A stretch of DNA of 64,000 nt. It comes from Catellatospora sp. TT07R-123. GTDB lineage: Bacteria > Actinomycetota > Actinomycetes > Mycobacteriales > Micromonosporaceae. The stretch is taken from the NCBI RefSeq assembly GCF_018327705.1, contig NZ_BNEM01000001.1, positions 1,550,001 to 1,614,000 on the forward strand. Direction: 5' to 3'. Positions 1 to 64,000 of this stretch are shown piece after piece (position 1 is the stretch's first letter; each line of letters starts with the position of its first letter). The notes under the pieces are model-generated. The model worked only from the letters and a program-made list of their open reading frames with translations. It did not search any database and was not told where the DNA came from. Both the position numbers and the translations under genes were made by a program.

Positions 1-1594
1 CGACGGTCAGGTACGGCGCCGGGGCCAGGATCTTCGCCACCTGCGGCGCGAACGACGGCGACGCGGTGAGCACCGCCGCGGCCGGTCCGTCGGCGACGAC
101 CTCGCCGTCGGCCATCACCACGACCCGGTCGGCGACGAGCGTGGCGAACTCGACGTCGTGCGTGGCCACGACCACGGCGTGCCCGCGCGCGGCCAGGGTG
201 TCGACGGTCGCGGCCAGGGCCTGCTTGGCGCGGTAGTCCAGGCCCCGGGTCGGCTCGTCGAGCAGCACCACGCCCGGCGTGACGGCCAGCTGCACCGCGA
301 GCACCAGCGCGAGCTGCTGCCCGGCGGACAGGTCGCGCGGATGGGCGGCCCGGTCGATGCCGGGCGCGATCGCGTCCAGCAGCGCCGCGGCGGCGCCGGG
401 ACTGCCGAGCACGTCGCCGTCGCGGTCTGCCTGGGCGAGTTCGGCGCCGACGGTGTCGAGGTAGAGCAGGTCGGTCGCGGTCTGCGGGACGAGGCCGACC
501 AGGGCGCGGGCACGCGCGGCCGACACCGACCTCGGGTCGGTACGCCCCGAGCCGTCCCGCACCGCCACCGTGCCGCCGTCGCGGCGCCCCGAGCCCTGCA
601 CCGCCCACAGCAGCGAGGACTTGCCGGACCCGTTGCGTCCCATCAGGGCGGTCACCTCGCCGCGCCGCAGGTCCAGGTCGACGCCGCGCACCGCGACGAC
701 GGGCCCGTGCCGGACGATGACGCCCCGTGCGGCGAGTTCCACCTGCTCGGTGGCGCGGCTGGTGCGGTGCGGGGGCGGGTCGGCGGGCAGCCGGTCGCGC
801 AGGTGCGCGGCGCGGCGGCGGGCGTCGCGGACCGACAGCGGGACCGGCGTCCAGCCCGCGTGCCGGGCCAGTTCGACCACGGGCGGCGCGACAGTCGACG
901 CGGCGAGTTGCGCGGCCGGGTCGCCGCAGCTGACGGTGCCGTCACCGGCCAGGTGGACGACCCGGTCGGCGTACGGGACGACGCGTTCGAGCCGGTGCTC
1001 GGCCAGCACCACGGTGATGCCGAGATCGTGCACGAGCCGGGTGATCGCGGCGAGGACATCCTCGGCACCGGTCGGGTCCAGCGCCGACGTCGGCTCGTCG
1101 AGCACCAGCACCCGCGGGTGGGCGGTGAGCGCGGCGGCGATGGCGACCCGCTGCTGCTGGCCGCCCGACAGCTGGTGCAGGCCGCGGTGGCGCAGCTCGG
1201 CCAGCCCGAGCAGATCGAGCGCCTCCTCCACCCGGGCGCGCATCACCCTCGGGTCCAGGGCCAGCTGCTCCATGCCGTACGCCAGCTCCTCCTCGACGGT
1301 GTCGGTGACGAATCCGGCGACCGGATCCTGTCCGACGACGCCGACGAGGTCGGCCAGCTCGCGCGGCGGGTGGTGGGCGGTGTCGCGCCCGGCGACGGTG
1401 ACCCGGCCGGTGAGCGTGCCGCCGGTGAAGTGCGGCACCAGGCCGTTGACCGCCCCGAGCAGCGTCGACTTGCCGGTGCCGGTGTGCCCGACGACCAGGA
1501 CCAGCTCGCCCTCGTCCAGGTGCAGGTCGACGTCGCGCAGCACGGGCACGGCGGCCCCGTCGTACGTGACGGACACGCGGTCGAATCGGATCAT
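1..1594 (-). CDS. ECF transporter double-ATPase (A/A' fused), 3' end cut by window edge
   Basis: Energy-coupling ATPase with two ABC cassettes in one chain; 531 codons are visible and the stop lies outside the window. Cassette 1 has Walker A GHTGTGKST, signature LSGGQQQRV and Walker B VLVLDEPTSALD. Cassette 2 has GRNGSGKSS, LSAGQQLAL and GVVLLDEPTRGLD. The start ATG at 1594 overlaps the stop of the T-component gene (ATGA), so the two are translationally coupled. Tandem cassettes next to a CbiQ-like T protein are typical of group II ECF importers for vitamins and metal ions. Here the genes lie downstream of a cobalamin riboswitch and B12-binder-like surface proteins, so cobalamin (or cobalt) is the likely substrate. 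No substrate-specific S-component is visible; it may lie just beyond the left edge. Confidence 0.93.
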   Translation of the reverse strand, partial: MIRFDRVSVTYDGAAVPVLRDVDLHLDEGELVLVVGHTGTGKSTLLGAVNGLVPHFTGGTLTGRVTVAGRDTAHHPPRELADLVGVVGQDPVAGFVTDTVEEELAYGMEQLALDPRVMRARVEEALDLLGLAELRHRGLHQLSGGQQQRVAIAAALTAHPRVLVLDEPTSALDPTGAEDVLAAITRLVHDLGITVVLAEHRLERVVPYADRVVHLAGDGTVSCGDPAAQLAASTVAPPVVELARHAGWTPVPLSVRDARRRAAHLRDRLPADPPPHRTSRATEQVELAARGVIVRHGPVVAVRGVDLDLRRGEVTALMGRNGSGKSSLLWAVQGSGRRDGGTVAVRDGSGRTDPRSVSAARARALVGLVPQTATDLLYLDTVGAELAQADRDGDVLGSPGAAAALLDAIAPGIDRAAHPRDLSAGQQLALVLAVQLAVTPGVVLLDEPTRGLDYRAKQALAATVDTLAARGHAVVVATHDVEFATLVADRVVVMADGEVVADGPAAAVLTASPSFAPQVAKILAPAPYLTV

Positions 1595-2706
1595 GCGACG
1601 GCTCCGGCGGGGACGGGACGGTGGCGCGGCGGTGGCGGTGGCGCGGCCAGCGCGGCCGCGGCGGCGAGCAGGATCGCGGCGGCGGGCAGCGCGGGCAGGG
1701 TCGGCCAGTGCAGCAGGTCCGTGCCGGCGGCCGGGTCGTAGCCGGTGCCCGCCGCGAGCACGAACGCGGCGGACAGGCCGCCGACCGCGACCGTCCATTC
1801 CGGCCACTGCCACGGATCGGGGCGGTAGCGGGTGCGCGAGACCCGGCGCCCGCCGAGGATCAGCCCGCCGGTGCACAGCACCGCCCCGGCGGCGAACCCG
1901 GCCGTGCCGACGGCGCCGGGGACGGTCGGGTCGAGCAGGCCGTACGCGCCGACGCACAGGCCGGTCATCCCGGTGAGCATGAGCGCGCCCGTGACCAGCC
2001 GCGACGTACGGGTGGCCGAACCGGTGCGGCCGTAGCCGCGCGAGTCCATCGCGGCGGCCAGCCGCAGCGACCGGTCGAGGGCGTCGTGCAGCACCGGCAG
2101 CGCGATCGCGCGCAGCGCCCGCAGGCCGCGGGTGCGCCCGGCGCGCAGGCGGCGGGCGCGGGCCACCCGCTGCACGCTCTCGACCAGCTGCGGGGCCACC
2201 GTCAGCGCGACGGTGACCGCGACGCCGAGCTCGTACAGGGCACCGGGCAGCACCCGCAGCGCCCGTTTCGGGTTGGCCAGCGTGTTCGCGGCGCCGATGC
2301 AGCACAGCAGGCAGGCCAGCCGCATGCCGTCCAGCGCGGCCGACAGCACGGCCTCGGCGGAGACGGGGCCGCCGAGCTGGATGCCCGCGTACCAGTCGGG
2401 GGTGGGCACCTGCGGCAGGGTGAGCAGGATGTGGTCGCCGGGGCCGGTGCCGGAGGCGAACACGGCCCGGAACAGCACCCGGATCGCGATCACGGTCAGC
2501 GCCAGCAGCAGGTAGTAGCCGAAGGCGCGGGCCCAGGGCGCGTCGCCCCGGCGCAGCGTCACCGCCAGCCCGAGCACCGCGAAGATCAGCGCCAGCAGCA
2601 GCGGGTTGCCGGTGCGGCTGGCCGCGGTGGCCAGGGCCAGCGCCCACAGCCACCACGCGACCGGGTGCAGCGCCCGGGGCAGCCGCGCGGCGGCCAGGCT
2701 AGTCAT
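1591..2706 (-). CDS. ECF transporter transmembrane T-component (CbiQ family)
   Basis: 371-residue membrane protein. The N-terminal half carries several hydrophobic helices, then the basic coupling region ARARRLRAGRTRGLR and the AMDSRGYG motif typical of CbiQ/EcfT proteins, which contact the ATPases. About 100 extra residues with further membrane segments follow and end in an Ala/Pro-rich tail. I chose ATG 2706 rather than the upstream in-frame ATG at 2745, because it overlaps the end of the preceding gene by 8 bases (ATGACTAG) and starts just before the first membrane segment. It is coupled by ATGA to the ATPase gene. Role inferred: membrane scaffold linking ATP hydrolysis to vitamin B12 or cobalt uptake. 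Confidence 0.9.
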   Translation of the reverse strand: MTSLAAARLPRALHPVAWWLWALALATAASRTGNPLLLALIFAVLGLAVTLRRGDAPWARAFGYYLLLALTVIAIRVLFRAVFASGTGPGDHILLTLPQVPTPDWYAGIQLGGPVSAEAVLSAALDGMRLACLLCCIGAANTLANPKRALRVLPGALYELGVAVTVALTVAPQLVESVQRVARARRLRAGRTRGLRALRAIALPVLHDALDRSLRLAAAMDSRGYGRTGSATRTSRLVTGALMLTGMTGLCVGAYGLLDPTVPGAVGTAGFAAGAVLCTGGLILGGRRVSRTRYRPDPWQWPEWTVAVGGLSAAFVLAAGTGYDPAAGTDLLHWPTLPALPAAAILLAAAAALAAPPPPPRHRPVPAGAVA

Positions 2707-3553
2707 CGGCGGCGGCGCGCCTGCGGCGTACCGCGACGACCGCACCCGTGCCGAGCAGCAGCACGATCGCGGCGGTGACCAGCAGCGGCACCGCCGTGCC
2801 CGGGTCCTGCGGCGCGGCGGCCCCGGTGGGCGCCGCGTCGACGATCGGCGGGACGTCCTCGGTCGGTGCCGCGGTCTCGCTCACCGAGGCGCTCGGCATC
2901 GCGGCCGGGGCCGAGGGTCCGGCCGAAGTGGACGCTGCGGCGGCCGAGGCGGACGGTCGCGCGGTGGACGCCGAGGGCCGGGCCGTGGTCGGGCGCGGTT
3001 TCGGGGTGGGCGAGCCGATGGGGCTGGTGTTGCGGGCGCGCACGCTGTCCGGGCTGAACCTCGGCCTGCCCTGGCTGCCGTCCGTGGCCGTGGCGCCGAA
3101 CGTCCACAGGTCGACGCTGCCGGGTTTCGGGTGGTAGCCCATCGCGCCGAGCTGCGAGTACGACCACGAGTCCTGCCCCGGATCGGCGTGCCAGTACGAC
3201 CAGTACGCCGTAGCCGGGGGTGTCAGCACGCACTTCTCGGTCGCCGAGGTCGGATACTGCGTGCCGCCCTGGTAACCGGAGTAGCCGATGCGGCACACGA
3301 ACGCCGGGCCGTCGTGCTGGGTCCCGGCGGTCTTCCAGCCGCCCTGGTTGAGCAGCTGGTATCCGGTCGTCGGGGTGGTGCCGCAGGCACGCAGCAGCGG
3401 CCCGCCCCAGTGGCTGAAGTCCACCGCCAGGATCACCCCGGAACTGGTGGTGCACTTCCCGACCGGCTGCGGCGCGGCCGCGGCGGGCGCGCCGGGCGCG
3501 AGCATCACCGCCGCGAGCAGCACCAGCGCCGCGACCGAGCCGCGCCGGTTCAC
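2699..3553 (-). CDS. Membrane-anchored beta-domain protein, intrinsic-factor/DUF4430-like
   Basis: 284 residues: signal peptide (about 1-27), a Cys-containing domain (about 30-165), a Ser/Thr/Pro/Ala stalk (about 170-245) and a C-terminal membrane helix followed by RRRR. The domain shows VDFSHWGG, GPAFVCRI, TPPATAYWSYWHA and GSVDLWTFGA. This order resembles the DUF4430 beta-domain found at the C-terminus of transcobalamin and intrinsic factor, with the YWSYW stretch as best landmark. From memory it also matches what databases call the SCO2322 family. It is paralogous to the secreted protein at 6617-7090. GTG start at 3553 overlaps the stop of the alpha gene (GTGA). Inferred role: beta half of a surface cobalamin binder. 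Function is not proven by sequence alone. Confidence 0.8.
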   Translation of the reverse strand: MNRRGSVAALVLLAAVMLAPGAPAAAAPQPVGKCTTSSGVILAVDFSHWGGPLLRACGTTPTTGYQLLNQGGWKTAGTQHDGPAFVCRIGYSGYQGGTQYPTSATEKCVLTPPATAYWSYWHADPGQDSWSYSQLGAMGYHPKPGSVDLWTFGATATDGSQGRPRFSPDSVRARNTSPIGSPTPKPRPTTARPSASTARPSASAAAASTSAGPSAPAAMPSASVSETAAPTEDVPPIVDAAPTGAAAPQDPGTAVPLLVTAAIVLLLGTGAVVAVRRRRAAADD

Positions 3554-4839
3554 CGGCCGCCGCCCTCGGTCCGGCGCCGCAGGCCGATGAGCAGCGCCAT
3601 CCCGGCCACGATCAGCACCAGCGCGACCGCGACGATCGCCGTCAGCGGCAGGCCGGTGACCGGCAGCCCTCCCCCGGCACCGGTCGGCGACGCCGACGGC
3701 GAGCCGCCGGTCCGCGACGGGGTCGGCGAGCCCGCGGACGGCGACGGCGAGCTGCCGGCACGCGACGGCGACGGCGACGCGGCGGACGGCGAGGGCGAGG
3801 CGGCGGGCGTGTGGACGTCGCGCAGCAGCGTGCCGAACGAGATCCCGGTCGCGCCGCTGACCGCCTGCGTCGAGGAGCGCAGGTCCGAGCCGTCGGTGCC
3901 CAGTGCGACGTCGAATCCGCCGTCGCTGTTCTGCTGCTGGGCCAGGAAGGCGCGTGCCTTGCCGAGCTGCGCGGCGTACGTGTCGGCGCGCAGCGACAGG
4001 CCCTGCACCGCCAGCGCGGTGGAGTTGGTCGAGTCACCGGCCGCGCCCGGGAAGCCGCCGTGCGCCTTCTGCTGCCCGGCGATCCAGGCCAGGGCCGCGT
4101 CCACCGCCGAGTCGTGGCCGCCCGCCAGGACCAGGGCCATCGCGGCCATCGCGGTGCTGTCGACGTCGCGGTCCTGGTCGGTCGCCGGGATCAGGCTCGG
4201 GAACGATCCGTCGGCGCGCTGGAGGCCGAGCAGGAACGTGACCGGGCTCGCCGCGTCGGCGGCCCGCCCGGCGCGCAACTGCGCGACCACGCCGAGGACC
4301 TGCCCGAACGTCGAGGTGGCCCAGGCGTAGTTGCCGGGTCCGGCGCAGCCGGCGGCCTCGTCGGTCTTCGCGCAGGTCACGTCCTTGAGGGCGGCGATCA
4401 GGTCGTGACCGCCGAAGGCGCCCGGGTCGTACCCGGTGACCTGCGCCAGCACGGCGACCTTGCCGATGGCGCCGCCGGAGGCGAACTCGGTGCCGATGCC
4501 GAGCCAGGCGTCGACGGTGAACCCGCCGTCGCCGACGACCCCGCCGGTGCGGATGAACTCGGTGACCGCGCGCAGCCGCGCGTCGTCGGACCCGGTCGCG
4601 GCCAGCGCGAACGCCCCGTCGATGCTCAGGCCGAAGTCGGGGAACCCGGGAAACGACTCGTAGTAGCGGCCGTCCTGGAGATTGGCCGGGGCGACCAGGT
4701 ATGCCACACCTTTGGCCAGGTCGGGGCCGGACTCCGCCGGGGCCTGCGCGAGCGGGCGGGCGGCGGCGGGGGCCGCGACGGCGAACGCGGCGACGGCGGC
4801 GAGCAGGGCGGCGGCCGCGCGGCGGCGGATGACGGGCAT
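3550..4839 (-). CDS. Sortase-anchored (LPVTG) alpha/alpha-barrel protein, intrinsic-factor alpha-domain-like
   Basis: 429 residues. Signal peptide (1-28), then a domain of about 300 residues with prenyltransferase/squalene-cyclase-type repeats, seen as QRADGSFPS, QQKAHGGFPG and QQNSDGGFD, each followed by an Ala-rich helix. A Ser/Pro-rich stalk of about 60 residues leads to LPVTG, a hydrophobic helix and RRR, a classical cell-wall sorting signal. The same alpha6/alpha6 fold forms the alpha domain of transcobalamin/intrinsic factor. ATG 4839 was chosen over the longer frame starting at 5079, because it follows GGGAG, begins a good signal peptide, and the extra 80 codons overlap the riboswitch. 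First gene of the minus-strand operon; coupled by GTGA to the beta protein. Probable extracellular cobalamin capture subunit. Confidence 0.85.
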   Translation of the reverse strand: MPVIRRRAAAALLAAVAAFAVAAPAAARPLAQAPAESGPDLAKGVAYLVAPANLQDGRYYESFPGFPDFGLSIDGAFALAATGSDDARLRAVTEFIRTGGVVGDGGFTVDAWLGIGTEFASGGAIGKVAVLAQVTGYDPGAFGGHDLIAALKDVTCAKTDEAAGCAGPGNYAWATSTFGQVLGVVAQLRAGRAADAASPVTFLLGLQRADGSFPSLIPATDQDRDVDSTAMAAMALVLAGGHDSAVDAALAWIAGQQKAHGGFPGAAGDSTNSTALAVQGLSLRADTYAAQLGKARAFLAQQQNSDGGFDVALGTDGSDLRSSTQAVSGATGISFGTLLRDVHTPAASPSPSAASPSPSRAGSSPSPSAGSPTPSRTGGSPSASPTGAGGGLPVTGLPLTAIVAVALVLIVAGMALLIGLRRRTEGGGR

Positions 4840-4944
4840 GAGGGCTCCCGGGGGTGAGCGGCGCTGGCGCGGACACCGACCGCCCGCGGAAACGCTGCCC
4901 CGGGTGCTCAGGCTCCGCGCCGTGGACCACGACGACGCTGGTGG

Positions 4945-5052
4945 TTTGCTGCGTTCCAGCCAGGTAATCCGACTCGTCCAAAAAGGACCTACGGCTGCGG
5001 GCCAGTGCCGGGATTCGACCGGCTTCCCCTGAGGTGCTGGAACGCAGCCATC
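4945..5052 (-). promoter_or_regulatory. Cobalamin riboswitch upstream of the anchored alpha/beta-ECF operon
   Basis: On the minus strand the conserved core GGGGAAGCCGGTCGAATCCC is followed by GGCACTGGCCCGCAGCCGTA and ends in a B12-box-like AGTCGGATTACCTGGC. A perfect 13-bp P1 stem (4948-4960 with 5036-5048) closes the element. It lies about 105 bases upstream of the start at 4839. The compact size (about 105 nt) fits a short actinobacterial B12 aptamer. Family knowledge: such switches repress cobalamin uptake genes when B12 is plentiful. Confidence 0.88.
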
Positions 5053-5130
5053 CGACCACATGTGGTCTGCAAGCGTCAACGCGGGGGCGGTGTCACGTAC
5101 GCAACTCGCGCGAAACCGGGGGCATGGCTT

Positions 5131-5242
5131 AGCGTGAGGTCGTCATCGCGTAGGGGAACCCGGTGTGAGCCCGGGGCTGACGCGCAACGGTATGGACGCG
5201 ACCACCATCACGTCCGGAGCCCGAACACCTGCCGGTGACGCT
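5131..5242 (+). promoter_or_regulatory. Second cobalamin riboswitch, upstream of the secreted alpha/beta pair
   Basis: Core GGGGAACCCGGTG, TGAGCCCGGGGCTGACGCGC and AACGGTATGG is followed by a B12 box GGAGCCCGAACACCTGCCGG. A short P1 stem can form between AGCGT near 5131 and ACGCT near 5238. It faces away from the minus-strand riboswitch, about 80 bases apart, so both divergent operons are set to sense B12. It lies about 335 bases upstream of the alpha-protein start at 5577, an unusually long leader that also holds a hairpin and a possible small ORF. Confidence 0.82.
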
Positions 5243-5281
5243 CCACCCTGCGGATACCGTCCACGCGTCTTGGGCCCGGCC

Positions 5282-5316
5282 GCCTCGCTCCAGGTCTGGC
5301 GAAGACCGGGCGAGGC
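5282..5316 (+). other. Leader hairpin downstream of the plus-strand riboswitch
   Basis: GCCTCGC (5282-5288) pairs with GCGAGGC (5310-5316), with an inner GGTCT/AGACC helix. The hairpin sits between the aptamer and a GAAGGAG ribosome-binding sequence, where an expression platform would be expected. No U-tract follows, so sequestration or Rho-type control is as likely as intrinsic termination. Confidence 0.4.
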
Positions 5317-5348
5317 ACGCCGCTCCCATGGCGCCCAGAAGGAGTGCC

Positions 5349-5522
5349 ATGTCCCCCTTTCACGTCCCGGCCGCCGCGTGCGCCGGGCCGGCGCGGGCCT
5401 CGCGATCGCCCTCGCCCTCCTGGCCCGGTGCCAGGCTTGTACCGCCGGCCGCCACGGGCCGCCGGCAGCGATACGAAGGCAATCAGCCGGCCCCGGCCGG
5501 CGGCATGACCCACGGCGCCTGA
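5349..5522 (+). CDS. Possible 57-residue leader ORF, unrecognised
   Basis: ATG 5349 is preceded by AGAAGGAGTGCC, a stronger ribosome-binding site than most genes here have, and the reading frame keeps high third-position GC. The product is Ala/Pro/Ser-rich with no signal peptide, membrane helix or motif that I recognise. It ends about 55 bases before the alpha gene. It could be a translated leader of the B12-controlled mRNA, a decayed gene or a chance ORF. Another frame in the same stretch shows a short signal-peptide-like segment (AGLAIALALLA), which hints at a degraded secreted gene. Confidence 0.25.
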   Translation: MSPFHVPAAACAGPARASRSPSPSWPGARLVPPAATGRRQRYEGNQPAPAGGMTHGA

Positions 5523-5576
5523 CTCCACTTTCGACACTGGCCCCGGCATGCCGCCGCGGGCCGGAAAGGCACACCC

Positions 5577-6605
5577 ATGATCCGCACCATCGTGCGGCGG
5601 CTAGCCGTGCTCACCGCCGCCACCGCCGCTCTCGCCCTGGTCGCCACCGCTCCGGCCGCCGCCGCCCCGACCCTGAACCGGGCCGACGCGGCGGCGGGCT
5701 GGCTGGCCCGCCAGCTCGTCGACGGCGAGCGCTTCGAGGTCGTGTTCGACGGCGTCGCCTACGCCGACCAGGGCCTGACCATCGACGCGGTGTTCGCGTT
5801 CGCCGCCTCGAAGACCGGCGGCAGCTACCGCGACGCCGCCCTGTCGTGGCTGGCCGAGCCGGGCACGCTCACCGGGTACATCGGCGACGGCACCGAGGCG
5901 TACGCCGGGGCCACCGCCAAGCTCGCGCTGGCCGCCGAGGTCACCGGCGCCGATCCGGCCGCGTTCGGCGGCGTCGACCTGGTCACGCGGCTGCGCGGCC
6001 TCCAGGCGACCTCGGGCCGGTTCAGCGACCGGTCTGCCTGGGGCGACTTCAGCAACTCGTTCACCCAGTCACTGGCCGTCATCGCGCTGGACCGCACGGC
6101 CGCGGGCGCACCCGCCTCGGCGGTGTCGTACCTGGCCGGGACCGCCTGCGCCGACGGCAGCTTCCCGCTCTACCTGGAGCAGCCGGTCTGCACCGGCGAC
6201 GTCGACGCGACCGCGCTGGCGGTGCAGGCGCTGCGGGCCGCGGGCGACCACGTCCACGCGTACGGCGGCCTGACCTGGCTGGTCGCCCAGCAGCAGGCCG
6301 ACGGCGGTTTCGCCTCGGCCGGGGTCGCCAACGCCAACAGCACCGGTCTGGCCGCCCAGGCGCTGCAGTCCAGCGGCCGCCTGCTGGCGGCGGCCAAGGC
6401 CCGCACGTTCCTGCGCGGGCTCCAGGTCGGCTGCGCCGGTGCGGCCGCCGACCGGGGCGCGATCGCGTACACGGCCGGGGCCTTCGACCCGGCGACCGCC
6501 CCGCGCGCGACCGCGCAGGCCGTGCTCGGCCTGACCGGCCGCGGCTACGCCGACCTCGACGCGGCGGGTTCCAGCCCGGCCGCCCCCACCCTCGCCTGCC
6601 CGTGA
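5577..6605 (+). CDS. Secreted alpha/alpha-barrel protein, intrinsic-factor alpha-domain-like
   Basis: 342 residues with a signal peptide (1-29, ending APAAAAP) and a single domain of alpha-helical repeats, with TACADGSFPLYLEQP and QQQADGGFASAG as prenyltransferase/transcobalamin-type landmarks. It is a paralogue of the LPVTG protein at 3550-4839 but ends right after the domain: no stalk, sorting signal or membrane helix, so it should be released. RBS-like GGAAAGG precedes ATG 5577. The beta protein follows 11 bases downstream. Located behind the second B12 riboswitch. Inferred role: diffusible alpha half of a B12 scavenger; an alternative is a wall-associated enzyme of the terpene-cyclase superfamily, but no DxDD catalytic motif was seen. 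Confidence 0.83.
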   Translation: MIRTIVRRLAVLTAATAALALVATAPAAAAPTLNRADAAAGWLARQLVDGERFEVVFDGVAYADQGLTIDAVFAFAASKTGGSYRDAALSWLAEPGTLTGYIGDGTEAYAGATAKLALAAEVTGADPAAFGGVDLVTRLRGLQATSGRFSDRSAWGDFSNSFTQSLAVIALDRTAAGAPASAVSYLAGTACADGSFPLYLEQPVCTGDVDATALAVQALRAAGDHVHAYGGLTWLVAQQQADGGFASAGVANANSTGLAAQALQSSGRLLAAAKARTFLRGLQVGCAGAAADRGAIAYTAGAFDPATAPRATAQAVLGLTGRGYADLDAAGSSPAAPTLACP

Positions 6606-6616
6606 AAGGACCCGTC

Positions 6617-7090
6617 ATGAACCGCCGTCTCGGCCGGGCGCTGACCGCCCTGCTCAGCATGCTCACCCTGTCCACCGGCGCCGTGCTGGTGCAGGCTCCC
6701 GCCGCGCACGCGGCCGCCTGCTCCGGCAGCACCGGCGTCACCGTCGTCGTCGACTTCGCCTCGCTGGGCGGCGGCGTCGTCACCGCGTGCGCGCCCGGCG
6801 ACCCGACCAGCGGCCTGACCGCGCTGACCGGCGGCGGGTTCACCGTCGCCGGCACGCAGCGCTGGGGCCTGGCGTTCGTCTGCCGCATCAACGGGCTCCC
6901 GACCGCCGCGCAGCAGGCGTGCGTGAACACGCCGCCCGCGACGGCGTACTGGTCGTACTGGCACGCCAGCACCCACGGCGCCGCCTGGACGTACAGCTCG
7001 TCGGGCGCCAGCAGCTACAACCCGGCGCCGGGCACCGTCGAGGGCTGGGCCTTCGGCGCGGGCGCGGCACCGTCCATCACCGCACCCTGA
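6617..7090 (+). CDS. Secreted beta-domain protein, intrinsic-factor/DUF4430-like
   Basis: 157 residues: signal peptide (1-33, AAHAAA) followed directly by the beta domain, with TVVVDFASLGGG, GLAFVCRINGLP, TPPATAYWSYWHAS and GTVEGWAFGAG. It aligns along its whole length with the anchored paralogue at 2699-3553 but lacks the stalk and anchor. Four cysteines in conserved positions suggest disulfides. GAAAGGA lies 6 bases upstream of ATG 6617. Last gene of the plus-strand B12 operon, closed by a strong hairpin. Likely partner of the secreted alpha protein. The order alpha then beta repeats the order of domains inside human intrinsic factor. Confidence 0.8.
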   Translation: MNRRLGRALTALLSMLTLSTGAVLVQAPAAHAAACSGSTGVTVVVDFASLGGGVVTACAPGDPTSGLTALTGGGFTVAGTQRWGLAFVCRINGLPTAAQQACVNTPPATAYWSYWHASTHGAAWTYSSSGASSYNPAPGTVEGWAFGAGAAPSITAP

Positions 7091-7106
7091 CCGCACCCTG
7101 ACCGGC

Positions 7107-7141
7107 GGGTGGTCGGCGGCGTCCCGCGCCGCCGACCACCC
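7107..7141 (+). terminator. Strong hairpin terminator of the secreted alpha/beta operon
   Basis: Perfect 15-bp stem (7107-7121 with 7127-7141) around a 5-base loop, 16 bases after the beta gene stop. No U-tract, as is usual in high-GC actinomycetes. Confidence 0.75.
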
Positions 7142-7165
7142 CATGAGCGGAAACCACGAGTGGGT

Positions 7166-7435
7166 ATGCCCAAAGCACCGCCCCCGCGCCGCGCCACTGT
7201 GGACGGCGAAGAGTTCATCCTGCTCAGCCCCGAGGAGTACGAGCGCCTCGACGCGTCCCGCCGCCAGGTCGGCGCCGCCCTGGCCCGCGTACGGCAGGTC
7301 AGCCACGCACTGGGCACCGCCCGCGCGGCCCTGACCGCCGTCGACACCGCCCTGGCCGCCGAGCCCTGCACCTGCGCCGACACGGGGACCTGCCCGGTCT
7401 GCCGCATCCGTGCCGCCAGGGACACCGATCCGTGA
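7166..7435 (+). CDS. Small hypothetical protein with a C-terminal cysteine cluster
   Basis: 89 residues. N-terminal half contains VDGEEFILLSPEEYERLDASRRQ, partly reminiscent of antitoxin-like 'L[ST]xEEYxRL' sequences, then an Ala-rich helix, then CTCADTGTCPVCRI, a possible metal-binding Cys cluster. I chose ATG 7166 because an upstream in-frame start (7109) would lie inside the terminator hairpin. No recognised family or function. It is followed by an unrelated membrane protein 61 bases later. Confidence 0.6.
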   Translation: MPKAPPPRRATVDGEEFILLSPEEYERLDASRRQVGAALARVRQVSHALGTARAALTAVDTALAAEPCTCADTGTCPVCRIRAARDTDP

Positions 7436-7496
7436 TCCGGCGCTGGTCACGCAACGGGCCAGCGGCTGTTGCGGGCCTCCGCTACCGTACGCGGTC

Positions 7497-8084
7497 ATGG
7501 AATTCACGGGGCCGTTCTTCGCACTGTTCTTCGTGGTGCTGCTGGTCATCGGCGGGGTCGTCGTCTGGGGCGCGATCCAGGGCAGCCGGAAGGTGGCCCG
7601 TTCGCAGGAGCTGCGCGAGGTGGGCCGGGTGACCACCGGCACCGTGGTGGACAACCAGATGGAGTCGCACTCGCACCACCACGACGGGCACCACCGCACC
7701 AGCATCACGTTCCGGCCGGTCGTCCGCTACCGGGCGCAGGACGGCACCGAGGTCACCGCGGTCGGCCCGGCCGCCAGCAACCGCTCGTTCATCGTGGGCT
7801 CCACCGTGCCGCTGCGGGTGCACCCCGACCGGCCCGAGCAGATCGAGATCACCTCGGGCCAGGGCCGGGGCTCCGGCGGTGTGGCCGGTATCGTCGTCGG
7901 TGTCATCGGCGTGGTCGTGCTCGTGCTGATGGCCACGTTCGCCTGCTCGGCGCAGCGGGAGTTCGACGACTTCCGCAACGACATGGGCAACTCGACGGAC
8001 TTCGACAACGGCCCGTTCGGCAACGACCCGTTCGGCGACTTCCAGCAGTGCACCATCGACGGCCAGCAGGTCTCCTGCAAGTAG
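7497..8084 (+). CDS. DUF3592-like membrane protein
   Basis: 195 residues. Membrane helix at about 5-27, a soluble domain (about 40-120) with GTVVDNQ, a His-rich loop (SHSHHHDGHH), FRPVVRYRAQDGTEV and VPLRVHPDRPEQIEI, then a second helix (about 126-148) and a tail rich in Asp/Asn/Phe/Gly that ends with two Cys. The order of strands and the 'VRVHPDRPE' phrase fit DUF3592 proteins, whose role is unknown. The His cluster could bind metal, which is inference only. ATG 7497 gives a helix at the very start. Ends 49 bases before a convergent gene, with a hairpin between. Confidence 0.75.
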   Translation: MEFTGPFFALFFVVLLVIGGVVVWGAIQGSRKVARSQELREVGRVTTGTVVDNQMESHSHHHDGHHRTSITFRPVVRYRAQDGTEVTAVGPAASNRSFIVGSTVPLRVHPDRPEQIEITSGQGRGSGGVAGIVVGVIGVVVLVLMATFACSAQREFDDFRNDMGNSTDFDNGPFGNDPFGDFQQCTIDGQQVSCK

Positions 8085-8094
8085 CGGGCACCGG

Positions 8095-8125
8095 GTGACC
8101 GCCAGACCGGTGGCCCGGCGGTCAC
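8095..8125. terminator. Hairpin between convergent genes
   Basis: 9-bp perfect inverted repeat (8095-8103 with 8117-8125) placed between two convergent stops. Probably serves both strands. Confidence 0.5.
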
Positions 8126-8132
8126 GTCCGCC

Positions 8133-10697
8133 TCATCCGATCTCGGTCCGCACCGCCAGCGAGCCGGTGTTGTCGGCGTAGAAGCCCGGCTCGCCGTGGA
8201 ACGACGACGCGTCGGCGAACCCGACGACCAGCACACCGGCGCCCGCCGGGGCGACGAACCGCTGCAACGTGCCGGTGCCGGTGCGCCCGTCGCCGATCGC
8301 GAACAGCTCGCCCAGGCCCGGCCGCAGCTCGGCCAGCTCGCCCTGCCCGGTCACGTCGACCGCGGGCGGGCTCTGGCCTGCGGCCCCGGCCGGCAGGAAC
8401 ACCCCGACCAGGAACAGCGTCCGGTTGTGGTGCACGATGCCGGAGATCCCGTTCAGGCCTGTGATCTCGGTGTCCGGGTACTGCGTGCCGCCGTCGGGGC
8501 CGTCGGCGGGCTCCCCGCCCGCCGGGCCGAGCGCACCCGTGACCAGCGGGAACGTCGCCACCTTGCCACCGGAGACCGGCAGCACCAGCGGACGGGTGCC
8601 CGCCCCGCCCGGCAGCGACGGCACCGCGGCCGAGCCGCCCAGGTACACGTCGGCGGTGGCGGGCAGCAGCACGGTGCCGCCCGGCCGCGGGCCCGCCGCG
8701 AACGCCTGCCCGGCCCGCGCCGACAGGGCGAAGGCCGGGTGGCCGGTGTGGCTGACGTCGTACACGCAGTCGGCCAGCGCGGCCGGGGCGGTGACCCCGG
8801 CACCGGCGCAGATCGCCTGCGCCGCGGCGGGGTCGGGTTCGGGGCCGGACTCCCGCTGCGGGAACGCCCGGTCGGTGTAGCCGGCCGTGCTCCGGCCCTC
8901 GGGGTAGGTGAACAGCGAGGTCGCGTCGGTGACCCGCCAGCTGTCGGCGAAGGCGGGGTAGAGCGCCTCGTACGGCGGCTCGCCGTCGGGCAGCGCCGCT
9001 CCGTCGCGTACCCGCAGCTCCTTCGCGAACAGGCCCACCGACGCGGCGTGCGCGGGCACCGGGTCGACCGACACGTCGAGGCCGACGCCGGCGACGGCGG
9101 AGACGTACACCGTGGAGCCGTCCGGCCAGGTCACCGAGACGACCGGGCCGCCGTCGCCCTGCCCGATCCGCACCTGCCCGCCGTGGTCCAGCCCGGTCAT
9201 GGGGTCCGGGCGCGGCACCCCGCCGACCAGCACCGCGACATCGGCCGGGGTCAGCTGCACCTCGACCCTGTCCCCGGCCACGTCCATCGCCACCGCCGTG
9301 TTCACGGCCAGATGCTTCGAGTCGCGGTACGGCTGCTGCCGGACCTGCACCGTGAACCCGCCCGCCGGATCCTGCAGCGCGGTGAACTCCCCCGCCGCCT
9401 GGAAGTCGTAGCGGCGCCCGCCCAGCGTGAGCACGTGCGGCTCGCCCGTCGAGGCGGGGCACTCACCATCCGAGCTGCACACCGGGTCGGTCGGCTGCGA
9501 CGGGCGGCACTCGGGCGGCAGGATGTGGTCGCCGTAGTAGTTGCGCGGGGGCATGCCGAGCGCACGGCGCAGCAGGTTCTGCGCCTGCGTGGCGTGCACC
9601 TCGTTGATGCCGATCCCGGTGTGCTTGCCCGACGGGGTGATGCACTCGTGCAGGTCCTGGATGCCGTGCTCGCCCTGGCTGTCCTCCCACGCGTGGAACA
9701 GCTCGTGGTAGAGCGTGGTGCACGGGTCGGCGCTGCCGCCCGCGCCCTCGTAGGTGTGGCGGTCGTCGGGGTTCCAGAAGATGTACATCTCGGACGTGCT
9801 GCTGCCGCCCTCGTGGTTGCTGCCGCTCGTCGGGAAGATGGTCACGGTCACGCCGTCCCCGAGAACCGTCGGCAGGATCCCGGCCGGGTCATGTCCGGGC
9901 TGCTGGAGCACACCGATGCAGCCGTCGTACGCCGCCTGGATCGACGGGTCGCGGATGACGACCACCGCCTCGGCCGGCTGCTGCGACCAGCCCGGCGCGG
10001 ACAGCACGGCGAGGACGATCAGCGTGGCGGCGGCCGCGCCCCGGCGGCGGCGGCGTAGCAGCCAGACGACCAGGATGAGCAGCAGCAGCGCCCCGACGGC
10101 GACGGCGGCCCACAGCAGCCGGCCGCGCGTGCCCGCCGCCTGCGGCTGAGCGGCCGGGGCGGCGATCACGGCGGCACCGGTGACGACGCACGGCGGCGGT
10201 CCGGATCCGACGGGGATCGGGATCGCGTAGGTGACGGCGAGCTCCAGCGGGACACCGGCGCGGACCGGGTACAGCAGCCCGGTGGGCGCGACCGGCCCGG
10301 TGTAGGCGATGTTCTCCAGCGCGTGGCCGGTCGGCCCGAGCGGCACGACCGCCGGTCTCAGCTCGACGGACTGGCCGGGTTCCAGCGTCCGCAACTGCTG
10401 CCTGATGGCTGTCGCCAGCGGCTCGTCGAACCCCGGGCTGAACACGATCGGGGCCGCAGCCTGACCGCTCTGGGCCAGCGCGGTGATCGTCAGCGTGCCG
10501 AGCTCGGTCGCGGCGACCTGGCACGGCTCGATGCCGCCGTTGGTCAGGGTGACGACCGGGGCTAGCGGATCGGTGGCGCGTACCGCGACCGTCAGGCCGC
10601 CGTCGGAGGCGTGCGCCGGGGCGGCCGTGGCCAGCATGGCCGAGCCGAACAGCAGGGCGGCGGTGAACCCGCGCGCCGTCATCGTGAGCCACCGCAT
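8133..10697 (-). CDS. Large extracellular HExxH metalloprotease-like protein with von Willebrand D domain
   Basis: 854 residues. Signal peptide (1-30), an extracellular domain (to about 190), then a membrane helix (LLWAAVAVGALLLLILVVWL), RRRRRG and a second hydrophobic stretch that looks like another signal peptide (ending PAEA). After this comes a putative zinc peptidase region with YHELFHAWED (HExxH) and a downstream NEVHA glutamate, resembling NleD/M91-type peptidases. Then a VWD-like region begins at GEPHVLTLGGRRYDF. Two membrane spans would put both halves outside the cell. ATG 10697 follows GGAGGGACCTGCG, better than the upstream ATGs at 10754 and 10712. Stands alone; substrate unknown. 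Confidence 0.8.
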   Translation of the reverse strand: MRWLTMTARGFTAALLFGSAMLATAAPAHASDGGLTVAVRATDPLAPVVTLTNGGIEPCQVAATELGTLTITALAQSGQAAAPIVFSPGFDEPLATAIRQQLRTLEPGQSVELRPAVVPLGPTGHALENIAYTGPVAPTGLLYPVRAGVPLELAVTYAIPIPVGSGPPPCVVTGAAVIAAPAAQPQAAGTRGRLLWAAVAVGALLLLILVVWLLRRRRRGAAAATLIVLAVLSAPGWSQQPAEAVVVIRDPSIQAAYDGCIGVLQQPGHDPAGILPTVLGDGVTVTIFPTSGSNHEGGSSTSEMYIFWNPDDRHTYEGAGGSADPCTTLYHELFHAWEDSQGEHGIQDLHECITPSGKHTGIGINEVHATQAQNLLRRALGMPPRNYYGDHILPPECRPSQPTDPVCSSDGECPASTGEPHVLTLGGRRYDFQAAGEFTALQDPAGGFTVQVRQQPYRDSKHLAVNTAVAMDVAGDRVEVQLTPADVAVLVGGVPRPDPMTGLDHGGQVRIGQGDGGPVVSVTWPDGSTVYVSAVAGVGLDVSVDPVPAHAASVGLFAKELRVRDGAALPDGEPPYEALYPAFADSWRVTDATSLFTYPEGRSTAGYTDRAFPQRESGPEPDPAAAQAICAGAGVTAPAALADCVYDVSHTGHPAFALSARAGQAFAAGPRPGGTVLLPATADVYLGGSAAVPSLPGGAGTRPLVLPVSGGKVATFPLVTGALGPAGGEPADGPDGGTQYPDTEITGLNGISGIVHHNRTLFLVGVFLPAGAAGQSPPAVDVTGQGELAELRPGLGELFAIGDGRTGTGTLQRFVAPAGAGVLVVGFADASSFHGEPGFYADNTGSLAVRTEIG

Positions 10698-10860
10698 CGC
10701 AGGTCCCTCCATCGAGGACGATCCTCGGGCGGGCACAGCGTACGGAGCGCGCATGAATCACGTCCATCGCTGCGGAGTCGGCTTGCCGACGATCACCGGG
10801 AGGCAGTCCGACTGCGCGGCGATGGACGGGCCCGACCTCGCCGGCACGGTCGGCGGCCGG

Positions 10861-10968
10861 TCATGGACGCGGTTGCGGCTCCGGCACGAGACGGGCGCGC
10901 AGAAGAACGGCTGCCACCAGTGCGGTGACCCCGGCCAGCACGAAGGCGGCCGGACCGCCGAGGACTTC
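10861..10968 (-). pseudogene. Possible tail of a lost membrane transporter
   Basis: In a frame different from the neighbouring gene, the minus strand encodes LGGPAAFVLAGVTALVAA followed by VLLRARLVPEPQPRP and a stop, which looks like the last membrane helix and basic tail of an MFS transporter. No start codon or upstream part exists; the frame enters from inside the 10970-11254 gene. Most likely a decayed remnant, or a chance reading frame. Otherwise 10698-10969 holds nothing I recognise beyond promoter space. Confidence 0.3.
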
Positions 10969-10969
10969 C

Positions 10970-11254
10970 TCACCTCGCGTGGGAGACCGGGGGCCGGTGC
11001 AGTTGCGCGTACGCGATCCAGTAGGCGGAGTTGCGCACCGACTGCCCCAGCGCGGTGGCCAGCCCGTCCCTGGCCAGAGCGAGGCCGGGACACGGCTTCC
11101 AGCCGGGGCACGTGACGCACTCGCCGGACGGGGTCCGGCTGTGGTCGCTGAGCAGCTGCCTGGCCAACTGCCACAGGTACGGGTCGATGCACCCCTCGGG
11201 CGGGGCGATCGGAGGATCATCGAGACCTGCGCGGATTCCGCTCCACTCGTCCAT
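10970..11254 (-). CDS. Small Cys-rich protein divergent from a regulator gene
   Basis: 94 residues with a CVTCPGWKPCPG motif near the middle, and a conserved-looking C-terminal half (GLATALGQSVRNSAYWIAYA). Short proteins with a CxxC...CPG motif are often found divergent from or next to XRE/TPR-type regulators in actinomycetes, and this one is divergent from the regulator at 11422. ATG 11254 follows GAAGAAGG; the in-frame ATG at 11284 is an alternative. Function unknown; a zinc-binding partner of the regulator is a guess. Confidence 0.65.
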   Translation of the reverse strand: MDEWSGIRAGLDDPPIAPPEGCIDPYLWQLARQLLSDHSRTPSGECVTCPGWKPCPGLALARDGLATALGQSVRNSAYWIAYAQLHRPPVSHAR

Positions 11255-11311
11255 CACATCGCCTTCTTCACCACCACCGTTCATCGTGGGCGAGCCGCGC
11301 TGGGCCCGACA

Positions 11312-11348
11312 GTGAGAGCAAAGCTCACCCGAAGGGAGACAAGCTCAC
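11312..11348. promoter_or_regulatory. Candidate operator in the divergent promoter
   Basis: GTGAGAGCAAAGCTCAC (11312-11328) has GTGAG/CTCAC arms, and AAGCTCAC recurs exactly 20 bases later (11341-11348). Two sites on one helix face between divergent genes, one encoding a regulator, fit autoregulation. Not otherwise supported. Confidence 0.35.
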
Positions 11349-11421
11349 ACCGACCGCGTACGCGCCGCATCCACTAGCGTTGAAGGCGTCGGGTTCGAGG
11401 ATCGCACCCCGGGAGCGGCAG

Positions 11422-12849
11422 ATGGCCGGCATCGGCACCCATCAAGCCGAGTGCGCGTTCTCGATCCGTGCCGAGCTGCTCCGGGCGCACGGCGCGCCGG
11501 ACCCACCGCCCGCCGGGCTCCTGGCGGCGGTAGCGGCCGCGATCATCGACCATTGCGGACACCGGCCGCTCAAGGCGTTCCGTCTCGCCCACCGGTGGAC
11601 GGTCGCCCAGGGGGTACGCGAGGTCCATGCGCTGTGCCGCGGGCACGGCCTCGGTCCTCGGGGGCTGCATGAGCGGTCCTGGAAGGAGTGGGAGGCCGGT
11701 GGCCGGGCCGGAGCCGACTACCGCGACCTGCTGTGCCGGCTGTTCCAGACCGGCCCGGTCCAGCTCGGTTTCGCCCGTGACTACTCACCGTCCGTCGCGG
11801 CGGACCTGCCGGGGAGCAGCATGTACCGACGTACCTTCGTCACCGCGGCCGCGGCGATCTCCGCGGTGGGGCCGGTCGACGACCTTTCGGGCGTCCTCCG
11901 CTCGGTGTCACCCGCGCGGCGCTCGGGCAGGGTGGACCCCGCGCGCGTGGCCGACCTGTCCGCGGTCGCCGCCGCCTACCGCCGCAGCTACCAGGACATG
12001 CCGGCCGAGGAACTGCTCGGAGCGGCACACGCGCAGCTGAGGCTGACCGGCGCGGTGGACCCGGCCCTGCAACCGGAACCCGTCCGCACCTCGCTGCTCA
12101 CCGTGATGGGTGAGATGGCGGCGCTGATCGGCGTGCTCTACCTGCTGGACCGGGGCGACCAGGCGAACGGCTGGCGCTACGTCGACCTCGCCTGGGAGGC
12201 CGCCAAGGCCGCCGGCAACGCGGAGCTCCAGGCGATCATCCTGGGCGGCCGCTCGTTCGGCGTGGCCTACTGCTCCGGCGACCACCGAACCGGCCTCGAC
12301 CTCGCGGAGTACGCCTGCGAGGTGGCCCGGCGCGGCGCCAGCGACGAGACCCGCGGCTGGGTCGCCGCCGTCGCCTCCGAGCGCGCGGCCTCCCTCGGCC
12401 GCCTCTCGGCATGCCGCGCCCTGCTGGAGATGTCGCGCACGGCCCTCACCGCCGAGCCGACGGAGACGGCGTCGCTGGGCATCGGCGTGTTCAACCTGGG
12501 CAAGCTGGCCGCGTACGAGGGCGGCGACATGGTCCGGCTCGGCCGCCACCGCGAGGCCGAACCGGTGCTGGACCTGGCCATCGCCCGGCTCGACCCGTCG
12601 ATGCAGCGGCACCGCTGCACCGCGCTGATCGACCGGGCGGAGGCCAGGCTCGGCGCCGACGAGGTCGACGGCGCCTGCGCGGACGCCTCGGCCGCGCTCG
12701 ACCTGGTGTCCCGGGTGCAGCACACCGGCAACCTCCGACGGCTGCGCGCCCTGTCGAGCCGTGCGGCGGACACCGGCTCCCCGACCGCCAAGAGCCTGTG
12801 GCGCGATGTCGTCACCGTCGCCGCCGACGCCCGGGGCGCGCTGTCGTGA
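11422..12849 (+). CDS. Actinobacterial regulator with degenerate HTH and TPR-like repeats
   Basis: 475 residues. The N-terminal region (about 40-120) has PLKAFRLAHRWTVAQGV, RSWKEWEAGG and DYRDLLCRLFQTGPVQLGF, the pattern of a family of XRE-like regulators common in streptomycetes and relatives. The rest is Ala/Leu-rich helical repeat (TPR-like), with a short hydrophobic stretch after [15 protein letters not shown] 11422 follows GGGAGCGGCAG; the longer frame begins with a TTG at 11380. It overlaps the HAD gene by GTGA, so regulator and hydrolase are made together. Probably a signal-responsive regulator; ligand and targets unknown. Confidence 0.75.
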   Translation: MAGIGTHQAECAFSIRAELLRAHGAPDPPPAGLLAAVAAAIIDHCGHRPLKAFRLAHRWTVAQGVREVHALCRGHGLGPRGLHERSWKEWEAGGRAGADYRDLLCRLFQTGPVQLGFARDYSPSVAADLPGSSMYRRTFVTAAAAISAVGPVDDLSGVLRSVSPARRSGRVDPARVADLSAVAAAYRRSYQDMPAEELLGAAHAQLRLTGAVDPALQPEPVRTSLLTVMGEMAALIGVLYLLDRGDQANGWRYVDLAWEAAKAAGNAELQAIILGGRSFGVAYCSGDHRTGLDLAEYACEVARRGASDETRGWVAAVASERAASLGRLSACRALLEMSRTALTAEPTETASLGIGVFNLGKLAAYEGGDMVRLGRHREAEPVLDLAIARLDPSMQRHRCTALIDRAEARLGADEVDGACADASAALDLVSRVQHTGNLRRLRALSSRAADTGSPTAKSLWRDVVTVAADARGALS

Positions 12850-13448
12850 CCGCGCTGGTGCTCGACTTCGGCGGCGTCCTGACCAGCGACCTCTGGGAGG
12901 CGCTGCGCGGTTTCGCGCGCCGGGAGGGACTGGCCGACGACGCCCTGGTGGACCTGGTGACCAGGGACGCCGAGGGGGTCGAACTGCTGCGCGCGCTCGA
13001 ACGCGGCGGCATCGGGCAGGCGCGGTTCGAGCGGGAGGTGTCGGCCCGGCTCGGCGTGCCCGCGCCGGGCCTGCTGGCTCGCATGGCGGCTGAGCTGCGG
13101 CCCGACGAGCAGATGCTCGCGGCCGTGGCCCGGATCCGGGCTACCGGAGTGAAGATCGGGATCCTGTCGAACTCCTGGGGCACCGGGCACTTCGACCCGT
13201 ACGCCCCGTGGCGGCTGCACGAGCGGGCCGATGTGGTGGTCGTCTCGGACCAGGTCGGGATGCGCAAGCCGGACCCGGAGATCTTCGATCTCGTGCTGGA
13301 CCGGCTCGCCGAGCCGCCCGAGGCGTGTCTGTTCATCGACGACATCGCCGCCTACCTGGAGCCCGCGCGGGCCGGCGGCATGGCGGTGTGGCACCACACC
13401 AGCACTCCCGCCACCCTGACCGAACTACGGAGGGTCTACGGCGAGTAG
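12846..13448 (+). CDS. HAD-superfamily hydrolase
   Basis: 200 residues with the HAD motifs in order: LVLDFGGVLT (nucleophile Asp with the second acidic position replaced by Gly, as in several HAD subfamilies), GILSNSW (motif II Ser), KPDPEIF (motif III Lys) and CLFIDDIAAYL (motif IV). A helical cap lies between motifs I and II, as in haloacid dehalogenase/epoxide-hydrolase-N-like phosphatases. GTG 12846 overlaps the stop of the regulator gene. Substrate not predictable. Ends before a strong palindromic terminator. Confidence 0.9.
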   Translation: MTALVLDFGGVLTSDLWEALRGFARREGLADDALVDLVTRDAEGVELLRALERGGIGQARFEREVSARLGVPAPGLLARMAAELRPDEQMLAAVARIRATGVKIGILSNSWGTGHFDPYAPWRLHERADVVVVSDQVGMRKPDPEIFDLVLDRLAEPPEACLFIDDIAAYLEPARAGGMAVWHHTSTPATLTELRRVYGE

Positions 13449-13489
13449 CGGAGCCGCGCGTCCGCGCGTCCGCGTACCGGGGGCCGTCC

Positions 13490-13539
13490 AGATCTTGTGC
13501 ACTTTCTGTCGCCGGGGCAACGGAAAGTGCACAAGATCT
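13490..13539. terminator. Long perfect palindrome between convergent genes
   Basis: 17-bp perfect arms (13490-13506, 13523-13539) around a 16-base GC-rich loop. The arm AGATCTTGTGCACTTTC is much richer in A/T than its surroundings. Lies between the HAD gene (+) and a secreted-protein gene (-). Likely bidirectional terminator. Confidence 0.7.
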
Positions 13540-13582
13540 AGACCCCCGAGGTCTGTCGGCCCCGGTCGCGCAGCGATCGCCG

Positions 13583-13951
13583 TCAGCAGGTCGGCACGCC
13601 GTCGATCCAGTTGGTCGCGTTGTCCGTGTAGTAGCCGGCCAGCCAGCCGTACATCCCGTTGGCGTAGGCGTAGACCCAGTAGGGGTTGCCGCCGATGGTC
13701 TCGCCCGCCTTCTGGCAGTAGACGTACACCTGCTGCGGGGCGCTGACCGTGGTGAGGACGGTCGGGCAGTTGGCGGGGCCCGGGTAGTTGTAGCAGGCGT
13801 CGCCGCCGTTGTTGCGGACGTTGACGCTGGAGGCCCAGATCCCGTACCAGCCCACGCCGTACCCGCTCGCGTGAGCCGGCGTGGCCGCCAGCGTGGTCGC
13901 GGCAACCATGCCGACGGCGGCGACGGCGAGCGCCCGGAAGAGTCGTTTCAC
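13583..13951 (-). CDS. Small secreted SH3-like protein
   Basis: 122 residues with a signal peptide (1-29, ending THAHAS-like TPAHAS). The mature part has VNVRNNGGDACYNY, VYVYCQKAGETI and YWVYAYANGMYGWLAGYY, the layout of a bacterial SH3 domain (SH3b), with four cysteines. Such domains often bind peptidoglycan. GTG 13951 follows AAGGAGAGGTGTCTC. About 60 bases downstream of the AraC-family gene on the same strand, so possibly cotranscribed with it. Function beyond wall binding unknown. Confidence 0.75.
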   Translation of the reverse strand: MKRLFRALAVAAVGMVAATTLAATPAHASGYGVGWYGIWASSVNVRNNGGDACYNYPGPANCPTVLTTVSAPQQVYVYCQKAGETIGGNPYWVYAYANGMYGWLAGYYTDNATNWIDGVPTC

Positions 13952-14013
13952 GAGACACCTCTCCTTGAAGTGATACCTGTGGATGCAAGTATCGGAAAGG
14001 CGCTGCACAGCAG

Positions 14014-14994
14014 CTACGACAACGCGTGCCAGGAGGTGGACATCGCGTGCCGGTACTCTGCCGGGCTTATGCCGTAGGCCCTGCGGAAGGCCCGGTCCAG
14101 CGTGCGATGGCCGAGACCCCACCTGCCCGCGACGGCGGCGACCGGGCGGTCGGCCAGCAGCGGGTCGCCGAGGTCGCGGTGGCAGTTCTCCAGGCGCCGG
14201 GCCCGGATCCACCCGGCCGCCGTCAGCCCTCGCGCCGCGAACTGCCGGTGCAGCGACCGCAGCGAGAGGTGGTGGGCGGCCGCGAGCATCTCCGGGCTGA
14301 GCTCGGGGTCGGCCAGCCGCCGCTCGGCGAAGGCGATGATGCGGGCGAAGAGCACCCGATCCCTGGTGTCCGGCGGCAGCAGGCGTTCGGCGTCCAACCG
14401 GCGGGCCAGCAGGTGGCCGACGAGGTCGAGCGTGACCGTGGACAGCCTGACGCCGTCGGCCGGATCCAGCCGGTCGAGGTGTCCGCGCAGGGTGCGCAGG
14501 TGGTCGATCACGAACGCGGTGAGCGGGTCGTCGCCGGGCAGCCGGGTGGCCACCACCTCCCGCGCGACCCGCTGCGGCAGCGGCAGCACCGCCGACGGGA
14601 TCATCAGCACGGTGGCCGACTCCCGCGCCAGCCGGGGATCCGTACGGCTGCTGAAGGCCCGCGAGCTGTGGTAGAGCGTCATGTCACCCGGACGGAGAAC
14701 GACCTCCTTGCCGTCCTGCGTGAGGTACTGGTCGCCGGCGGAGCTCAGCACGAGGTGATACACGTCGGGGTCGGACCGGCGGATCAGCTTCGGAGTCCGG
14801 TCCACGTCGAGTGGCGGATGCCGCATCTCCAGCAGCTCGACCGCACCGGCCCGGCGGAGCTGGAGTGTGGCGTCGAAGTCGGCTGTGTGCGAAGTGCGGA
14901 CCGACACCGGCATGGCCGCCTGGGCGAGGAACTCGTTCCACATCGGGAACCGGTCTGCGGCGGCGACCCCGCCGGTGTCCAGCACCTGTGACAT
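14014..14994 (-). CDS. AraC-family transcriptional regulator
   Basis: 326 residues. N-terminal cupin-like ligand region (about 1-170) of the AraC-binding-like type, then a C-terminal double HTH (about 225-320) with AAAHHLSLRSLHRQF in the first helix pair and VAGRWGLGHRTLDRAFRRAYGISPAEYR in the second. Sits 138 bases downstream of the siderophore monooxygenase on the same strand. It may be a specific activator of the siderophore region, as AraC proteins are in several siderophore systems, but no iron box precedes it and a hairpin separates them, so this link is weak. Confidence 0.88.
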   Translation of the reverse strand: MSQVLDTGGVAAADRFPMWNEFLAQAAMPVSVRTSHTADFDATLQLRRAGAVELLEMRHPPLDVDRTPKLIRRSDPDVYHLVLSSAGDQYLTQDGKEVVLRPGDMTLYHSSRAFSSRTDPRLARESATVLMIPSAVLPLPQRVAREVVATRLPGDDPLTAFVIDHLRTLRGHLDRLDPADGVRLSTVTLDLVGHLLARRLDAERLLPPDTRDRVLFARIIAFAERRLADPELSPEMLAAAHHLSLRSLHRQFAARGLTAAGWIRARRLENCHRDLGDPLLADRPVAAVAGRWGLGHRTLDRAFRRAYGISPAEYRHAMSTSWHALS

Positions 14995-15098
14995 GACCGT
15001 TCGCCGACCGCCCTCGCGAATGCCCGACTTCCGGCACAGTGACAGTACTCGATGCGATCGGACCGTCCAAGCCTCGCGCGGATTCGATGCGAGCTGTC

Positions 15099-15126
15099 GG
15101 CCGGCCAGGAAGCGTCCCGGCCGGCC
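15099..15126 (-). terminator. Weak hairpin after the monooxygenase gene
   Basis: GGCCGGCC (15099-15106) repeats as GGCCGGCC (15119-15126), a self-complementary pair able to form an 8-bp stem just after the stop at 15133. Highly GC-rich, so chance is possible. Confidence 0.35.
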
Positions 15127-15132
15127 GGCCGG

Positions 15133-16434
15133 TCACGCGGCGGCGGCGACCAGGCGGTGCGCGGGGCGGGCCGCGATGGACTGGGCGATCTCGCCCGCGC
15201 GCACGGCCACGTTGGACAGCAGGGTGCTGCTCAGGCCGTGCGTGTGCTCGGTGGCGCCCTGCACGTAGATCCCGCAGGCCAGCGCGCCGGTGGTGGCCAC
15301 CCGGTAGTCGCGTTCGATGCGCAGCCGCCCGTCGGGCCGGGTCAGGCACTCGTCGGCCAGTTCGCCGAGCAGGCGCCGGGGGTCGCCGCTGTGGTACCCG
15401 GTGGCGCAGATGATCGCGTCGGCGGCCAGCTCGGTCCGGGCGCCGGTGGGCAGGTGCTCGATCACCGCGGTCACGCCGTCGTGGTCGCCGGTCGCGGTGA
15501 CGAGCCGGGACACGTTCATGATGCGCAGCCGCTCGGTGTGGTGGATCTTCTCCTGGTACGCCCGCCGGTACAGCTCGACGATCAGCTCGGTGTCCACGAC
15601 GGAGTAGTTCGTGCCCGCGTGGTACCCGTGCAGCAGCTCTTTGACCTGGTCCGGGGCGCCGTAGTAGTCGTCGACCGCGGCCGGGTCGAAGATCCGGTTG
15701 GCGAACGGGGTGTCGTCGGCCGGGGTGTAGCCGTACTTGCTGAACAGGGCGCAGATCTCGGCGCCGGGGAACGTGCGGTGCAGGTGGTCGGTGACCTCGG
15801 CGGCGCTCTGGCCGGCGCCGACGACCACGATGCGGCGCGGGTCGCGCAGCCGGTCGACGCGGTGCAGGTACTCGCTGCTGTGCCAGATGCGCGGACCGGA
15901 CGTCACCGTCTCGGGCAGCCTCGGTTGCAGCCCGGTGGCGACCACGAGGTTGCGGGTACGCACGCGGCGCACCACCGGCGTGCCCCCGCGTACGTGCTGG
16001 CGGACCTCGACGTCGCAGGCGGTGACGGTGCCGCCCGCGCGGACCGGGGTCACGGCGAGCACCTCGCTGGCGTAGTGCACCTGGTCGGTGAAGCGGCGGG
16101 CGGCCCATTCGAGGTAGTCGTGGAACTCCACCCGCGACGGGAACATCGTCTTGTGGTTGATGAAGTCGGCCAGGCGGCCCTTGTCCTGCAGGTAGTTCAG
16201 GAAGCTGAACGCGCTGGACGGGTTGCGCATGGTCGCGAGGTCCTTGAGGAACGACACCTGCATGGTGGTGCCCTCGATGAGCAGACCGGGGTGCCAGGCG
16301 AAGGCGGGCTGCCGTTCGAAGAAGACGGCGCTGCCGTGCTCGCCCCGCTCGCGTAACGCGATGGCGAGGGCGAGATTGGACGGCCCGAAGCCGACACCGA
16401 CGAGATCGTGAACTTCGTCTGCCGAGGTAAACAT
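15133..16434 (-). CDS. L-ornithine N5-monooxygenase (siderophore biosynthesis)
   Basis: 433 residues. Flavin-dependent N-hydroxylating monooxygenase of the PvdA/SidA/CchB family that converts L-ornithine to N5-hydroxyornithine with NADPH and O2. FAD motif GVGFGPSNLALA (13-24), FLKDLATMRNP substrate region, NADPH motif VVVGAGQSAAEV and the late ATGYH motif are all present. Length is normal for the family. AAGGGACCC precedes ATG 16434. Divergent from the formyltransferase across an iron box, so both tailoring enzymes should be induced by iron starvation. Supplies three of the six NRPS building blocks (one formylated). Confidence 0.95.
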   Translation of the reverse strand: MFTSADEVHDLVGVGFGPSNLALAIALRERGEHGSAVFFERQPAFAWHPGLLIEGTTMQVSFLKDLATMRNPSSAFSFLNYLQDKGRLADFINHKTMFPSRVEFHDYLEWAARRFTDQVHYASEVLAVTPVRAGGTVTACDVEVRQHVRGGTPVVRRVRTRNLVVATGLQPRLPETVTSGPRIWHSSEYLHRVDRLRDPRRIVVVGAGQSAAEVTDHLHRTFPGAEICALFSKYGYTPADDTPFANRIFDPAAVDDYYGAPDQVKELLHGYHAGTNYSVVDTELIVELYRRAYQEKIHHTERLRIMNVSRLVTATGDHDGVTAVIEHLPTGARTELAADAIICATGYHSGDPRRLLGELADECLTRPDGRLRIERDYRVATTGALACGIYVQGATEHTHGLSSTLLSNVAVRAGEIAQSIAARPAHRLVAAAA

Positions 16435-16463
16435 GGGTCCCTTCCAGGTACCACCAGCGGGAG

Positions 16464-16482
16464 CTAGATTAGGCTACCCTAA
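16464..16482. promoter_or_regulatory. Iron box (DmdR/IdeR type), monooxygenase/formyltransferase promoter
   Basis: CTAGATTAGGCTACCCTAA matches the palindromic consensus TTAGGTTAGGCTAACCTAA at 16 of 19 positions. A weaker half-like site (CAAGGTAAGCCTTGCCTGC, 12 of 19) follows directly at 16484-16502. Placed between the two divergent starts. Confidence 0.85.
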
Positions 16483-16524
16483 GCAAGGTAAGCCTTGCCT
16501 GCATACCGCGTCTAGAGGGGTGCC

Positions 16525-17475
16525 ATGCGAGTCGTCATGTTCGGATACCAGACCTGGGGTCACCGGACCCTGAAAGCGCTGCTGGAGGCGCCCGAGCACG
16601 AGGTGGCGCTGGTCGTCACCCATCCGCCCAGCGACCACGCGTACGAGCGGATCTGGAGCGACTCCGTGGCCGACCTCGCCGCCGACCACGGCGTACCGGT
16701 GCTGCTGCGCAACCGGCCCGACGACCCTGAGCTGCTGGAACGCCTCGCGCAGGCCCAGCCGGATGTGATCGTCGCGACCAACTGGCGCACCTGGATCCCG
16801 CCGCAGGTGTTCGAGCTGCCGCGCCTGGGCACCCTGAACGTGCACGACTCGCTGCTGCCCCGGTACGCCGGCTTCTCCCCGCTGATCTGGGCGCTGCTCA
16901 ACGGCGAGAAGGAGGTCGGCGTCACCGCGCACATGATGGACGCCGAGCTCGACGCCGGGGACATCGTGCTCCAGCGGGCGGTCCCGGTCGGCGAGCGCGA
17001 CACCACGACCGACCTGTTCCACAAGACGCTGGCGCTGTTCGGGCCGATCACCGTGGACGGGCTGGCCCTGCTGGCCACCGGCCGCACTGACTGGACGCCG
17101 CAGGACCGCGGCCAGGCCAGCTTCTACCACAAGCGGTCCGAGCTGGACAGCCGCATCGACTGGACCTGGACGGCCGAGGAGCTCGACCGGCTGGTCCGGG
17201 CGCAGTCCGATCCGTACCCGAACGCGTTCACCTACTACCGCGGGCAGCGGCTGCGGGTGATCGAAGCCTCGGTGTCGCGGGGCGTCTACGGCGGCACCCC
17301 CGGGCGCGTCTTCATCCCCGAGGACGGCGGCGTCGTGATCGTCGCCGGGGCGCAGGCCCGCTACGGCACCAGCCGCGGCCTGCGGATCGAGCGGGTACGC
17401 CTGGACGACGGCACCGAGCTGCCCGCCGCCGAGGTCTTCCGGACCATGGGCGGCTACCTGACCCAGGCCCCCTGA
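16525..17475 (+). CDS. N5-hydroxyornithine formyltransferase (CchA-like)
   Basis: 316 residues of the methionyl-tRNA formyltransferase fold. The catalytic triad corresponds to N105, H107 and D143 (NVHDSLLPRYAGFSP and ELDAGDI), and a C-terminal FMT-like domain begins near residue 205. In coelichelin biosynthesis the homologous enzyme transfers formyl from N10-formyl-tetrahydrofolate to N5-hydroxyornithine, giving fhOrn, the starter predicted for the NRPS here. RBS GAGGGG before ATG 16525. Not the housekeeping tRNA enzyme: it is paired with the ornithine monooxygenase across an iron box. Followed by a long terminator palindrome. Confidence 0.92.
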   Translation: MRVVMFGYQTWGHRTLKALLEAPEHEVALVVTHPPSDHAYERIWSDSVADLAADHGVPVLLRNRPDDPELLERLAQAQPDVIVATNWRTWIPPQVFELPRLGTLNVHDSLLPRYAGFSPLIWALLNGEKEVGVTAHMMDAELDAGDIVLQRAVPVGERDTTTDLFHKTLALFGPITVDGLALLATGRTDWTPQDRGQASFYHKRSELDSRIDWTWTAEELDRLVRAQSDPYPNAFTYYRGQRLRVIEASVSRGVYGGTPGRVFIPEDGGVVIVAGAQARYGTSRGLRIERVRLDDGTELPAAEVFRTMGGYLTQAP

Positions 17476-17517
17476 CGGGTGTGGGCGGGCACCCGGCCGG
17501 GTGCCCGCCCACACCCG
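17476..17517. terminator. 42-base perfect palindrome, bidirectional terminator
   Basis: Two 21-base arms (17476-17496 and 17497-17517) with no spacer, located immediately after the formyltransferase stop and just before the convergent panD stop. Confidence 0.8.
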
Positions 17518-17527
17518 ACGGAGCAGG

Positions 17528-17941
17528 TCAGACGAGGGCGCCGCTGCGCTGGTCGAGCGCGCCCGGCACGGGCTCGGCCGGATCGGCGCCCAGCGCCACG
17601 ATCCGGTTCTGCCCGTCGACGTGCACCACCCGCGGCCGGTGCGCGGCCACCTCGGCGGCGTCGATCTGCTGGAAGGACATGATGATGACCAGGTCACCGG
17701 GGTGCACCAGGTGCGCGGCGGCGCCGTTGACGCCGATGACGCCCGAGCCCGCGGGACCCTCGATCGCGTAGGTCGTCAGCCGCGCGCCGTTGGTGACGTC
17801 CACGACCTGCACCTGCTCGCCCTCGACCAGGTCGGCGGCGGCCATGAGTTCGGTGTCGATGGTGATCGAGCCGACGTAGTGCAGGTCGGCCTGGGTGACC
17901 GTGGCCCGGTGGATCTTGCCGCCGAGCAGTGTGCGCTGCAT
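17528..17941 (-). CDS. panD: Aspartate 1-decarboxylase
   Basis: 137 residues. Pyruvoyl enzyme converting L-aspartate to beta-alanine. Self-processing occurs at G24-S25 (YVGSITID), and K9, H11, Y22, R54 and Y58 line up with the active-site residues of E. coli PanD. ATG 17941 follows GGAGGATGTTTC. Normally panD serves pantothenate/CoA synthesis next to panB/panC. Here it is divergent from a siderophore-binding protein across an iron box, inside a siderophore cluster, and the second NRPS module has a beta-alanine-type code. Inferred role: a dedicated, iron-regulated supply of beta-alanine for the siderophore. It may also be the only panD of the genome, which cannot be judged here. Confidence 0.95.
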
Positions 17942-17965
17942 GAAACATCCTCCGTGGATCGCAAG

Positions 17966-17984
17966 TTAGGTAATGCTATCCTAA
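17966..17984. promoter_or_regulatory. Iron box, panD/siderophore-binding-protein promoter
   Basis: TTAGGTAATGCTATCCTAA matches the DmdR/IdeR consensus at 16 of 19 positions and is itself a near-perfect palindrome. It lies 24 bases before panD and 45 bases before the binding-protein start. Confidence 0.88.
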
Positions 17985-18029
17985 GTTCCCCCTCAACTCC
18001 CTGACCACCCCCGTGAACGGAGTCACCAC

Positions 18030-19034
18030 ATGGGTTCCACCCTCACCCGGCGCGGCACGATGGCGCGCCTGGCCGCCGCGACGCTGCTGGCCACCGGCCT
18101 GCTGACGGCCTGCTCGTCCACCCCGGACCAGGCCGAGCCCACCGCGTCGGCGGCGACCGCGGCGTTCCCGGTGACGATCGACCACAAGTTCGGCGCCACC
18201 ACCATCGCCGCGCAGCCCAAGCGCGTCGTCACCGTCGGCTGGAACGACCAGGACTTCGTCCTCGCACTCGGGGTCACCCCGGTCAGCACCCGCGAGTGGT
18301 TCACCGAGTACCCGACGTACCCGTGGGTGGCGCAGGCGCTGGGCGGGGTCAAGCTGCCGACCTTCTCGGCCGAGATCAACTACGAGGCGATCCTCGCCCA
18401 GCAGCCCGACCTGATCATCGCCATCTACGAGACCGTCACCAAGGAGACGTACGACAAGCTGACGCAGATCGCGCCGACCGTCGTGCAGTCCAGCGCGTAC
18501 CCCGACGAGCAGACCCCGTGGGACGTGCAGACGCTGACCACCGGCAGGGCGCTGGGCCGGGCCGCCGAGGCCCAGGCGCTCGTCGACCAGGTCAACGCGA
18601 AGGTCGACGCGGCGAAGAAGGCGCACCCCGAGTTCGCGGGCAAGACCCTGGTCGTCGACTACGGACCGGAGAACGGCCAGCACTGGCTGATCGGCGCCCG
18701 CGACCCGCGCCGCGCCCTGTTCGACGCCCTCGGCTTCGCCACCCAGGACGCCAAGGACGAGATCAGCGAGGAGCGGCTGGACCTGCTCGACCGCGACGTA
18801 CTGGTCGTCATCGGCGCGACCAGGGCCGACAGCGCCAAGTCCGCCGTGTTCTCGCGCCTCGCCGTGGTGAAGACCGACCGGACCCTCTACACCACCTTCG
18901 AGACGCCGCTCGCGGGCGCGCTGTCCTACAGCGGCCCCAAGGCGCTGCTGTACGCGCTCGACATCCTCGTGCCGGAGCTGGCCGCCGCGGCCGACGGCAG
19001 CCCGGCGACCGCCGTCAAGGACCTGTCGCACTGA
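18030..19034 (+). CDS. Ferric-siderophore ABC transporter substrate-binding lipoprotein
   Basis: 334 residues. Lipoprotein signal with lipobox LLTAC (Cys28). The mature protein has the FhuD/FepB-type layout: VTIDHKFGATTIAAQPKRVV near the start, EAILAQQPDLIIA in the first lobe, a long connecting helix, and a second lobe with WLIGARDPRRALFDALGF. It would bind the ferric siderophore at the outer face of the membrane and deliver it to the FecCD permeases at 45.4-47.5 kb. ATG 18030 follows GGAG with 8-base spacing. Iron box upstream. Ends at a terminator shared with the NRPS gene. Confidence 0.94.
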   Translation: MGSTLTRRGTMARLAAATLLATGLLTACSSTPDQAEPTASAATAAFPVTIDHKFGATTIAAQPKRVVTVGWNDQDFVLALGVTPVSTREWFTEYPTYPWVAQALGGVKLPTFSAEINYEAILAQQPDLIIAIYETVTKETYDKLTQIAPTVVQSSAYPDEQTPWDVQTLTTGRALGRAAEAQALVDQVNAKVDAAKKAHPEFAGKTLVVDYGPENGQHWLIGARDPRRALFDALGFATQDAKDEISEERLDLLDRDVLVVIGATRADSAKSAVFSRLAVVKTDRTLYTTFETPLAGALSYSGPKALLYALDILVPELAAAADGSPATAVKDLSH

Positions 19035-19045
19035 CCTGAGGTCAT

Positions 19046-19081
19046 GACGAAGGGGGCGGCCATGAGGCCGCCCCCTTCGTC
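19046..19081. terminator. Bidirectional terminator between binding protein and NRPS
   Basis: 16-bp perfect stem (19046-19061 with 19066-19081), ATGA loop, six bases before the NRPS stop on the opposite strand. Confidence 0.8.
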
Positions 19082-19086
19082 GTTCG

Positions 19087-22000
19087 CTACCGGCCCAGAT
19101 ACCCGGCCAGCAGCGCGGCCCACTCCCGCAGCGGCCCGGGGTCGAGCAGCTCACCGTGTCCGGAGGCGACCGGATGGACCACCACCCGTCCCGCGTACGG
19201 CGACCAGGCCACGCCCGCGCCGCCCGGGAACCCCGGGGTCGGTCGCGCCGCCTCGACGAAGACCAGCTCCCCCGGGTACGGCCGGGGCGTCCAGCCACCC
19301 GCGAGCCGGTCGCTGTCGAGATAGTTCTCCACGACGGTGCACACCTGGGCCTGGGTGAAGGCCGCCATCGCCGGGTCCCGCTCGCGCAGCAGCCGCGCCG
19401 CCACCGCCACGGTCAGGTCCGACTGCGGGACCTCGTGGCCGAGCTCGCGCAGCAGCTCGGCCAGCGCCTCGGGGCCGCTGTCGACGGCCACCGGCCGGTC
19501 CAGGTAGGTGTCCAGGACGCCGAGGAACGACACCTGCCGACCCCGTTCCGTCAGCAGCACCGCGGTCTCGTGGGCCACCGCACCGCCGAACGACCAGCCG
19601 AGCAGCCGGACGGGTCCGGCGGGCGCGGCCTGCTCGATGTGGTCGGCGTACTCGGCGGCCAGGGCGGGCAGCGTGGTCGGCAGATCGGACGACCGGCTCA
19701 GGCGGGGCGCCTGGAGTCCGATCAGCGGCGTGTCCGGCAGGTATCGCTTCAGCGCCGCGAACGGCCAGCTCAGGCCGCTGGCGGGCGGGAGGCAGAACAC
19801 GGCGGGCCGCGTACCGGACGGCTCCAGGGCCACCACCCGCGCCAGCGCGTCACCGACCGGCTCCGGAGCCTGCACCAGCCGGGCCATGCCCGCCGCCGTC
19901 GGCTGCGTGAGCAGCGCCGACAGCGGCACGGCCACCCCGAACGCGGCCCGCAGCGCCGCCGACAGCCGCACCAGCAGCAGCGAGTGTCCGCCCAGGACGA
20001 AGAAGTCGTCGTCCACGCCGACCTCGGCCAGCCCGAGCAGATCGGCCAGGAGCGCGCAGACCCGCTGCTCGGTGGGCGTACGCGGGGCGGTGGACGCCGG
20101 GCCGGAGCCGAAGTCCACCGGCGGCAGGGCCGCCCGGTCGATCTTCCCGTTCGGCGTCACCGGCAGGCGGATCAGCGCCACCACCGCCGACGGCAGCATG
20201 TACGCGGGCAGCCGTTCGGCCAGCAGCCCGCCCAGGTCCGGCGGCACCACCGCGTCGGCGGTGGCCGTGTAGAGCGCGATCCGGGGCACCCCGGCCGCGT
20301 CCGGCACCGCGACGGCGACCGCCCGCGACACCGCCGGGCACGCCGCCGCGACCGATTCGATCTCGCCCAGTTCCACCCGGAAGCCGCGCACCTTCAGCTG
20401 GTGGTCGGTGCGGCCCAGGTATTCCAGCTCCCCGGCCGCCGACCAGCGGGCCAGGTCACCGGTGCGGTAGAGGCGGCCGCCCGGGGACCACGGGTCGGCG
20501 GTGAACCGCGACGCGGTCAGCCCCGCCCGGCCCAGGTAGCCCCGGGCCACCTGGGCGCCGCCGAGGTAGAGCTCACCCGCCACGCCCGGCGGCACCGGGC
20601 GCAGCCGCTCGTCCAGCACGTACGCCGTGGTGCCGGGCAGGGGGCGGCCGATCGACGGGCGGGTGCACCACGCGGCGTCGACCGGCGCCGCGGTCGCCCA
20701 TACCGTGGCCTCGGTCGGGCCGTACAGGTTGGTCACCGACGCGGCCCGACGCGACAGCTCGCGGGCCAGCGGCACCGGCAGCGCCTCGCCGCCGACCAGC
20801 GCCCGCACCCCGGCCAGGTCCGCGTCGGCCTCCGTCAGCATCGTCCACATGCCGGGCGTGGCCTGCAGGACCGTGACCCCGTGCGCCCGGACCAGGTCCG
20901 CCAGCAGGTACGGGTCGCGGGCCTGGACGTCGTCGGCGAGCACCACGTGCCCGCCGCCGCGCAGCGTGCCCAGCAGCTCCAGCACGGCGATGTCGAACGA
21001 CAGCGTCGTCACCGCCAGGAACCGGTCGCCGGCGCCCAGCGGCACCGCGCCGTCCATCGCGGACAGGAACGCCTCGACGTCGCCCCGGGTGACCGCCACG
21101 CCCTTGGGGCGCCCGGTCGAACCCGACGTGTAGATCACGTAGGCGGCCGCGTCCGGCGACACCGCGACGTCCGCCGACCCGGCCGGGGCCGGGCCGGGCG
21201 ACCCTACGGTCACGACGGGGCAGCCCGCGTCCGCGACCAGGTGACGTGTGGCGGCGTCGGCCACGACCGCGGCGGGCCGGGCGTCGTCGAGCATGAACCG
21301 CAGCCGGGGGGCCGGGTACGCCGGGTCCAGCGGCACGTACGCCGCCCCCGCCCGGACCACGCCCAGCAGCGCCACGAGCAGGTCCACCGAGCGCGGCAGC
21401 ATCAGCGCGACCAGGGACTCCGGTCCGATGCCGAGCCCGGTCAGCCGCCGCGCGAACACCGCCGACGCCGCCTCCAGCCCGGCATAGGTGAGGGTCGTCC
21501 CGCCGCAGGTAACCGCCGGGGCGTGCGGCGTACGCGCCGCGTGCGACCGCACCGCGTCCAGCCACGGCGGCGGCCCCGCCACCGGCGACCCGCCGTCCTG
21601 CCAGGCGCCCAGCTCGGCCAGGTCCGCGCCGGTACGCAGGTCCACGTCGTCCAGCCGCACCTCGCCCTCGGCCCCGGCCGCCGCGACCAGCAGCACCAGC
21701 CGGTCCAGCAGCCGCCGCGCGGTGGCGGGGTCGAAGCGGTCCGGGTCGAACTCCAGCGCCACCGACACCGGCCGCCCGGGACCGTCCTCGACGAAGGTGA
21801 AGTTCAGGTCCACCTTCGGCGCGGCCTCGGCGGCCGGGGCGGCCAGGGTCGGCAGGCCCAGCAGCCGGTCGCCGCCCTCAGGATGGCGCAGCACCCCGAG
21901 CATCACCTGGAACAGCGGGTTGCGGCCGGGCACCCGGACCGGGTTGACCGCCTCCACCACGTCCTGGAACGGCAGCTCGGCGTGGTCGAACGCGCCCAGC

Positions 22001-22986
22001 ACCGTGTCGCGGGCCCGGGCCAGCAGCTCGCCGAGGGTCGGGCGGCCGCCCACGTCGGAGCGGACCACCACCGTGTTGACGAAGAACCCGACCAGGTCGG
22101 CCAGCGCGTCGTCGCCCCGGCCGGAGACCGGGCTGCCGATCGGGACGTCCGGCCCGGCCCCGTGCCGGGCCAGCAGCGTCGCGACGGTCGCGTGCAGGGC
22201 CATGAACAGGCTCGCCGACACCGCCGACGCCCGCTCGCGCAGCCGGTCGACCAGCGCGGCGGGCAGCTCGGCCGCGACGGTCAGCGCCGCCGACGCCGAG
22301 CGGGCCAGCGCCCGGGGCCGGTCGGCGGGCAGCGCCGTCTCCGGCGGCAGCGCCCGCAGCCGCTGCTGCCAGTAGGCGCGCTCGCGGGCGTGGCGGCTCG
22401 CCCGGTCGGTGCGGTCGCCGAGGCGGCGATGTTGCCACAGGGCGTAGTCGGCGTACTGCACGGGCAGCGGGGTGAACTGCGGCGCCGTGCCCGCGCGGCG
22501 GGCGGCGTACGCGGTGTCCAGGTCGGACAGCAGGGGACGGTCCGACCATTCGTCCATGGCCAGGTGGTGCAGCACCAGCAGCAGCACCGACTCGTCGGCG
22601 TCGGGGTCGGCGAAGAGCACCGCGCGCAGCGGCGGCTGCCCGGCCAGGTCGAACGGTCGCGCCACGGCTTCGGCGAGCGCTTCGGCTGTCGCCGAGCAGT
22701 GGTGGACGGACAGCTCCACCGGTGCCTCAGGCAGGATGCGCTGCGCGGGTCCGTCGGCATCGACCTCGATCACGGTACGCAGCGCCTCGTGCCGGGCCGC
22801 GACGTCGCCGAGCGCGGCCGCCAGCGCGGCGGGGTCCACGGCGCCGCCCAGGCGCACGGTGAGCGGGTAGTGGTACGCGGTCGACTCCGGCTCCAGCTGG
22901 CTGAGCAGCCACAACCGCTCCTGCGCCGCCGACAGCGGGAGCCGGGCGGGGCGCGCTCCGGCGGTGACCGCCTCGGTCGCGGCGGC
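19087..22986 (-). other. NRPS module 6: C-A-T-TE, glycine and release
   Basis: Residues about 6181-7479. LCL-looking C domain with HHLAMDEWS (Gly of the motif is Glu; both His and Asp kept). A code DILQLGLVWK is one change from the usual glycine code. Carrier GGHSL (Ser7182). Type I thioesterase with GWSFGG (Ser7312) and a late SGHGELL His. Release could be hydrolytic or cyclising. Confidence 0.85.
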
Positions 22987-25900
22987 CGCCGAAGCGGTGC
23001 GGGCGGCCAGCCGGGCCGGGGTGCGCGCGTCGAACAGGTCCCGGACCGACACCTCCATGCCCAGGTCGCGGCGCAGCAGCCCGAGCAGCCGCAGCGCGAT
23101 CAGGGAGTGGCCGCCCAGGGCGAAGAAGTCGTCGTCGGCACCGACCTCGGGCAGGCCCAGCGCCTGCGCGAACAGCTCGCACAGCGCCTGCTCCGCCGGG
23201 GTAGCCGCCGCCCGCGAGCCGCTGCGCGGCGGCAGCGCCGGGGGCAGCGCGGCGGTGTCGAGCTTGCCGTTGACGTTCAGCGGCAGCGCCGCGACCACCG
23301 CGAACGCGCTGGGCACCAGGTGGCCCGGCAGCCGGTCGCGCAGCCGGTCGGCCAGGTCCCGGACCAGGTCGGCCGGGTCGGCGGCCGGGTCGTCGGGCAC
23401 GACGTAGGCGACCAGGCGCCTGCCCCCGGCCGGGTCGGGCGCGGCGAGGACAGCCGACTGGCGCACCCCGGCCAGCCCGGACAGGGCCGTCTCGATCTCG
23501 CCGAGCTCGACGCGATACCCCCGGATCTTCACCTGGTCGTCGGTGCGGCCGAGGAAGTCCAGGTGCCCGTCGGGGCGCAGCCGCACCAGGTCGCCGGTGC
23601 GGTACATCCGCTCGCCGGGAGCCTGCGGATCGGCGGTGAACCGGGCCGCCGACAGCCCCGGGCGGCGCAGGTAGCCGCGGGCCAGCCCGGCACCGCTGAT
23701 GTACAGCTCACCCGGCACGCCCACCGGCACCGGCCGCAGCCAGCCGTCCAGGATCCGCACCCGGGTGTCGCGGATCGGCCGGCCGACCGTCGTGGTCGCG
23801 CTGTCGGCCGTCCCCGCACCGAGCGTGTTGATCGTGTACTCGGTCGGCCCGTACAGGTTGTAGCCGAGCACGTCCGCCGCGAGCAGCGCCGCCCACAGCG
23901 CCTGCGGCACCGCCTCGCCGCCGAGCAGCACCAGCCCCGGCCGGTGCCCGGCCGCGTCGAGCAGTCCCGCGTCGAGCAGGTGCTGCGCGAACGTCGGGGT
24001 CACGTTGACCACGTCGACGCGGTGCGCCCGGCAGTACGCGACCAGCGCCATCGCGTCGCGGCGCAGCTGCTCGTCGCAGATGTGCACGTGGTGGCCCTCG
24101 ACCAGCCAGAGCAGCTCCTCCCACGACATGTCGAAGGAGAACGACACCGTGTGCGCGATGGTCAGCACCCGGCCGCCGGCCGCCGCGACCACCGGATCGA
24201 AGATCTCAGCCCGGTGGTTGAGCTGCATGTTCGTCAGCCCCCGGTACGGCGTCACCACGCCCTTGGGCCGACCGGTCGAACCGGACGTGTAGATGACGTA
24301 CGCGGGGTGGTCCAGGCGGCCCGGTGTGCCGGGGGCGAACCCGCCCAGCTCCGCCGGGGTCAGCGGCGTGTCCGGGAAGGCCGCCTCGGCATCGTCCGGC
24401 AGCAGCGTCCGGACACCCGCCCCGGCCAGCCGCCCGGCCACCGCCGAGGTGGTGACCAGCAGCAGCGGGTCGGCGTCGGCCAGCATCTCGGTCAGGCGCC
24501 CGTCCGGGTGGTCCAGCTCCAGCGGCAGGTACGCCGCGCCGCAGCGCAGCACCCCGAACAGCGCCACCACCGCCGCCACCGACCGGGGCAGCGCCAGCGC
24601 CACGATCGCCTCCGGGCCCGCCCCGGCCGCGCGCAGCCACCGCGCGAACCGGTTCACCCGCCGGTCCAGCTCGGCATAGGTCAGCGACTCGGCGCCGCAG
24701 GTCAGCGCGGTGCGCTCCGGCACCAGCAGCGCCCGCTCGGCCAGCAGCTCCGCGATCGTGCGGTCCGGGGTCGGCCCCGGCGGGCCGGTCAGCTCCCGGA
24801 CGTCGCCGGGCAGGCCCAGCGGCAGGTCCGCGACCCGGGAGCCGGGCCGCGCGGCGATCGCCAGCAGCACCTGGCGCAGCCGGTCCAGCAGCGCCTGGGC
24901 CTGCTCGGCGGGCACGACGTCGGACCGGTGCTCCAGTCGCAGCCGCAGCCGCCGTCCCGGAGTGACGACCCAGGTCAGCGGGTAGTGGGTGGCGTCTACG
25001 GCGCTGACGTCGACGATGCCGTGGGCCTGCTCCAGGTCGGTGAACGTGTCGTCGCCGAGGAAGTTCTGCAGCACGTACAGGCTGTCGAACAGGACGTCGC
25101 GGCCCAGCGCCTGATGGATCGCACCGAGCCCGAGATGCTCGTACGGCATCAGCGCGACCCGGTCGTCCTGCACCCGCCGCAGCACCGCCGCGACCGGCTC
25201 GCCGGGGGCGCAGCGCACCAGCGCGGGCACCGTGTTGAGGAAGACGCCGACGACCTCGTCCACACCGTCGAGCTCGGTCGGCCGTCCGGCCACGGTCGTG
25301 CCGAACACGGCCTCGGCCCGGCCCGTCGCGTGCGCCAGCACGAGCCCGAGCGCCGTGCTGAGCAGCGCGTTCAGCGTCACCCCGGCCTGGCGGGCGGCGT
25401 CGGTCACCGCCTGGGTCTGCTCGGCGGTCAGGTCGTGGGCGAGGCTGGTGGCCAGCACCGGCGCGGTGCCCGCCGCGGCCGGGTAGAGGACCGTCGGCTC
25501 GCCCAGCCCGGCCAGGTGCCCGGTCCACGCCGCGGTCGCCGCGGCCGAATCCTGCCGGGACAGCCACGACAGGTAGTCGCCGAACCGCGCCGCGGGCGGG
25601 GCGAGGACGGGTTCGGGGCGGCCGTCGCGGGCGGCGGCGTACCGGTCGAACAGCTCGCGCAGCACCAGCTCCCGCGACCACCCGTCCCACAGCAGCAGGT
25701 GGTACGTGAACAGCAGCCGGTCCCGGCCGCCGGGCAGGCGCAGCACGGTCAGCCGGGCCAGCGGCGGCCGGGCCAGGTCGAACGGGGCCGCCCGGTCGGC
25801 GGCCAGCACCCCCGCCAGCCGGTCCGGACCGCCGTCATCGGACAGGTCCACCACCGGGACGTCGAAGGCCAGGTCCGCGCCGACGAACGCGACCGGCCGC

Positions 25901-28900
25901 CCGGTCACGGCGGCGAAGCCGAGCCGGGTCGCCTCGTGCCGCCCGAACAGCCCCGCGAACGCGGTGGCCAGGGCCGCCGCGTCGAGCCGGGTCGCGAAGT
26001 CGAACACGTTCTGGGCGACGTACACGTCGGCGTCCCCGGCGTAGCGGGCCTGGAAGAACAGGCCCTCCTGCAACGGCGACAGCGGCCACACCGCCTCGGC
26101 GCGCACCCCGGCCGCGGCCGCGATCCGGGCCACCTCGGCGGCGTCGACGCCGGCCGGGAGCAGGTCGTCTCCGGCGGCCAGGTCGGCCAGCGCGGCCGTC
26201 CAGTCGGCGGCCAGGCCTGCGACGTCCAGACCCTCGTCGGCGTAGGTGAGCACCGCGACCAGTTCCGGGCCTGCCGCCGTGTCACGGCAGGCCGCGTTGA
26301 CCTCCAGCAGGTACGGCGTGCCCAGGTCGGGGTCGGGGGCGGCGTGCAGCACCCGCTCCTCCGGGGCTCCGTCCCAGTCGGCGGTGCCGCCGACCGGGAA
26401 CCGGCCCAGGTAGTTGAACAGCAGTTGCGGCGTGCCGAGGCGGCCCAGCGCGGCGGCCGTACGCGGGTTGAGGTGGCGCAGCAGCCCGAAGCCGAGCCCG
26501 CCGTCGCGTACCCCCGAGACCGTGTCCCGCACCGACGCCAGCACCTGCGCCGCGCCGCCGGTCACGCCCGGCAGCCGCACCGGGGCGATCGCGGTGAACC
26601 AGCCGACCGTGCGCGACAGGTCGGTGTCGTCGGCCAGCGGCTCGCGGCCGTGCCGTTCCAGGTCCACCAGCAGGGGTGCCGCCGGGTCGAGGCCGCGCCG
26701 CGACCGCCACCGCGCCACCGCCAGGTGCAGCCCGGCCAGCAGCGTCTGCGTCACGTCCGCGCCCGCCCGCGCCGGGACGGTGGTCAGCAGCGGCGCGACC
26801 ACCTCGGCGGGCACCGTGATGCGGTGCTCGCGGGTGGCGCCGACGGTCAGGCCGACCGTCACCGCCGTCGGGTCGAGGTCGGCACCGGGCGCCAGCGTCG
26901 CCGTCCAGTGCCCGAACTCGGCCAGCCGGTCCGACCGGGTGGCCTGCTCGGCGGCGGTCCGGGCGTACGCCCGCAGCGACGTGCCGACCGGCTCCAGCCG
27001 CGGCGCCCGCCCGGCCGCCACGGCGTCCCAGCCCGCCCGCAGGTCGTCGCCGATGACGCGCCAGGACACCCCGTCGACGGCCAGATGGTGCACCACCAGC
27101 AGCAGCCTGCCCTGCTGCGCGGGGCCCCGGTCGAAGTGGACCGCCCACAGCAGCCTGCCCGCGTCGGGGTCGAGGGAGTCGGCGGCGCCCTCGGCGACCG
27201 CGCGGACCATCTCGGCCAGGTCGTCGTCGGACAGCCCGGCCGCGTCGAGGGTGCTGACGCGCGGTGCCGCCGTGTCCGGGGCGCCGACGGTCAGCGACCA
27301 CAGCAGCGGGTCGGGGCGGTCCAGCCGCAGCCGCAGCGCGTCGTGCCGGGCGACCAGCGCCCCGACCAGCGCGTTCGCCTGCCCGTTGGTCAGGCCCGCC
27401 GGGGTCAGCAGCAGCTCCGCCTGGTGCAGCCGGTTGATCCGCCCGCCCAGCTCGGCCAGCCGGTGCACGATCGGCAGCAGCGCCACCTCGCCCACCCCGT
27501 CCCCGGCGGCCTCGGCCGCGATCGCTCGCTGCGGCACGGGCTGCGCCGGGGCGCACGCCGCCGCCAGCGCCTCGGGCGTACGCAGGGTGAACACCTCGCG
27601 GGGCGAGATTCGCAGGCCCCGGCGCCGGGCCAGGTTGACGAGCTGGATCGCGATGATGCTGTCGCCGCCCAGGGTGAAGAAGTCGGCCCCGACCGCCGCG
27701 TCCGGCAGCCGCAGCACCTCGGCGTACAGGGCGCGGAGCTGGTCCACGGTGGACGCGTCCGCACCGGTCGGTGCCGCGTCGGCGGCGGGCGCGGCGGGCG
27801 CGGCGGGCTGCGGCGCGGGCAGTGCGGCGCGGTCCAGCTTGCCGTTGACGGTCAGCGGCAGTGCCGCGAGCGGCACGTACGCGGCCGGGACCATGTAGGC
27901 GGGCAGCGCCGCCGACAGCGCCGACCGCATGCTCTCGGCGTCGACCGGGGCGCCGGTCCGGGGCACGACGTAGGCGACCAGCCGCCTGCGTCCGGGCTCG
28001 TCCTCGCGGACCGTCACCGCGGCGTTGGCGACCTGCGGCAGCGCCAGCACCGCCGCCTCGACCTCGCCCAGCTCGATCCGGTACCCCCGGATCTTCACCT
28101 GGTCGTCGGCGCGGCCGACGTACACCAGCTCCCCGTCCGGGGTGCGCCGGGCCAGGTCGCCGGTGCGGTAGAGGCGGCCGCCGCCGGAGTCCGCGACGAA
28201 GCGGGTCGCGGTCAGGGCCGACCGGCCGTGGTAGCCCCGGGCCAGCTGGTCACCGGCGATGTACAGCTCGCCGACGGTGTCGTCGGGGACGGGCTCCAGC
28301 CGCTCGTCGAGCAGGTGGGCCCGCAGACCGGGCAGGGCCGCCCCGATGAGGCTGCCCCGGTCGCCGTGCGCGTCGGCGGGCGCCAGCGCCCGGAACGACA
28401 CGTGTACGCAGGTCTCGGTGATGCCGTACATGTTGACCAGGGTCGGCGCGGCGGGGCGGCGGTCGTGCCAGGACCGCAGCCGGGACAGGTCCAGCGCCTC
28501 GCCGCCGAACACGACGTAGCGCAGCGCCAGCTCGCCGTCGGCCTCCTCGTCGGCCGCGGCCAGCGGGTAGAACGCCGACGGGGTCTGGTTGAGCACGGTG
28601 ACGCGCTCGTCGGACAGCAGCCGCCGGAACCGGTGCGGGTCGCGGGCCACGTCCTCGGGTACGACGACCAGGTGCGCGCCGTGCAGCAGCGCGCCCCACA
28701 GCTCCCATACCGAGAAGTCGAACGCGATCGAGTGGAACAGGGTCCACACGTCGTCGGGCCCGAACGTGAACCGCTGCCGCCCGGCGCCGAACAGCGCCAG
28801 CACGTCGCCGTGCGTGATGACCACGCCCTTGGGCAGCCCGGTCGACCCGGAGGTGTAGATGACGTACGCGGCACCGTCCGGACCGGACGCCGCCGCCTGC

Positions 28901-31900
28901 GGCACACCGGCCGGGTGTGCGGCGATCGCGGCGGCCGTGGCCGGGTCGTCCAGCACCAGCAGCTCGGTGGCCCCGGGCAGGGCACCGGCGGTGGCCGTGT
29001 CCGTGATGACGCAGACGGGCGCGGAGTCGGCGACGATGTGCCGCAGCCGAGCGGGCGGGGACGCCGTGTCCAGCGGCACGTAGCAGCCCCCGGCCTTCAC
29101 CACGGCGAGCACCGCGACGACCAGGTCCAGGCCGCGCGGCAGGGCGAGGGCGACCCGGCTCTCCGGGCGTACGCCCCGGGCCAGCAGCTCCCGGGCCAGC
29201 CGGTCGGCGCGGGCGTCGAGCTCGGCGTAGGTCAGGCGCCGGTCGCCGGCGGAGACGGCGGTGCGGGCCGGGTCGGCGTCGGCCGCCGCGTACGCCTGCG
29301 CCAGCGACGCCACCCCGGGTGGCGCGACGGTCGCGGTGGCCGCCGGAGAAAGGTCGTTCAGCTCGGCGACGGTGCCGGTCGGTTCGGTCAGCAGCCGGTC
29401 GATGATGTGCTCCACCCGGTCGAGGAGCTGCCGCGCCCGGTCGGCGCCGATCAGCTCGCAGTCGTACACGATCTCCAGGGTCAGCCGCTCGCCGGGGAAG
29501 GCCACCAGCGCGAGCGGGTAGTGCGGCGCGTCGGTGCCGGTGAACCCGCGCACCCGCAGGCCCGACGCGCCCGGGGTGCCGTCGACGGCCGGGAAGTTCT
29601 CCACCACGACGATCGTGTCGAAGAACTCGCGCACCCCGGCCAGCCGCGCCAGCTCGCCGAGCCCGGCGTGCTGCACGTCGAGCAGGTCGGTGAGCTGCTC
29701 CTGGAGCCCGGCGACCACCTCGCCGAGCGGCTGGTCGGCCCGCCACGCCATCGGGACGGGGATGGTGTTGATGAGCAGGCCGACGATCGACTCGACGCCG
29801 GGCAGCTGCCCGCCTCGGCCGGAGACGGTCGAGCCGAACACGACCCGGTCCCGGTCGAGCAGCTGCCCGAGCAGCAGCCCCCACGCGGCGTGCAGCAGCG
29901 TCGACACGGTCACGCCGTGGCGCCGCGCGGCGGCGGCGACCTGCTCGGTGCGCTGCGGCGACAGGCCGGCCGACACGCTGTCGTGCCAGCCCACCTCGCC
30001 GGACGTGCCGACCAGCAGCGTCGGCACCGCCCCGGCCAGCGCGCGGGCCCAGGTGTCGCGGACCACCGCCGGGTCCTGCGCGAGCACGGACTCGACGTGG
30101 TCGCGGAAGGTGACCGCCGGGGCGGGCAGCTCGGCGCCGCCGCGCTCGTACGAGGCGATGACGTCGGCGAAGACCAGCGGGTACGACCAGCCGTCGGCGA
30201 CGATGTGGTGCATCGTCTCGATGAGGCGGTGCTCGGTCGGGCTCAGCGACACCAGCGTGTACCGCACCAGCGGCGCCTGGGCCAGGTCGAACGGCTCGGC
30301 CAGCGCCGCCGCCGCGATCCGGGCCAGTTCCGCGTCCGGGTCCGGGGCGCCGCCGAGGTCGAACGCCTGCCACGGCAGCTCGACGTCGGCGGCGATGACC
30401 TGCGCGATCCGGCCGTCGGACAGCTCGGCGAAGGATGCCCGCAGGGCGTCGTGGCGGCGCACCGTCGCCGCGACCGCGGCCCTCAGCACGGCTGGGTCCA
30501 GCGCCCCGCCGAGCTCGGCGACCTGCTGCACCCGGTAGGTGTCCACCTCCGACTCGGCATAGGCGGCGTGGAAGTACATGCCCTGCTGGAGCGGCAGCAG
30601 CGGCAGGATGTCGCGCACCCGGCCGCTCGGGGCGAGCCGGTCCACGTCGGCCTGGGTGAGCGCGACCAGCGGGAAGTCCGACGGGGTGTGCCCGTCGAGG
30701 CCGGTGCAGCGGGTCAGCGCGGTCAGCGCCGCCAGCCACAGCCGGGCCAGCTCCCGTACGTCGTCCTCGCCCATCAGCCCCGCCGGCCAGCTCAGCGTCG
30801 CGGACAGGACCGGGCCGTGCGGGCCGTCTTGCGCCTGCGCATTGACCTCCAGCGCCTGCGCCGGGTTGTCCGGGTGCACGCCCTCGTGCAGCACGCCGGT
30901 GGACTCGCCGCCGGTGAACCGGCCCAGGTAGTTGAACAGGATGCGCGGCGGGCGCGGCCAGTGGCCCCCGGTCAGGTGGCGCAGCACGCCGTAGCCGAAA
31001 CCGCTGTCCGGCACGGCGCGCAGCTGCTCCTTGACCGCGCGGGCGGCTCCGGCCAGGGCCGGTCCGGCCGCCTCGACCTCGGCCCAGCCGACCGTGCCCG
31101 GGTCGAGCGCGACCGGGTGGATCACGGTGAACCAGCCGACCGTCCGCGACAGGTCGGCGTCGGCGGCGCCGACGTGCCCGCCGTCGCGGCCGTGCCCCTC
31201 CAGGTTGACCAGCACCGGCGTGTCCGCCCCGGACCCGGTCCAGCCGGGGCGCGGGGTGGCCCGCCACTGCCGTACGGCCAGCGCGAACGCGGTCAGCAGC
31301 CCGTCGTTGACCCCGCCCCGCAGCGCGGCCGGGACGGCGGTGAGCAGGGCGGTGCTGACGTCGGCGGCCAACGTGACCGTCACCGAGCGGACCGTGGCGG
31401 CGGTGTCGCGCGCCGGATCGAGCTCGCGTACGCCGAACAGCGGGTCCGGGGTGTCCAGCACCGCCCGCCAGTACGGCTCCTGCGCGGCGTACCGGCCGGT
31501 GTCGGCGACGGCGCGCACCCGCGCGGCCCAGTCCTGGAACCGGACCGGCACCGGCGGCAGCGCCGCGTCCCGGCCGTCGCGCACGGCGGCGCAGGCACGG
31601 GCCAGGTCGTCGGCGATGATCCGCCACGACACCCCGTCGACGACCAGGTGGTGCACGCTGAGCAGCAGGTGCGACGGCCGCCGCGGCCCCTCGTCGAACC
31701 AGGTCGCGGCGGCCATGTGGCCCGCATGGGCGTCCAGCCGGGACGCGAGCGCGTCGACCGCCCCGTCCAGCCGGGCCGGGGGCGCGCCTTCGACCACGGT
31801 CAGGTCCGGCTCGAACACCGCCCCGACCCGCAGCACGTCCCCGTCGACGCGGACCCGCAGCAGGTCGTGGCACCGGCCCAGCGCCCGCAGCACCGCGCCG

Positions 31901-34900
31901 ACCCCGGCGCGGTCCAGCCCGGCCGGAACCGGCAGCAGCATCGTCTGGTGGAACCGCGACAGCGGGGTGGCCGCCTGGAACGTCTCGGCCAGCATCGGCG
32001 TGAGCGGCACGGTCCCGTCCCCGGCGACCGGCGCGAGCGCGGGCGCGGCCGGGGCGGCGGCGACGGTGGCCGCCAGCGCCCGCACGGTGCGGCGGCGGAA
32101 CACGTCGCGCGGGGTGACGTGCAGGCCCGCCTGCCGGGCGCGGGCGGCAGCCGCGATCGAGGAGATGCTGTCGCCGCCGACGGTGAAGAAGTCGTCGTCG
32201 ATGCCGACCCGGGGCAGGGCCAGCACGTCGGCGTAGATCGCGCACAGGGTGCGTTCGGCGTCGGTGCGCGGCTGCGCGGTCGCGCCGGTGTCGGGGACGG
32301 CCGCCTCCGGCAGCGCGGCGGTGTCGAGCTTGCCGTTGACGGTCAGCGGCAGCACCGGCACGGTCGCGTAGCGCTGCGGCACCATGTAGCCGGGCAGCCG
32401 CTCGGCCAGCGCGTCGCGCAGCCCGGCCAGGAACACCCCGTCGGCGGCGCCGGTCGGCACGACGTACGCGGCCAGCCGCTTGCGGCCGGTGACCGGGTCC
32501 TCCAGCTGCGCCACCACGGCCGCCTGGCGTACGCCGGGCAGCCCCGACAGGGCCGTCTCGATCTCGCCGAGCTCGACCCGGTATCCCCGGATCTTCACCT
32601 GGTCGTCGGTGCGGCCGAGGAAGTCCAGGTGCCCGTCGGGGCGCAGCCGCACCAGGTCGCCGGTGCGGTACATGCGCCCGCCCGGCACGTTCGGGTCGGC
32701 GGTGAACCGGGACGCGGTCAGGCCGGTCGCGTCGAGGTAGCCGTGCGCCAGGCCCGCCCCGGCGATGTACAGCTCACCGGCCGTCCCAGCGTGCACCGGG
32801 CGCAGCCACGGGTCCAGCACGTACGCGCGGGTGTTCCAGATCGGGCGGCCGACCGTGCTGGTCGCGCTCTCGTCGGTGCCCGCGCCGAGGGTGTTGATGG
32901 TGTACTCGGTCGGCCCGTACAGGTTGTAGCCGATCGGGCCGCCGGGCCGGCGCAGCCGCTGCCACACGGCGTCGCTGACCGCCTCCCCGCCGAGCAGCAC
33001 CAGGCTCGGCGGATACCCGGCCGGGTCGAGCAGCCCCTCCTCGAACAGGTGGTGGGCGTAGGTCGGCGTCACGTTGACCACGTCCACGCGGTGCTCGCGG
33101 CAGTACGCGACCAGCGCGGTCGCGTCGCGGCGCAGCTCCTCGTCGCACACGTGCACCTCGTGGCCCTCGACGAGCCAGAGCAGCTCCTCCCACGACATGT
33201 CGAAGGAGAACGACACCGTGTGCGCGATCCGCAGCCGGCCGCGCCCGGCCGCGCGGGCCCGCGCCACCGCCGGGTCGAAGATCTCGGCCCGATGGTTGAG
33301 CTGCATGTTCGTCAGCCCCCGGTACGGCGTCACCACGCCCTTCGGCCGACCGGTGGAACCGGACGTGTAGATGACGTACGCCGGGGCGTCCAGCGAGCCG
33401 GGCCCCGGGTCGGCCGGGGGCCCGTCCGGCAGCGCCGCCAGCTCGGCCGCGAGCTCCGGGGTGTCCAGCTGAAGGGCCTGCCCGCCGAGGTCGCGCTGCC
33501 GCGCCGCCAGCTCGGCGGCGCCGGTGGTGCACAGCAGCAGCGCGGGCCGGGCGTCGGCGAGCATGTCGGCCAGGCGCGCCACCGGGTGGTCCAGGTCCAT
33601 CGGCAGGTACGCCGCCCCGCAGCGCAGCACCGCGAACAGCGACACCACCATCTCCACGCCGCGCGGCAGCCCCAGCGCCACGACCGTGCCCGCCCCGGCC
33701 CCCCGCCCGCGCAGCAGCCGCGCGGCCCGGTCGACCTCGGCGTCGAGCTCGGCGTAGGTCAGCGACCGGGCGCCGAACACCAGCGCGGTGTCGCCCGGGA
33801 TCAGTGCGGCCCGCTGCGCGAGCAGGTCCGCGATGGACGCCTCCGGCAGCGCGTGCTCGGTGGCGGCCCAGTCGCGGCGCAGCCGCTGCGCCTCGGCGTC
33901 CAGCACCGGGTCGAGCTGCCCGACCGGCACGTCGAGGCTGTCGGCGACCCGGGTCAGCAGCCGCAGGAAGCGGTCGAGCTGGCGCCGGGCGTCGGCCGCC
34001 CCGATGACGTCGGGCCGGAACTCCAGCTTGACGTGCAGGTTCGCCCCGGGCGTGACCACCCAGGTGTACGGGTAGTGCGTGGTGTCGGTGTAGCCGACCC
34101 CGGTGATGCCGTGCTGCTGCTCCAGGTCGGCGAAGGTGTCGTCGGCCAGGAAGTTCTGGAGCACGAACAGGGTGTCGAACAGCTGGTCGTGGCCGGTGGC
34201 GCGGTGGATGTCGCCCAGCCCGAGGTGCTCGTGCGGGGCCAGCCGCAGCCGGTCCTGCTGGGCGCGCAGGGCCAGCTGCGCCACCGTCTCGGCGGGCGCC
34301 GGACTCACCCGGACCGGCACGGTGTTGAGGAACAGGCCGATGGTGTGCTCGATGCCGGGCAGCTCGGTGGGGCGCCCGGCGACGGTGGTGCCGAAGACGA
34401 CGTCGGTGCGGCCGGACTCGTACCCGAGCAGCAGGCCGAGCACGGCGGTGAGCAGCGAGTGCAGGGTGACCCCGCGCCGCTGGGCCTGCTCCCGCAGCCG
34501 CAGCGTGACCGCCGACGGCAGGGCCGCCAGCAGCCGGTGCGACGGCAGCGGTTCGCGGCCGACGGCGGCCGGGCACAGCAGCGTCGGCTCGGTGACGCCC
34601 GCGAGCTCGCCGCGCCACGCGGCGACGGCGGCGTCCTGGTCGCGTCCGGCCAGCCAGGTCAGGTATTCGGGGAACCCGTTGCCGGCGGGCGGCAGGCCGC
34701 CGGCGGCACCGGCGGAGGCGTACCGGGCGAACAGGTCGCGCAGCACCAGCTCGCGCGACCAGCCGTCCCAGAGCAGGAAGTGCGCGGTCAGCAGGAGCTG
34801 GTCGCGGCCGTCGGGCAGGCGGACGGCGGTGAGCCGGATCAGCGGCGGCCGGGTCAGGTCGAACGGCTCGCCGAGGTCGGCCTCGTGCAGGCGGGCCAGG

Positions 34901-37900
34901 GCGGCGTCGAGGTCGGCGCCGTCCAAGCCGGACAGGTCGGCGACGGCCACGGCCGGGTCGAGCTCGGCGGCGATGTACTGCACCGGGGTGTCGCCCCCGA
35001 ACCCGGCGCGCAGCGTCGGGTGGGCCGCCAGCAGCGACGCGAACGCCGCCCGCAGCCGGTCCACGTCGAGCCGTCGGTCGAGGTCGAAGACGTTCTGGGC
35101 GATGTAGGTGTTGGCGCCGTCGGCGTACGCGGCCTGGTAGTAGACGCCGCGCTGGAGTGGCGACAGGGCCCAGATGGTCTGCACCGGCACCGGCGCCGCC
35201 GCCACGATGCGGTCGATCTCGGCCTGGTCCAGCCGCACCGTCTCCAGGTCGGCCGGGGTCAGCGCGGCCGGGGCGGGCGCGGCCGCCCCGGCCAGGCCCG
35301 CGTCGATCGCGGTGGCCGTACGCAGCCGGAACAGTGCCTCGACGGTCACCTCCAGGCTCTCGCGGGCCAGCCGGTTGACGACCCGGATCGCCAGGATGCT
35401 GTCGCCGCCGTGGGCGAAGAAGTCGTCGTCGGCACCGAGGTCGGTGCTGGCCAGCACCTCGGCCAGGTGGCGGCGGATCGTCTCGGCCCGGCGGGTGCGG
35501 GCCGCGCCGCCCGGTCGCGCGGCGGGCGCCGGGTCGGGCAGGGCCCGCCGGTCGCGCTTGCCGTTGGGCAGCAGCGGTATGCGTTCCAGCACCGTCACCG
35601 TCGCCGGGACCAGGTACGGCGGCAGCTCGGCGCGCAGCATCGTCCGCAGCGCGCCGGGGTCGAGGCGCTCGCCGGGCTCGGCCACGACGTAGGCGTGCAG
35701 CGCGTGCGTGCCCGCCCCCGTGCGGCGGGTCGCGGCCACGGCCTCGGCGACGCCGATGCGGCGGACCAGGGCCGCCTCCACTTCGGCCAGCTCCACCCGG
35801 TACCCGTTGATCTTGATCTGGTCGTCGGTGCGGCCCAGGAACTCGACCTGCCCCGACGGCGTGAGCCGCCCCCGGTCGCCGGTGCGGTAGAGCCGCTGCC
35901 CGGCCGTGAACGGGTCGGCCACGAACCGGGCCGCCGTCCCGCCGCCCTGCCCCAGGTAGCCCCGGGCCAGCTGCACCCCGCCGACGTAGACCTCGCCGAC
36001 CCCGCCCGGCGCCACCAGATCGAGGGTCTCGTCCAGCAGCAGCACCCGGGTGCCCGGCACGGGCGTGCCCAGCGGCACCGGGCCGTCGTCCACCGTGGTC
36101 ACGTCGGCCGTGAGCACGTCGCCGACGACCTCGCTGGAGCCGTACGAGTTGACGATCCGCGCCCGCGGCGACGCCGCCGCCAGCGCCCGTACCGTGTCGG
36201 CGTCCAGGGCCTCCCCGGACAGCAGCCAACGCCGCACGCCGGGCAGCGGGTTCTCGGCCAGCGCCGCGGCCAGGCTCGGCACCGCCAGCAGCTGCGTCGC
36301 GCCGCTGTCGGCCGTCAGCCGGGCCAGCGCGGCGCCGTCGGCGGCGGTCCGCTCGGTCGCGATCACCATGGTCGCGCCCGCGACCAGGCCGCCGAGCAGC
36401 TCGGTGGTGCCGTCGATGAAGCTCGGCGAGCTCTTGGCCACCCGGACGTCGGGGGCGCCGGCCTCGGCCGACCACTGCTCGGCCGCCCAGGCCAGCCGGT
36501 TGGCCAGCCCGCCGTGGGTGCCGACGACGGCCTTGGGCCGCCCGGTGGACCCGCTGGTGTAGACGACGGACACGGCGTCGTCCGGGTCGGGCTCGAACAG
36601 GTCCCCGATCGGGGCGCCCGCCGCCGCGACCCGCACCGTGTGCTGCGGCAGCCCGTGCGGGGGCAGCGTACGGGCGGTCGCCTCGTCGGTCAGCACCGCC
36701 ACCGGCCGCGCGTCGTCGAGCATGAACTCGATCCGCCCCGCCGGATACGCCGGGTCCACCGGCAGGTACGCCGCCCCGGCCCTGGCCACGGCCAGCAGCG
36801 CGGCGGCCAGGTCGACGCCCCGGCCGACCGCGACGGCGACGACGTCGCCCCGGCCCACCCCGTGACGGCGCAGGTGCCCGGCCACCCGGTCGACCCGGGC
36901 CGCCAGCTGGGCATAGCTCAGCGCGGTGGCGCCGCAGACCACGGCGGCCCGGTCCGGTGCCGCCGCGACCGCCCGCGCGAACTGCGCGAGCACGCCGGGC
37001 TGCGCGGCGCGCGGATTGCCGGACGCGGCCAGCAGCTCCGTACGCTGCTCGGCGGGCACGAGGCTCACCTGCCCGACCGGGCGGGCCGGGTCGTCGGCGA
37101 GCGCGGCCAGCAGCAGCGCGTACTGGTCCAGCAGCGTCCGCGCGGCGGCGGGGTCCACTGCCGACAGGTCGTGGGTGAGCAGCAGGTCGAGGTGCCGCCC
37201 CGGCTTGGCCATCAGGGTGACCGGGTAGTGCGGCGCCTCGACGGTCTCGACGCCGGTCACGCGCAGGTCGCCGACCTGCTCGAACGCGGCCGGGTAGTTC
37301 TCGATGACGACGAGGGTGTCGAACAGGTCCGCGACGCCGGTCCGGCGGTGGATGCGGCGCAGCGCCACGTGCTCGTGCTCCGTCAGCGCGGTCTGGGCCC
37401 GCGCGGCCCGGGACACGGCGTCGATCAGCGGTTCCGCCGGAGTCCACCGGACCCGGGCCGGGACGGTGTTGACCAGCAGCCCGATGATGTCGTCGAGGCC
37501 GTCGGTGTCGCCGGAGCGGCCGGAGACGGTCAGGCCGACGACGGCGTCGCCGCTGCCGGTGCGGCGGCCGACCAGCAGACCCCATACGGCGGTGAGCAGG
37601 CCGCTGACGGTGATCCCGTGCCGCCGGGCGAGGGTGCGCAACCGCTCGGTCAGCTCGGCGGGCACGGCCCGCGCGATCCGGGCGTAGCCGTCGCCGCCGC
37701 CGGTCAGCGCCGAGGCCAGCCGGGTCGGGCCGGTGACTCCGGACAGTGCCGCGGCCCAGGCGTCGGCGCCCCGGTCGGTGTCCAGCCCGGCCACGGCGCG
37801 CAGGAACGTGTCGTAGCCGACGGGGACCGGCAGCGGCTGCCGCTCGTGCAGGGCCAGCAGCTCGCGCAGCATCAGCGGCACCGACCAGCCGTCGGCGAGC

Positions 37901-40900
37901 AGGTGGTGCACGGTGTGCACCAGGGTGTGCCGCCCGTCGCCGAGCCGGGCCAGCACGAACCGCATCGCGGGCGGGTCGGCCAGGTCGAACGGGGTGGTGC
38001 GGTCGGCGTCGGCGGCCTCGTCCAGCAGCCGGGCGGCGGTGTCGCCGTCCAGGCCGGACAGGTCGAGGTCGCGCCACCGCAGGCGGTGGCCCGCGACGAC
38101 GGCGACCGTGCGCCCGTCGCGCAGCGTACGCAGCCCCGAGGCCAGGTGCGGGTGGCGGGCCAGCAGGCCTTCGGCGGCGCCGCGCAGCCGGGCCGGGTCC
38201 ACGGGCCCGTCGAGCCGGATGCGCTGCTGCACCACGTACGGGTCGGCGCCGGTCGCGGTGCGGGCGTGGAAGTACAGGCCTTCCTGGAGCGGTGACAGCG
38301 GCAGCACGGCACGCAGGCCCGGCACGGCGGCGTCCAGGTCGGCGACGTCCTCGGTGGTCAGGGCGGCCAGCGGGAAGTCCGACGGGGTGTGCCCGGCCAC
38401 GCCCGGGTCGGCGGCGATCGCGGTGAGCGTGCCCGTCCAGGCACGGGCCAGCTCGGCGACGCGCTCGGCGGTGAGCAGGTGCCCGGCCCAGCTGAACCGG
38501 GCGCGCAGCACCGGGCCGTCGGCGGTGTCGACGGCGACGGCGTTGACCTCCAGCACCCGGGCCAGCGGCAGCGCCGGATCGCGGCGCTCCACGACGATGT
38601 CGCCGCCGTCCAGGGCCGCGAACGGCCCGGAGTCGGCGGCGCTGAACCGGCCGAGGTAGTGGAACAGCACCTGCGGTGCGGCGGACAGCTCCGGCCGGTG
38701 GCCCAGGTGGCGCAGGGCCCCGTAGCTCAGCCCCCGGTGCGGGATCGCGCGCAGCTGCTCCTTGACGGCGCGGACCGCCGCGCCCAGGTCGCCGACCGGG
38801 CCCGGGTCGACGGCGAACGGGTACAGGGTGGTGAACCAGCCGAACGTGCGCGACAGGTCGGTCTCGCCGGGCAGCACGTCCTCGCGGCCGTGCCCCTCCA
38901 GCTCCACCAGCATCGGCCCGTCGCCGCCGCGCCAGTCGCGCAGCGCCAGGGCGAACGCGGTCACCAGCCCGTCGTCGACCCCGCCGTGCACGGCCGCCGG
39001 GACCGCGCCGAGCAGGCGGGCCGAGACGTCCGGGGGCAGGGACACGGTCAGGTCGCGTTCGGTGGCGACGGTGTCGCGGGCCGGGTCGAGCGGCCGGCCG
39101 CCCAGGACCGGGTCGGGCGTGGCGCAGGTCCGCCGCCAGTATGGCTCCGCCTCGGCGAACACGCCGTCGCGGACCGCCTCGGTGAGCCGCCGCGCCCACT
39201 GCCGGAACGGCGTGCCGTCGCCGGGCAGGCGCACCGGCCGTCCCGCGCTCAGGTCGGCCCAGGCCGCCCGCAGGTCCTCCAGCAGCACCCGCAGCGACAC
39301 CCCGTCGACGACGACGTGGTGCACCGCCAGGATGAGCAGGCCTTCGGCGGGCCCGGCGGCGAGCCATACGGCGTCGAGCATCCGGCCGGCGGCCGGGTCG
39401 AGGCGGTTCGCGGCGGCGGTGGTCTCCCGGTCCAGCGTCTCGTCCAGGTCGGCCGGTGCCGGTGCGGCGAGGCGGGTGGTGAGCCCGGCGGCGGTGACCG
39501 ACCCGGCGGGCTGGACGGTCAGCGTCCAGCGGGGCGTGCCCGTGGCGCGGGTACGCAGCATCGGGTGGGCGGCCAGCACCGCGTCGAGCAGCAGGTGCAG
39601 CTGCTCCTCGGTGAGACCCGCCGGGGTGCGCAGCGTCATCGCCTGGAAGAAGCCGTGCACGGCCGGGCCGAGATCCTGGAGCCACTCCGTGATCGGGGTG
39701 GGCGGCACCGGGCCGTCGGCGTCGGCCGGGGTCGCGGCGCTGCCGGGGTCGACCGGGGTCACGGCCGGGGCGAGCGCGGCGGGCGTACGCCGGGCCAGGA
39801 TGTCGGCGGGCCGGACCAGGTATCCGGCCTGGCGGGCGCGGCGGACCACGCCGATGGCGGTGATGCTGTCGCCGCCGAGGGTGAGGAAGTCGTCGTCGGC
39901 GCTGATCCCGCCAACCCCGAGCACGTCGGCGAAGACGTCGCAGAGCAGCCGCTCGACCGGGCCGTCCGGGGCACGCCGGGGCGCCCGTTCGGGCGCCACC
40001 GGGTCCGGCAGCGCCCGGCGGTCGACCTTTCCGTTGGCGGTGACCGGGAAGGCGTCCAGGATGGTCACGGTGGCGGGCACCATGTACTCCGGCAGCCGCC
40101 CGGCGCACCAGGTGCGCAGCTGCTCGGCGGTGACCGGGGCGTCGGTGACGGCGTATCCGGCGAGCTGGGCGGCGGCGCCGCCGGTGTACACGACGACTGC
40201 GGCGCGGCGTACCGCCGGGTGCGCGGCCAGGACCGCCTCGACCTCCTCCAGCTCCAGCCGCATACCGCGGATCTTGACCTGGTTGTCGGCCCGGCCGACG
40301 AAGTCGAGGCTGCCGTCCGGCGCGATCCGGGCCAGGTCGCCGGTGCGGTACATCCGGGTGCCCCGGCCGTCGAACGGGTTGGCCACGAACCGCGCCCCGG
40401 TCAGCGACGGCGCGTTGACGTACCCGCGTCCGAGCAGGAACCCGGCGGCGTAGAGCTCGCCGACCTCCCCGGCCGGCACCGGCTCCAGCCGCTCGTCCAG
40501 CACGTACAGCTGCGTGTACGGGTTGGCCCGCCCGATCGAGGTGGCGATGCGCTCGGCCTCGTCCCGGTAGATGACGTGCGAGACGCCGATGGTCGCCTCG
40601 GCGGGCCCGTAGCCGTGGTAGAGCGTGGTGGTGAGCTGGCGCCGGAACCGCTCGAACAGCTCGGGGGTGAGCACCTCGCCGCCGCACCACACGTGGCGCA
40701 GCCCGTCGAGCAGGGTGGTGCCCCGCGACATCTCCAGCAGCACGTCCAGCATGGACGAGACCAGGTAGACGAAGGTCACCCGCTCGCGGGAGACCAGGTC
40801 GAGCAGGTAGTGCGGGTCGCGCTCGCCGCCGGGGTCGGCGACCACGACGTAGCCGCCGCTGACCAGCGGCAGCAGGATCTCGTTGACGGAGATGTCGAAC

Positions 40901-41526
40901 GCCAGCGGGGCCTTGAACAGCGACGCGTCGCCGGGGCCGAAGTGGAGGATCTGCTCGACCTGCCACAGCAGCCGGTTGCAGATCGCCTCGTGGCGGATCA
41001 TCGCGCCCTTGGGGCTGCCGGTGGAGCCGGAGGTGAAGATGACATACGCCAGCGCCGCGCCCTGAATGGGCAGGTGCAGGGGCTGGTCGGGCTGGTCCGC
41101 GTACGCCCAGGCGGCCAGGTCGACCTCGACCAGGTCGGCGGCGGGCACGTCCCGCGGGTGGCTCGGCGAGGCGATGACCAGGCGCGATCCGGCGTCGGCG
41201 CGGACCTTCCCCCGGCGCTGGGCGGGCCAGGCCGGGTCCACCGGCACGAACGCCCCGCCCGCCGCCATGATCGCCAGCACGGCGACGACCATCTCGGCGG
41301 AGCGGGGCGTGCTGACCGCGACCGTCTCCTCCGGACGCAGCCCCCGCTCGCGCAGGTGGTGCGCCAGTTGCCAGACCGTGGCGGCCAGTTCCGCGTACGT
41401 CAGCCGGGTCTGCCCGGCGACCAGGGCCAGTGCCCCCGGGGTGCGGGCCGCCTGGGCGGCGAACAGGTCCGGGACGGTCGTGATGGTACTGGGGACAGCG
41501 GAAAACTCGGCCACACCGAAGGTCAT
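19087..41526 (-). CDS. Six-module siderophore nonribosomal peptide synthetase
   Basis: 7479 residues, order A-T-E / C-A-T / C-A-T-E / C-A-T-E / C-A-T / C-A-T-TE. Carrier serines: 554, 2043, 3120, 4623, 6141 and 7182. Thioesterase GWSFGG with Ser7312. Adenylation codes read by eye: DINYWGGIGK (fhOrn), a beta-amino-acid-type code with Asp shifted to position 236 (beta-Ala), DMENLGLINK (hOrn), DFWNVGMVHK (Thr), DMENLGLINK (hOrn), DILQLGLVWK (Gly). The first, third, fourth and fifth resemble those of coelichelin synthetase CchH. Predicted product: D-fhOrn-betaAla-D-hOrn-D-aThr-hOrn-Gly. ATG 41526 lies 5 bases after an iron box, with no clear Shine-Dalgarno sequence, so translation may be leaderless or coupled to the exporter gene. 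The cluster has no acyltransferase, so the hydroxamates other than formyl must come from the peptide bonds themselves. Confidence 0.97.
22987..26151 (-). other. NRPS module 5: C*-A-T, N5-hydroxyornithine
   Basis: Residues about 5126-6180. C domain reads HLLLWDGWS: the second catalytic-motif His is Leu, parallel to module 3. A code DMENLGLINK again, with long stretches almost identical to the module 3 A domain. Carrier GGHSL (Ser6141). No epimerase. Confidence 0.87.
26152..30651 (-). other. NRPS module 4: C-A-T-E, threonine
   Basis: Residues about 3626-5125. Canonical C motif [10 protein letters not shown] code DFWNVGMVHK differs by one conservative change from the usual threonine code. Carrier GGDSI (Ser4623). 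E domain ([21 protein letters not shown] in place of EGHGR) would give D-allo-Thr, as in coelichelin. Confidence 0.87.
30652..35211 (-). other. NRPS module 3: C*-A-T-E, N5-hydroxyornithine
   Basis: Residues about 2106-3625. The C domain reads HFLLWDGWS, so the second His of HHxxxDG is Phe. A code DMENLGLINK is the N5-hydroxyornithine code. Carrier GGDSI (Ser3120). E domain with [15 protein letters not shown] and NYLGRF should give the D residue. Confidence 0.87.
35212..38376 (-). other. NRPS module 2: C-A-T, predicted beta-alanine
   Basis: Residues about 1051-2105. C domain has HHLLADGWS. In the A domain the usual FDxSVxE is replaced by FIDGTTE, which puts Ile at position 235 and Asp at 236. 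Together with Ser301 and Asp331 (code about IDTLLSSGDK) this is the arrangement known for beta-alanine and other beta-amino acids. Carrier GGDSI (Ser2043). No epimerase, consistent with an achiral residue. Confidence 0.78.
38377..41526 (-). other. NRPS module 1: A-T-E, fhOrn starter
   Basis: Residues about 1-1050. A domain (A3 [14 protein letters not shown]5 GYGPAEATI) with code DINYWGGIGK, the N5-formyl-N5-hydroxyornithine code of coelichelin synthetase module 1. Carrier LGGDSI (Ser554). Epimerase with [15 protein letters not shown] and YLGRF. No condensation domain, so this loads the chain and converts fhOrn to the D form. Confidence 0.88.
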
Positions 41527-41531
41527 GTAGG

Positions 41532-41550
41532 TTAGGTTAGCCTAACCTTT
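41532..41550. promoter_or_regulatory. Iron box before the NRPS, inside the end of the exporter gene
   Basis: TTAGGTTAGCCTAACCTTT (plus strand) matches the consensus at 17 of 19 positions. It forms the last six sense codons and stop (KVRLT-stop) of the exporter gene and ends 5 bases from the NRPS ATG. Confidence 0.88.
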
Positions 41551-43322
41551 GTTTCAGTGAAAGCCGGTGTCCGCGCCTGCCACGCCCGCCACAGCGCGGC
41601 ATACCGGCCCTCGGCCGCCAGCAGGTCGTCGTGGTGTCCTTCCTCGACGATCCGCCCGTCCTCCATGACGCACACCCGGTCGGCGGTCGCGGCCTGCGTC
41701 AGCCGGTGCGCCACGACCAGCGCGGTGCGCCCGGCCGTCGCGGCCGCCGCCGCCCGCTCCAGCACCCTGGCCCCCTGGCTGCCCGCCTCGGCGGTCGCCT
41801 CGTCCAGCACCACGACCGCCGGATCGGCCAGCACCAGCCGGGCCAGCGCCACCTGCTGCGCCTGCGCGGCCGTCAGCGGGTGCCCGCCCTCGCCCACCAC
41901 CGTGGCCAGCCCCTCGGGCAGGTCAGCCGCCCAGTCCAGCGCGTCCACCGTGGACAGGGCCGCGCGCAGCTCGCCGTCGGTCGCGCCGGGCCGGGCCAGC
42001 CGCAGATCCTCGGCCAGCGGCCCGGCGAACACCCGCGTCTCCTGCGTCACCATCGCGATGCGCCGCCGCAGCAGCGGACCGAGCCCCGCCAGCGGGACGC
42101 CGCCCGAGCGCGCCGTCCCGGCCTGCGGCCGCAGCACCCCCGCCGCGATCGCCGCCAGCGTCGACTTGCCCGCCCCGGTGGTCCCCACCAGCGCCACCCG
42201 CTCCCCGGGCGCCAGGCGCAGGGTCACCCCGTGCAGCACCGGCACCCCCGGGGCGTACCCGAACACCACGTCGGCCAGTTCCAGCGACGCGTCGGCCGGC
42301 TCGGCCACCGCGACCGGCTCGGCGGGGTCCGGGATGGCCACCACGCCGACGAGCCGGGCCAGGCTCGCCCCGGCCAGCTGCACCTCGTCGAACATGAACA
42401 GCAGCATGCCGATCGGGTTGAACAGCCGGTGGAACAGCACCGCCGCGGCGGCCGTCTCCCCCACCGTCAGCGCGCCGTCGCGCACCAGCAGGAACCCGAC
42501 CACCAGGATCGCCGACAGGCCGAAGAACTCCGCCCGGTTGACCCGGGCCACGAACCTGGTGAACAGCGTGAACACCGAGACCGACAGGTCGCGTCTGGCC
42601 GCCGACGCGGTCTCCAGCCCGCCCATGCGCCAGCCCAGCAGCCGGTAGGCGTGCACGGTGCGTACGCCGTGCAGCGACTCGACCAGGTGCTGCGACGAGT
42701 CCGCCCCCGCGCGCCGTTCCCGCGCGTAGATCGGCGACGACCGGGGCAGATACCAGCGCAGCGCCACCGCGTACAGCGGCACCGCGACCGCGCCGGCCAG
42801 GCCCAGCCGCCAGTCCAGGCCCGCCATCGCGGCCAGGCTGAGCACGCCGAGCAGCACCGACGTCGCCATCATCGGGATCACGTCGGCGACGGCCTTGCCG
42901 ATCACGGTGGCGTCGCTGCCGACCCGCGACAGCAGGTCGCCCTGCCCGGCACCCTCCACCGTGGTCGAGGGCAGCGTCAGCACCCGGGCCAGCACCCGCT
43001 CGCGCAGCTCGGCCAGGACCGCCGCGCCGATGCGCCCGGTCAGATACGTCCCGAGCCCGGTCGCCAGGCCCCCGACGACCGCGCAGCCGACCAGCACCGC
43101 CGCGACCCCGCCGATCTCCGCGCCCGGGCCACCGGCCCGCACCCGGTCGACGAGCACCCCGAGGGTGTACACGGTGGCCACCCCGGCCGCGGCCCCGGCC
43201 GCTCCGGCGGCCAGCGCCCCGAGCAGGCCCGGCCAGCGCGAGCGCAGCGCCGCGAACAGGTAGCCGCGGCTGTCGCGGGCCGAGGCGATCGGGAGCACGG
43301 CGGGGACGGGTGCGCCGCTCAT
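41532..43322 (-). CDS. ABC exporter half 2, with intact Walker motifs but degenerate signature
   Basis: 596 residues. Type I exporter: membrane domain with about six helices (1-320), then a nucleotide-binding domain with Walker [10 protein letters not shown], Walker [13 protein letters not shown] and His switch VAHRLTQ. The signature is LTAAQAQQV instead of LSGGQ. ATG 43322 overlaps the partner's stop (ATGA), so they are made as a pair. The partner has the opposite defects, which implies a heterodimer with one catalytic site. Its position between mbtH and the NRPS, under iron boxes, suggests siderophore export. Its C-terminal codons are also the NRPS iron box. Confidence 0.93.
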
Positions 43323-45043
43323 CGCAGCACCGCCCGCCGGTAGGCGTCCTGGGTGCGCGACAGCTCGTCGTGCGTACCGGCGGCGACCGCGCGGCCGCCG
43401 TCGACCAGCACCACCCGGTCGGCGACGGCCAGCAGCGCGGGGCTGCTGGTGATGACGACGGTGGTCTGCGCCGCCGGCGCGGCCGGGTCTGCCGGGTGGC
43501 GCAGGGCGCGCAGGCCCCGGGCGATGGCGTGCTCGGTGACCGCGTCCACGGCGGTGGTCGGATGGTGCAGCACCAGCAGCAGCGGCCGGGCCAGCAGCGC
43601 GCGGGCCAGCGCCAGGCGCTGGCGCTGCCCGCCGGACAGACTCGCGCCGCGTTCGGCGACCGGGTGGGCCAGCCCGCCCGCGGCGGCCTGGAGCACCTGG
43701 TCGGCGGCCGAGGCCCGCAGCGCCTCGGCCAGCACGTCCGGGTCGGGCTCGCCGCGGTCGGCGCCGACGGTGAGGTTGCTGCCGATCGTGCCGGTGAACA
43801 GGTCCGGGTGGTGCGGCTCGGCGTGCAGCGGCCAGCCGTCGGGGCTGTGCTGCCCCAGCGGCGCGGCGCCCAGCAGCGCGTGGCCCCGGTAGTCGTCGGG
43901 CGGCACCCGGCCCGACAGCACCGCCGCCAGGGCGTCGCCGTCGGTGGCGCGGGTGGTGACGACGGCGACGAACTCGCCGCCGCGCACGTCGAGGTCCAGT
44001 CCGGACAGCGTGGCGTAGGTGAGCCCGGTCAGCCGCAGCTCCGGCTCGGGTGCGGCGGCATCGGCCGGGGCCTCGGGCAGCACGGCCGGTGCGGCCAGCA
44101 CGGCCGCGATCCGGTTGGCCGAGCCGCGGGCCTGGGCGACCCAGCCCGGGATGACCGCGAGCAGGCCCATCGGCTCCATCAGGAACTGCGCCAGCCCGAT
44201 CACGGTGATCAGCTCGCCGACCGAGATGTCGCCGCGCAGCGCGAACCATCCGGCCAGGACCGCGGCGGCGCAGGCCAGCAGCGCGCTGCCGGTGCCGGAG
44301 GCGGCGGCGTAGGCGCCCTGCGCGCGGGCGGCGCGGACCATCGCCACCCGCGACCGGCCGGAGACCTCGCGGTAGCGGTCGGCGGCGGCGCCGGTGGCAC
44401 CGATCCCGGCCAGCGGCCGCAGGCCCGACACCAGGTCGGTGGCGACCGCCGTGGCCTCCCCGGCGAGTTCCTGCTGCGTCTCGGCCCGGCGGGTCAGCGC
44501 TGGCGTGGCCGCTTGCAGGGCCAGCAGCACCAGCGGCGTGCCGACCAGGACGGTCAGGCCCAGCGGCACGTCGATGGTGATCAGCGCGGCCGCGCTGATG
44601 GCGACGGCGGTGACCGCCCCGACGACGCGGGGGATGTAGTCCAGCACGTACGAGGTCTGGTCGGTGTCGGCGGTGGCGACGCTGAGCAGGTCGCCGGTGG
44701 CCTGCTCGGTGCGCAGGCCCCGGGGGCGCAGCACGGTGGCCGCGATGTCCAGCCGCAGCAGGTGCGCCTCGTCGGCGATGGCCCGCATGAGCTGCCGGGC
44801 GCCGAACCGGTACGCCATGGTCAGCACGGTGAACAGCAGCCCCAGCACGGCGATCCACCGGGCCAGGGCGTACCCGTCCCCGGTGGCCACGGCCCGGTCG
44901 ACGATCACGCCGATCAGGATCGGGACCAGGGACTCGCAGACCTGGTGCGCTCCGATGAGGGCGGAACCGGCCGACAGCCGCCGCCGGTTGCGTACGACGG
45001 TGCGGCGCAGGACCGCCCCGCCGGAGTCGACAGCCGTCGCCAT
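43319..45043 (-). CDS. ABC exporter half 1, with intact signature but lost Walker A/B residues
   Basis: 574 residues. Six-helix membrane domain (about 1-310) and an ATPase domain in which Walker A reads VVTTRATDGDAL (no Gly-Lys-Ser/Thr) and Walker B reads LLLVLHHPTTAVDA (Asp-Glu replaced by His-His). The signature LSGGQRQRLALARAL is perfect. The reading frame is intact, so this is specialised rather than decayed. ATG 45043 lies 9 bases after the mbtH stop; a longer frame overlapping mbtH (to 45214) is unlikely because its first 57 codons read as shadow. Heterodimer with the next gene; inferred siderophore exporter. Confidence 0.92.
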   Translation of the reverse strand: MATAVDSGGAVLRRTVVRNRRRLSAGSALIGAHQVCESLVPILIGVIVDRAVATGDGYALARWIAVLGLLFTVLTMAYRFGARQLMRAIADEAHLLRLDIAATVLRPRGLRTEQATGDLLSVATADTDQTSYVLDYIPRVVGAVTAVAISAAALITIDVPLGLTVLVGTPLVLLALQAATPALTRRAETQQELAGEATAVATDLVSGLRPLAGIGATGAAADRYREVSGRSRVAMVRAARAQGAYAAASGTGSALLACAAAVLAGWFALRGDISVGELITVIGLAQFLMEPMGLLAVIPGWVAQARGSANRIAAVLAAPAVLPEAPADAAAPEPELRLTGLTYATLSGLDLDVRGGEFVAVVTTRATDGDALAAVLSGRVPPDDYRGHALLGAAPLGQHSPDGWPLHAEPHHPDLFTGTIGSNLTVGADRGEPDPDVLAEALRASAADQVLQAAAGGLAHPVAERGASLSGGQRQRLALARALLARPLLLVLHHPTTAVDAVTEHAIARGLRALRHPADPAAPAAQTTVVITSSPALLAVADRVVLVDGGRAVAAGTHDELSRTQDAYRRAVLR

Positions 45044-45051
45044 CCCCGGGG

Positions 45052-45288
45052 TCAGTTCGCGGTCGCCGCGGCCGCCATGCGCTCGCGCAGGCTCCGCGGA
45101 CGCAGGTCGGTCCAGTGCTGGTCCACATAGTCCAGGCAGGCCTGGCGGCCCGTCTGCCCGTCGGCGCCGAACACGACGGTCCACCCGGCGGGCACCTCCT
45201 TGAAGGTGGGCCACAGCGAGTGCTGCTCTTCGTCGTTGACGAGCACGAAGAACGTCGCGGCGTCGTCGTCGAACGGGTTGGTGGACAT
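45052..45288 (-). CDS. MbtH-like protein
   Basis: 78 residues. NPFDD at the start, then [20 protein letters not shown] and [14 protein letters not shown], the three invariant-Trp layout of MbtH proteins. These bind NRPS adenylation domains and aid their folding and activity. ATG 45288 follows CTAGGAGGCGCCCC. First gene after the iron box and followed by the exporter pair and the NRPS, so stoichiometric supply with the synthetase is expected. Confidence 0.97.
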
Positions 45289-45310
45289 GGGGCGCCTCCT
45301 AGACTCGAAC

Positions 45311-45329
45311 AAAGGTTAGGCTAACCAAA
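45311..45329. promoter_or_regulatory. Iron box, mbtH-exporter operon promoter
   Basis: AAAGGTTAGGCTAACCAAA matches the consensus at 16 of 19 positions, with a perfect central palindrome GGTTAGGCTAACC. It lies 22 bases upstream of the mbtH start, in the 69-base gap after the permease operon. Confidence 0.9.
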
Positions 45330-45357
45330 GTCGAGAGACGGGGCAAGGCCGGCCCCG

Positions 45358-46407
45358 TCACCGCCCGCCGCCGCGCCCCTGCGCGGCCAGCAGCCAGACC
45401 AGGTAGATCCCGCCCAGCGCCACCGTCACCACGCCGACCGGCAGCGTCGTCGGCGCGAACACCCGGGCGGCCAGGAAGTCGCTGCCCGCCAGCAGCAGCG
45501 CGCCCGTGGCCGCGGCCGGGGCCAGCGCGATCCCGGCCGTCCCGGCCAGCCGCCGGGCCAGCTGCGGCGCGGCCAGCGCCACGAACGAGACCGGTCCGGC
45601 CACGGCCGTCGCCGCGGCGGTCAGCGCCACTCCGACGGCCAGGTACGCCAGGCGCGCCGGTCCGACCCGTACGCCCAGGGCGGCCGCCGCGTCGTCGCCC
45701 AGCTCCAGCTGGCGCAGCCGCCCGCCCAGCGCCAGCAGCCCGGCGGCGAGCACGCCGATCACGGCGGCCGCCGGGCCGACCTGGGCCCAGCCGAGCTCGT
45801 TGAGGCTGCCCTGCCCCCACACCGCCGCCGCCATCGCCGTCTGGAGGTTCACCCGGATCAGGAACCACTGGTTGAGCGAGGTCAGGAACGCGCTCACCCC
45901 GATCCCGACCACGATCAGCCGGAACCCCTGCACCCCGCGCCGGTATGCGAACAGGTACACCGCCCCCGCCGTCAGCAGGCCGCCGACCAGCGCCCCGGTG
46001 GCCGTCACCGCGAACCCGCGCCCGGCCACCGCCATCGTCACCAGCACCCCGGTGAACGCGCCGGTGCCGAACCCGAGCACGTCCGGGCTGCCCAGCGGGT
46101 TGCGCAGCAGCGCCTGGAAGACCGCCCCGCTCAGCCCGAGCGCCGCGCCCAGCAGCAGCGCGAGCAGCACCCGCGGCAGCCGCCAGTCCAGCACCACCAG
46201 CCGGGCCGCCCGGCTGCCCCCGCCGGACAGCACCTCCACCACCTGGGCGGGCGGCAGCGAGAACTGCCCGGTCCCCAGGGCCAGCACCCCCACTCCGGCG
46301 GCCAGGGCCAGCAGCACCAGCACGCTCACGCAGGTGCGTACGCCCAGCCGCACCGACACCGGTCCGGCCCGCAGCACCAGCGTCCGGCGTCCGAAGCCGA
46401 CGTTCAC
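45358..46407 (-). CDS. FecCD-family ferric-siderophore permease, subunit 2
   Basis: 349 residues, about nine to ten hydrophobic helices. Family landmarks WRLPRVLLALLLGAALGLSG, ALLRNPLGSPDVLGFGTGA and the late GPVSFVALAAPQLARRL (the loop that contacts the ATPase) are clear. GTG 46407 overlaps the stop of the first permease (GTGA) and follows GAGGAACCT. Forms the heterodimeric channel with subunit 1. No cognate ATPase follows; the next gene is mbtH after an iron box. Confidence 0.94.
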   Translation of the reverse strand: MNVGFGRRTLVLRAGPVSVRLGVRTCVSVLVLLALAAGVGVLALGTGQFSLPPAQVVEVLSGGGSRAARLVVLDWRLPRVLLALLLGAALGLSGAVFQALLRNPLGSPDVLGFGTGAFTGVLVTMAVAGRGFAVTATGALVGGLLTAGAVYLFAYRRGVQGFRLIVVGIGVSAFLTSLNQWFLIRVNLQTAMAAAVWGQGSLNELGWAQVGPAAAVIGVLAAGLLALGGRLRQLELGDDAAAALGVRVGPARLAYLAVGVALTAAATAVAGPVSFVALAAPQLARRLAGTAGIALAPAAATGALLLAGSDFLAARVFAPTTLPVGVVTVALGGIYLVWLLAAQGRGGGR

Positions 46408-47465
46408 AGGTTCCTCGCCTTCGCCCGGCGCACCAGCACGATCAGCACGGGCGCGCCGATCAGCGCCGTGACGATGCCGGCGCGCAGCTCGCCCGGGCGG
46501 ATGACCACCCGGCCCACCACGTCGGCGCCCAGCAGCAGCACCGGTGCGGCCACCGCCGTGTACGCCATGATCCAGCGCTGGTCCGGGCCGGTGAACCAGC
46601 GCACCGCGTGCGGCACCATCAGCCCGACGAACCCGATCGGGCCGACCGCCGCGGTCGCCGCTCCGGCCAGCAGCATCACCGCCGCCACGGTCAGCGCCCG
46701 GGTCCGGGTCACGCTGGTGCCCAGCGAGCGGGCCAGGTCGTCGCCGAGGGCCACCGCGTTGAGCGAGCGCGCCGCGACCGCCGCCAGCACCAGCCCGGCC
46801 GCGATGAACACCGCCACCACCGCCGCGATCGACATGGGACGGCCGGTCAGCGTGCCGACGTCCCAGAAGCGCAGGTAGTCGAAGGCCCGGGGGCGCACCA
46901 TCCGGATGCCCGACGAGACGCCGTCCATCACCGCGCCCAGCGCCACCCCGGCCAGGGTCAGCCGCACCGGTGTCGCCCCGCCGGAGCCGGCCGAGCCCAG
47001 CGCGTACACCGCGACCAGGGCGACCGCGACCCCGGCGAAGGCGAACCACACGTACGCCCAGATGCTGGTCAGGCCGAACAGGCCGATCGCGACGACCACG
47101 AACAGGCTCGCGCCCGCGTTGACGCCGAGCACCTGGGTGTCGGCCAGCGGGTTGCGCGTCACCGCCTGGATCAGCGCGCCGCACACCCCGAGCGCCGCCC
47201 CGGCCAGCAGCCCCAGCACGGTGCGCGGCAGCCGCAGCTCCCGCACGATGGTCTGGTCGTCGCTGTCCACGGGGTGGGCGAACGTGTCCCAGACGGTGTG
47301 CGGGGCGATGTTCCGGGTGCCGATCATGATGCTGAGCAGGCACACGGCCGCCAGGGCCAGCACGATGAGCAGCAGTCCGGCCAGGCGCCGCGAGCGCGCG
47401 GGTGTCACCGCCGGGGCCTGCGGGATCGGAGGCGCGGGAGCCCGGACGGGCAGCGAGGTCTGCAC
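46404..47465 (-). CDS. FecCD-family ferric-siderophore permease, subunit 1
   Basis: 353 residues with about ten hydrophobic helices; RELRLPRTVLGLLAGAALGV, AVTRNPLADTQVLGVNAGAS and GPIGFVGLMVPHAVRW are the family landmarks. A Pro/Ala-rich N-terminal tail of about 25 residues precedes the first helix. The start given is GTG 47465; an internal GTG about 20 codons in (before TPARSRRLAGLL) is a credible alternative. It would free more promoter space from the iron box only 4 bases upstream. Imports ferric siderophore with the lipoprotein at 18030. Confidence 0.93.
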   Translation of the reverse strand: MQTSLPVRAPAPPIPQAPAVTPARSRRLAGLLLIVLALAAVCLLSIMIGTRNIAPHTVWDTFAHPVDSDDQTIVRELRLPRTVLGLLAGAALGVCGALIQAVTRNPLADTQVLGVNAGASLFVVVAIGLFGLTSIWAYVWFAFAGVAVALVAVYALGSAGSGGATPVRLTLAGVALGAVMDGVSSGIRMVRPRAFDYLRFWDVGTLTGRPMSIAAVVAVFIAAGLVLAAVAARSLNAVALGDDLARSLGTSVTRTRALTVAAVMLLAGAATAAVGPIGFVGLMVPHAVRWFTGPDQRWIMAYTAVAAPVLLLGADVVGRVVIRPGELRAGIVTALIGAPVLIVLVRRAKARNL

Positions 47466-47469
47466 CGAC

Positions 47470-47488
47470 TAAGGATAGGCTAAGCTCA
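47470..47488. promoter_or_regulatory. Iron box between permease and reductase genes
   Basis: TAAGGATAGGCTAAGCTCA matches the consensus at 15 of 19 positions, with the core TAGGCTAA intact. Only four bases separate it from each of the two divergent GTG codons. Confidence 0.8.
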
Positions 47489-47492
47489 TCTG

Positions 47493-48278
47493 GTGCGGCA
47501 GTCCCCTCCTTCCGGCCTAGCCGACCTGCTCGCCGCCGTCGACCTCGGCTACCCGTTCACCCTCCACGCCGGACCGCCCGACGGTCCGGGCTGGACCACC
47601 CTCGACCAGCTCGCGACCGAGCCCGGCCTGCTGGACGCCTGGCTGGCCGACCTGCTCGCCGGGGAGGCGCGCGGCCAGCTCCCGGTCGCCGCCGTCAGCC
47701 TCGCGGCGTACGTCGGCTCCGCCGTCGCCGACCCGCTCGTCGTCGCCCTGGCCACCCTCGGGCACGCGTGGCCGGTCAGCGCGACCGGCACCGCCGTGCA
47801 CCGGCACCCCGGCGGCTGGTGCGACGGGGTCGCGATCGCCTCAGCCCACCCGCAGCCGGTCGACGATCCCTTCCGCACGGCCGCCGCCGACCTGGTCACC
47901 GCGCTGCGACCGGTCTTCGCCGCGATCCGGGTCCGGACGCGGATCGGCCGGCCCGCCCTGTGGGGCGGGCTCGGCGACGTGATCGCCGGGACCGCTGTCG
48001 ACCAGTCCCGACACCGGGGCACCGACCCGCAGGCCGCCTGGGCGGCCGCGCAGCGGCTCATCGAGGCGATCGCCGAGCAGGCACCGCAGGTACGGGTCCG
48101 GCGGTCGCTGGTCGTGCTCGCGCACCCGACCGGCCCGGCCGGGTTCGTCGCGCGGGGCACCTGCTGCCTGGACTACCGCGTCGGCGGCGACTACTGCACC
48201 CGCTGCCCGCTGCGCACCCCCGAGGACCGCGGCGCCCGCTGGGCCGCGGAGCTCGCCGCCGGGCGGGATGATCCGTAA
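47493..48278 (+). CDS. FhuF-like ferric-siderophore reductase
   Basis: 261 residues. The C-terminus has GTCCLDYRVGGDYCTRCPL, a CC-x9-C-x2-C cluster like the [2Fe-2S] site of FhuF-type reductases, which release iron from imported siderophore in the cytoplasm. The N-terminal two thirds are Ala-rich helical with no other motif. The start is GTG 47493, leaderless-looking (iron box 4 bases upstream, no RBS). The stop lies inside a long palindrome. Its place opposite the permeases makes siderophore iron release the natural role. Confidence 0.87.
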   Translation: MRQSPPSGLADLLAAVDLGYPFTLHAGPPDGPGWTTLDQLATEPGLLDAWLADLLAGEARGQLPVAAVSLAAYVGSAVADPLVVALATLGHAWPVSATGTAVHRHPGGWCDGVAIASAHPQPVDDPFRTAAADLVTALRPVFAAIRVRTRIGRPALWGGLGDVIAGTAVDQSRHRGTDPQAAWAAAQRLIEAIAEQAPQVRVRRSLVVLAHPTGPAGFVARGTCCLDYRVGGDYCTRCPLRTPEDRGARWAAELAAGRDDP

Positions 48279-48341
48279 TCGTGGACGCTGGGTGCTGCTA
48301 TAGCGACACCCAGCGTCCACGATTACGGATCATCCCGCCCG
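48260..48341. terminator. Very long palindrome overlapping the reductase stop
   Basis: Perfect 35-bp arms (48260-48294 and 48307-48341) around a 12-base loop that itself contains GCTATAGC. The left arm encodes the last residues of the reductase and its stop. Much A/T-richer in its centre (CGTAATCGTGG) than the flanks. Ends the siderophore cluster. Confidence 0.75.
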
Positions 48342-48491
48342 CACCGGCCCGCAGGTCGGCGCAGCGCGCACGCACCGTCGCGACTGACGCACCCTACGTC
48401 CACCTACCGAGATATTGGCGGCACTCTCGGGGTCGAACCCAGGGTGAACACCTGATCTGCCGGGTACGCGCCCGCGGCTAGGTTGTCGGGC

Positions 48492-49409
48492 GTGCCCCTC
48501 ATCGCGACACGTTCGCTGACCAAGACCTATCCGGGCGGGGTGACCGCCCTGTCCGACCTGACCCTGGCCGTCGAGCCGGGCATCATCGGGCTGGTCGGCG
48601 CCAACGGCGCCGGCAAGTCCACGATGATCAAGACGCTGCTCGGGCTGCTCTCGCCCACCAGCGGCGAGGTGCGGGTGCTCGACCTCGACCCGGCCAAGGC
48701 CCCCGAGCAGGTGCGCGCCCGGGTCGGCTACATGCCCGAGCACGACTGCCTGCCGCCCGACATGATCGCCGCCGAGTTCGTCACGCACATGGGCCGCATG
48801 AGCGGCCTGCCGCGTACGGTCGCCCGCGAGCGCGCCTCCGAGGCGCTGCGCCACGTCGGCCTGTACGAGGAGCGCTACCGGCAGATCGGCGGCTACTCCA
48901 CCGGCATGAAGCAGCGCGTCAAGCTCGCCCAGGCCCTGGTCCACGACCCGGACCTGCTGCTGCTCGACGAGCCGACCAACGGCCTGGACCCGGCCGGGCG
49001 CGACGCGATGCTGGCCCTGATCCACCGCATCGGCACCGAGTTCGGCATCTCGGTCGTGGTCTGCTCGCACCTGCTCGGCGAGATCGAGCGGATCTGCGAC
49101 TCCCTGATCGCGATCGAGGGCGGGCGCCTGCTGCGCGCCGACCGGATCGACGCGATGACCACCGGCACCGACGTGCTGGCCATCGAGGTCGCCGAGGGCA
49201 CCGACGAACTGGCCGCCGCCCTGCGCGAGCGCGGCCTGGAGGTGTCGCCGGAGGGCCGGATGCTGCTGGTCGCGCTGGCCGACGAGGCCACCTACGACCT
49301 GATCCTGCGCACCGTCGCCGACCTGGACCTGCCGCTGCACCGGCTCGACCAGCGCCGCCACCGGGTCGCCGAGCTGTTCTCCACCGCCCAGGAGGCCGTC
49401 CATGCCTGA
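48492..49409 (+). CDS. ABC transporter ATP-binding protein
   Basis: 305 residues of the ABC-2/drug-efflux type. Walker A GANGAGKST, signature STGMKQRVKLAQAL (Ser-Thr-Gly form usual for ABC-2 systems), Walker B LLLLDEPTNGLD, His loop CSHLL. A C-terminal domain of about 90 residues follows. GTG 48492 is preferred; an in-frame TTG lies 9 bases upstream. Overlaps the permease gene by 8 bases. First of four coupled genes. Substrate unknown. Confidence 0.9.
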   Translation: MPLIATRSLTKTYPGGVTALSDLTLAVEPGIIGLVGANGAGKSTMIKTLLGLLSPTSGEVRVLDLDPAKAPEQVRARVGYMPEHDCLPPDMIAAEFVTHMGRMSGLPRTVARERASEALRHVGLYEERYRQIGGYSTGMKQRVKLAQALVHDPDLLLLDEPTNGLDPAGRDAMLALIHRIGTEFGISVVVCSHLLGEIERICDSLIAIEGGRLLRADRIDAMTTGTDVLAIEVAEGTDELAAALRERGLEVSPEGRMLLVALADEATYDLILRTVADLDLPLHRLDQRRHRVAELFSTAQEAVHA

Positions 49410-50256
49410 CACCAGCGTCATCCACGACATCGGCTACCAGCGCTACGCCGGTGCCCGGCTCGGGCGCGCGTACGCGGTGCGGTCGCTGTTCGAGCACGGC
49501 CTGCGGGTCTCGTTCGGGCTGGGCCGCAGCGCCAAGGCCAAGATCTTCCCGTGGATCGTGATCAGCCTGGTCACCCTGCTCGCGGTGGTCGGCATCGCGG
49601 TGCGCGCCCAGACCGGCGAGACGTTCCTGCCGTACCAGGACCTGCCGTCGGCGGCGAGCCTGCTGGTGCTGGTCTTCCTGGCCGTCGTCGCGCCCGAGCT
49701 GGTCTCGCGCGACCTGCGCAACCAGACCCTGCCGCTGTACTTCTCCCGCCCGATCCAGCGGTCGGACTACGCGCTGGCCCGGCTGGCCGCGCTGCTCACC
49801 GCGTCGTGGCTGCTCATGGCCGGGCCGCAGTTCCTGCTGTTCGCCGGTTCGGCCTTCACCACCGGCGACGGCGCGGGGGTATGGGCCGAGGCCCGCGGCA
49901 TGCTCGGCGGCTGGGTCGTCTCCGGCATCTACGCCCTGATCTTCAGCAGCCTCTCCGTGCTGATCGCGTCGCTGGCCAGCCGCCGCGCCTTCGCCGCGGG
50001 CGCGATCGTGGTCGTCTTCATGATCACCACGCCGATCGCCGGGCTGTTCGTGGCGCTGGGCGGCCAGGGCAGGCTGGCCCAGCTCGCCCCGATGGCCAGC
50101 CCGTTCATGCTCCCCGAGGGCGTACGGACCTGGCTCTACCACACCAACAGCTTCGACATCGGCAGCTTCGGCCCGCTCTACGCCCTCGTGACCGTGCTGC
50201 TCGTGGCCGGGTGCACCCTGCTGCTCCTGCTGCGCTACCGGAAGGTTTCGCTGTGA
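49402..50256 (+). CDS. ABC-2 type membrane permease
   Basis: 284 residues, six hydrophobic helices. A charged loop VSRDLRNQTLPLYFSRPIQR between helices 2 and 3 resembles ABC-2 permeases that work with CcmA/DrrA-like ATPases. The N-terminus (IHDIGYQRYAGARLGR) is typical of this actinobacterial subfamily. ATG 49402 overlaps the end of the ATPase gene, and its own stop overlaps the next start (GTGA). Confidence 0.88.
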   Translation: MPDTSVIHDIGYQRYAGARLGRAYAVRSLFEHGLRVSFGLGRSAKAKIFPWIVISLVTLLAVVGIAVRAQTGETFLPYQDLPSAASLLVLVFLAVVAPELVSRDLRNQTLPLYFSRPIQRSDYALARLAALLTASWLLMAGPQFLLFAGSAFTTGDGAGVWAEARGMLGGWVVSGIYALIFSSLSVLIASLASRRAFAAGAIVVVFMITTPIAGLFVALGGQGRLAQLAPMASPFMLPEGVRTWLYHTNSFDIGSFGPLYALVTVLLVAGCTLLLLLRYRKVSL

Positions 50257-51164
50257 CCGACCTCGAACTGCGCGGCGTCTCGCGCTGGTACGGCAACGTC
50301 GTGGCCGTCAACGACGTCACCATGACGCTGGGCCCCGGCGTGACCGGCCTGCTCGGCCCCAACGGCGCGGGCAAGACCACGCTGCTGCACATGATGGCCG
50401 GGTTCCTGGCCCCCTCCCGCGGCGAGGTCCTGCTCGACGGCGCCGCGACCTGGCGCAACCCCGCCATCTACCGGCACCTGGGCCTGGTCAACGAGCGCGA
50501 GGCCGTGTACGGCTTCCTCTCCGGCGCCGAGTTCGTCCGCGCCAGCGCCCGCCTGCACGGGCTGCCCGACCCGCTCGCGGCCGCCCGGCGCGCCATCGAG
50601 CTGGTCGAGATGACCGACGCCCAGGACCGGCGGATGGACACGTACTCCAAGGGCATGCGCCAGCGGATGCGGGTGGCCGCCGCGCTGGTGCACGAGCCCG
50701 CGGTGCTGCTGCTGGACGAGCCGTTCAACGGCATGGACCCGCGCCAGCGCATGCACATGATGGACCTGCTCCACCGCCTCGGCGAGCAGGGCCGCACGGT
50801 GCTGTTCAGCTCGCACATCCTGGAGGAGGTCGAGCAGGTCTCCGGCACGGTGCAGGTCGTCGTCGCCGGGCGCCTGGCCGCCTCCGGCGACTTCCGCACC
50901 ATCCGGCGGCTGATGACGCACCGGCCGCACGTGTTCGCGATCCGGTCCAGCGACGACCGGCGCCTGGCCGTGGCGCTGATGGCCTCGGAGTCGGTCGCCG
51001 GGGTGACGCTAGGCAAGGAGGGGCTGACCGTCCACGCCGGCGACTACGGCACCTTCACCCGGGCGCTGCCCCGCATCGCCCTGGAGCAGGGCGTACGGGT
51101 ACGCGCGCTGGTCCCGTCCGACGAGTCGCTGGAAAGCGTCTTCTCCTACCTGGTCTCGGCATAG
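50253..51164 (+). CDS. Second ABC transporter ATP-binding protein
   Basis: 303 residues. Walker A GPNGAGKTT, signature YSKGMRQRMRVAAAL, Walker B VLLLDEPFNGMD, switch SSHIL. About 90-residue C-terminal extension. GTG 50253 is embedded in the previous stop. The pairing of two ATPases with two permeases suggests either one heteromeric exporter or two similar ones made together. Confidence 0.9.
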   Translation: MTDLELRGVSRWYGNVVAVNDVTMTLGPGVTGLLGPNGAGKTTLLHMMAGFLAPSRGEVLLDGAATWRNPAIYRHLGLVNEREAVYGFLSGAEFVRASARLHGLPDPLAAARRAIELVEMTDAQDRRMDTYSKGMRQRMRVAAALVHEPAVLLLDEPFNGMDPRQRMHMMDLLHRLGEQGRTVLFSSHILEEVEQVSGTVQVVVAGRLAASGDFRTIRRLMTHRPHVFAIRSSDDRRLAVALMASESVAGVTLGKEGLTVHAGDYGTFTRALPRIALEQGVRVRALVPSDESLESVFSYLVSA

Positions 51165-51173
51165 GAGCCCGCG

Positions 51174-51887
51174 ATGAACCTGACAATCGCCTGGATCACC
51201 CTGCGCGGCCTGCTCGGCCGCCGCCGGTCCCTGCTCCTGCTGCCGATGCCGCTGATCCTGATCGGCGTCACCCAGATCGCCAGGACCCTCGGCGCCAAGC
51301 CCGCCGATCTGGCCGACGGCGTGCTGATCGGGCTGGGCGTGGCGGTGCTGCTGCCGCTGATCTCGCTGATCGTCGGCACCGGCGTCCTCGGCTCGGAGAT
51401 CGACGACGGCACGGTCGTGCACATCCTCACCAAGCCGATCCCGCGCAGCCGGATCATCCTGGCCAAGCTGGCCGTGGCGGTCACGGTCAGCGCCGTGGTC
51501 AGCGCGGTGCCGATGTTCGTCGCCGCGGTCATCACCGACGGCACGGAGCTCGGCCTGGCGCTCGCCGCGGCGTGCGCGATCGGGGCGCTGGCCTACTCGG
51601 CGCTGTTCCTGGCGCTGAGCGTGGTCACCCGCCGGCCCGTCCTGCTCGGCCTGCTGTACGTGGTCGTCTGGGAAGGTCTGCTCAGCAACGTGGTCGCCGG
51701 GACCCGGTCGGCGTCGGTGCAGCACTATGTGATCGCGATCGCACACGAGATCTCGGGCAGCGCCCTGATCAGCACCACCATCTCGGTCACCGTCGCGGCG
51801 GTGATGAGCGCGGTCATCACGGTGGCCGGGACCTGGCTCGCGGTCCAGCGCCTGCGCTCGTTCTCGGTCGCGGGCGAGACCAGCTGA
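51174..51887 (+). CDS. Second ABC-2 type permease
   Basis: 237 residues, about six hydrophobic helices; LGSEIDDGTVVHILTKPIPRS is the ABC-2 loop. Shorter than the first permease. AGGAG lies just before ATG 51174. Last gene of the four-gene operon, followed by a strong stem-loop. Confidence 0.88.
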   Translation: MNLTIAWITLRGLLGRRRSLLLLPMPLILIGVTQIARTLGAKPADLADGVLIGLGVAVLLPLISLIVGTGVLGSEIDDGTVVHILTKPIPRSRIILAKLAVAVTVSAVVSAVPMFVAAVITDGTELGLALAAACAIGALAYSALFLALSVVTRRPVLLGLLYVVVWEGLLSNVVAGTRSASVQHYVIAIAHEISGSALISTTISVTVAAVMSAVITVAGTWLAVQRLRSFSVAGETS

Positions 51888-51892
51888 ACCTG

Positions 51893-51957
51893 GCTGCGGT
51901 TTCGGGGAAAACGCGGCGATCAGCCGCCTGTTTCGCACGTTTCCCCGAAACCGCAGC
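51893..51957. terminator. Long stem-loop after the ABC-2 operon
   Basis: 18-bp perfect arms (51893-51910 with 51940-51957); the loop holds an inner GCGGC/GCCGC hairpin. A/T-richer arm (GGTTTCGGGGAAA) than surroundings. Confidence 0.75.
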
Positions 51958-52068
51958 TCAGCATGCGCCTGCAAGTGGTCCTGAGGCTTGTAGTAATGTG
52001 ATCTTCTGAGGGCGGTTTGTCTGGGTTCCGGGAGCCCGCCGCGTTATCGCATTAGCAGGAAGCGGGCC

Positions 52069-53805
52069 ATGACCGAGCAGACGACGCAGCAGGCGGACGA
52101 CGAAGCCGTCACCTTCGAAGACCTGGGCCTGCGCCCCGAGCTGCTCAAGGCCCTGGGCGCCCTGGGCTACGAGGAGCCGACCCCGATCCAGCGCGAGGCC
52201 ATCGGCCCGCTGCTCACCGGCGCCGACCTGCTCGGCCAGGCCGCCACCGGCACCGGCAAGACCGCCGCGTTCGCGCTGCCCGTGCTCCAGCGGTGGGCGG
52301 AGCTCGGCCCCGACCGCGACAGCCTCGACCCGGTCGCGCTGGTGCTGGTGCCCACCCGCGAGCTGGCCGTCCAGGTCTCCGAGGCGTTCCACCGCTACGG
52401 TCGCGAACTGGGCGTGCGGGTCCTGCCCATCTACGGCGGGCAGCCGATCGGACGCCAGCTCGCGACCCTGCGACGCGGCGTCGACGTCGTGGTCGCCACC
52501 CCCGGCCGCGCCATCGACCACATCGGCCGCGGCACCCTGCAACTGGGCGAGCTGCGCACCGTCGTGCTCGACGAGGCCGACGAGATGCTCGACATGGGCT
52601 TCGCCGAGGACATCGAGGCGATCCTGCAGGAGACCCCCGAGCAGCGGCAGACCGTGCTGTTCTCGGCCACCATGCCGTCGCGGGTCGACGGGCTGGTGCA
52701 GCGTTACCTGCGCAACGCGGTGCGGATCCAGATGGGCCGCGCGGCCACGGCGCCCGGCGAGACGCCGAAGGTCCGCCAGAGTGCGTACGTCGTGGCCCGC
52801 TCGCACAAGCCGGCCGCGCTCGGCCGCATCCTCGACGTCGAGGCGCCCACCGCCGCGATCGTGTTCTGCCGCACCCGCGAAGAGGTCGACCAGCTCACCG
52901 AGACCATGAACGGCCGCGGCTACCGGGCCGAGGCCCTGCACGGCGGCATGAGCCAGGAGCAGCGCGACCGGGTCATGAGCCGCCTGCGCGCCGGGACCGC
53001 CGACCTGCTCGTCGCCACCGACGTCGCCGCCCGCGGCCTGGACATCGAGCAGCTCACCCACGTCATCAACTACGACGTGCCGTCGGCGCCCGAGGCGTAC
53101 GTGCACCGCATCGGCCGGGTCGGCCGCGCCGGGCGTGAAGGCGTCGCGGTCACCCTCGCCGAGCCGCGCGAGCACCGCATGCTCAAGACCATCGAGCGCG
53201 TCACCAAGCAGCGCATCACCATGGAGAAGATCCCCACCGTCGCCGACCTGCACGCCCGGCGGCTGGAACTGACCAAGTCCGCGCTGCACGAGAGCCTGCT
53301 CGAGGAGGACTACGAGCAGTTCCGGGTCGTGGTGGAGACGCTGGCCAACGAGTTCGACATCGTCGAGGTGGCACTGGCCGCGGTCAAGCTCGCGCACGAG
53401 GCCATGGGCAACGCGCCCGACGACGAGGTCATCCCGGACCTGTCCGAGTCCGCCGAGCGCGGCGAGCGCAAGCGCGACACCGGGCGCGGCGGCCGACCGG
53501 CCGCGGCGGGCACGGTGAAGCTGTTCGTCGGCCTGGGCCGGCGCAACGGCGTACGGCCGCAGGACCTGGTGGGCGCGATCGCGGGCGAGTCGAACCTGTC
53601 CGGCCGCGACATCGGCGCCATCGAGATCGCCGACCGGTTCTCGCTGGTCGAGGTGCCCGCCGACGCCGCCGACGACGTCATCGACGCGCTGCGCAGCGCC
53701 ACGATCAAGAACAAGCGCGTGATGGTGCGCCGCGATCGCGATCGTGACCGTGGTGACCGCAGTGGTGACCAAGGGGACCGCCCGCAGCGCCGCCAGCGCT
53801 GGTAG
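52069..53805 (+). CDS. deaD: DEAD-box ATP-dependent RNA helicase
   Basis: 578 residues. Q motif TFEDLGL...PTPIQ, Walker A ATGTGKT, Ia PTRELAVQ, DEAD box VLDEADEM, SAT, and HRIGRVGRAG are all in place. The C-terminus has a DbpA/CsdA-type RNA-binding domain (VKLFVGLGRRNGVRPQDLVGAI) and a basic Arg/Asp tail. Role in the family: unwinding of rRNA and mRNA in ribosome assembly and cold adaptation. AGCAGGAAGCGGGCC precedes ATG 52069. The 110-base leader is unusually A/T-rich for this window, perhaps a regulated 5' UTR. Confidence 0.95.
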   Translation: MTEQTTQQADDEAVTFEDLGLRPELLKALGALGYEEPTPIQREAIGPLLTGADLLGQAATGTGKTAAFALPVLQRWAELGPDRDSLDPVALVLVPTRELAVQVSEAFHRYGRELGVRVLPIYGGQPIGRQLATLRRGVDVVVATPGRAIDHIGRGTLQLGELRTVVLDEADEMLDMGFAEDIEAILQETPEQRQTVLFSATMPSRVDGLVQRYLRNAVRIQMGRAATAPGETPKVRQSAYVVARSHKPAALGRILDVEAPTAAIVFCRTREEVDQLTETMNGRGYRAEALHGGMSQEQRDRVMSRLRAGTADLLVATDVAARGLDIEQLTHVINYDVPSAPEAYVHRIGRVGRAGREGVAVTLAEPREHRMLKTIERVTKQRITMEKIPTVADLHARRLELTKSALHESLLEEDYEQFRVVVETLANEFDIVEVALAAVKLAHEAMGNAPDDEVIPDLSESAERGERKRDTGRGGRPAAAGTVKLFVGLGRRNGVRPQDLVGAIAGESNLSGRDIGAIEIADRFSLVEVPADAADDVIDALRSATIKNKRVMVRRDRDRDRGDRSGDQGDRPQRRQRW

Positions 53806-54321
53806 TCACGCCCCGAACAGGTCGTCCTGCGTGGCCTGCCCCAGGTCGGCGCCGCTGTGCACGGGCGCCGACCGCTGCTGCACGGGTGCGGAGAACAGCT
53901 TCCCGCCCGGCCCGGTGGCGGCACTGACCGGGAACGGCACCAGCAGCACCGGCTCCGGCGGCTCGGCGAAGCGCCCGGCGCCCCAGCGCACCCACAGCGC
54001 GACCCGGCCCGCGGCCGCTTCGGCCTGTAGTTTCTCCAGCGTGCGCCGCCGGTCGGACTGGTCGATCTCGACCACCACCGGCGGTCCGCCGGGCCGCCCG
54101 ATCCCGACGTCGACCCACGAGTGCCGGTCGGCATACGGCGGCGGCAGCGGCAGTACGCTGCGGGCCTTGCGATACACCCGCCAGCCGTTCGCGGTCCCCC
54201 ACGCCAGCACCGCCTCGACCAGCAGCTCGGTCACCCGGTCGGCGTCCTCGCCGCTGAAGGCCAGCGCGCCCAGCCACGACGTCAGCGACCCCGCCAGCTG
54301 CCGCCCGTCGCCGCCCACCAC
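53806..54321 (-). CDS. Hypothetical protein, nuclease-like pattern uncertain
   Basis: 171 residues. The central part has SWVDVGIGRPGGPPVVVEIDQSDRR, followed by a helix LEKLQAEAAAGRVALWVRWG. A D...ExD spacing on adjacent strands loosely recalls PD-(D/E)xK nuclease folds, but the lysine is missing, so I give no function. GTG 54321 follows GGAGAGGGGCGC. Its stop directly abuts the helicase stop without a terminator. Confidence 0.65.
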   Translation of the reverse strand: MVGGDGRQLAGSLTSWLGALAFSGEDADRVTELLVEAVLAWGTANGWRVYRKARSVLPLPPPYADRHSWVDVGIGRPGGPPVVVEIDQSDRRRTLEKLQAEAAAGRVALWVRWGAGRFAEPPEPVLLVPFPVSAATGPGGKLFSAPVQQRSAPVHSGADLGQATQDDLFGA

Positions 54322-54409
54322 GCGCCCCTCTCCGCCGTAGACCAGCAGGCTACCCGCGCGCGCCGACGGCCGGACGGGGCCTGTGGACAGCGCTGGCTAC
54401 CGTGGCCCG

Positions 54410-54991
54410 ATGCCCGGCACCGACATGACCGTCACCTTCAGCCACGATCAGGCCCTGGTGCTGTCCGACTGGCTCTTCCACGTGATGGACGACCCGGCGT
54501 TCACCGCACTGGCCGAGCAGGATCCCGCCGTGTGGTCACCGCTGTGGAGCCTCGACGGGGTGCTGGAGACCACGCTGCCCGAGGTCTTCGCCACCGACTA
54601 CGGCGAGCGGCTCGACGCGGCCAGGGCCCGCCTGCTCGCCCGCCTGGACCGCAAGCAGCCCGTCCGGCCCGCGCGCGGCGGCGCCGGGGGCACCGAACGC
54701 CTGGTCGCGGACTGGATCCACGAGGGCGGCGAGGCCAGGCTGCTGGAGCACCTGAGCGGCTTCATCGGGTACGGCTTCGACCACCTCGACGAGCAGGCCC
54801 TGGTCGGCGCCCTCGACGACACCGACGAAGCGGCCGACGACCGGTGGTTCGAATACCCGCTCGTGGGAACACCGCAGCTCACGGTAAGGATGGCGCGGCT
54901 GGTCGGGGGCACGGGCGTCTCCGTGTCCGTGCGCGGGCGCATCGACGACGTCCTGGCCGCCCGGATCGAGACCCTGCTCGCCCTGCTCTGA
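54410..54991 (+). CDS. Hypothetical protein, acidic
   Basis: 193 residues, acidic and helical, with FSHDQALVLSDWLFHVMDDPAF near the start. No signal peptide or membrane helix, no family recognised. ATG 54410 or 54425 is plausible and neither has a good RBS; the longer frame begins at 54383. Homologues of this 'ALVLSDWL' type are, from memory, common single genes in Micromonosporaceae. Ends at a strong hairpin. Confidence 0.6.
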   Translation: MPGTDMTVTFSHDQALVLSDWLFHVMDDPAFTALAEQDPAVWSPLWSLDGVLETTLPEVFATDYGERLDAARARLLARLDRKQPVRPARGGAGGTERLVADWIHEGGEARLLEHLSGFIGYGFDHLDEQALVGALDDTDEAADDRWFEYPLVGTPQLTVRMARLVGGTGVSVSVRGRIDDVLAARIETLLALL

Positions 54992-55023
54992 CCTTCGGCA
55001 GGGCGAGTCCACGACCTCATGGA

Positions 55024-55065
55024 CCGGCGCGGGCCGAGCGGACAGTGCCGCTCGGCCCGCGCCGG
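55024..55065. terminator. Bidirectional hairpin
   Basis: Perfect 18-bp stem (55024-55041 with 55048-55065), six-base loop, between two convergent stops. Confidence 0.75.
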
Positions 55066-55070
55066 GTTCC

Positions 55071-55343
55071 TCAGAGCAGACCGTTGAGACCGGGGAGACC
55101 ACCGAGACCGCTCGGGCTGGCGGCGCCGCCGGCCGGCCCGGTCAGCGAGCCGACCATGGGCAGGTTGCCGAGCAGCGGGCCGACGAGCGGCAGGTTGCCG
55201 AGCAGGTCACCGACGATGGGGAGGCCTGCTTCGGGGGTGTGCTGCGTCTGCACCGGGGCCGGAGCGGCGCTGGCGGGGCTGGGCAGCGACAGCGCCGCCC
55301 CGGCCAGGAGCAGACCTGCACCGATTCGCTTCACATGCGTCAT
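55071..55343 (-). CDS. Small secreted hydrophobic-repeat protein
   Basis: 90 residues. Signal peptide (about 1-27, SPASAAP), then the repeat GLPIVGDLLGN / LPLVGPLLGN / LPMVGSLTG and a Gly/Pro/Leu tail. Short secreted actinobacterial proteins with such LPxVGxLLG repeats resemble surface-active or envelope proteins; no function is established that I can name. ATG 55343 begins the signal peptide; an upstream in-frame start (55391) adds non-coding-looking sequence. Confidence 0.6.
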   Translation of the reverse strand: MTHVKRIGAGLLLAGAALSLPSPASAAPAPVQTQHTPEAGLPIVGDLLGNLPLVGPLLGNLPMVGSLTGPAGGAASPSGLGGLPGLNGLL

Positions 55344-55439
55344 GCCCGGATCAACGACGGCCGGACAGGCCAGGTCATGGGCCCAGCGCACACAAGAGCC
55401 GCAAACCGCTCAAATAGGTCGGCACCGCGACCGGAGGGG

Positions 55440-55554
55440 GTGGCCGCCGTCGCGGCCGAGCGGGGCGTGCTCGGCCGCGACGGCGGCCACGGTTGTCGTC
55501 CCGTTGCACGGCCACACCACATGCGATGTGCGTACACCGCATGTGGTGTGGCCG
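55440..55554 (-). terminator. Two tandem hairpins after the large surface-protein gene
   Basis: A 22-bp perfect stem (55440-55461 with 55469-55490) and a 17-bp stem (55509-55525 with 55538-55554) lie in the gap downstream of the stop at 55583. The second has A/T-rich CACACCACATG arms, like other gene-end palindromes here. Confidence 0.65.
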
Positions 55555-55582
55555 CCGGATCGATGACGGGACGACGGCCCGG

Positions 55583-58500
55583 TCAGGACCCGTAGACCTC
55601 CAGTTCGGAGACCTGACCGGCGGGCCAGCCGGTGTTGGCGGTGATGGTGATCCGCAGGTGGCGCACCGTCCCGGCCGGGAAGGTGATCGTCACCGTGTTC
55701 CCGGTCGCCGGGTCGAACGTGTACGACGCGGCCGCCTTCAGGGTGGTGAAGTTGGTGCCGTCGGTGCTGCCGGACACGGCCACGGTCTGGCTGCGGGCCG
55801 CCCAGGCCGTCGGCGGCGGCAGCTTCAGCACGACCCGGCCGACCGGCTGGGCCGACCCGAGGTCCACCTGGATCCACTGCGGGAACGCGTTGTTGGCGCT
55901 CTCCCAGTAGGTGCTCGCGTTGCCGTCGACGGTGTTGCCGGACACGTACGTCTGGACGTTGGACGACTGGCTGGTCGGCCGGTTGAGCGCCAGGTTGGTG
56001 ACCGCGCTGGTGCCGGTGCCGGTCAGCGACACCGTCAGCGGCGAGTTGGTCGCGCTGCTGGTGACGGTGAGCGAGCCGGTGCGGGTGCCCGCCGCCGACG
56101 GCCGGAACACCACCGAGACCGTGCAGGAACCGCCCGCGGCGATGCTGCTGCCGCAGGTGCTGGTCTGCGTGTAGTCGCCGCCGGGCACGATCGACGACAC
56201 GTTCGCCGCGAGGGTGCCGGTGTTGGAGACGGTCACCGTCTGCGCCGCGCTGGCCCCGCCGACCGCGGTCGCGCCGAAGGTCAGCCCGGTCGGGCTCGCC
56301 GACAGCGTCGCCGAGCCGGTCGACGTGCCGGTGCCGGACAGGGCCACCGTCAGCGTGCCGTTGGTCGCGCTGCTGGCGACGGTGAGCGAGCCGGTGCGGT
56401 TGCCCGCCGCCGACGGGTGGAACGTCACCGTGACGATGCAGTTGGCGCCGGGGGCCAGAGTCGCCCCGCAGGTGGTGGTACGGGTGAAGTCGCCGGTGGT
56501 GGTGATGGCGGAGATCGTCGCCGTACCGGTGCCGGTGTTGTTGATTTCGACGGTCTGCCAGTCGCTGTTGTCGTTGACGGGCGTGGACTCGAACGCCAGC
56601 GACGCCGGGTTCACCGTGAGGGTGGCCGGGCCGCTGGTGCCTGCCGCGTACACCTCGAACTGCGACACCTGCCCGGCGGGCCAGCCGGTGTTGCCGGTGA
56701 ACGTCAGGCGCAGGTGGCGGGTCGTGGTCTGGGTGAAGGTGAGGCTGGCCGTGTTGCCGGTGGCCGGGTCGAACGTCATGCCCTGGGCACCCGTGATCGC
56801 GGTGAAGGTGCTGCCGTCGCCGCTGCCCGAGACCGCCACGGTCTGGGTGCGGGTCGCCCACGCCGCCGCGGGCGGCACGCGCAGGGTCACCTTGCCCACG
56901 GCCATGGACGAGCCGAGGTCGACCTGGAGCCACTGCGGGAACGCGTTGTTGGCGCTCTCCCAGTAGCTGTTGACGTCGGCGTCGGTCGCGTTGCTGCTCG
57001 GGTAGCCGCCCTGCGCCGTCGACGAGGAGGTGGGCCGCCCGGCGGCGACGTTGGTGGTGCCGGTGCCGCCGGTCACGCCCGTACCGGTGAGCTGCACTCC
57101 GATCGCGCCCTGGCCGTCGTCGCCGGTGATCGAGTAGAGGGCGGACTGGGCGCCCGCGGTCTGCGGGGTGAACGTGACGGTCTGGTGGATCACGTCACCG
57201 GGGGCGAGCTGCTGCCCCTCCGACACCGGGGTGGTGGTGTTGAACGCCCCGACCGGGGGTGCGGCCTTGGTGATGGTCAGCGTGATGTTGCCGGTGTTGG
57301 CGATGTCGAACGTGCCGGTGGCGGTCTGCCCGATCGGCACCTGCCCGAACTTCAGCGGGTTCGGGGTGATGGTGAGCTGGGCGGCACCGGTGACGGCGGT
57401 GCCGGTCAGCGGGACCGTGACCGAACCGGCGTTGCTGGCCACGGCCAGGGAGCCGGTGTGGTTGCCGGCCACGGTCGGGGTGTACTTCACCGTGACCGTC
57501 ACCGACGCCCCGGCCGCCAGGGTGGTGCCGTTGGCGGGGAACCCGGTCGCGGTGAACGGTGCGGACGGTGCGGTGGACCCGGTGATGGTGACCGTGCTGG
57601 TGCCGGTGTTGGTGACGCTCACGCTGAGCGTCTTGTTCGCACCCGTCGGTACGGTGCCGAACGCCAGCGTGCCCGGGGTCGCGCCGAGCCCGGCCTGCGT
57701 GCCGTTGCCGTGCAGGTCGAGCGCGACGGTGCCGCTGTCGGTGGTGAACGACAGGCTGCCCGCTGCGCCGCCGGGTCCGGTCGGGGTGAACCGGACCGGC
57801 ACCGACAGGGTCTGCCCGGTGTTCAGCGTGACGGGCAGCGCGGGCGGGGTGGCGCCGAACGGCGCCGCGGTGCCGATCGCCGAGACGGTGACGGTGCGGG
57901 TGGCGGTCACGGTGACCGTGGCGTTGCCGGTGCTGCCCACGGCCACGTTGCCGAAGTCGGTGGGCGAGCTGGTCAGCGCGGCGGTGGTGGGGCGGCCGAA
58001 GCCGTAGATCCGCCCGTCGCGGGTGCCGACGTAGACGCGGCCGTTGTCGGTGGTGGGGGTGATGAACTTGGTCGCGGTGCCGATCGGCGACGAGTAGCGC
58101 AGGTTGAGCCGCCCGTTGACGGGCAGCGCGTCGTACGCGCGCAGCTGGCCGTTGGCGCCGTTGGACCCGTCGCTGTACACGACCCAGACGAGCGCGGTGC
58201 CCGAGGTGGTGCCGGTCGAGGTGACCAGGGGCGAGCCCGAGGTGTAGCCGAAGGTGGCCGGGCTGGTTCCGGCGGAGCTGAGCACGGGCAGGCCGGAGCC
58301 GTTCACGCCGTACTTGAAGGCCCGCAGGAAGCCCTGGTTCTCCACGGTGTACACGTAGCCGCCGTCGCCGCCCCAGAACGCCGGGTGCCCCCAGACGCCG
58401 TTGTACGGCCCCGCCGGTGCGCCGACCGAGGCGTCGGTGCCGCCCGCACCCTGGGCGTTGCCGCCGAGGTTGTCGCGGTCCAGCAGGTACACCCGGCCGT

Positions 58501-59566
58501 CCTTGCCGACCTGCACCAGCAGCTTCGGGTGGGCGGTGGTGCCGAACCCGGCGGGCAGCGCCATCGGGCCGCCGGAGCCGAAGTCGGTGTCGTCCTGGTC
58601 CAGCCGGCTGTTGTTGTACGGGCTGAAGAAGTCCCGCGCGGTCAGCGACCCGTCGCCGTTGACCTGCAAGCGGATCACCGACTCGGCCAGCGTGCCGGGC
58701 GGGCTGGTGCCGGGGCCCGGCGCGGGCGACACGCCGTTGCCGGTGGCCACGATGATCCGCCCGGACCCGTCGGAGACCAGGCCCCCGCCGGACTGCCAGA
58801 TCCCGGCCATGCCGTTGGAGCGCCCGGCCTCGGTGGACCACAGCGTCGACATCTGCGGCGCCGACGTCTTCACGCCCGCGACGTACCCGACGTACGGGCC
58901 GTAGTCGCAGTGGCTGGCGAAGCCCGCGTAGACGACCCCGTCCAGCAGCAGCAGGCCGGGGCGCTGCGCGGCGGTCTTGGGGTTGAACACGTTGGACGGG
59001 TCGTTGGACGGGCTGCCCTGGATCGTCACGGGCCAGCCGGTGCGCTCGACGCCGGTGGCCGGGTTGACCGCGTGCATGTAGAAGTGCGGGTGGTCGGCGT
59101 CCGGACCGTCGTTGACCTTCGAGGTGAAGTAGACCGACGCGGTGGCCGGGTCGTAGACCGGGGTGCTGGTGACGCCGATGTTGGGCACCAGGTCGCCGCA
59201 GCCGATGGCGGAGGCGGGCCAGGCCGGGCCGACGTTGCGCGACCAGGTGATGGCGCCGGTGACGGCGTTGAGGCCGTACACCCAGTTGTTCTCGGTGGCG
59301 GCGATGACGGTGCCGTTGACCACGATCGGCGAGGCGTAGACCTGGCCGTTGAGGGTGGTGTTGAACAGCTGGCCGAAGTCGGCGGCCGACACGGCCGAGG
59401 GCGACAGGCCGGGTTCGTTGGCGTCCCAGCCGGTGCGCAGGTTGTCGACCGAGATGGTGGTCTGGTCGGCGGCGGCGGGGCTGGGCAGGGCTAGCGCGGC
59501 GGTGGACACGACCACGGCGGGCAGCAGCGCGGCGAGTATCCGATGCAGACGTCTGGCGGCAGGCAT
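55583..59566 (-). CDS. Giant secreted protein: beta-propeller plus alternating Ig-like and F5/8C domains
   Basis: 1327 residues. Signal peptide (1-33). Residues about 40-510 look like a PQQ/quinoprotein-type beta-propeller (NWVYGLNAVTGAITWSRNVG, GKDGRVYLLDRDNLGG). Then come 'choice-of-anchor D' Ig-like repeats (SSPTDFGNVAVGSTGNATVTV, PNPLKFGQVPIGQTATGTF) and an F5/8C (discoidin-like) domain with ATDADVNSYWESANNAFPQWLQVDLG. Two more anchor-D repeats (TLAPGANCIVTVTF, SIAAGGSCTVSVVF) and a second F5/8C domain end the chain. No sorting signal or membrane anchor, so it is released or held by carbohydrate binding. RBS AGGAGTAGGTC. Role unknown; polysaccharide or wall interaction is likely. Confidence 0.88.
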   Translation of the reverse strand: MPAARRLHRILAALLPAVVVSTAALALPSPAAADQTTISVDNLRTGWDANEPGLSPSAVSAADFGQLFNTTLNGQVYASPIVVNGTVIAATENNWVYGLNAVTGAITWSRNVGPAWPASAIGCGDLVPNIGVTSTPVYDPATASVYFTSKVNDGPDADHPHFYMHAVNPATGVERTGWPVTIQGSPSNDPSNVFNPKTAAQRPGLLLLDGVVYAGFASHCDYGPYVGYVAGVKTSAPQMSTLWSTEAGRSNGMAGIWQSGGGLVSDGSGRIIVATGNGVSPAPGPGTSPPGTLAESVIRLQVNGDGSLTARDFFSPYNNSRLDQDDTDFGSGGPMALPAGFGTTAHPKLLVQVGKDGRVYLLDRDNLGGNAQGAGGTDASVGAPAGPYNGVWGHPAFWGGDGGYVYTVENQGFLRAFKYGVNGSGLPVLSSAGTSPATFGYTSGSPLVTSTGTTSGTALVWVVYSDGSNGANGQLRAYDALPVNGRLNLRYSSPIGTATKFITPTTDNGRVYVGTRDGRIYGFGRPTTAALTSSPTDFGNVAVGSTGNATVTVTATRTVTVSAIGTAAPFGATPPALPVTLNTGQTLSVPVRFTPTGPGGAAGSLSFTTDSGTVALDLHGNGTQAGLGATPGTLAFGTVPTGANKTLSVSVTNTGTSTVTITGSTAPSAPFTATGFPANGTTLAAGASVTVTVKYTPTVAGNHTGSLAVASNAGSVTVPLTGTAVTGAAQLTITPNPLKFGQVPIGQTATGTFDIANTGNITLTITKAAPPVGAFNTTTPVSEGQQLAPGDVIHQTVTFTPQTAGAQSALYSITGDDGQGAIGVQLTGTGVTGGTGTTNVAAGRPTSSSTAQGGYPSSNATDADVNSYWESANNAFPQWLQVDLGSSMAVGKVTLRVPPAAAWATRTQTVAVSGSGDGSTFTAITGAQGMTFDPATGNTASLTFTQTTTRHLRLTFTGNTGWPAGQVSQFEVYAAGTSGPATLTVNPASLAFESTPVNDNSDWQTVEINNTGTGTATISAITTTGDFTRTTTCGATLAPGANCIVTVTFHPSAAGNRTGSLTVASSATNGTLTVALSGTGTSTGSATLSASPTGLTFGATAVGGASAAQTVTVSNTGTLAANVSSIVPGGDYTQTSTCGSSIAAGGSCTVSVVFRPSAAGTRTGSLTVTSSATNSPLTVSLTGTGTSAVTNLALNRPTSQSSNVQTYVSGNTVDGNASTYWESANNAFPQWIQVDLGSAQPVGRVVLKLPPPTAWAARSQTVAVSGSTDGTNFTTLKAAASYTFDPATGNTVTITFPAGTVRHLRITITANTGWPAGQVSELEVYGS

Positions 59567-59734
59567 GACCTACTCCTGGGGGATCACCGGGGACGGCGGT
59601 GGGCACCGGGCGCGGAGCGGTCGCGTTCGGCCTGATCGGACGGAACCGTAACGTGGTAGACACCACAACGCAAGATAGCGACGCGGTATGGAAATATTTT
59701 TGTGTCCGAGGCCTAAAGAACTTGCGTTCGTTGA

Positions 59735-60523
59735 TCAGCTCTGGGCGCCGAGGCCGTCCAGCAACAGGTTCAGCGCACCCGTCAGCGCCTGGCGGGCCTG
59801 CTCCACCGGGTCGTAGGCGGCCTGTTCACCAGCCTGATCACCGGTCTGGGCACCGGTCTGGGCCAGCGCGGCCGAGTGCGGGAAGCGGGCGGCGAAGTCC
59901 GGGGCGACGTGCGCGATCTGCCCGGCACGGGCCTGCCACCACTGCTCGTCGGAGTCGCCGGTCGCCCGCGCCGCCTCCCGCGCCTCGGCGGCGGTCTGCG
60001 CCAGGCCCCGGACCAGGTGCAGCAGCGCGCTGACGGCGGTGCGCCGGGCCGCCGCCCCGAGCGTCGCCCGGTCGAGGACGCCCAGCAGCGCCTCCAGCAC
60101 CGCCTGCTCGTGCGGGCCGAGCACCGGGCGGGCGTAGGAGACCTGCAGCAGCCAGGGGTGTGCCAGGCAGCGGTCCCACAGGTCGGCGGCCCACGCCAGC
60201 ACCGCCTCCCGCAGGCCGGCAGCCGCGTATCCGGTGGGCAGGCCGGCGTGGGCCTGGTCGTACATGAGATCGAGCAGTTCGCGCTTGCTCGGCACGTACG
60301 TGTACAGGGCCATCGCGGAGGTGCCCAGCCGCTGGCCGACCGCACGCATGGACAGCCCGGCCAGCCCGGACTCGTCGGCCAGCGCGATCCCGGCGGCCAC
60401 GATCGCGTCGACGGTCAGCCCCGGGCGGGGGCCGGGGGCGGTGCGGGCCGCCGCGGGCGCGTCGGCGCGCCAGAGCAGCGCCATGGTGCGGGCCGGGTCA
60501 CCCTGGCCGCCGTAGACCGTCAC
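59735..60523 (-). CDS. TetR-family transcriptional regulator
   Basis: 262 residues. N-terminal HTH with DAIVAAGIALADESGLAGLSM then RAVGQRLGTSAMALYTYV and PSKRELLDLMYD; C-terminal TetR_C-type ligand domain with HPWLLQVSYARPVLGPHEQ. Divergent from an alpha/beta hydrolase across a palindromic operator-like region, so it probably represses that gene and itself until a small molecule binds. A 168-base gap to the gene at 59566 shows nothing recognisable. Confidence 0.92.
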   Translation of the reverse strand: MTVYGGQGDPARTMALLWRADAPAAARTAPGPRPGLTVDAIVAAGIALADESGLAGLSMRAVGQRLGTSAMALYTYVPSKRELLDLMYDQAHAGLPTGYAAAGLREAVLAWAADLWDRCLAHPWLLQVSYARPVLGPHEQAVLEALLGVLDRATLGAAARRTAVSALLHLVRGLAQTAAEAREAARATGDSDEQWWQARAGQIAHVAPDFAARFPHSAALAQTGAQTGDQAGEQAAYDPVEQARQALTGALNLLLDGLGAQS

Positions 60524-60531
60524 GTGGCATC

Positions 60532-60581
60532 TCCGTACGCCGTAAGCTATCGTCTCGAGACATCACTTTACACCGTACGGA
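60532..60581. promoter_or_regulatory. Candidate TetR operator
   Basis: Imperfect inverted repeat TCCGTACGCCGTAA (60532-60545) and TTACACCGTACGGA (60568-60581), 12 of 14 matched, flanks a perfect 10-bp palindrome GTCTCGAGAC (60552-60561). Located between divergent TetR and hydrolase starts. Confidence 0.65.
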
Positions 60582-60594
60582 ATCAGGAGCCGCC

Positions 60595-61428
60595 ATGACC
60601 CACGCGTCGCTGCACGACGGCGCCCGCCTGCCCCTGCGCATCACCGGCGACGGCCCCGACCTGCTACTTCCCGTCAACCCCGAGCCGCTCGAAGGACCGC
60701 AGGCCGACGCGATGCGCGCCTGGGGCGCCGACCCGGACCTCGGCCGCAACCTCATCACCGGGCTCGCCGACCGGTTCCGCGTGATCGCGTTCGACTACGA
60801 GGGCCACGTCATGGGCCATCCCCGACCCGGCACGCTCACCCCGGACAGCCTTGCCGCCGACCTGCTCGCCGTCGCCGACGCGGCCGCCGCCCCACGCTTC
60901 GCCTACTACGGCTACTCGTGGCTGGCCCTGGCCGGGCTCCAACTGGCCCTGCGCACCGATCGGCTGTCGGCGCTGGTCATGGGCGGCTACCCGCCGGTCG
61001 GCGGGCCGTACCGGCAGATGCTCGCCGTCACCACCGCCGCCCACACCAAGGCCGCCGCCCCGGCCGAAACCGCTGGCGAGGTCGTCCCCGGCGACTGGGA
61101 CACCGTGCAGGTCACCACCACCGAGGACCAGACCCGCCAGTTCGTCACGCTGTACGAGCGGCTGCAAGATTTCGACGACCGCGCGGCGCAGGCTTACGTC
61201 GAGTGCCCGCGGCTGTGCGTCGTCGGCTCCGCCGACACGATGACGTACGGACCCGGCTGGGGCGACGTCGTCGTCGACATCGCCGGACCGGTGCTGCGCG
61301 ATCGCGCAGCGCTGGCGGCGTACGGCTGGGACGTCGCCGTGCTCGACGGCCTGGACCATCTGGGCGCCATGCAGGCCGCCGCCGTGCTGCCCGTGCTGCG
61401 GCCGTGGCTGAGCCGGGCGGTGGGCTGA
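60595..61428 (+). CDS. Alpha/beta hydrolase, TetR target
   Basis: 277 residues with Ser in GYSWLA (nucleophile elbow, with Leu instead of the usual final Gly), an acid candidate in VVGSADTM and His in LDGLDHLGA, so the triad is complete. The oxyanion region VNPEPLEGP is unlike that of common esterases. AGGAGCCGCC precedes ATG 60595. Likely hydrolyses a small ester or lactone that the neighbouring TetR protein senses. Converges with the next gene with one base between stops. Confidence 0.85.
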   Translation: MTHASLHDGARLPLRITGDGPDLLLPVNPEPLEGPQADAMRAWGADPDLGRNLITGLADRFRVIAFDYEGHVMGHPRPGTLTPDSLAADLLAVADAAAAPRFAYYGYSWLALAGLQLALRTDRLSALVMGGYPPVGGPYRQMLAVTTAAHTKAAAPAETAGEVVPGDWDTVQVTTTEDQTRQFVTLYERLQDFDDRAAQAYVECPRLCVVGSADTMTYGPGWGDVVVDIAGPVLRDRAALAAYGWDVAVLDGLDHLGAMQAAAVLPVLRPWLSRAVG

Positions 61429-61429
61429 C

Positions 61430-61774
61430 TCAGCGGAACTCGTGCACGACCTCGATCGTCCCGACGATGTGCCGGTTGAACTCGGCCAGCTCCTCGGCCG
61501 GCACCCACAGCTCCAGGATGTCGCGGCCCCCGGCCTGCTGCACGGGGTAGCGGGCGGCGAACTCCCGCTCCACCTCGAACCTCGTGACATATCCCACGCC
61601 GGAGGCGGGCACGTTCCAGTCCCGCGCGATCATGATGGCGTACTGCTCGTTCAGGACCGGGTAGAAGATCGGCTGGTCGGGCAGCCGTGGCGGCCACTCC
61701 CGCCAGCCCGACGACTCGACCAGCGCCAACTCCTGCGGCCCGGTCGGACGCCACAGGGTCAGGGTCTCGGTCAT
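61430..61774 (-). CDS. Conserved small hypothetical protein
   Basis: 114 residues, with LVESSGWREWPPRLPDQPIFYPV, YVTRFEVEREFAARYPVQQ and ELWVPAEELAEFN. I recognise the pattern as a family that databases often label 'ADP-ribosylation/crystallin J1', but no ADP-ribosyl-hydrolase motifs are present, so the label says little. ATG 61774. Stands alone between convergent and divergent neighbours. Confidence 0.75.
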   Translation of the reverse strand: MTETLTLWRPTGPQELALVESSGWREWPPRLPDQPIFYPVLNEQYAIMIARDWNVPASGVGYVTRFEVEREFAARYPVQQAGGRDILELWVPAEELAEFNRHIVGTIEVVHEFR

Positions 61775-61991
61775 CGCCGCCGCCTCCTCGCTAGATGGAC
61801 GAGGCTACCGCTGACCAGCATCGCACGCGAGCGCAATATCGCGGTGGAGCGTTCACCTTTGTCCCGGCAAGCTTTCAGCCGGAGCTCAGCCACGATTGCC
61901 AGCATCGGGCCCATCGCCCCCGGCTTGCCGGAGGTTCACCGCCCACCCGGCGGGCGAGCCGCACAAGCAAGCGATCCATTGAGGAGTGAAG

Positions 61992-62366
61992 ATGACCGCG
62001 GTTGCCGACCACCTCGACCTGACCCAGCTCGGCGTGCTGCTGCGGCAGCGCTACGACGAGACCGCCGCGCAGCTGCGCACCGAGACCGAGGCGGAGGCCG
62101 CCTGGCTGCGGCACATCCACGACCAGGGCCCCGGCGACTCCGCCGACGCGGGCAACGCCGTCTCGGAGACCGCCGAGCACGGCCTGGTCACGGCCGCGCT
62201 CCAGGAGCAGCTCAACCGCCTGGGCGACGCGCTGACCCGCCTGGGCGAGGGCACCCTCGGCACGTGCGACCGCTGCGGCGAGCCGGTGCCGCCCGGCCGT
62301 CTGGAGGTCATGCCCTGGGCCACCCACTGCGTCCCCTGCCAGAGCCGCGTCGACCGCCGCCGCTGA
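61992..62366 (+). CDS. DksA/TraR-type C4 zinc-finger protein
   Basis: 124 residues. Two helical stretches, then CDRCGEPVPPGRLEVMPWATHCVPCQ, the CxxC...CxxC zinc finger of DksA/TraR family proteins. Shorter than E. coli DksA, without the DxxDxA tip motif in a recognisable form. GAGGAG lies 5 bases before ATG 61992 (a GTG two codons earlier is possible). Family role: binding RNA polymerase in stress or ribosome control. About 215 bases upstream hold no gene that I can see. Confidence 0.88.
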   Translation: MTAVADHLDLTQLGVLLRQRYDETAAQLRTETEAEAAWLRHIHDQGPGDSADAGNAVSETAEHGLVTAALQEQLNRLGDALTRLGEGTLGTCDRCGEPVPPGRLEVMPWATHCVPCQSRVDRRR

Positions 62367-62480
62367 CTTCGGGAAGGAAGGTCACCTCGCTCTGCGGGGT
62401 GCCCTTCCCCACCGCCGTCGGCGGAACCGGCGGTGCGGCGGGCGCGTCCCATCCCGCAGACACGGGGAAGGGACACGGGG

Positions 62481-62915
62481 ATGCGTACCGCACGGATGCT
62501 GGTCCTGCTCGGGCTGCTGCTGGCCGCGGGCTGCGCCGGCAGGGACACCACGACCGGCGCCACCGCGGTGGCGGGCCCGTCACCGTCCGGCCTCGCGGCC
62601 GCGAGCTGCGGCGACATCCGTCTCGCCCAGTCCCAGGCGGCGCCCGAGCAGGCCCTGAAGTGCCTGATCGACGCGGCCACCGCCCACCGGGCCGCCGAGC
62701 TCGTCATCACCGGCCCGACCACCGAGGGCGACCCGATCACCTGGCGGTACACGTCGACCACCGCGGGCACCGTCATCCTGGTGATCGACTCCCGCCAGGA
62801 CCGCTGGGCCGGCACGTCCGCCAAGCTGACCACCCAGACCTGCACCGGCCCGGTGCTGCGCCCCGGCATGATCGACTTCGCGAGCTGCACCGACCCGGTC
62901 CCGACCGCGCCCTGA
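62481..62915 (+). CDS. Small lipoprotein
   Basis: 144 residues with a lipoprotein signal (LLAAGC, Cys at 18). Mature protein has four Cys, Thr/Ser-rich strands and TAAGTVILVIDSRQDRW. Not a family I recognise. GAAGGGACACGGGG precedes ATG 62481. Converges with the DUF4419-like gene 12 bases later. Confidence 0.75.
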   Translation: MRTARMLVLLGLLLAAGCAGRDTTTGATAVAGPSPSGLAAASCGDIRLAQSQAAPEQALKCLIDAATAHRAAELVITGPTTEGDPITWRYTSTTAGTVILVIDSRQDRWAGTSAKLTTQTCTGPVLRPGMIDFASCTDPVPTAP

Positions 62916-62927
62916 TCGGCTCGGCCG

Positions 62928-64000
62928 TTAGGAGTTCAGGCGGGCCAGCACCGCGTCGAGGCGCTCGGTCTCCACGTGGGCGATGTCCCCGCCGGAGTCG
63001 AGGGCCGCGTTCAGCAGGAACGCCAGGGAGGTGCCGTACACCGGGACGGCTGCGGGGGCTTCGGCCATCCGCTCCAGGGGTGCCGGGGTGCCGTCGGGGT
63101 TCTGCTGCGCCACCGGGCGGACGGCGGCCCAGTACGTCGTCTCGGTCCTGCCGTCGACGAGATACCCCAGGACACGGCCGTCGGGCAGGTCGAACACCGC
63201 CATCAGGAAGTCGTACCGGTCGGCGGCACCGTAGTCGATCACACGCAGCAGCTCCGGCGGCACCAGCCGCCACGCCCCGCCGAACAGCGACACCGCGCCG
63301 AGGCGCCGGTACAGGGCCACGACCTCCCGCGTGCCGGTGTACCAGTCGTGGGTCAGCGGCTCGATGTCGTGCTCGGCCGCGATCCGGTCGAGCACGTCGT
63401 CGATGTCGACCGGTGCCGGAGCCAGGTGCCAGCCCGCGACCGGCCGCAGCGCCCCGTCGCCGTCCTGGACCACGCCGACCAGGCCGCCGTGCAGCGCCAC
63501 CGCCCGGTTGTCCCCGCCGACCCGGTCGTTGACCTCGACGACGGCGCGGGACAGGATCGCGGGCACCTCGCTCGTCCGCACCCCCGGCCCGTGGTAGCGG
63601 CCCTCGTCGGCGGCGATGTCGCGCGGCTCGTCCAGCGGCAGTTCCAGCAGCGGATTCGGATGGTCGAGCACCCCGAGCCGGTCCAGGTACGGGTAGAACC
63701 GCGCCGCCCAGCCGGTGGCCACCTCACCGCCGTACGCGTCGCCGGGGTTGTAGATCCGCCGCCAGAACGCCCGGTCGACGTCGCCGCCCGCGGCCCGGAC
63801 GAACTGGTCGGCGATCGGGGCCAGCGACCGGCACCACCCGTCGAGGTCGAACGCCGCCAGCCGGTCGACGCGGGCCCTGATCCGGCGCCAGTCCTCGACC
63901 GTGCCGGTCAGGGTGATCGACGGGATGCCGCACACGCACACCGCCCACTGCGAGAAGTAGGGCGAGTACGCGTCGAGCAGCACGATCCGCCCGGCCATCC
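62928..64000 (-). CDS. DUF4419-like protein, 5' end cut by window edge
   Basis: At least 356 residues visible. The visible N-terminal part, VLLDAYSPYFSQWAVCVCGI then PSITLTGTVEDWRRI, is the start of the conserved part of DUF4419 proteins, which usually have further residues before it. The ATG at 63998 is therefore probably internal. No enzymatic motif is known for the family. The C-terminal part has no membrane helix. Confidence 0.8.
   Translation of the reverse strand, partial: MAGRIVLLDAYSPYFSQWAVCVCGIPSITLTGTVEDWRRIRARVDRLAAFDLDGWCRSLAPIADQFVRAAGGDVDRAFWRRIYNPGDAYGGEVATGWAARFYPYLDRLGVLDHPNPLLELPLDEPRDIAADEGRYHGPGVRTSEVPAILSRAVVEVNDRVGGDNRAVALHGGLVGVVQDGDGALRPVAGWHLAPAPVDIDDVLDRIAAEHDIEPLTHDWYTGTREVVALYRRLGAVSLFGGAWRLVPPELLRVIDYGAADRYDFLMAVFDLPDGRVLGYLVDGRTETTYWAAVRPVAQQNPDGTPAPLERMAEAPAAVPVYGTSLAFLLNAALDSGGDIAHVETERLDAVLARLNS

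What the first reader, a model, noticed from the sequence alone, without database searches (positions are those of the whole stretch)
1591..7090. A bacterial split intrinsic-factor: paired alpha and beta B12-binder-like proteins, anchored and free, with an ECF importer
Seen: two proteins with alpha/alpha-barrel repeats and two with a DUF4430-like beta domain, arranged alpha then beta in two divergent operons, each behind a cobalamin riboswitch; one operon continues into ECF T and A components. Known: intrinsic factor and transcobalamin consist of an alpha6/alpha6 barrel plus a beta domain that clamp cobalamin between them. Inference: this is a Gram-positive surface capture system using the same two-domain clamp on separate chains, feeding an ECF importer. 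I know of no experimental description.
Basis: partly seen in the sequence, partly recalled or inferred. Interest (0 to 1): 0.88.

Follow-up and report, generated by a model that had tools for sequence, protein, structure and literature searches.

The report
Split bacterial cousin of intrinsic factor
A soil actinomycete carries two pairs of secreted proteins whose predicted shapes match the two halves of the animal vitamin B12 carriers, made as separate chains, switched by B12-sensing RNA and encoded next to a membrane importer, which suggests a B12 capture-and-import system that can now be tested.

Summary
Two divergent operons lie behind cobalamin riboswitches 43 bases apart. The minus operon encodes alpha (LPVTG-anchored), beta (membrane-anchored), EcfT and a double EcfA; a likely S-component lies just left of the window. 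The plus operon encodes an unanchored alpha and beta.

Burroughs et al. 2007 already predicted B12-scavenging SLBB/toroid proteins in CbiQ/CbiO operons. Not in what I read of it: naturally separate alpha and beta chains, an unanchored pair, a circularly permuted beta. Cobalamin binding is untested. Verdict: new variant of a known kind, most likely a two-chain cobalamin clamp feeding an ECF importer.

The parts
1..1594 (-). EcfA, double ABC ATPase (two ATPases on one chain); its C-terminus lies left of the window
   Evidence: L003:12967-14595, 543 aa, PF00005 E 1.7e-48 with two stretches
1591..2745 (-). EcfT (CbiQ-type); the likely start is an internal ATG about 39 nt downstream (M of MTSLAAARLP), overlapping the beta stop
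   Evidence: PF02361 E 4.8e-13; start by reading the translation
2699..3553 (-). beta-A: secreted beta protein, C-terminal membrane anchor (TM + RRRR); beta-grasp domain at 3059-3463
   Evidence: SCO2322_fam E 1.2e-5, below cut-off; AF2 pLDDT 83.2, best match transcobalamin beta domain; anchor
3550..4839 (-). alpha-A: secreted alpha/alpha toroid, Pro/Ser-rich stalk, LPVTG sortase motif, TM, RRR; 429 aa
   Evidence: PF00432 E 1.6e-11; LPVTG + TM; 429 aa as listed
4941..5056 (-). cobalamin riboswitch of the minus operon
   Evidence: RF00174 39.2 bits, E 2.1e-6
5100..5250 (+). cobalamin riboswitch of the plus operon
   Evidence: RF00174 34.7 bits, E 4e-5
5577..6605 (+). alpha-F: secreted alpha/alpha toroid without anchor, 342 aa
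   Evidence: SCO2321_fam E 1.2e-31, below cut-off; alpha profile E 1.9e-33; no anchor
6617..7090 (+). beta-F: secreted beta protein without anchor, 157 aa; domain at 6716-7084 (not modelled itself; fold by homology to beta-A)
   Evidence: beta half-profiles E 7.7e-24 and 9.4e-19; 50% identical to beta-A over the domain; ends at the domain, as do L082_2503m, L145_3565m, L064_8895m, L085_74p, L098_534p and L063_4389p

Best explanation
A vitamin B12 capture and import system. When cobalamin is scarce the two riboswitches allow expression (inferred from riboswitch identity). Alpha (an alpha/alpha toroid) and beta (a beta-grasp domain of the transcobalamin type) are exported as separate chains. Cobalamin is clamped between them, so the heterodimer forms around the ligand, as animal intrinsic factor and transcobalamin do between domains of one chain (inferred). 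The anchored pair holds cobalamin at the cell surface and passes it to the S-component of the co-encoded ECF transporter, whose T subunit and double ATPase drive uptake (inferred). The unanchored pair extends capture away from the membrane, as a secreted or wall-diffusing scavenger that hands cobalamin on (inferred, least certain). Shown by computation: genes, riboswitches, anchor features, ECF T/A/S, predicted folds, conserved association. Not shown: ligand binding, complex formation, transport.
Confidence: 0.68

Rival explanations
1. Same clamp, other ligand: the pair and the ECF importer take up cobinamide, other cobamides or corrin precursors rather than cobalamin itself, and the riboswitch only reports corrinoid status.
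For: Cobalamin riboswitches also govern precursor and cobalt uptake genes (established knowledge); a TC-beta structure with cobinamide exists (PMC5599065 abstract); Burroughs 2007 wrote 'B12 or its precursors'; the host keeps CobS, needed for salvage.
Against: VIA rows 1-13 and 15 of the beta model are all from the animal cobalamin carriers. Selectivity cannot be read from these data.
Confidence: 0.15
2. No obligatory heterodimer: beta alone is the corrinoid binder, and alpha is a spacer, wall scaffold or partner-docking toroid.
For: Four riboswitch-T-A-S loci (L070, L071, L073, L075) have a permuted beta and no room for an alpha, and L066 has two betas without a significant alpha; isolated human TC-beta was crystallised with CNCbl (PMC5599065 abstract); the beta next to EcfT is a separate chain in the seven loci of the commonest kind of layout that I looked at (L085, L086, L087, L096, L098, L113, L114).
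Against: Core alpha and beta types co-segregate and the two are fused in both orders; the four loci without room for alpha all have the permuted beta, not the window's type.
Confidence: 0.13
3. Alpha is an enzyme (terpene cyclase or prenyltransferase, as databases name it) and the operon makes or imports something unrelated.
For: Best Pfam, PDB-sequence and VIA matches of alpha are prenyltransferase/squalene cyclase toroids; a DVDSTA stretch resembles the cyclase DXDD motif (recalled, not tested).
Against: Alpha-A is exported and wall-anchored, behind a cobalamin riboswitch, beside ECF T/A/S and a transcobalamin-type beta domain, and its relatives are fused to that domain. In that stretch both window alphas lack the last Asp (DVDS, DVDA; sequence read).
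Confidence: 0.03

Closest known systems
Animal intrinsic factor / transcobalamin / haptocorrin
   Different: Two chains in the window; wall or membrane anchors; membrane importer instead of an endocytic receptor; no sequence-level match; binding untested.
Transcobalamin-like SLBB clade of Gram-positive bacteria, DUF4430 PF14478 (Burroughs et al. 2007, PMC1796856)
   Same: Secreted or anchored, associated with toroids, in operons with CbiQ/CbiO, second paralogous SLBB protein in the operon, hosts usually short of B12 synthesis genes, proposed B12 scavenging. Here 8 of 12 fetched DUF4430 loci of other Actinomycetota have an EcfT- or EcfA-like ORF within about 1.5 kb.
   Different: DUF4430 model does not hit; beta is its own family; naturally separate alpha and beta chains; paired anchored and unanchored sets; permuted beta in the SCO2322 branch.
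NCBIfam SCO2321_fam / SCO2322_fam (NF053823 / NF040672)
   Same: Both window alphas match the first (E 6.8e-16 and 1.2e-31) and both betas the second (E 1.2e-5 and 5.1e-6); the SCO2322-type gene is followed by the same kind of EcfT in L033.
   Different: All four below the curated cut-offs; SCO2322-type beta has its two halves in swapped order. No function is given in those model names; the one paper found that names SCO2321 calls it hypothetical and uses only its signal sequence (PMC9237094 passages).
ECF-CbrT of Lactobacillus delbrueckii (PMC5997447)
   Same: ECF-type importer for corrinoids.
   Different: Shared (group II) ECF module there, dedicated T and double A here; no extracellular alpha/beta proteins appeared in the passages I read; S-component not sequence-similar at the level tested.

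Membership tests
Animal cobalamin-binder family (IF/TC/HC, PF01122) | alpha/alpha toroid domain | tested here: met
Animal cobalamin-binder family (IF/TC/HC, PF01122) | beta-grasp beta domain with hairpin insert | tested here: met
Animal cobalamin-binder family (IF/TC/HC, PF01122) | both domains on one chain | tested here: not met
   Separate genes in the window; met in fusion relatives
Animal cobalamin-binder family (IF/TC/HC, PF01122) | PF01122 sequence profile | tested here: not met
   No hit for the window alphas at E<=1; 4 of 30 members of A2 (17 with an alpha domain), best E 0.017
Animal cobalamin-binder family (IF/TC/HC, PF01122) | binds cobalamin | not testable with these tools
   needs purified protein
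DUF4430 (PF14478) | PF14478 profile match | tested here: not met
   0 matches in the own genome; none for either beta at E<=1
[quoted passage not shown]
SLBB superfamily, transcobalamin-like clade (fold level) | remote sequence homology to DUF4430 | tested here: inconclusive
   N-halves probability 75.9, E 2.3e-5; C-halves probability 2.0, E 0.024; with the narrower profile, full domain, P 0.036 local and 0.18 global
SLBB superfamily, transcobalamin-like clade (fold level) | operon with CbiQ-like and CbiO-like genes | tested here: met
ECF transporter with its own module | EcfT, two ATPases and an S-component encoded together | tested here: met
   PF02361; PF00005 twice; PF12822 E 8.4e-7 but 29.6 bits against a cut-off of 30.7; set present in 19 of 20 loci
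ECF transporter with its own module | corrinoid specificity of the S-component | not testable with these tools
   closest NCBIfam is the folT family, far below cut-off
SCO2321_fam / SCO2322_fam | curated NCBIfam score cut-offs | tested here: not met
   58.2 and 110 bits against 300; 26.9 and 25.7 against 85

The most novel reading that the evidence does not exclude
The unanchored alpha/beta pair is a secreted proteinaceous corrinophore: two chains that are apart without ligand and snap together around cobalamin outside the cell (ligand-induced heterodimerisation), then dock on or exchange with the anchored pair that feeds the ECF importer. In the SCO2322 branch the beta partner has become circularly permuted and in some genomes does the catching without alpha.
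Probability: 0.28. Interest if true: 0.85.

Novelty: new variant of a known kind. Interest (0 to 1): 0.64.

Why it matters
How Gram-positive bacteria catch B12 outside the membrane is poorly known (my judgement; the ECF-CbrT passages I read name no extracellular capture protein). If right, Streptomyces and relatives carry a natural two-chain version of the intrinsic factor/transcobalamin clamp, on the chromosome beside its importer, in genetically tractable hosts. It gives a natural counterpart to cleaved IF and to separately made TC domains that still assemble around cobalamin, a handle on the bacterial roots of the animal B12 carriers, and function candidates for protein families now named only after locus tags or as 'prenyltransferase/squalene oxidase repeat' proteins.

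Tried and rejected
Direct Pfam identification of beta as DUF4430 failed. The first profile-profile test with a narrow beta profile (Neff 1.6) was weak: local P 0.036, global P 0.18; a broader beta set raised the N-half but not the C-half. Profile search of solved structures by sequence found toroid proteins and one short chance-like hit, no transcobalamin. VIA-align on the fusion listed only toroid folds in its 50 rows. The thought that beta-F lost an anchor through a stop codon was dropped: the same end point recurs in L082, L145, L064, L085, L098 and L063_4389. A search of 400 genomes of the phylum gave no answer; 61 genomes of the order (13 with a match to beta-A, several weak) and 148 of the class were searched instead. 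Alignment A1 misplaced the betas on the alpha domain and was not used further. Papers: searches listed no experimental paper on this system; the library holds only openly licensed PubMed Central papers, so an unheld paper is possible, and most listed papers were seen as listings only.

Rows and limits: L078 gave a spurious second hit that stayed in the H2 profile (its short partner half was filtered out), one low-complexity L067 hit stayed in H1 and H2, and beta-A entered twice (window and L003). Of 30 SCO2322 loci, 25 passed the motif filter. The trees hold 17 chosen loci and 6 of the 17 alpha-beta fusions; they are 'quick' trees with long rows flagged (L078, L065, L064_7498, L081, L062). The 20 loci were picked by me from the hits; L076 and L081 were not rescanned for sub-threshold riboswitches. 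Controls of the CbiC and CbiJ searches ring in 7 and 3 of 14 control genomes, so absence of CbiJ is the weaker evidence.

Full report
WHAT IS THERE. The window is bases 1550001-1614000 of contig 1 of a 9.17 Mb genome. The best of the 75 named loci found with the beta alignment is Catellatospora tritici, 91% over the beta domain. Two cobalamin riboswitches (RF00174, both above gathering score) lie back to back at 4941-5056 (-) and 5100-5250 (+), the only matches at gathering score in the window. On the minus strand follow alpha-A (3550-4839), beta-A (2699-3553), EcfT (1591-2745, PF02361), a 543-aa double EcfA that runs off the window, and an S-component candidate (L003:12170-12967, PF12822 E 8.4e-7, just under its cut-off) directly outside it. 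On the plus strand follow alpha-F (5577-6605) and beta-F (6617-7090). Alpha-A ends in LPVTG, a membrane helix and RRR; beta-A in a membrane helix and RRRR; alpha-F and beta-F have no anchor. Signal peptides were judged by eye.

SEQUENCE FAMILIES. Alpha-A is a prenyltransferase-type alpha/alpha toroid (PF00432 E 1.6e-11); alpha-F is recognised only by SCO2321_fam, below its cut-off. The betas hit no Pfam model at E<=1, DUF4430 included; they hit SCO2322_fam below cut-off, beginning at its position 7. A newer Pfam entry, PF28005, is precomputed on many beta homologues; I could not see its name. 970 beta homologues score E<=1e-3 among 1190 candidates.

ALPHA AND BETA BELONG TOGETHER. All 120 proteins listed by the third homology search, made with such a fusion as query, are fusions: 101 beta-alpha-alpha, 17 alpha-beta, 2 beta-alpha. 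In the alpha search 10 of the 120 listed carry beta, 100 are single alpha and 10 double alpha; in the beta search all 120 listed are beta only. The third ranking favours fusions, so it shows that they are many, not what share they form. Trees of 40 beta and 39 alpha domains give three matching types among the well-placed rows: type F (the window's plus-strand pair and kin), the type next to EcfT (the window's anchored pair and the alpha-beta fusions), and the first beta and first alpha of Streptomyces. Exceptions: L062 is mixed, L087 has three alphas, L132 has two betas and one detected alpha, and L064_7498, L065, L078 and L081 are long rows with unsure places. Type F is not uniformly free: in the window, L082, L145, L064 and one L063 pair it has no anchor, but the second L063 pair is anchored. 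Of 75 named loci, 42 have exactly beta, alpha, alpha, beta, T, A, S. 67 hold an S hit; of the other eight, seven are loci cut short at 3.0-8.8 kb and one (L134) is full length.

REGULATION AND NEED. In 20 loci from 19 other genomes, picked from beta hits, T-A-S is present in 19 (not L076). A cobalamin-class riboswitch lies upstream on the operon strand in 9 at gathering score and in 8 more below it, E 0.00023-0.042; L066 had none, L081 one on the other strand only, L076 none at gathering score. Alpha is less constant: a toroid hit at E<=1e-3 is found in 13 of 20; L067 (0.005) and L066 (0.042) are unsure; L070, L071, L073, L075 and L076 have none, and in the first four of these the 630-1090 bases between riboswitch and EcfT hold the permuted beta and no room for alpha. 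In the own genome CbiC and CbiJ, two corrin-ring enzymes, give no match (controls ring in 7 and 3 of 14), while CobS and B12-dependent methionine synthase are present: a probable corrin auxotroph that uses B12, as Burroughs et al. noted for hosts of such proteins. It has five cobalamin riboswitches, two of them here; one other precedes a BtuF-looking lipoprotein and one a ribonucleotide reductase, both read by eye.

CIRCULAR PERMUTATION. In SCO2322-type betas (25 of 30 loci passed the motif filter) the YW..W half comes first and the VDF..C half second, the reverse of the window betas and of DUF4430. Half against half: window-type N-half with SCO2322 C-half probability 92.9, E 3.8e-7; window-type C-half with SCO2322 N-half probability 98.7, E 4.9e-16; the wrong pairings 0.45 and 2.4. 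Independently, NF040672 hits open frames of G166, G186, G202 and G284 with its two halves in the order opposite to the model, in all four (coordinates). SCO2322_fam matches 67 of 148 genomes of the class, 48 over cut-off.

HOW IT MOST LIKELY WORKS. Low cobalamin opens both operons; alpha and beta are exported; cobalamin brings the two chains together; the surface pair hands it to the S-component; ATP drives import. [quoted passage not shown] Binding, complex formation and transport are inference, and the loci without alpha show that beta may suffice in the permuted branch.

WHAT IS KNOWN. Burroughs et al. 2007 (passages and section 7 part 1 read) predicted that secreted or anchored transcobalamin-like SLBB proteins, often fused to alpha/alpha toroids, cooperate with them in binding B12, sit in operons with CbiO- and CbiQ-like genes and scavenge B12 or precursors, often with a second SLBB paralogue. 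That is the same kind of system. Not in the parts I read: separate alpha and beta chains as partners, the actinomycete beta family, cobalamin riboswitch control, paired anchored and unanchored sets, and permutation. No experimental paper was listed in searches; the only paper naming SCO2321 borrows its signal sequence (PMC9237094, passages).

VERDICT. New variant of a known kind, interest 0.64.

Noticed in passing
L032-L061 (SCO2322-type betas); G166, G186, G202, G284: Circular permutation of a transcobalamin-type beta-grasp domain between SCO2322_fam and the window's beta family, both in the same kind of operon.
   Followed up: partly
L070, L071, L073, L075: Riboswitch, permuted beta, EcfT, EcfA, S without an alpha gene in between: perhaps a beta-only version of the system.
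   Followed up: partly
L020, L022, L024, L025, L026, L029, L030, L031: In other Actinomycetota classical DUF4430 genes sit near EcfT- or EcfA-like ORFs in 8 of 12 fetched loci.
   Followed up: partly
own genome G000 (C2:317833, C1:3319531, C2:4357029): Three further cobalamin riboswitches; the one at C2:4357029 before a BtuF-looking lipoprotein and the one at C1:3319531 before a ribonucleotide reductase, read by eye.
   Followed up: partly
L081 (G235:C1:3646000-3659000): A beta-T-A-S-alpha layout whose only riboswitch hit at gathering score is on the opposite strand.
   Followed up: no
window 5251-5576: A 326-base leader between riboswitch and alpha-F with no Rfam match at gathering score; it may hold the expression platform.
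   Followed up: no
window 8133-10754 (-): 873-aa ORF that by eye resembles a secreted protein with a von Willebrand type D domain (GEPHVLTLGGRRYDF); not searched.
   Followed up: no
window 19087-41526 (-): Single ORF of 7479 aa with a 1198-aa ORF upstream of it (41532-45128), perhaps a giant nonribosomal peptide or polyketide synthase; not searched.
   Followed up: no
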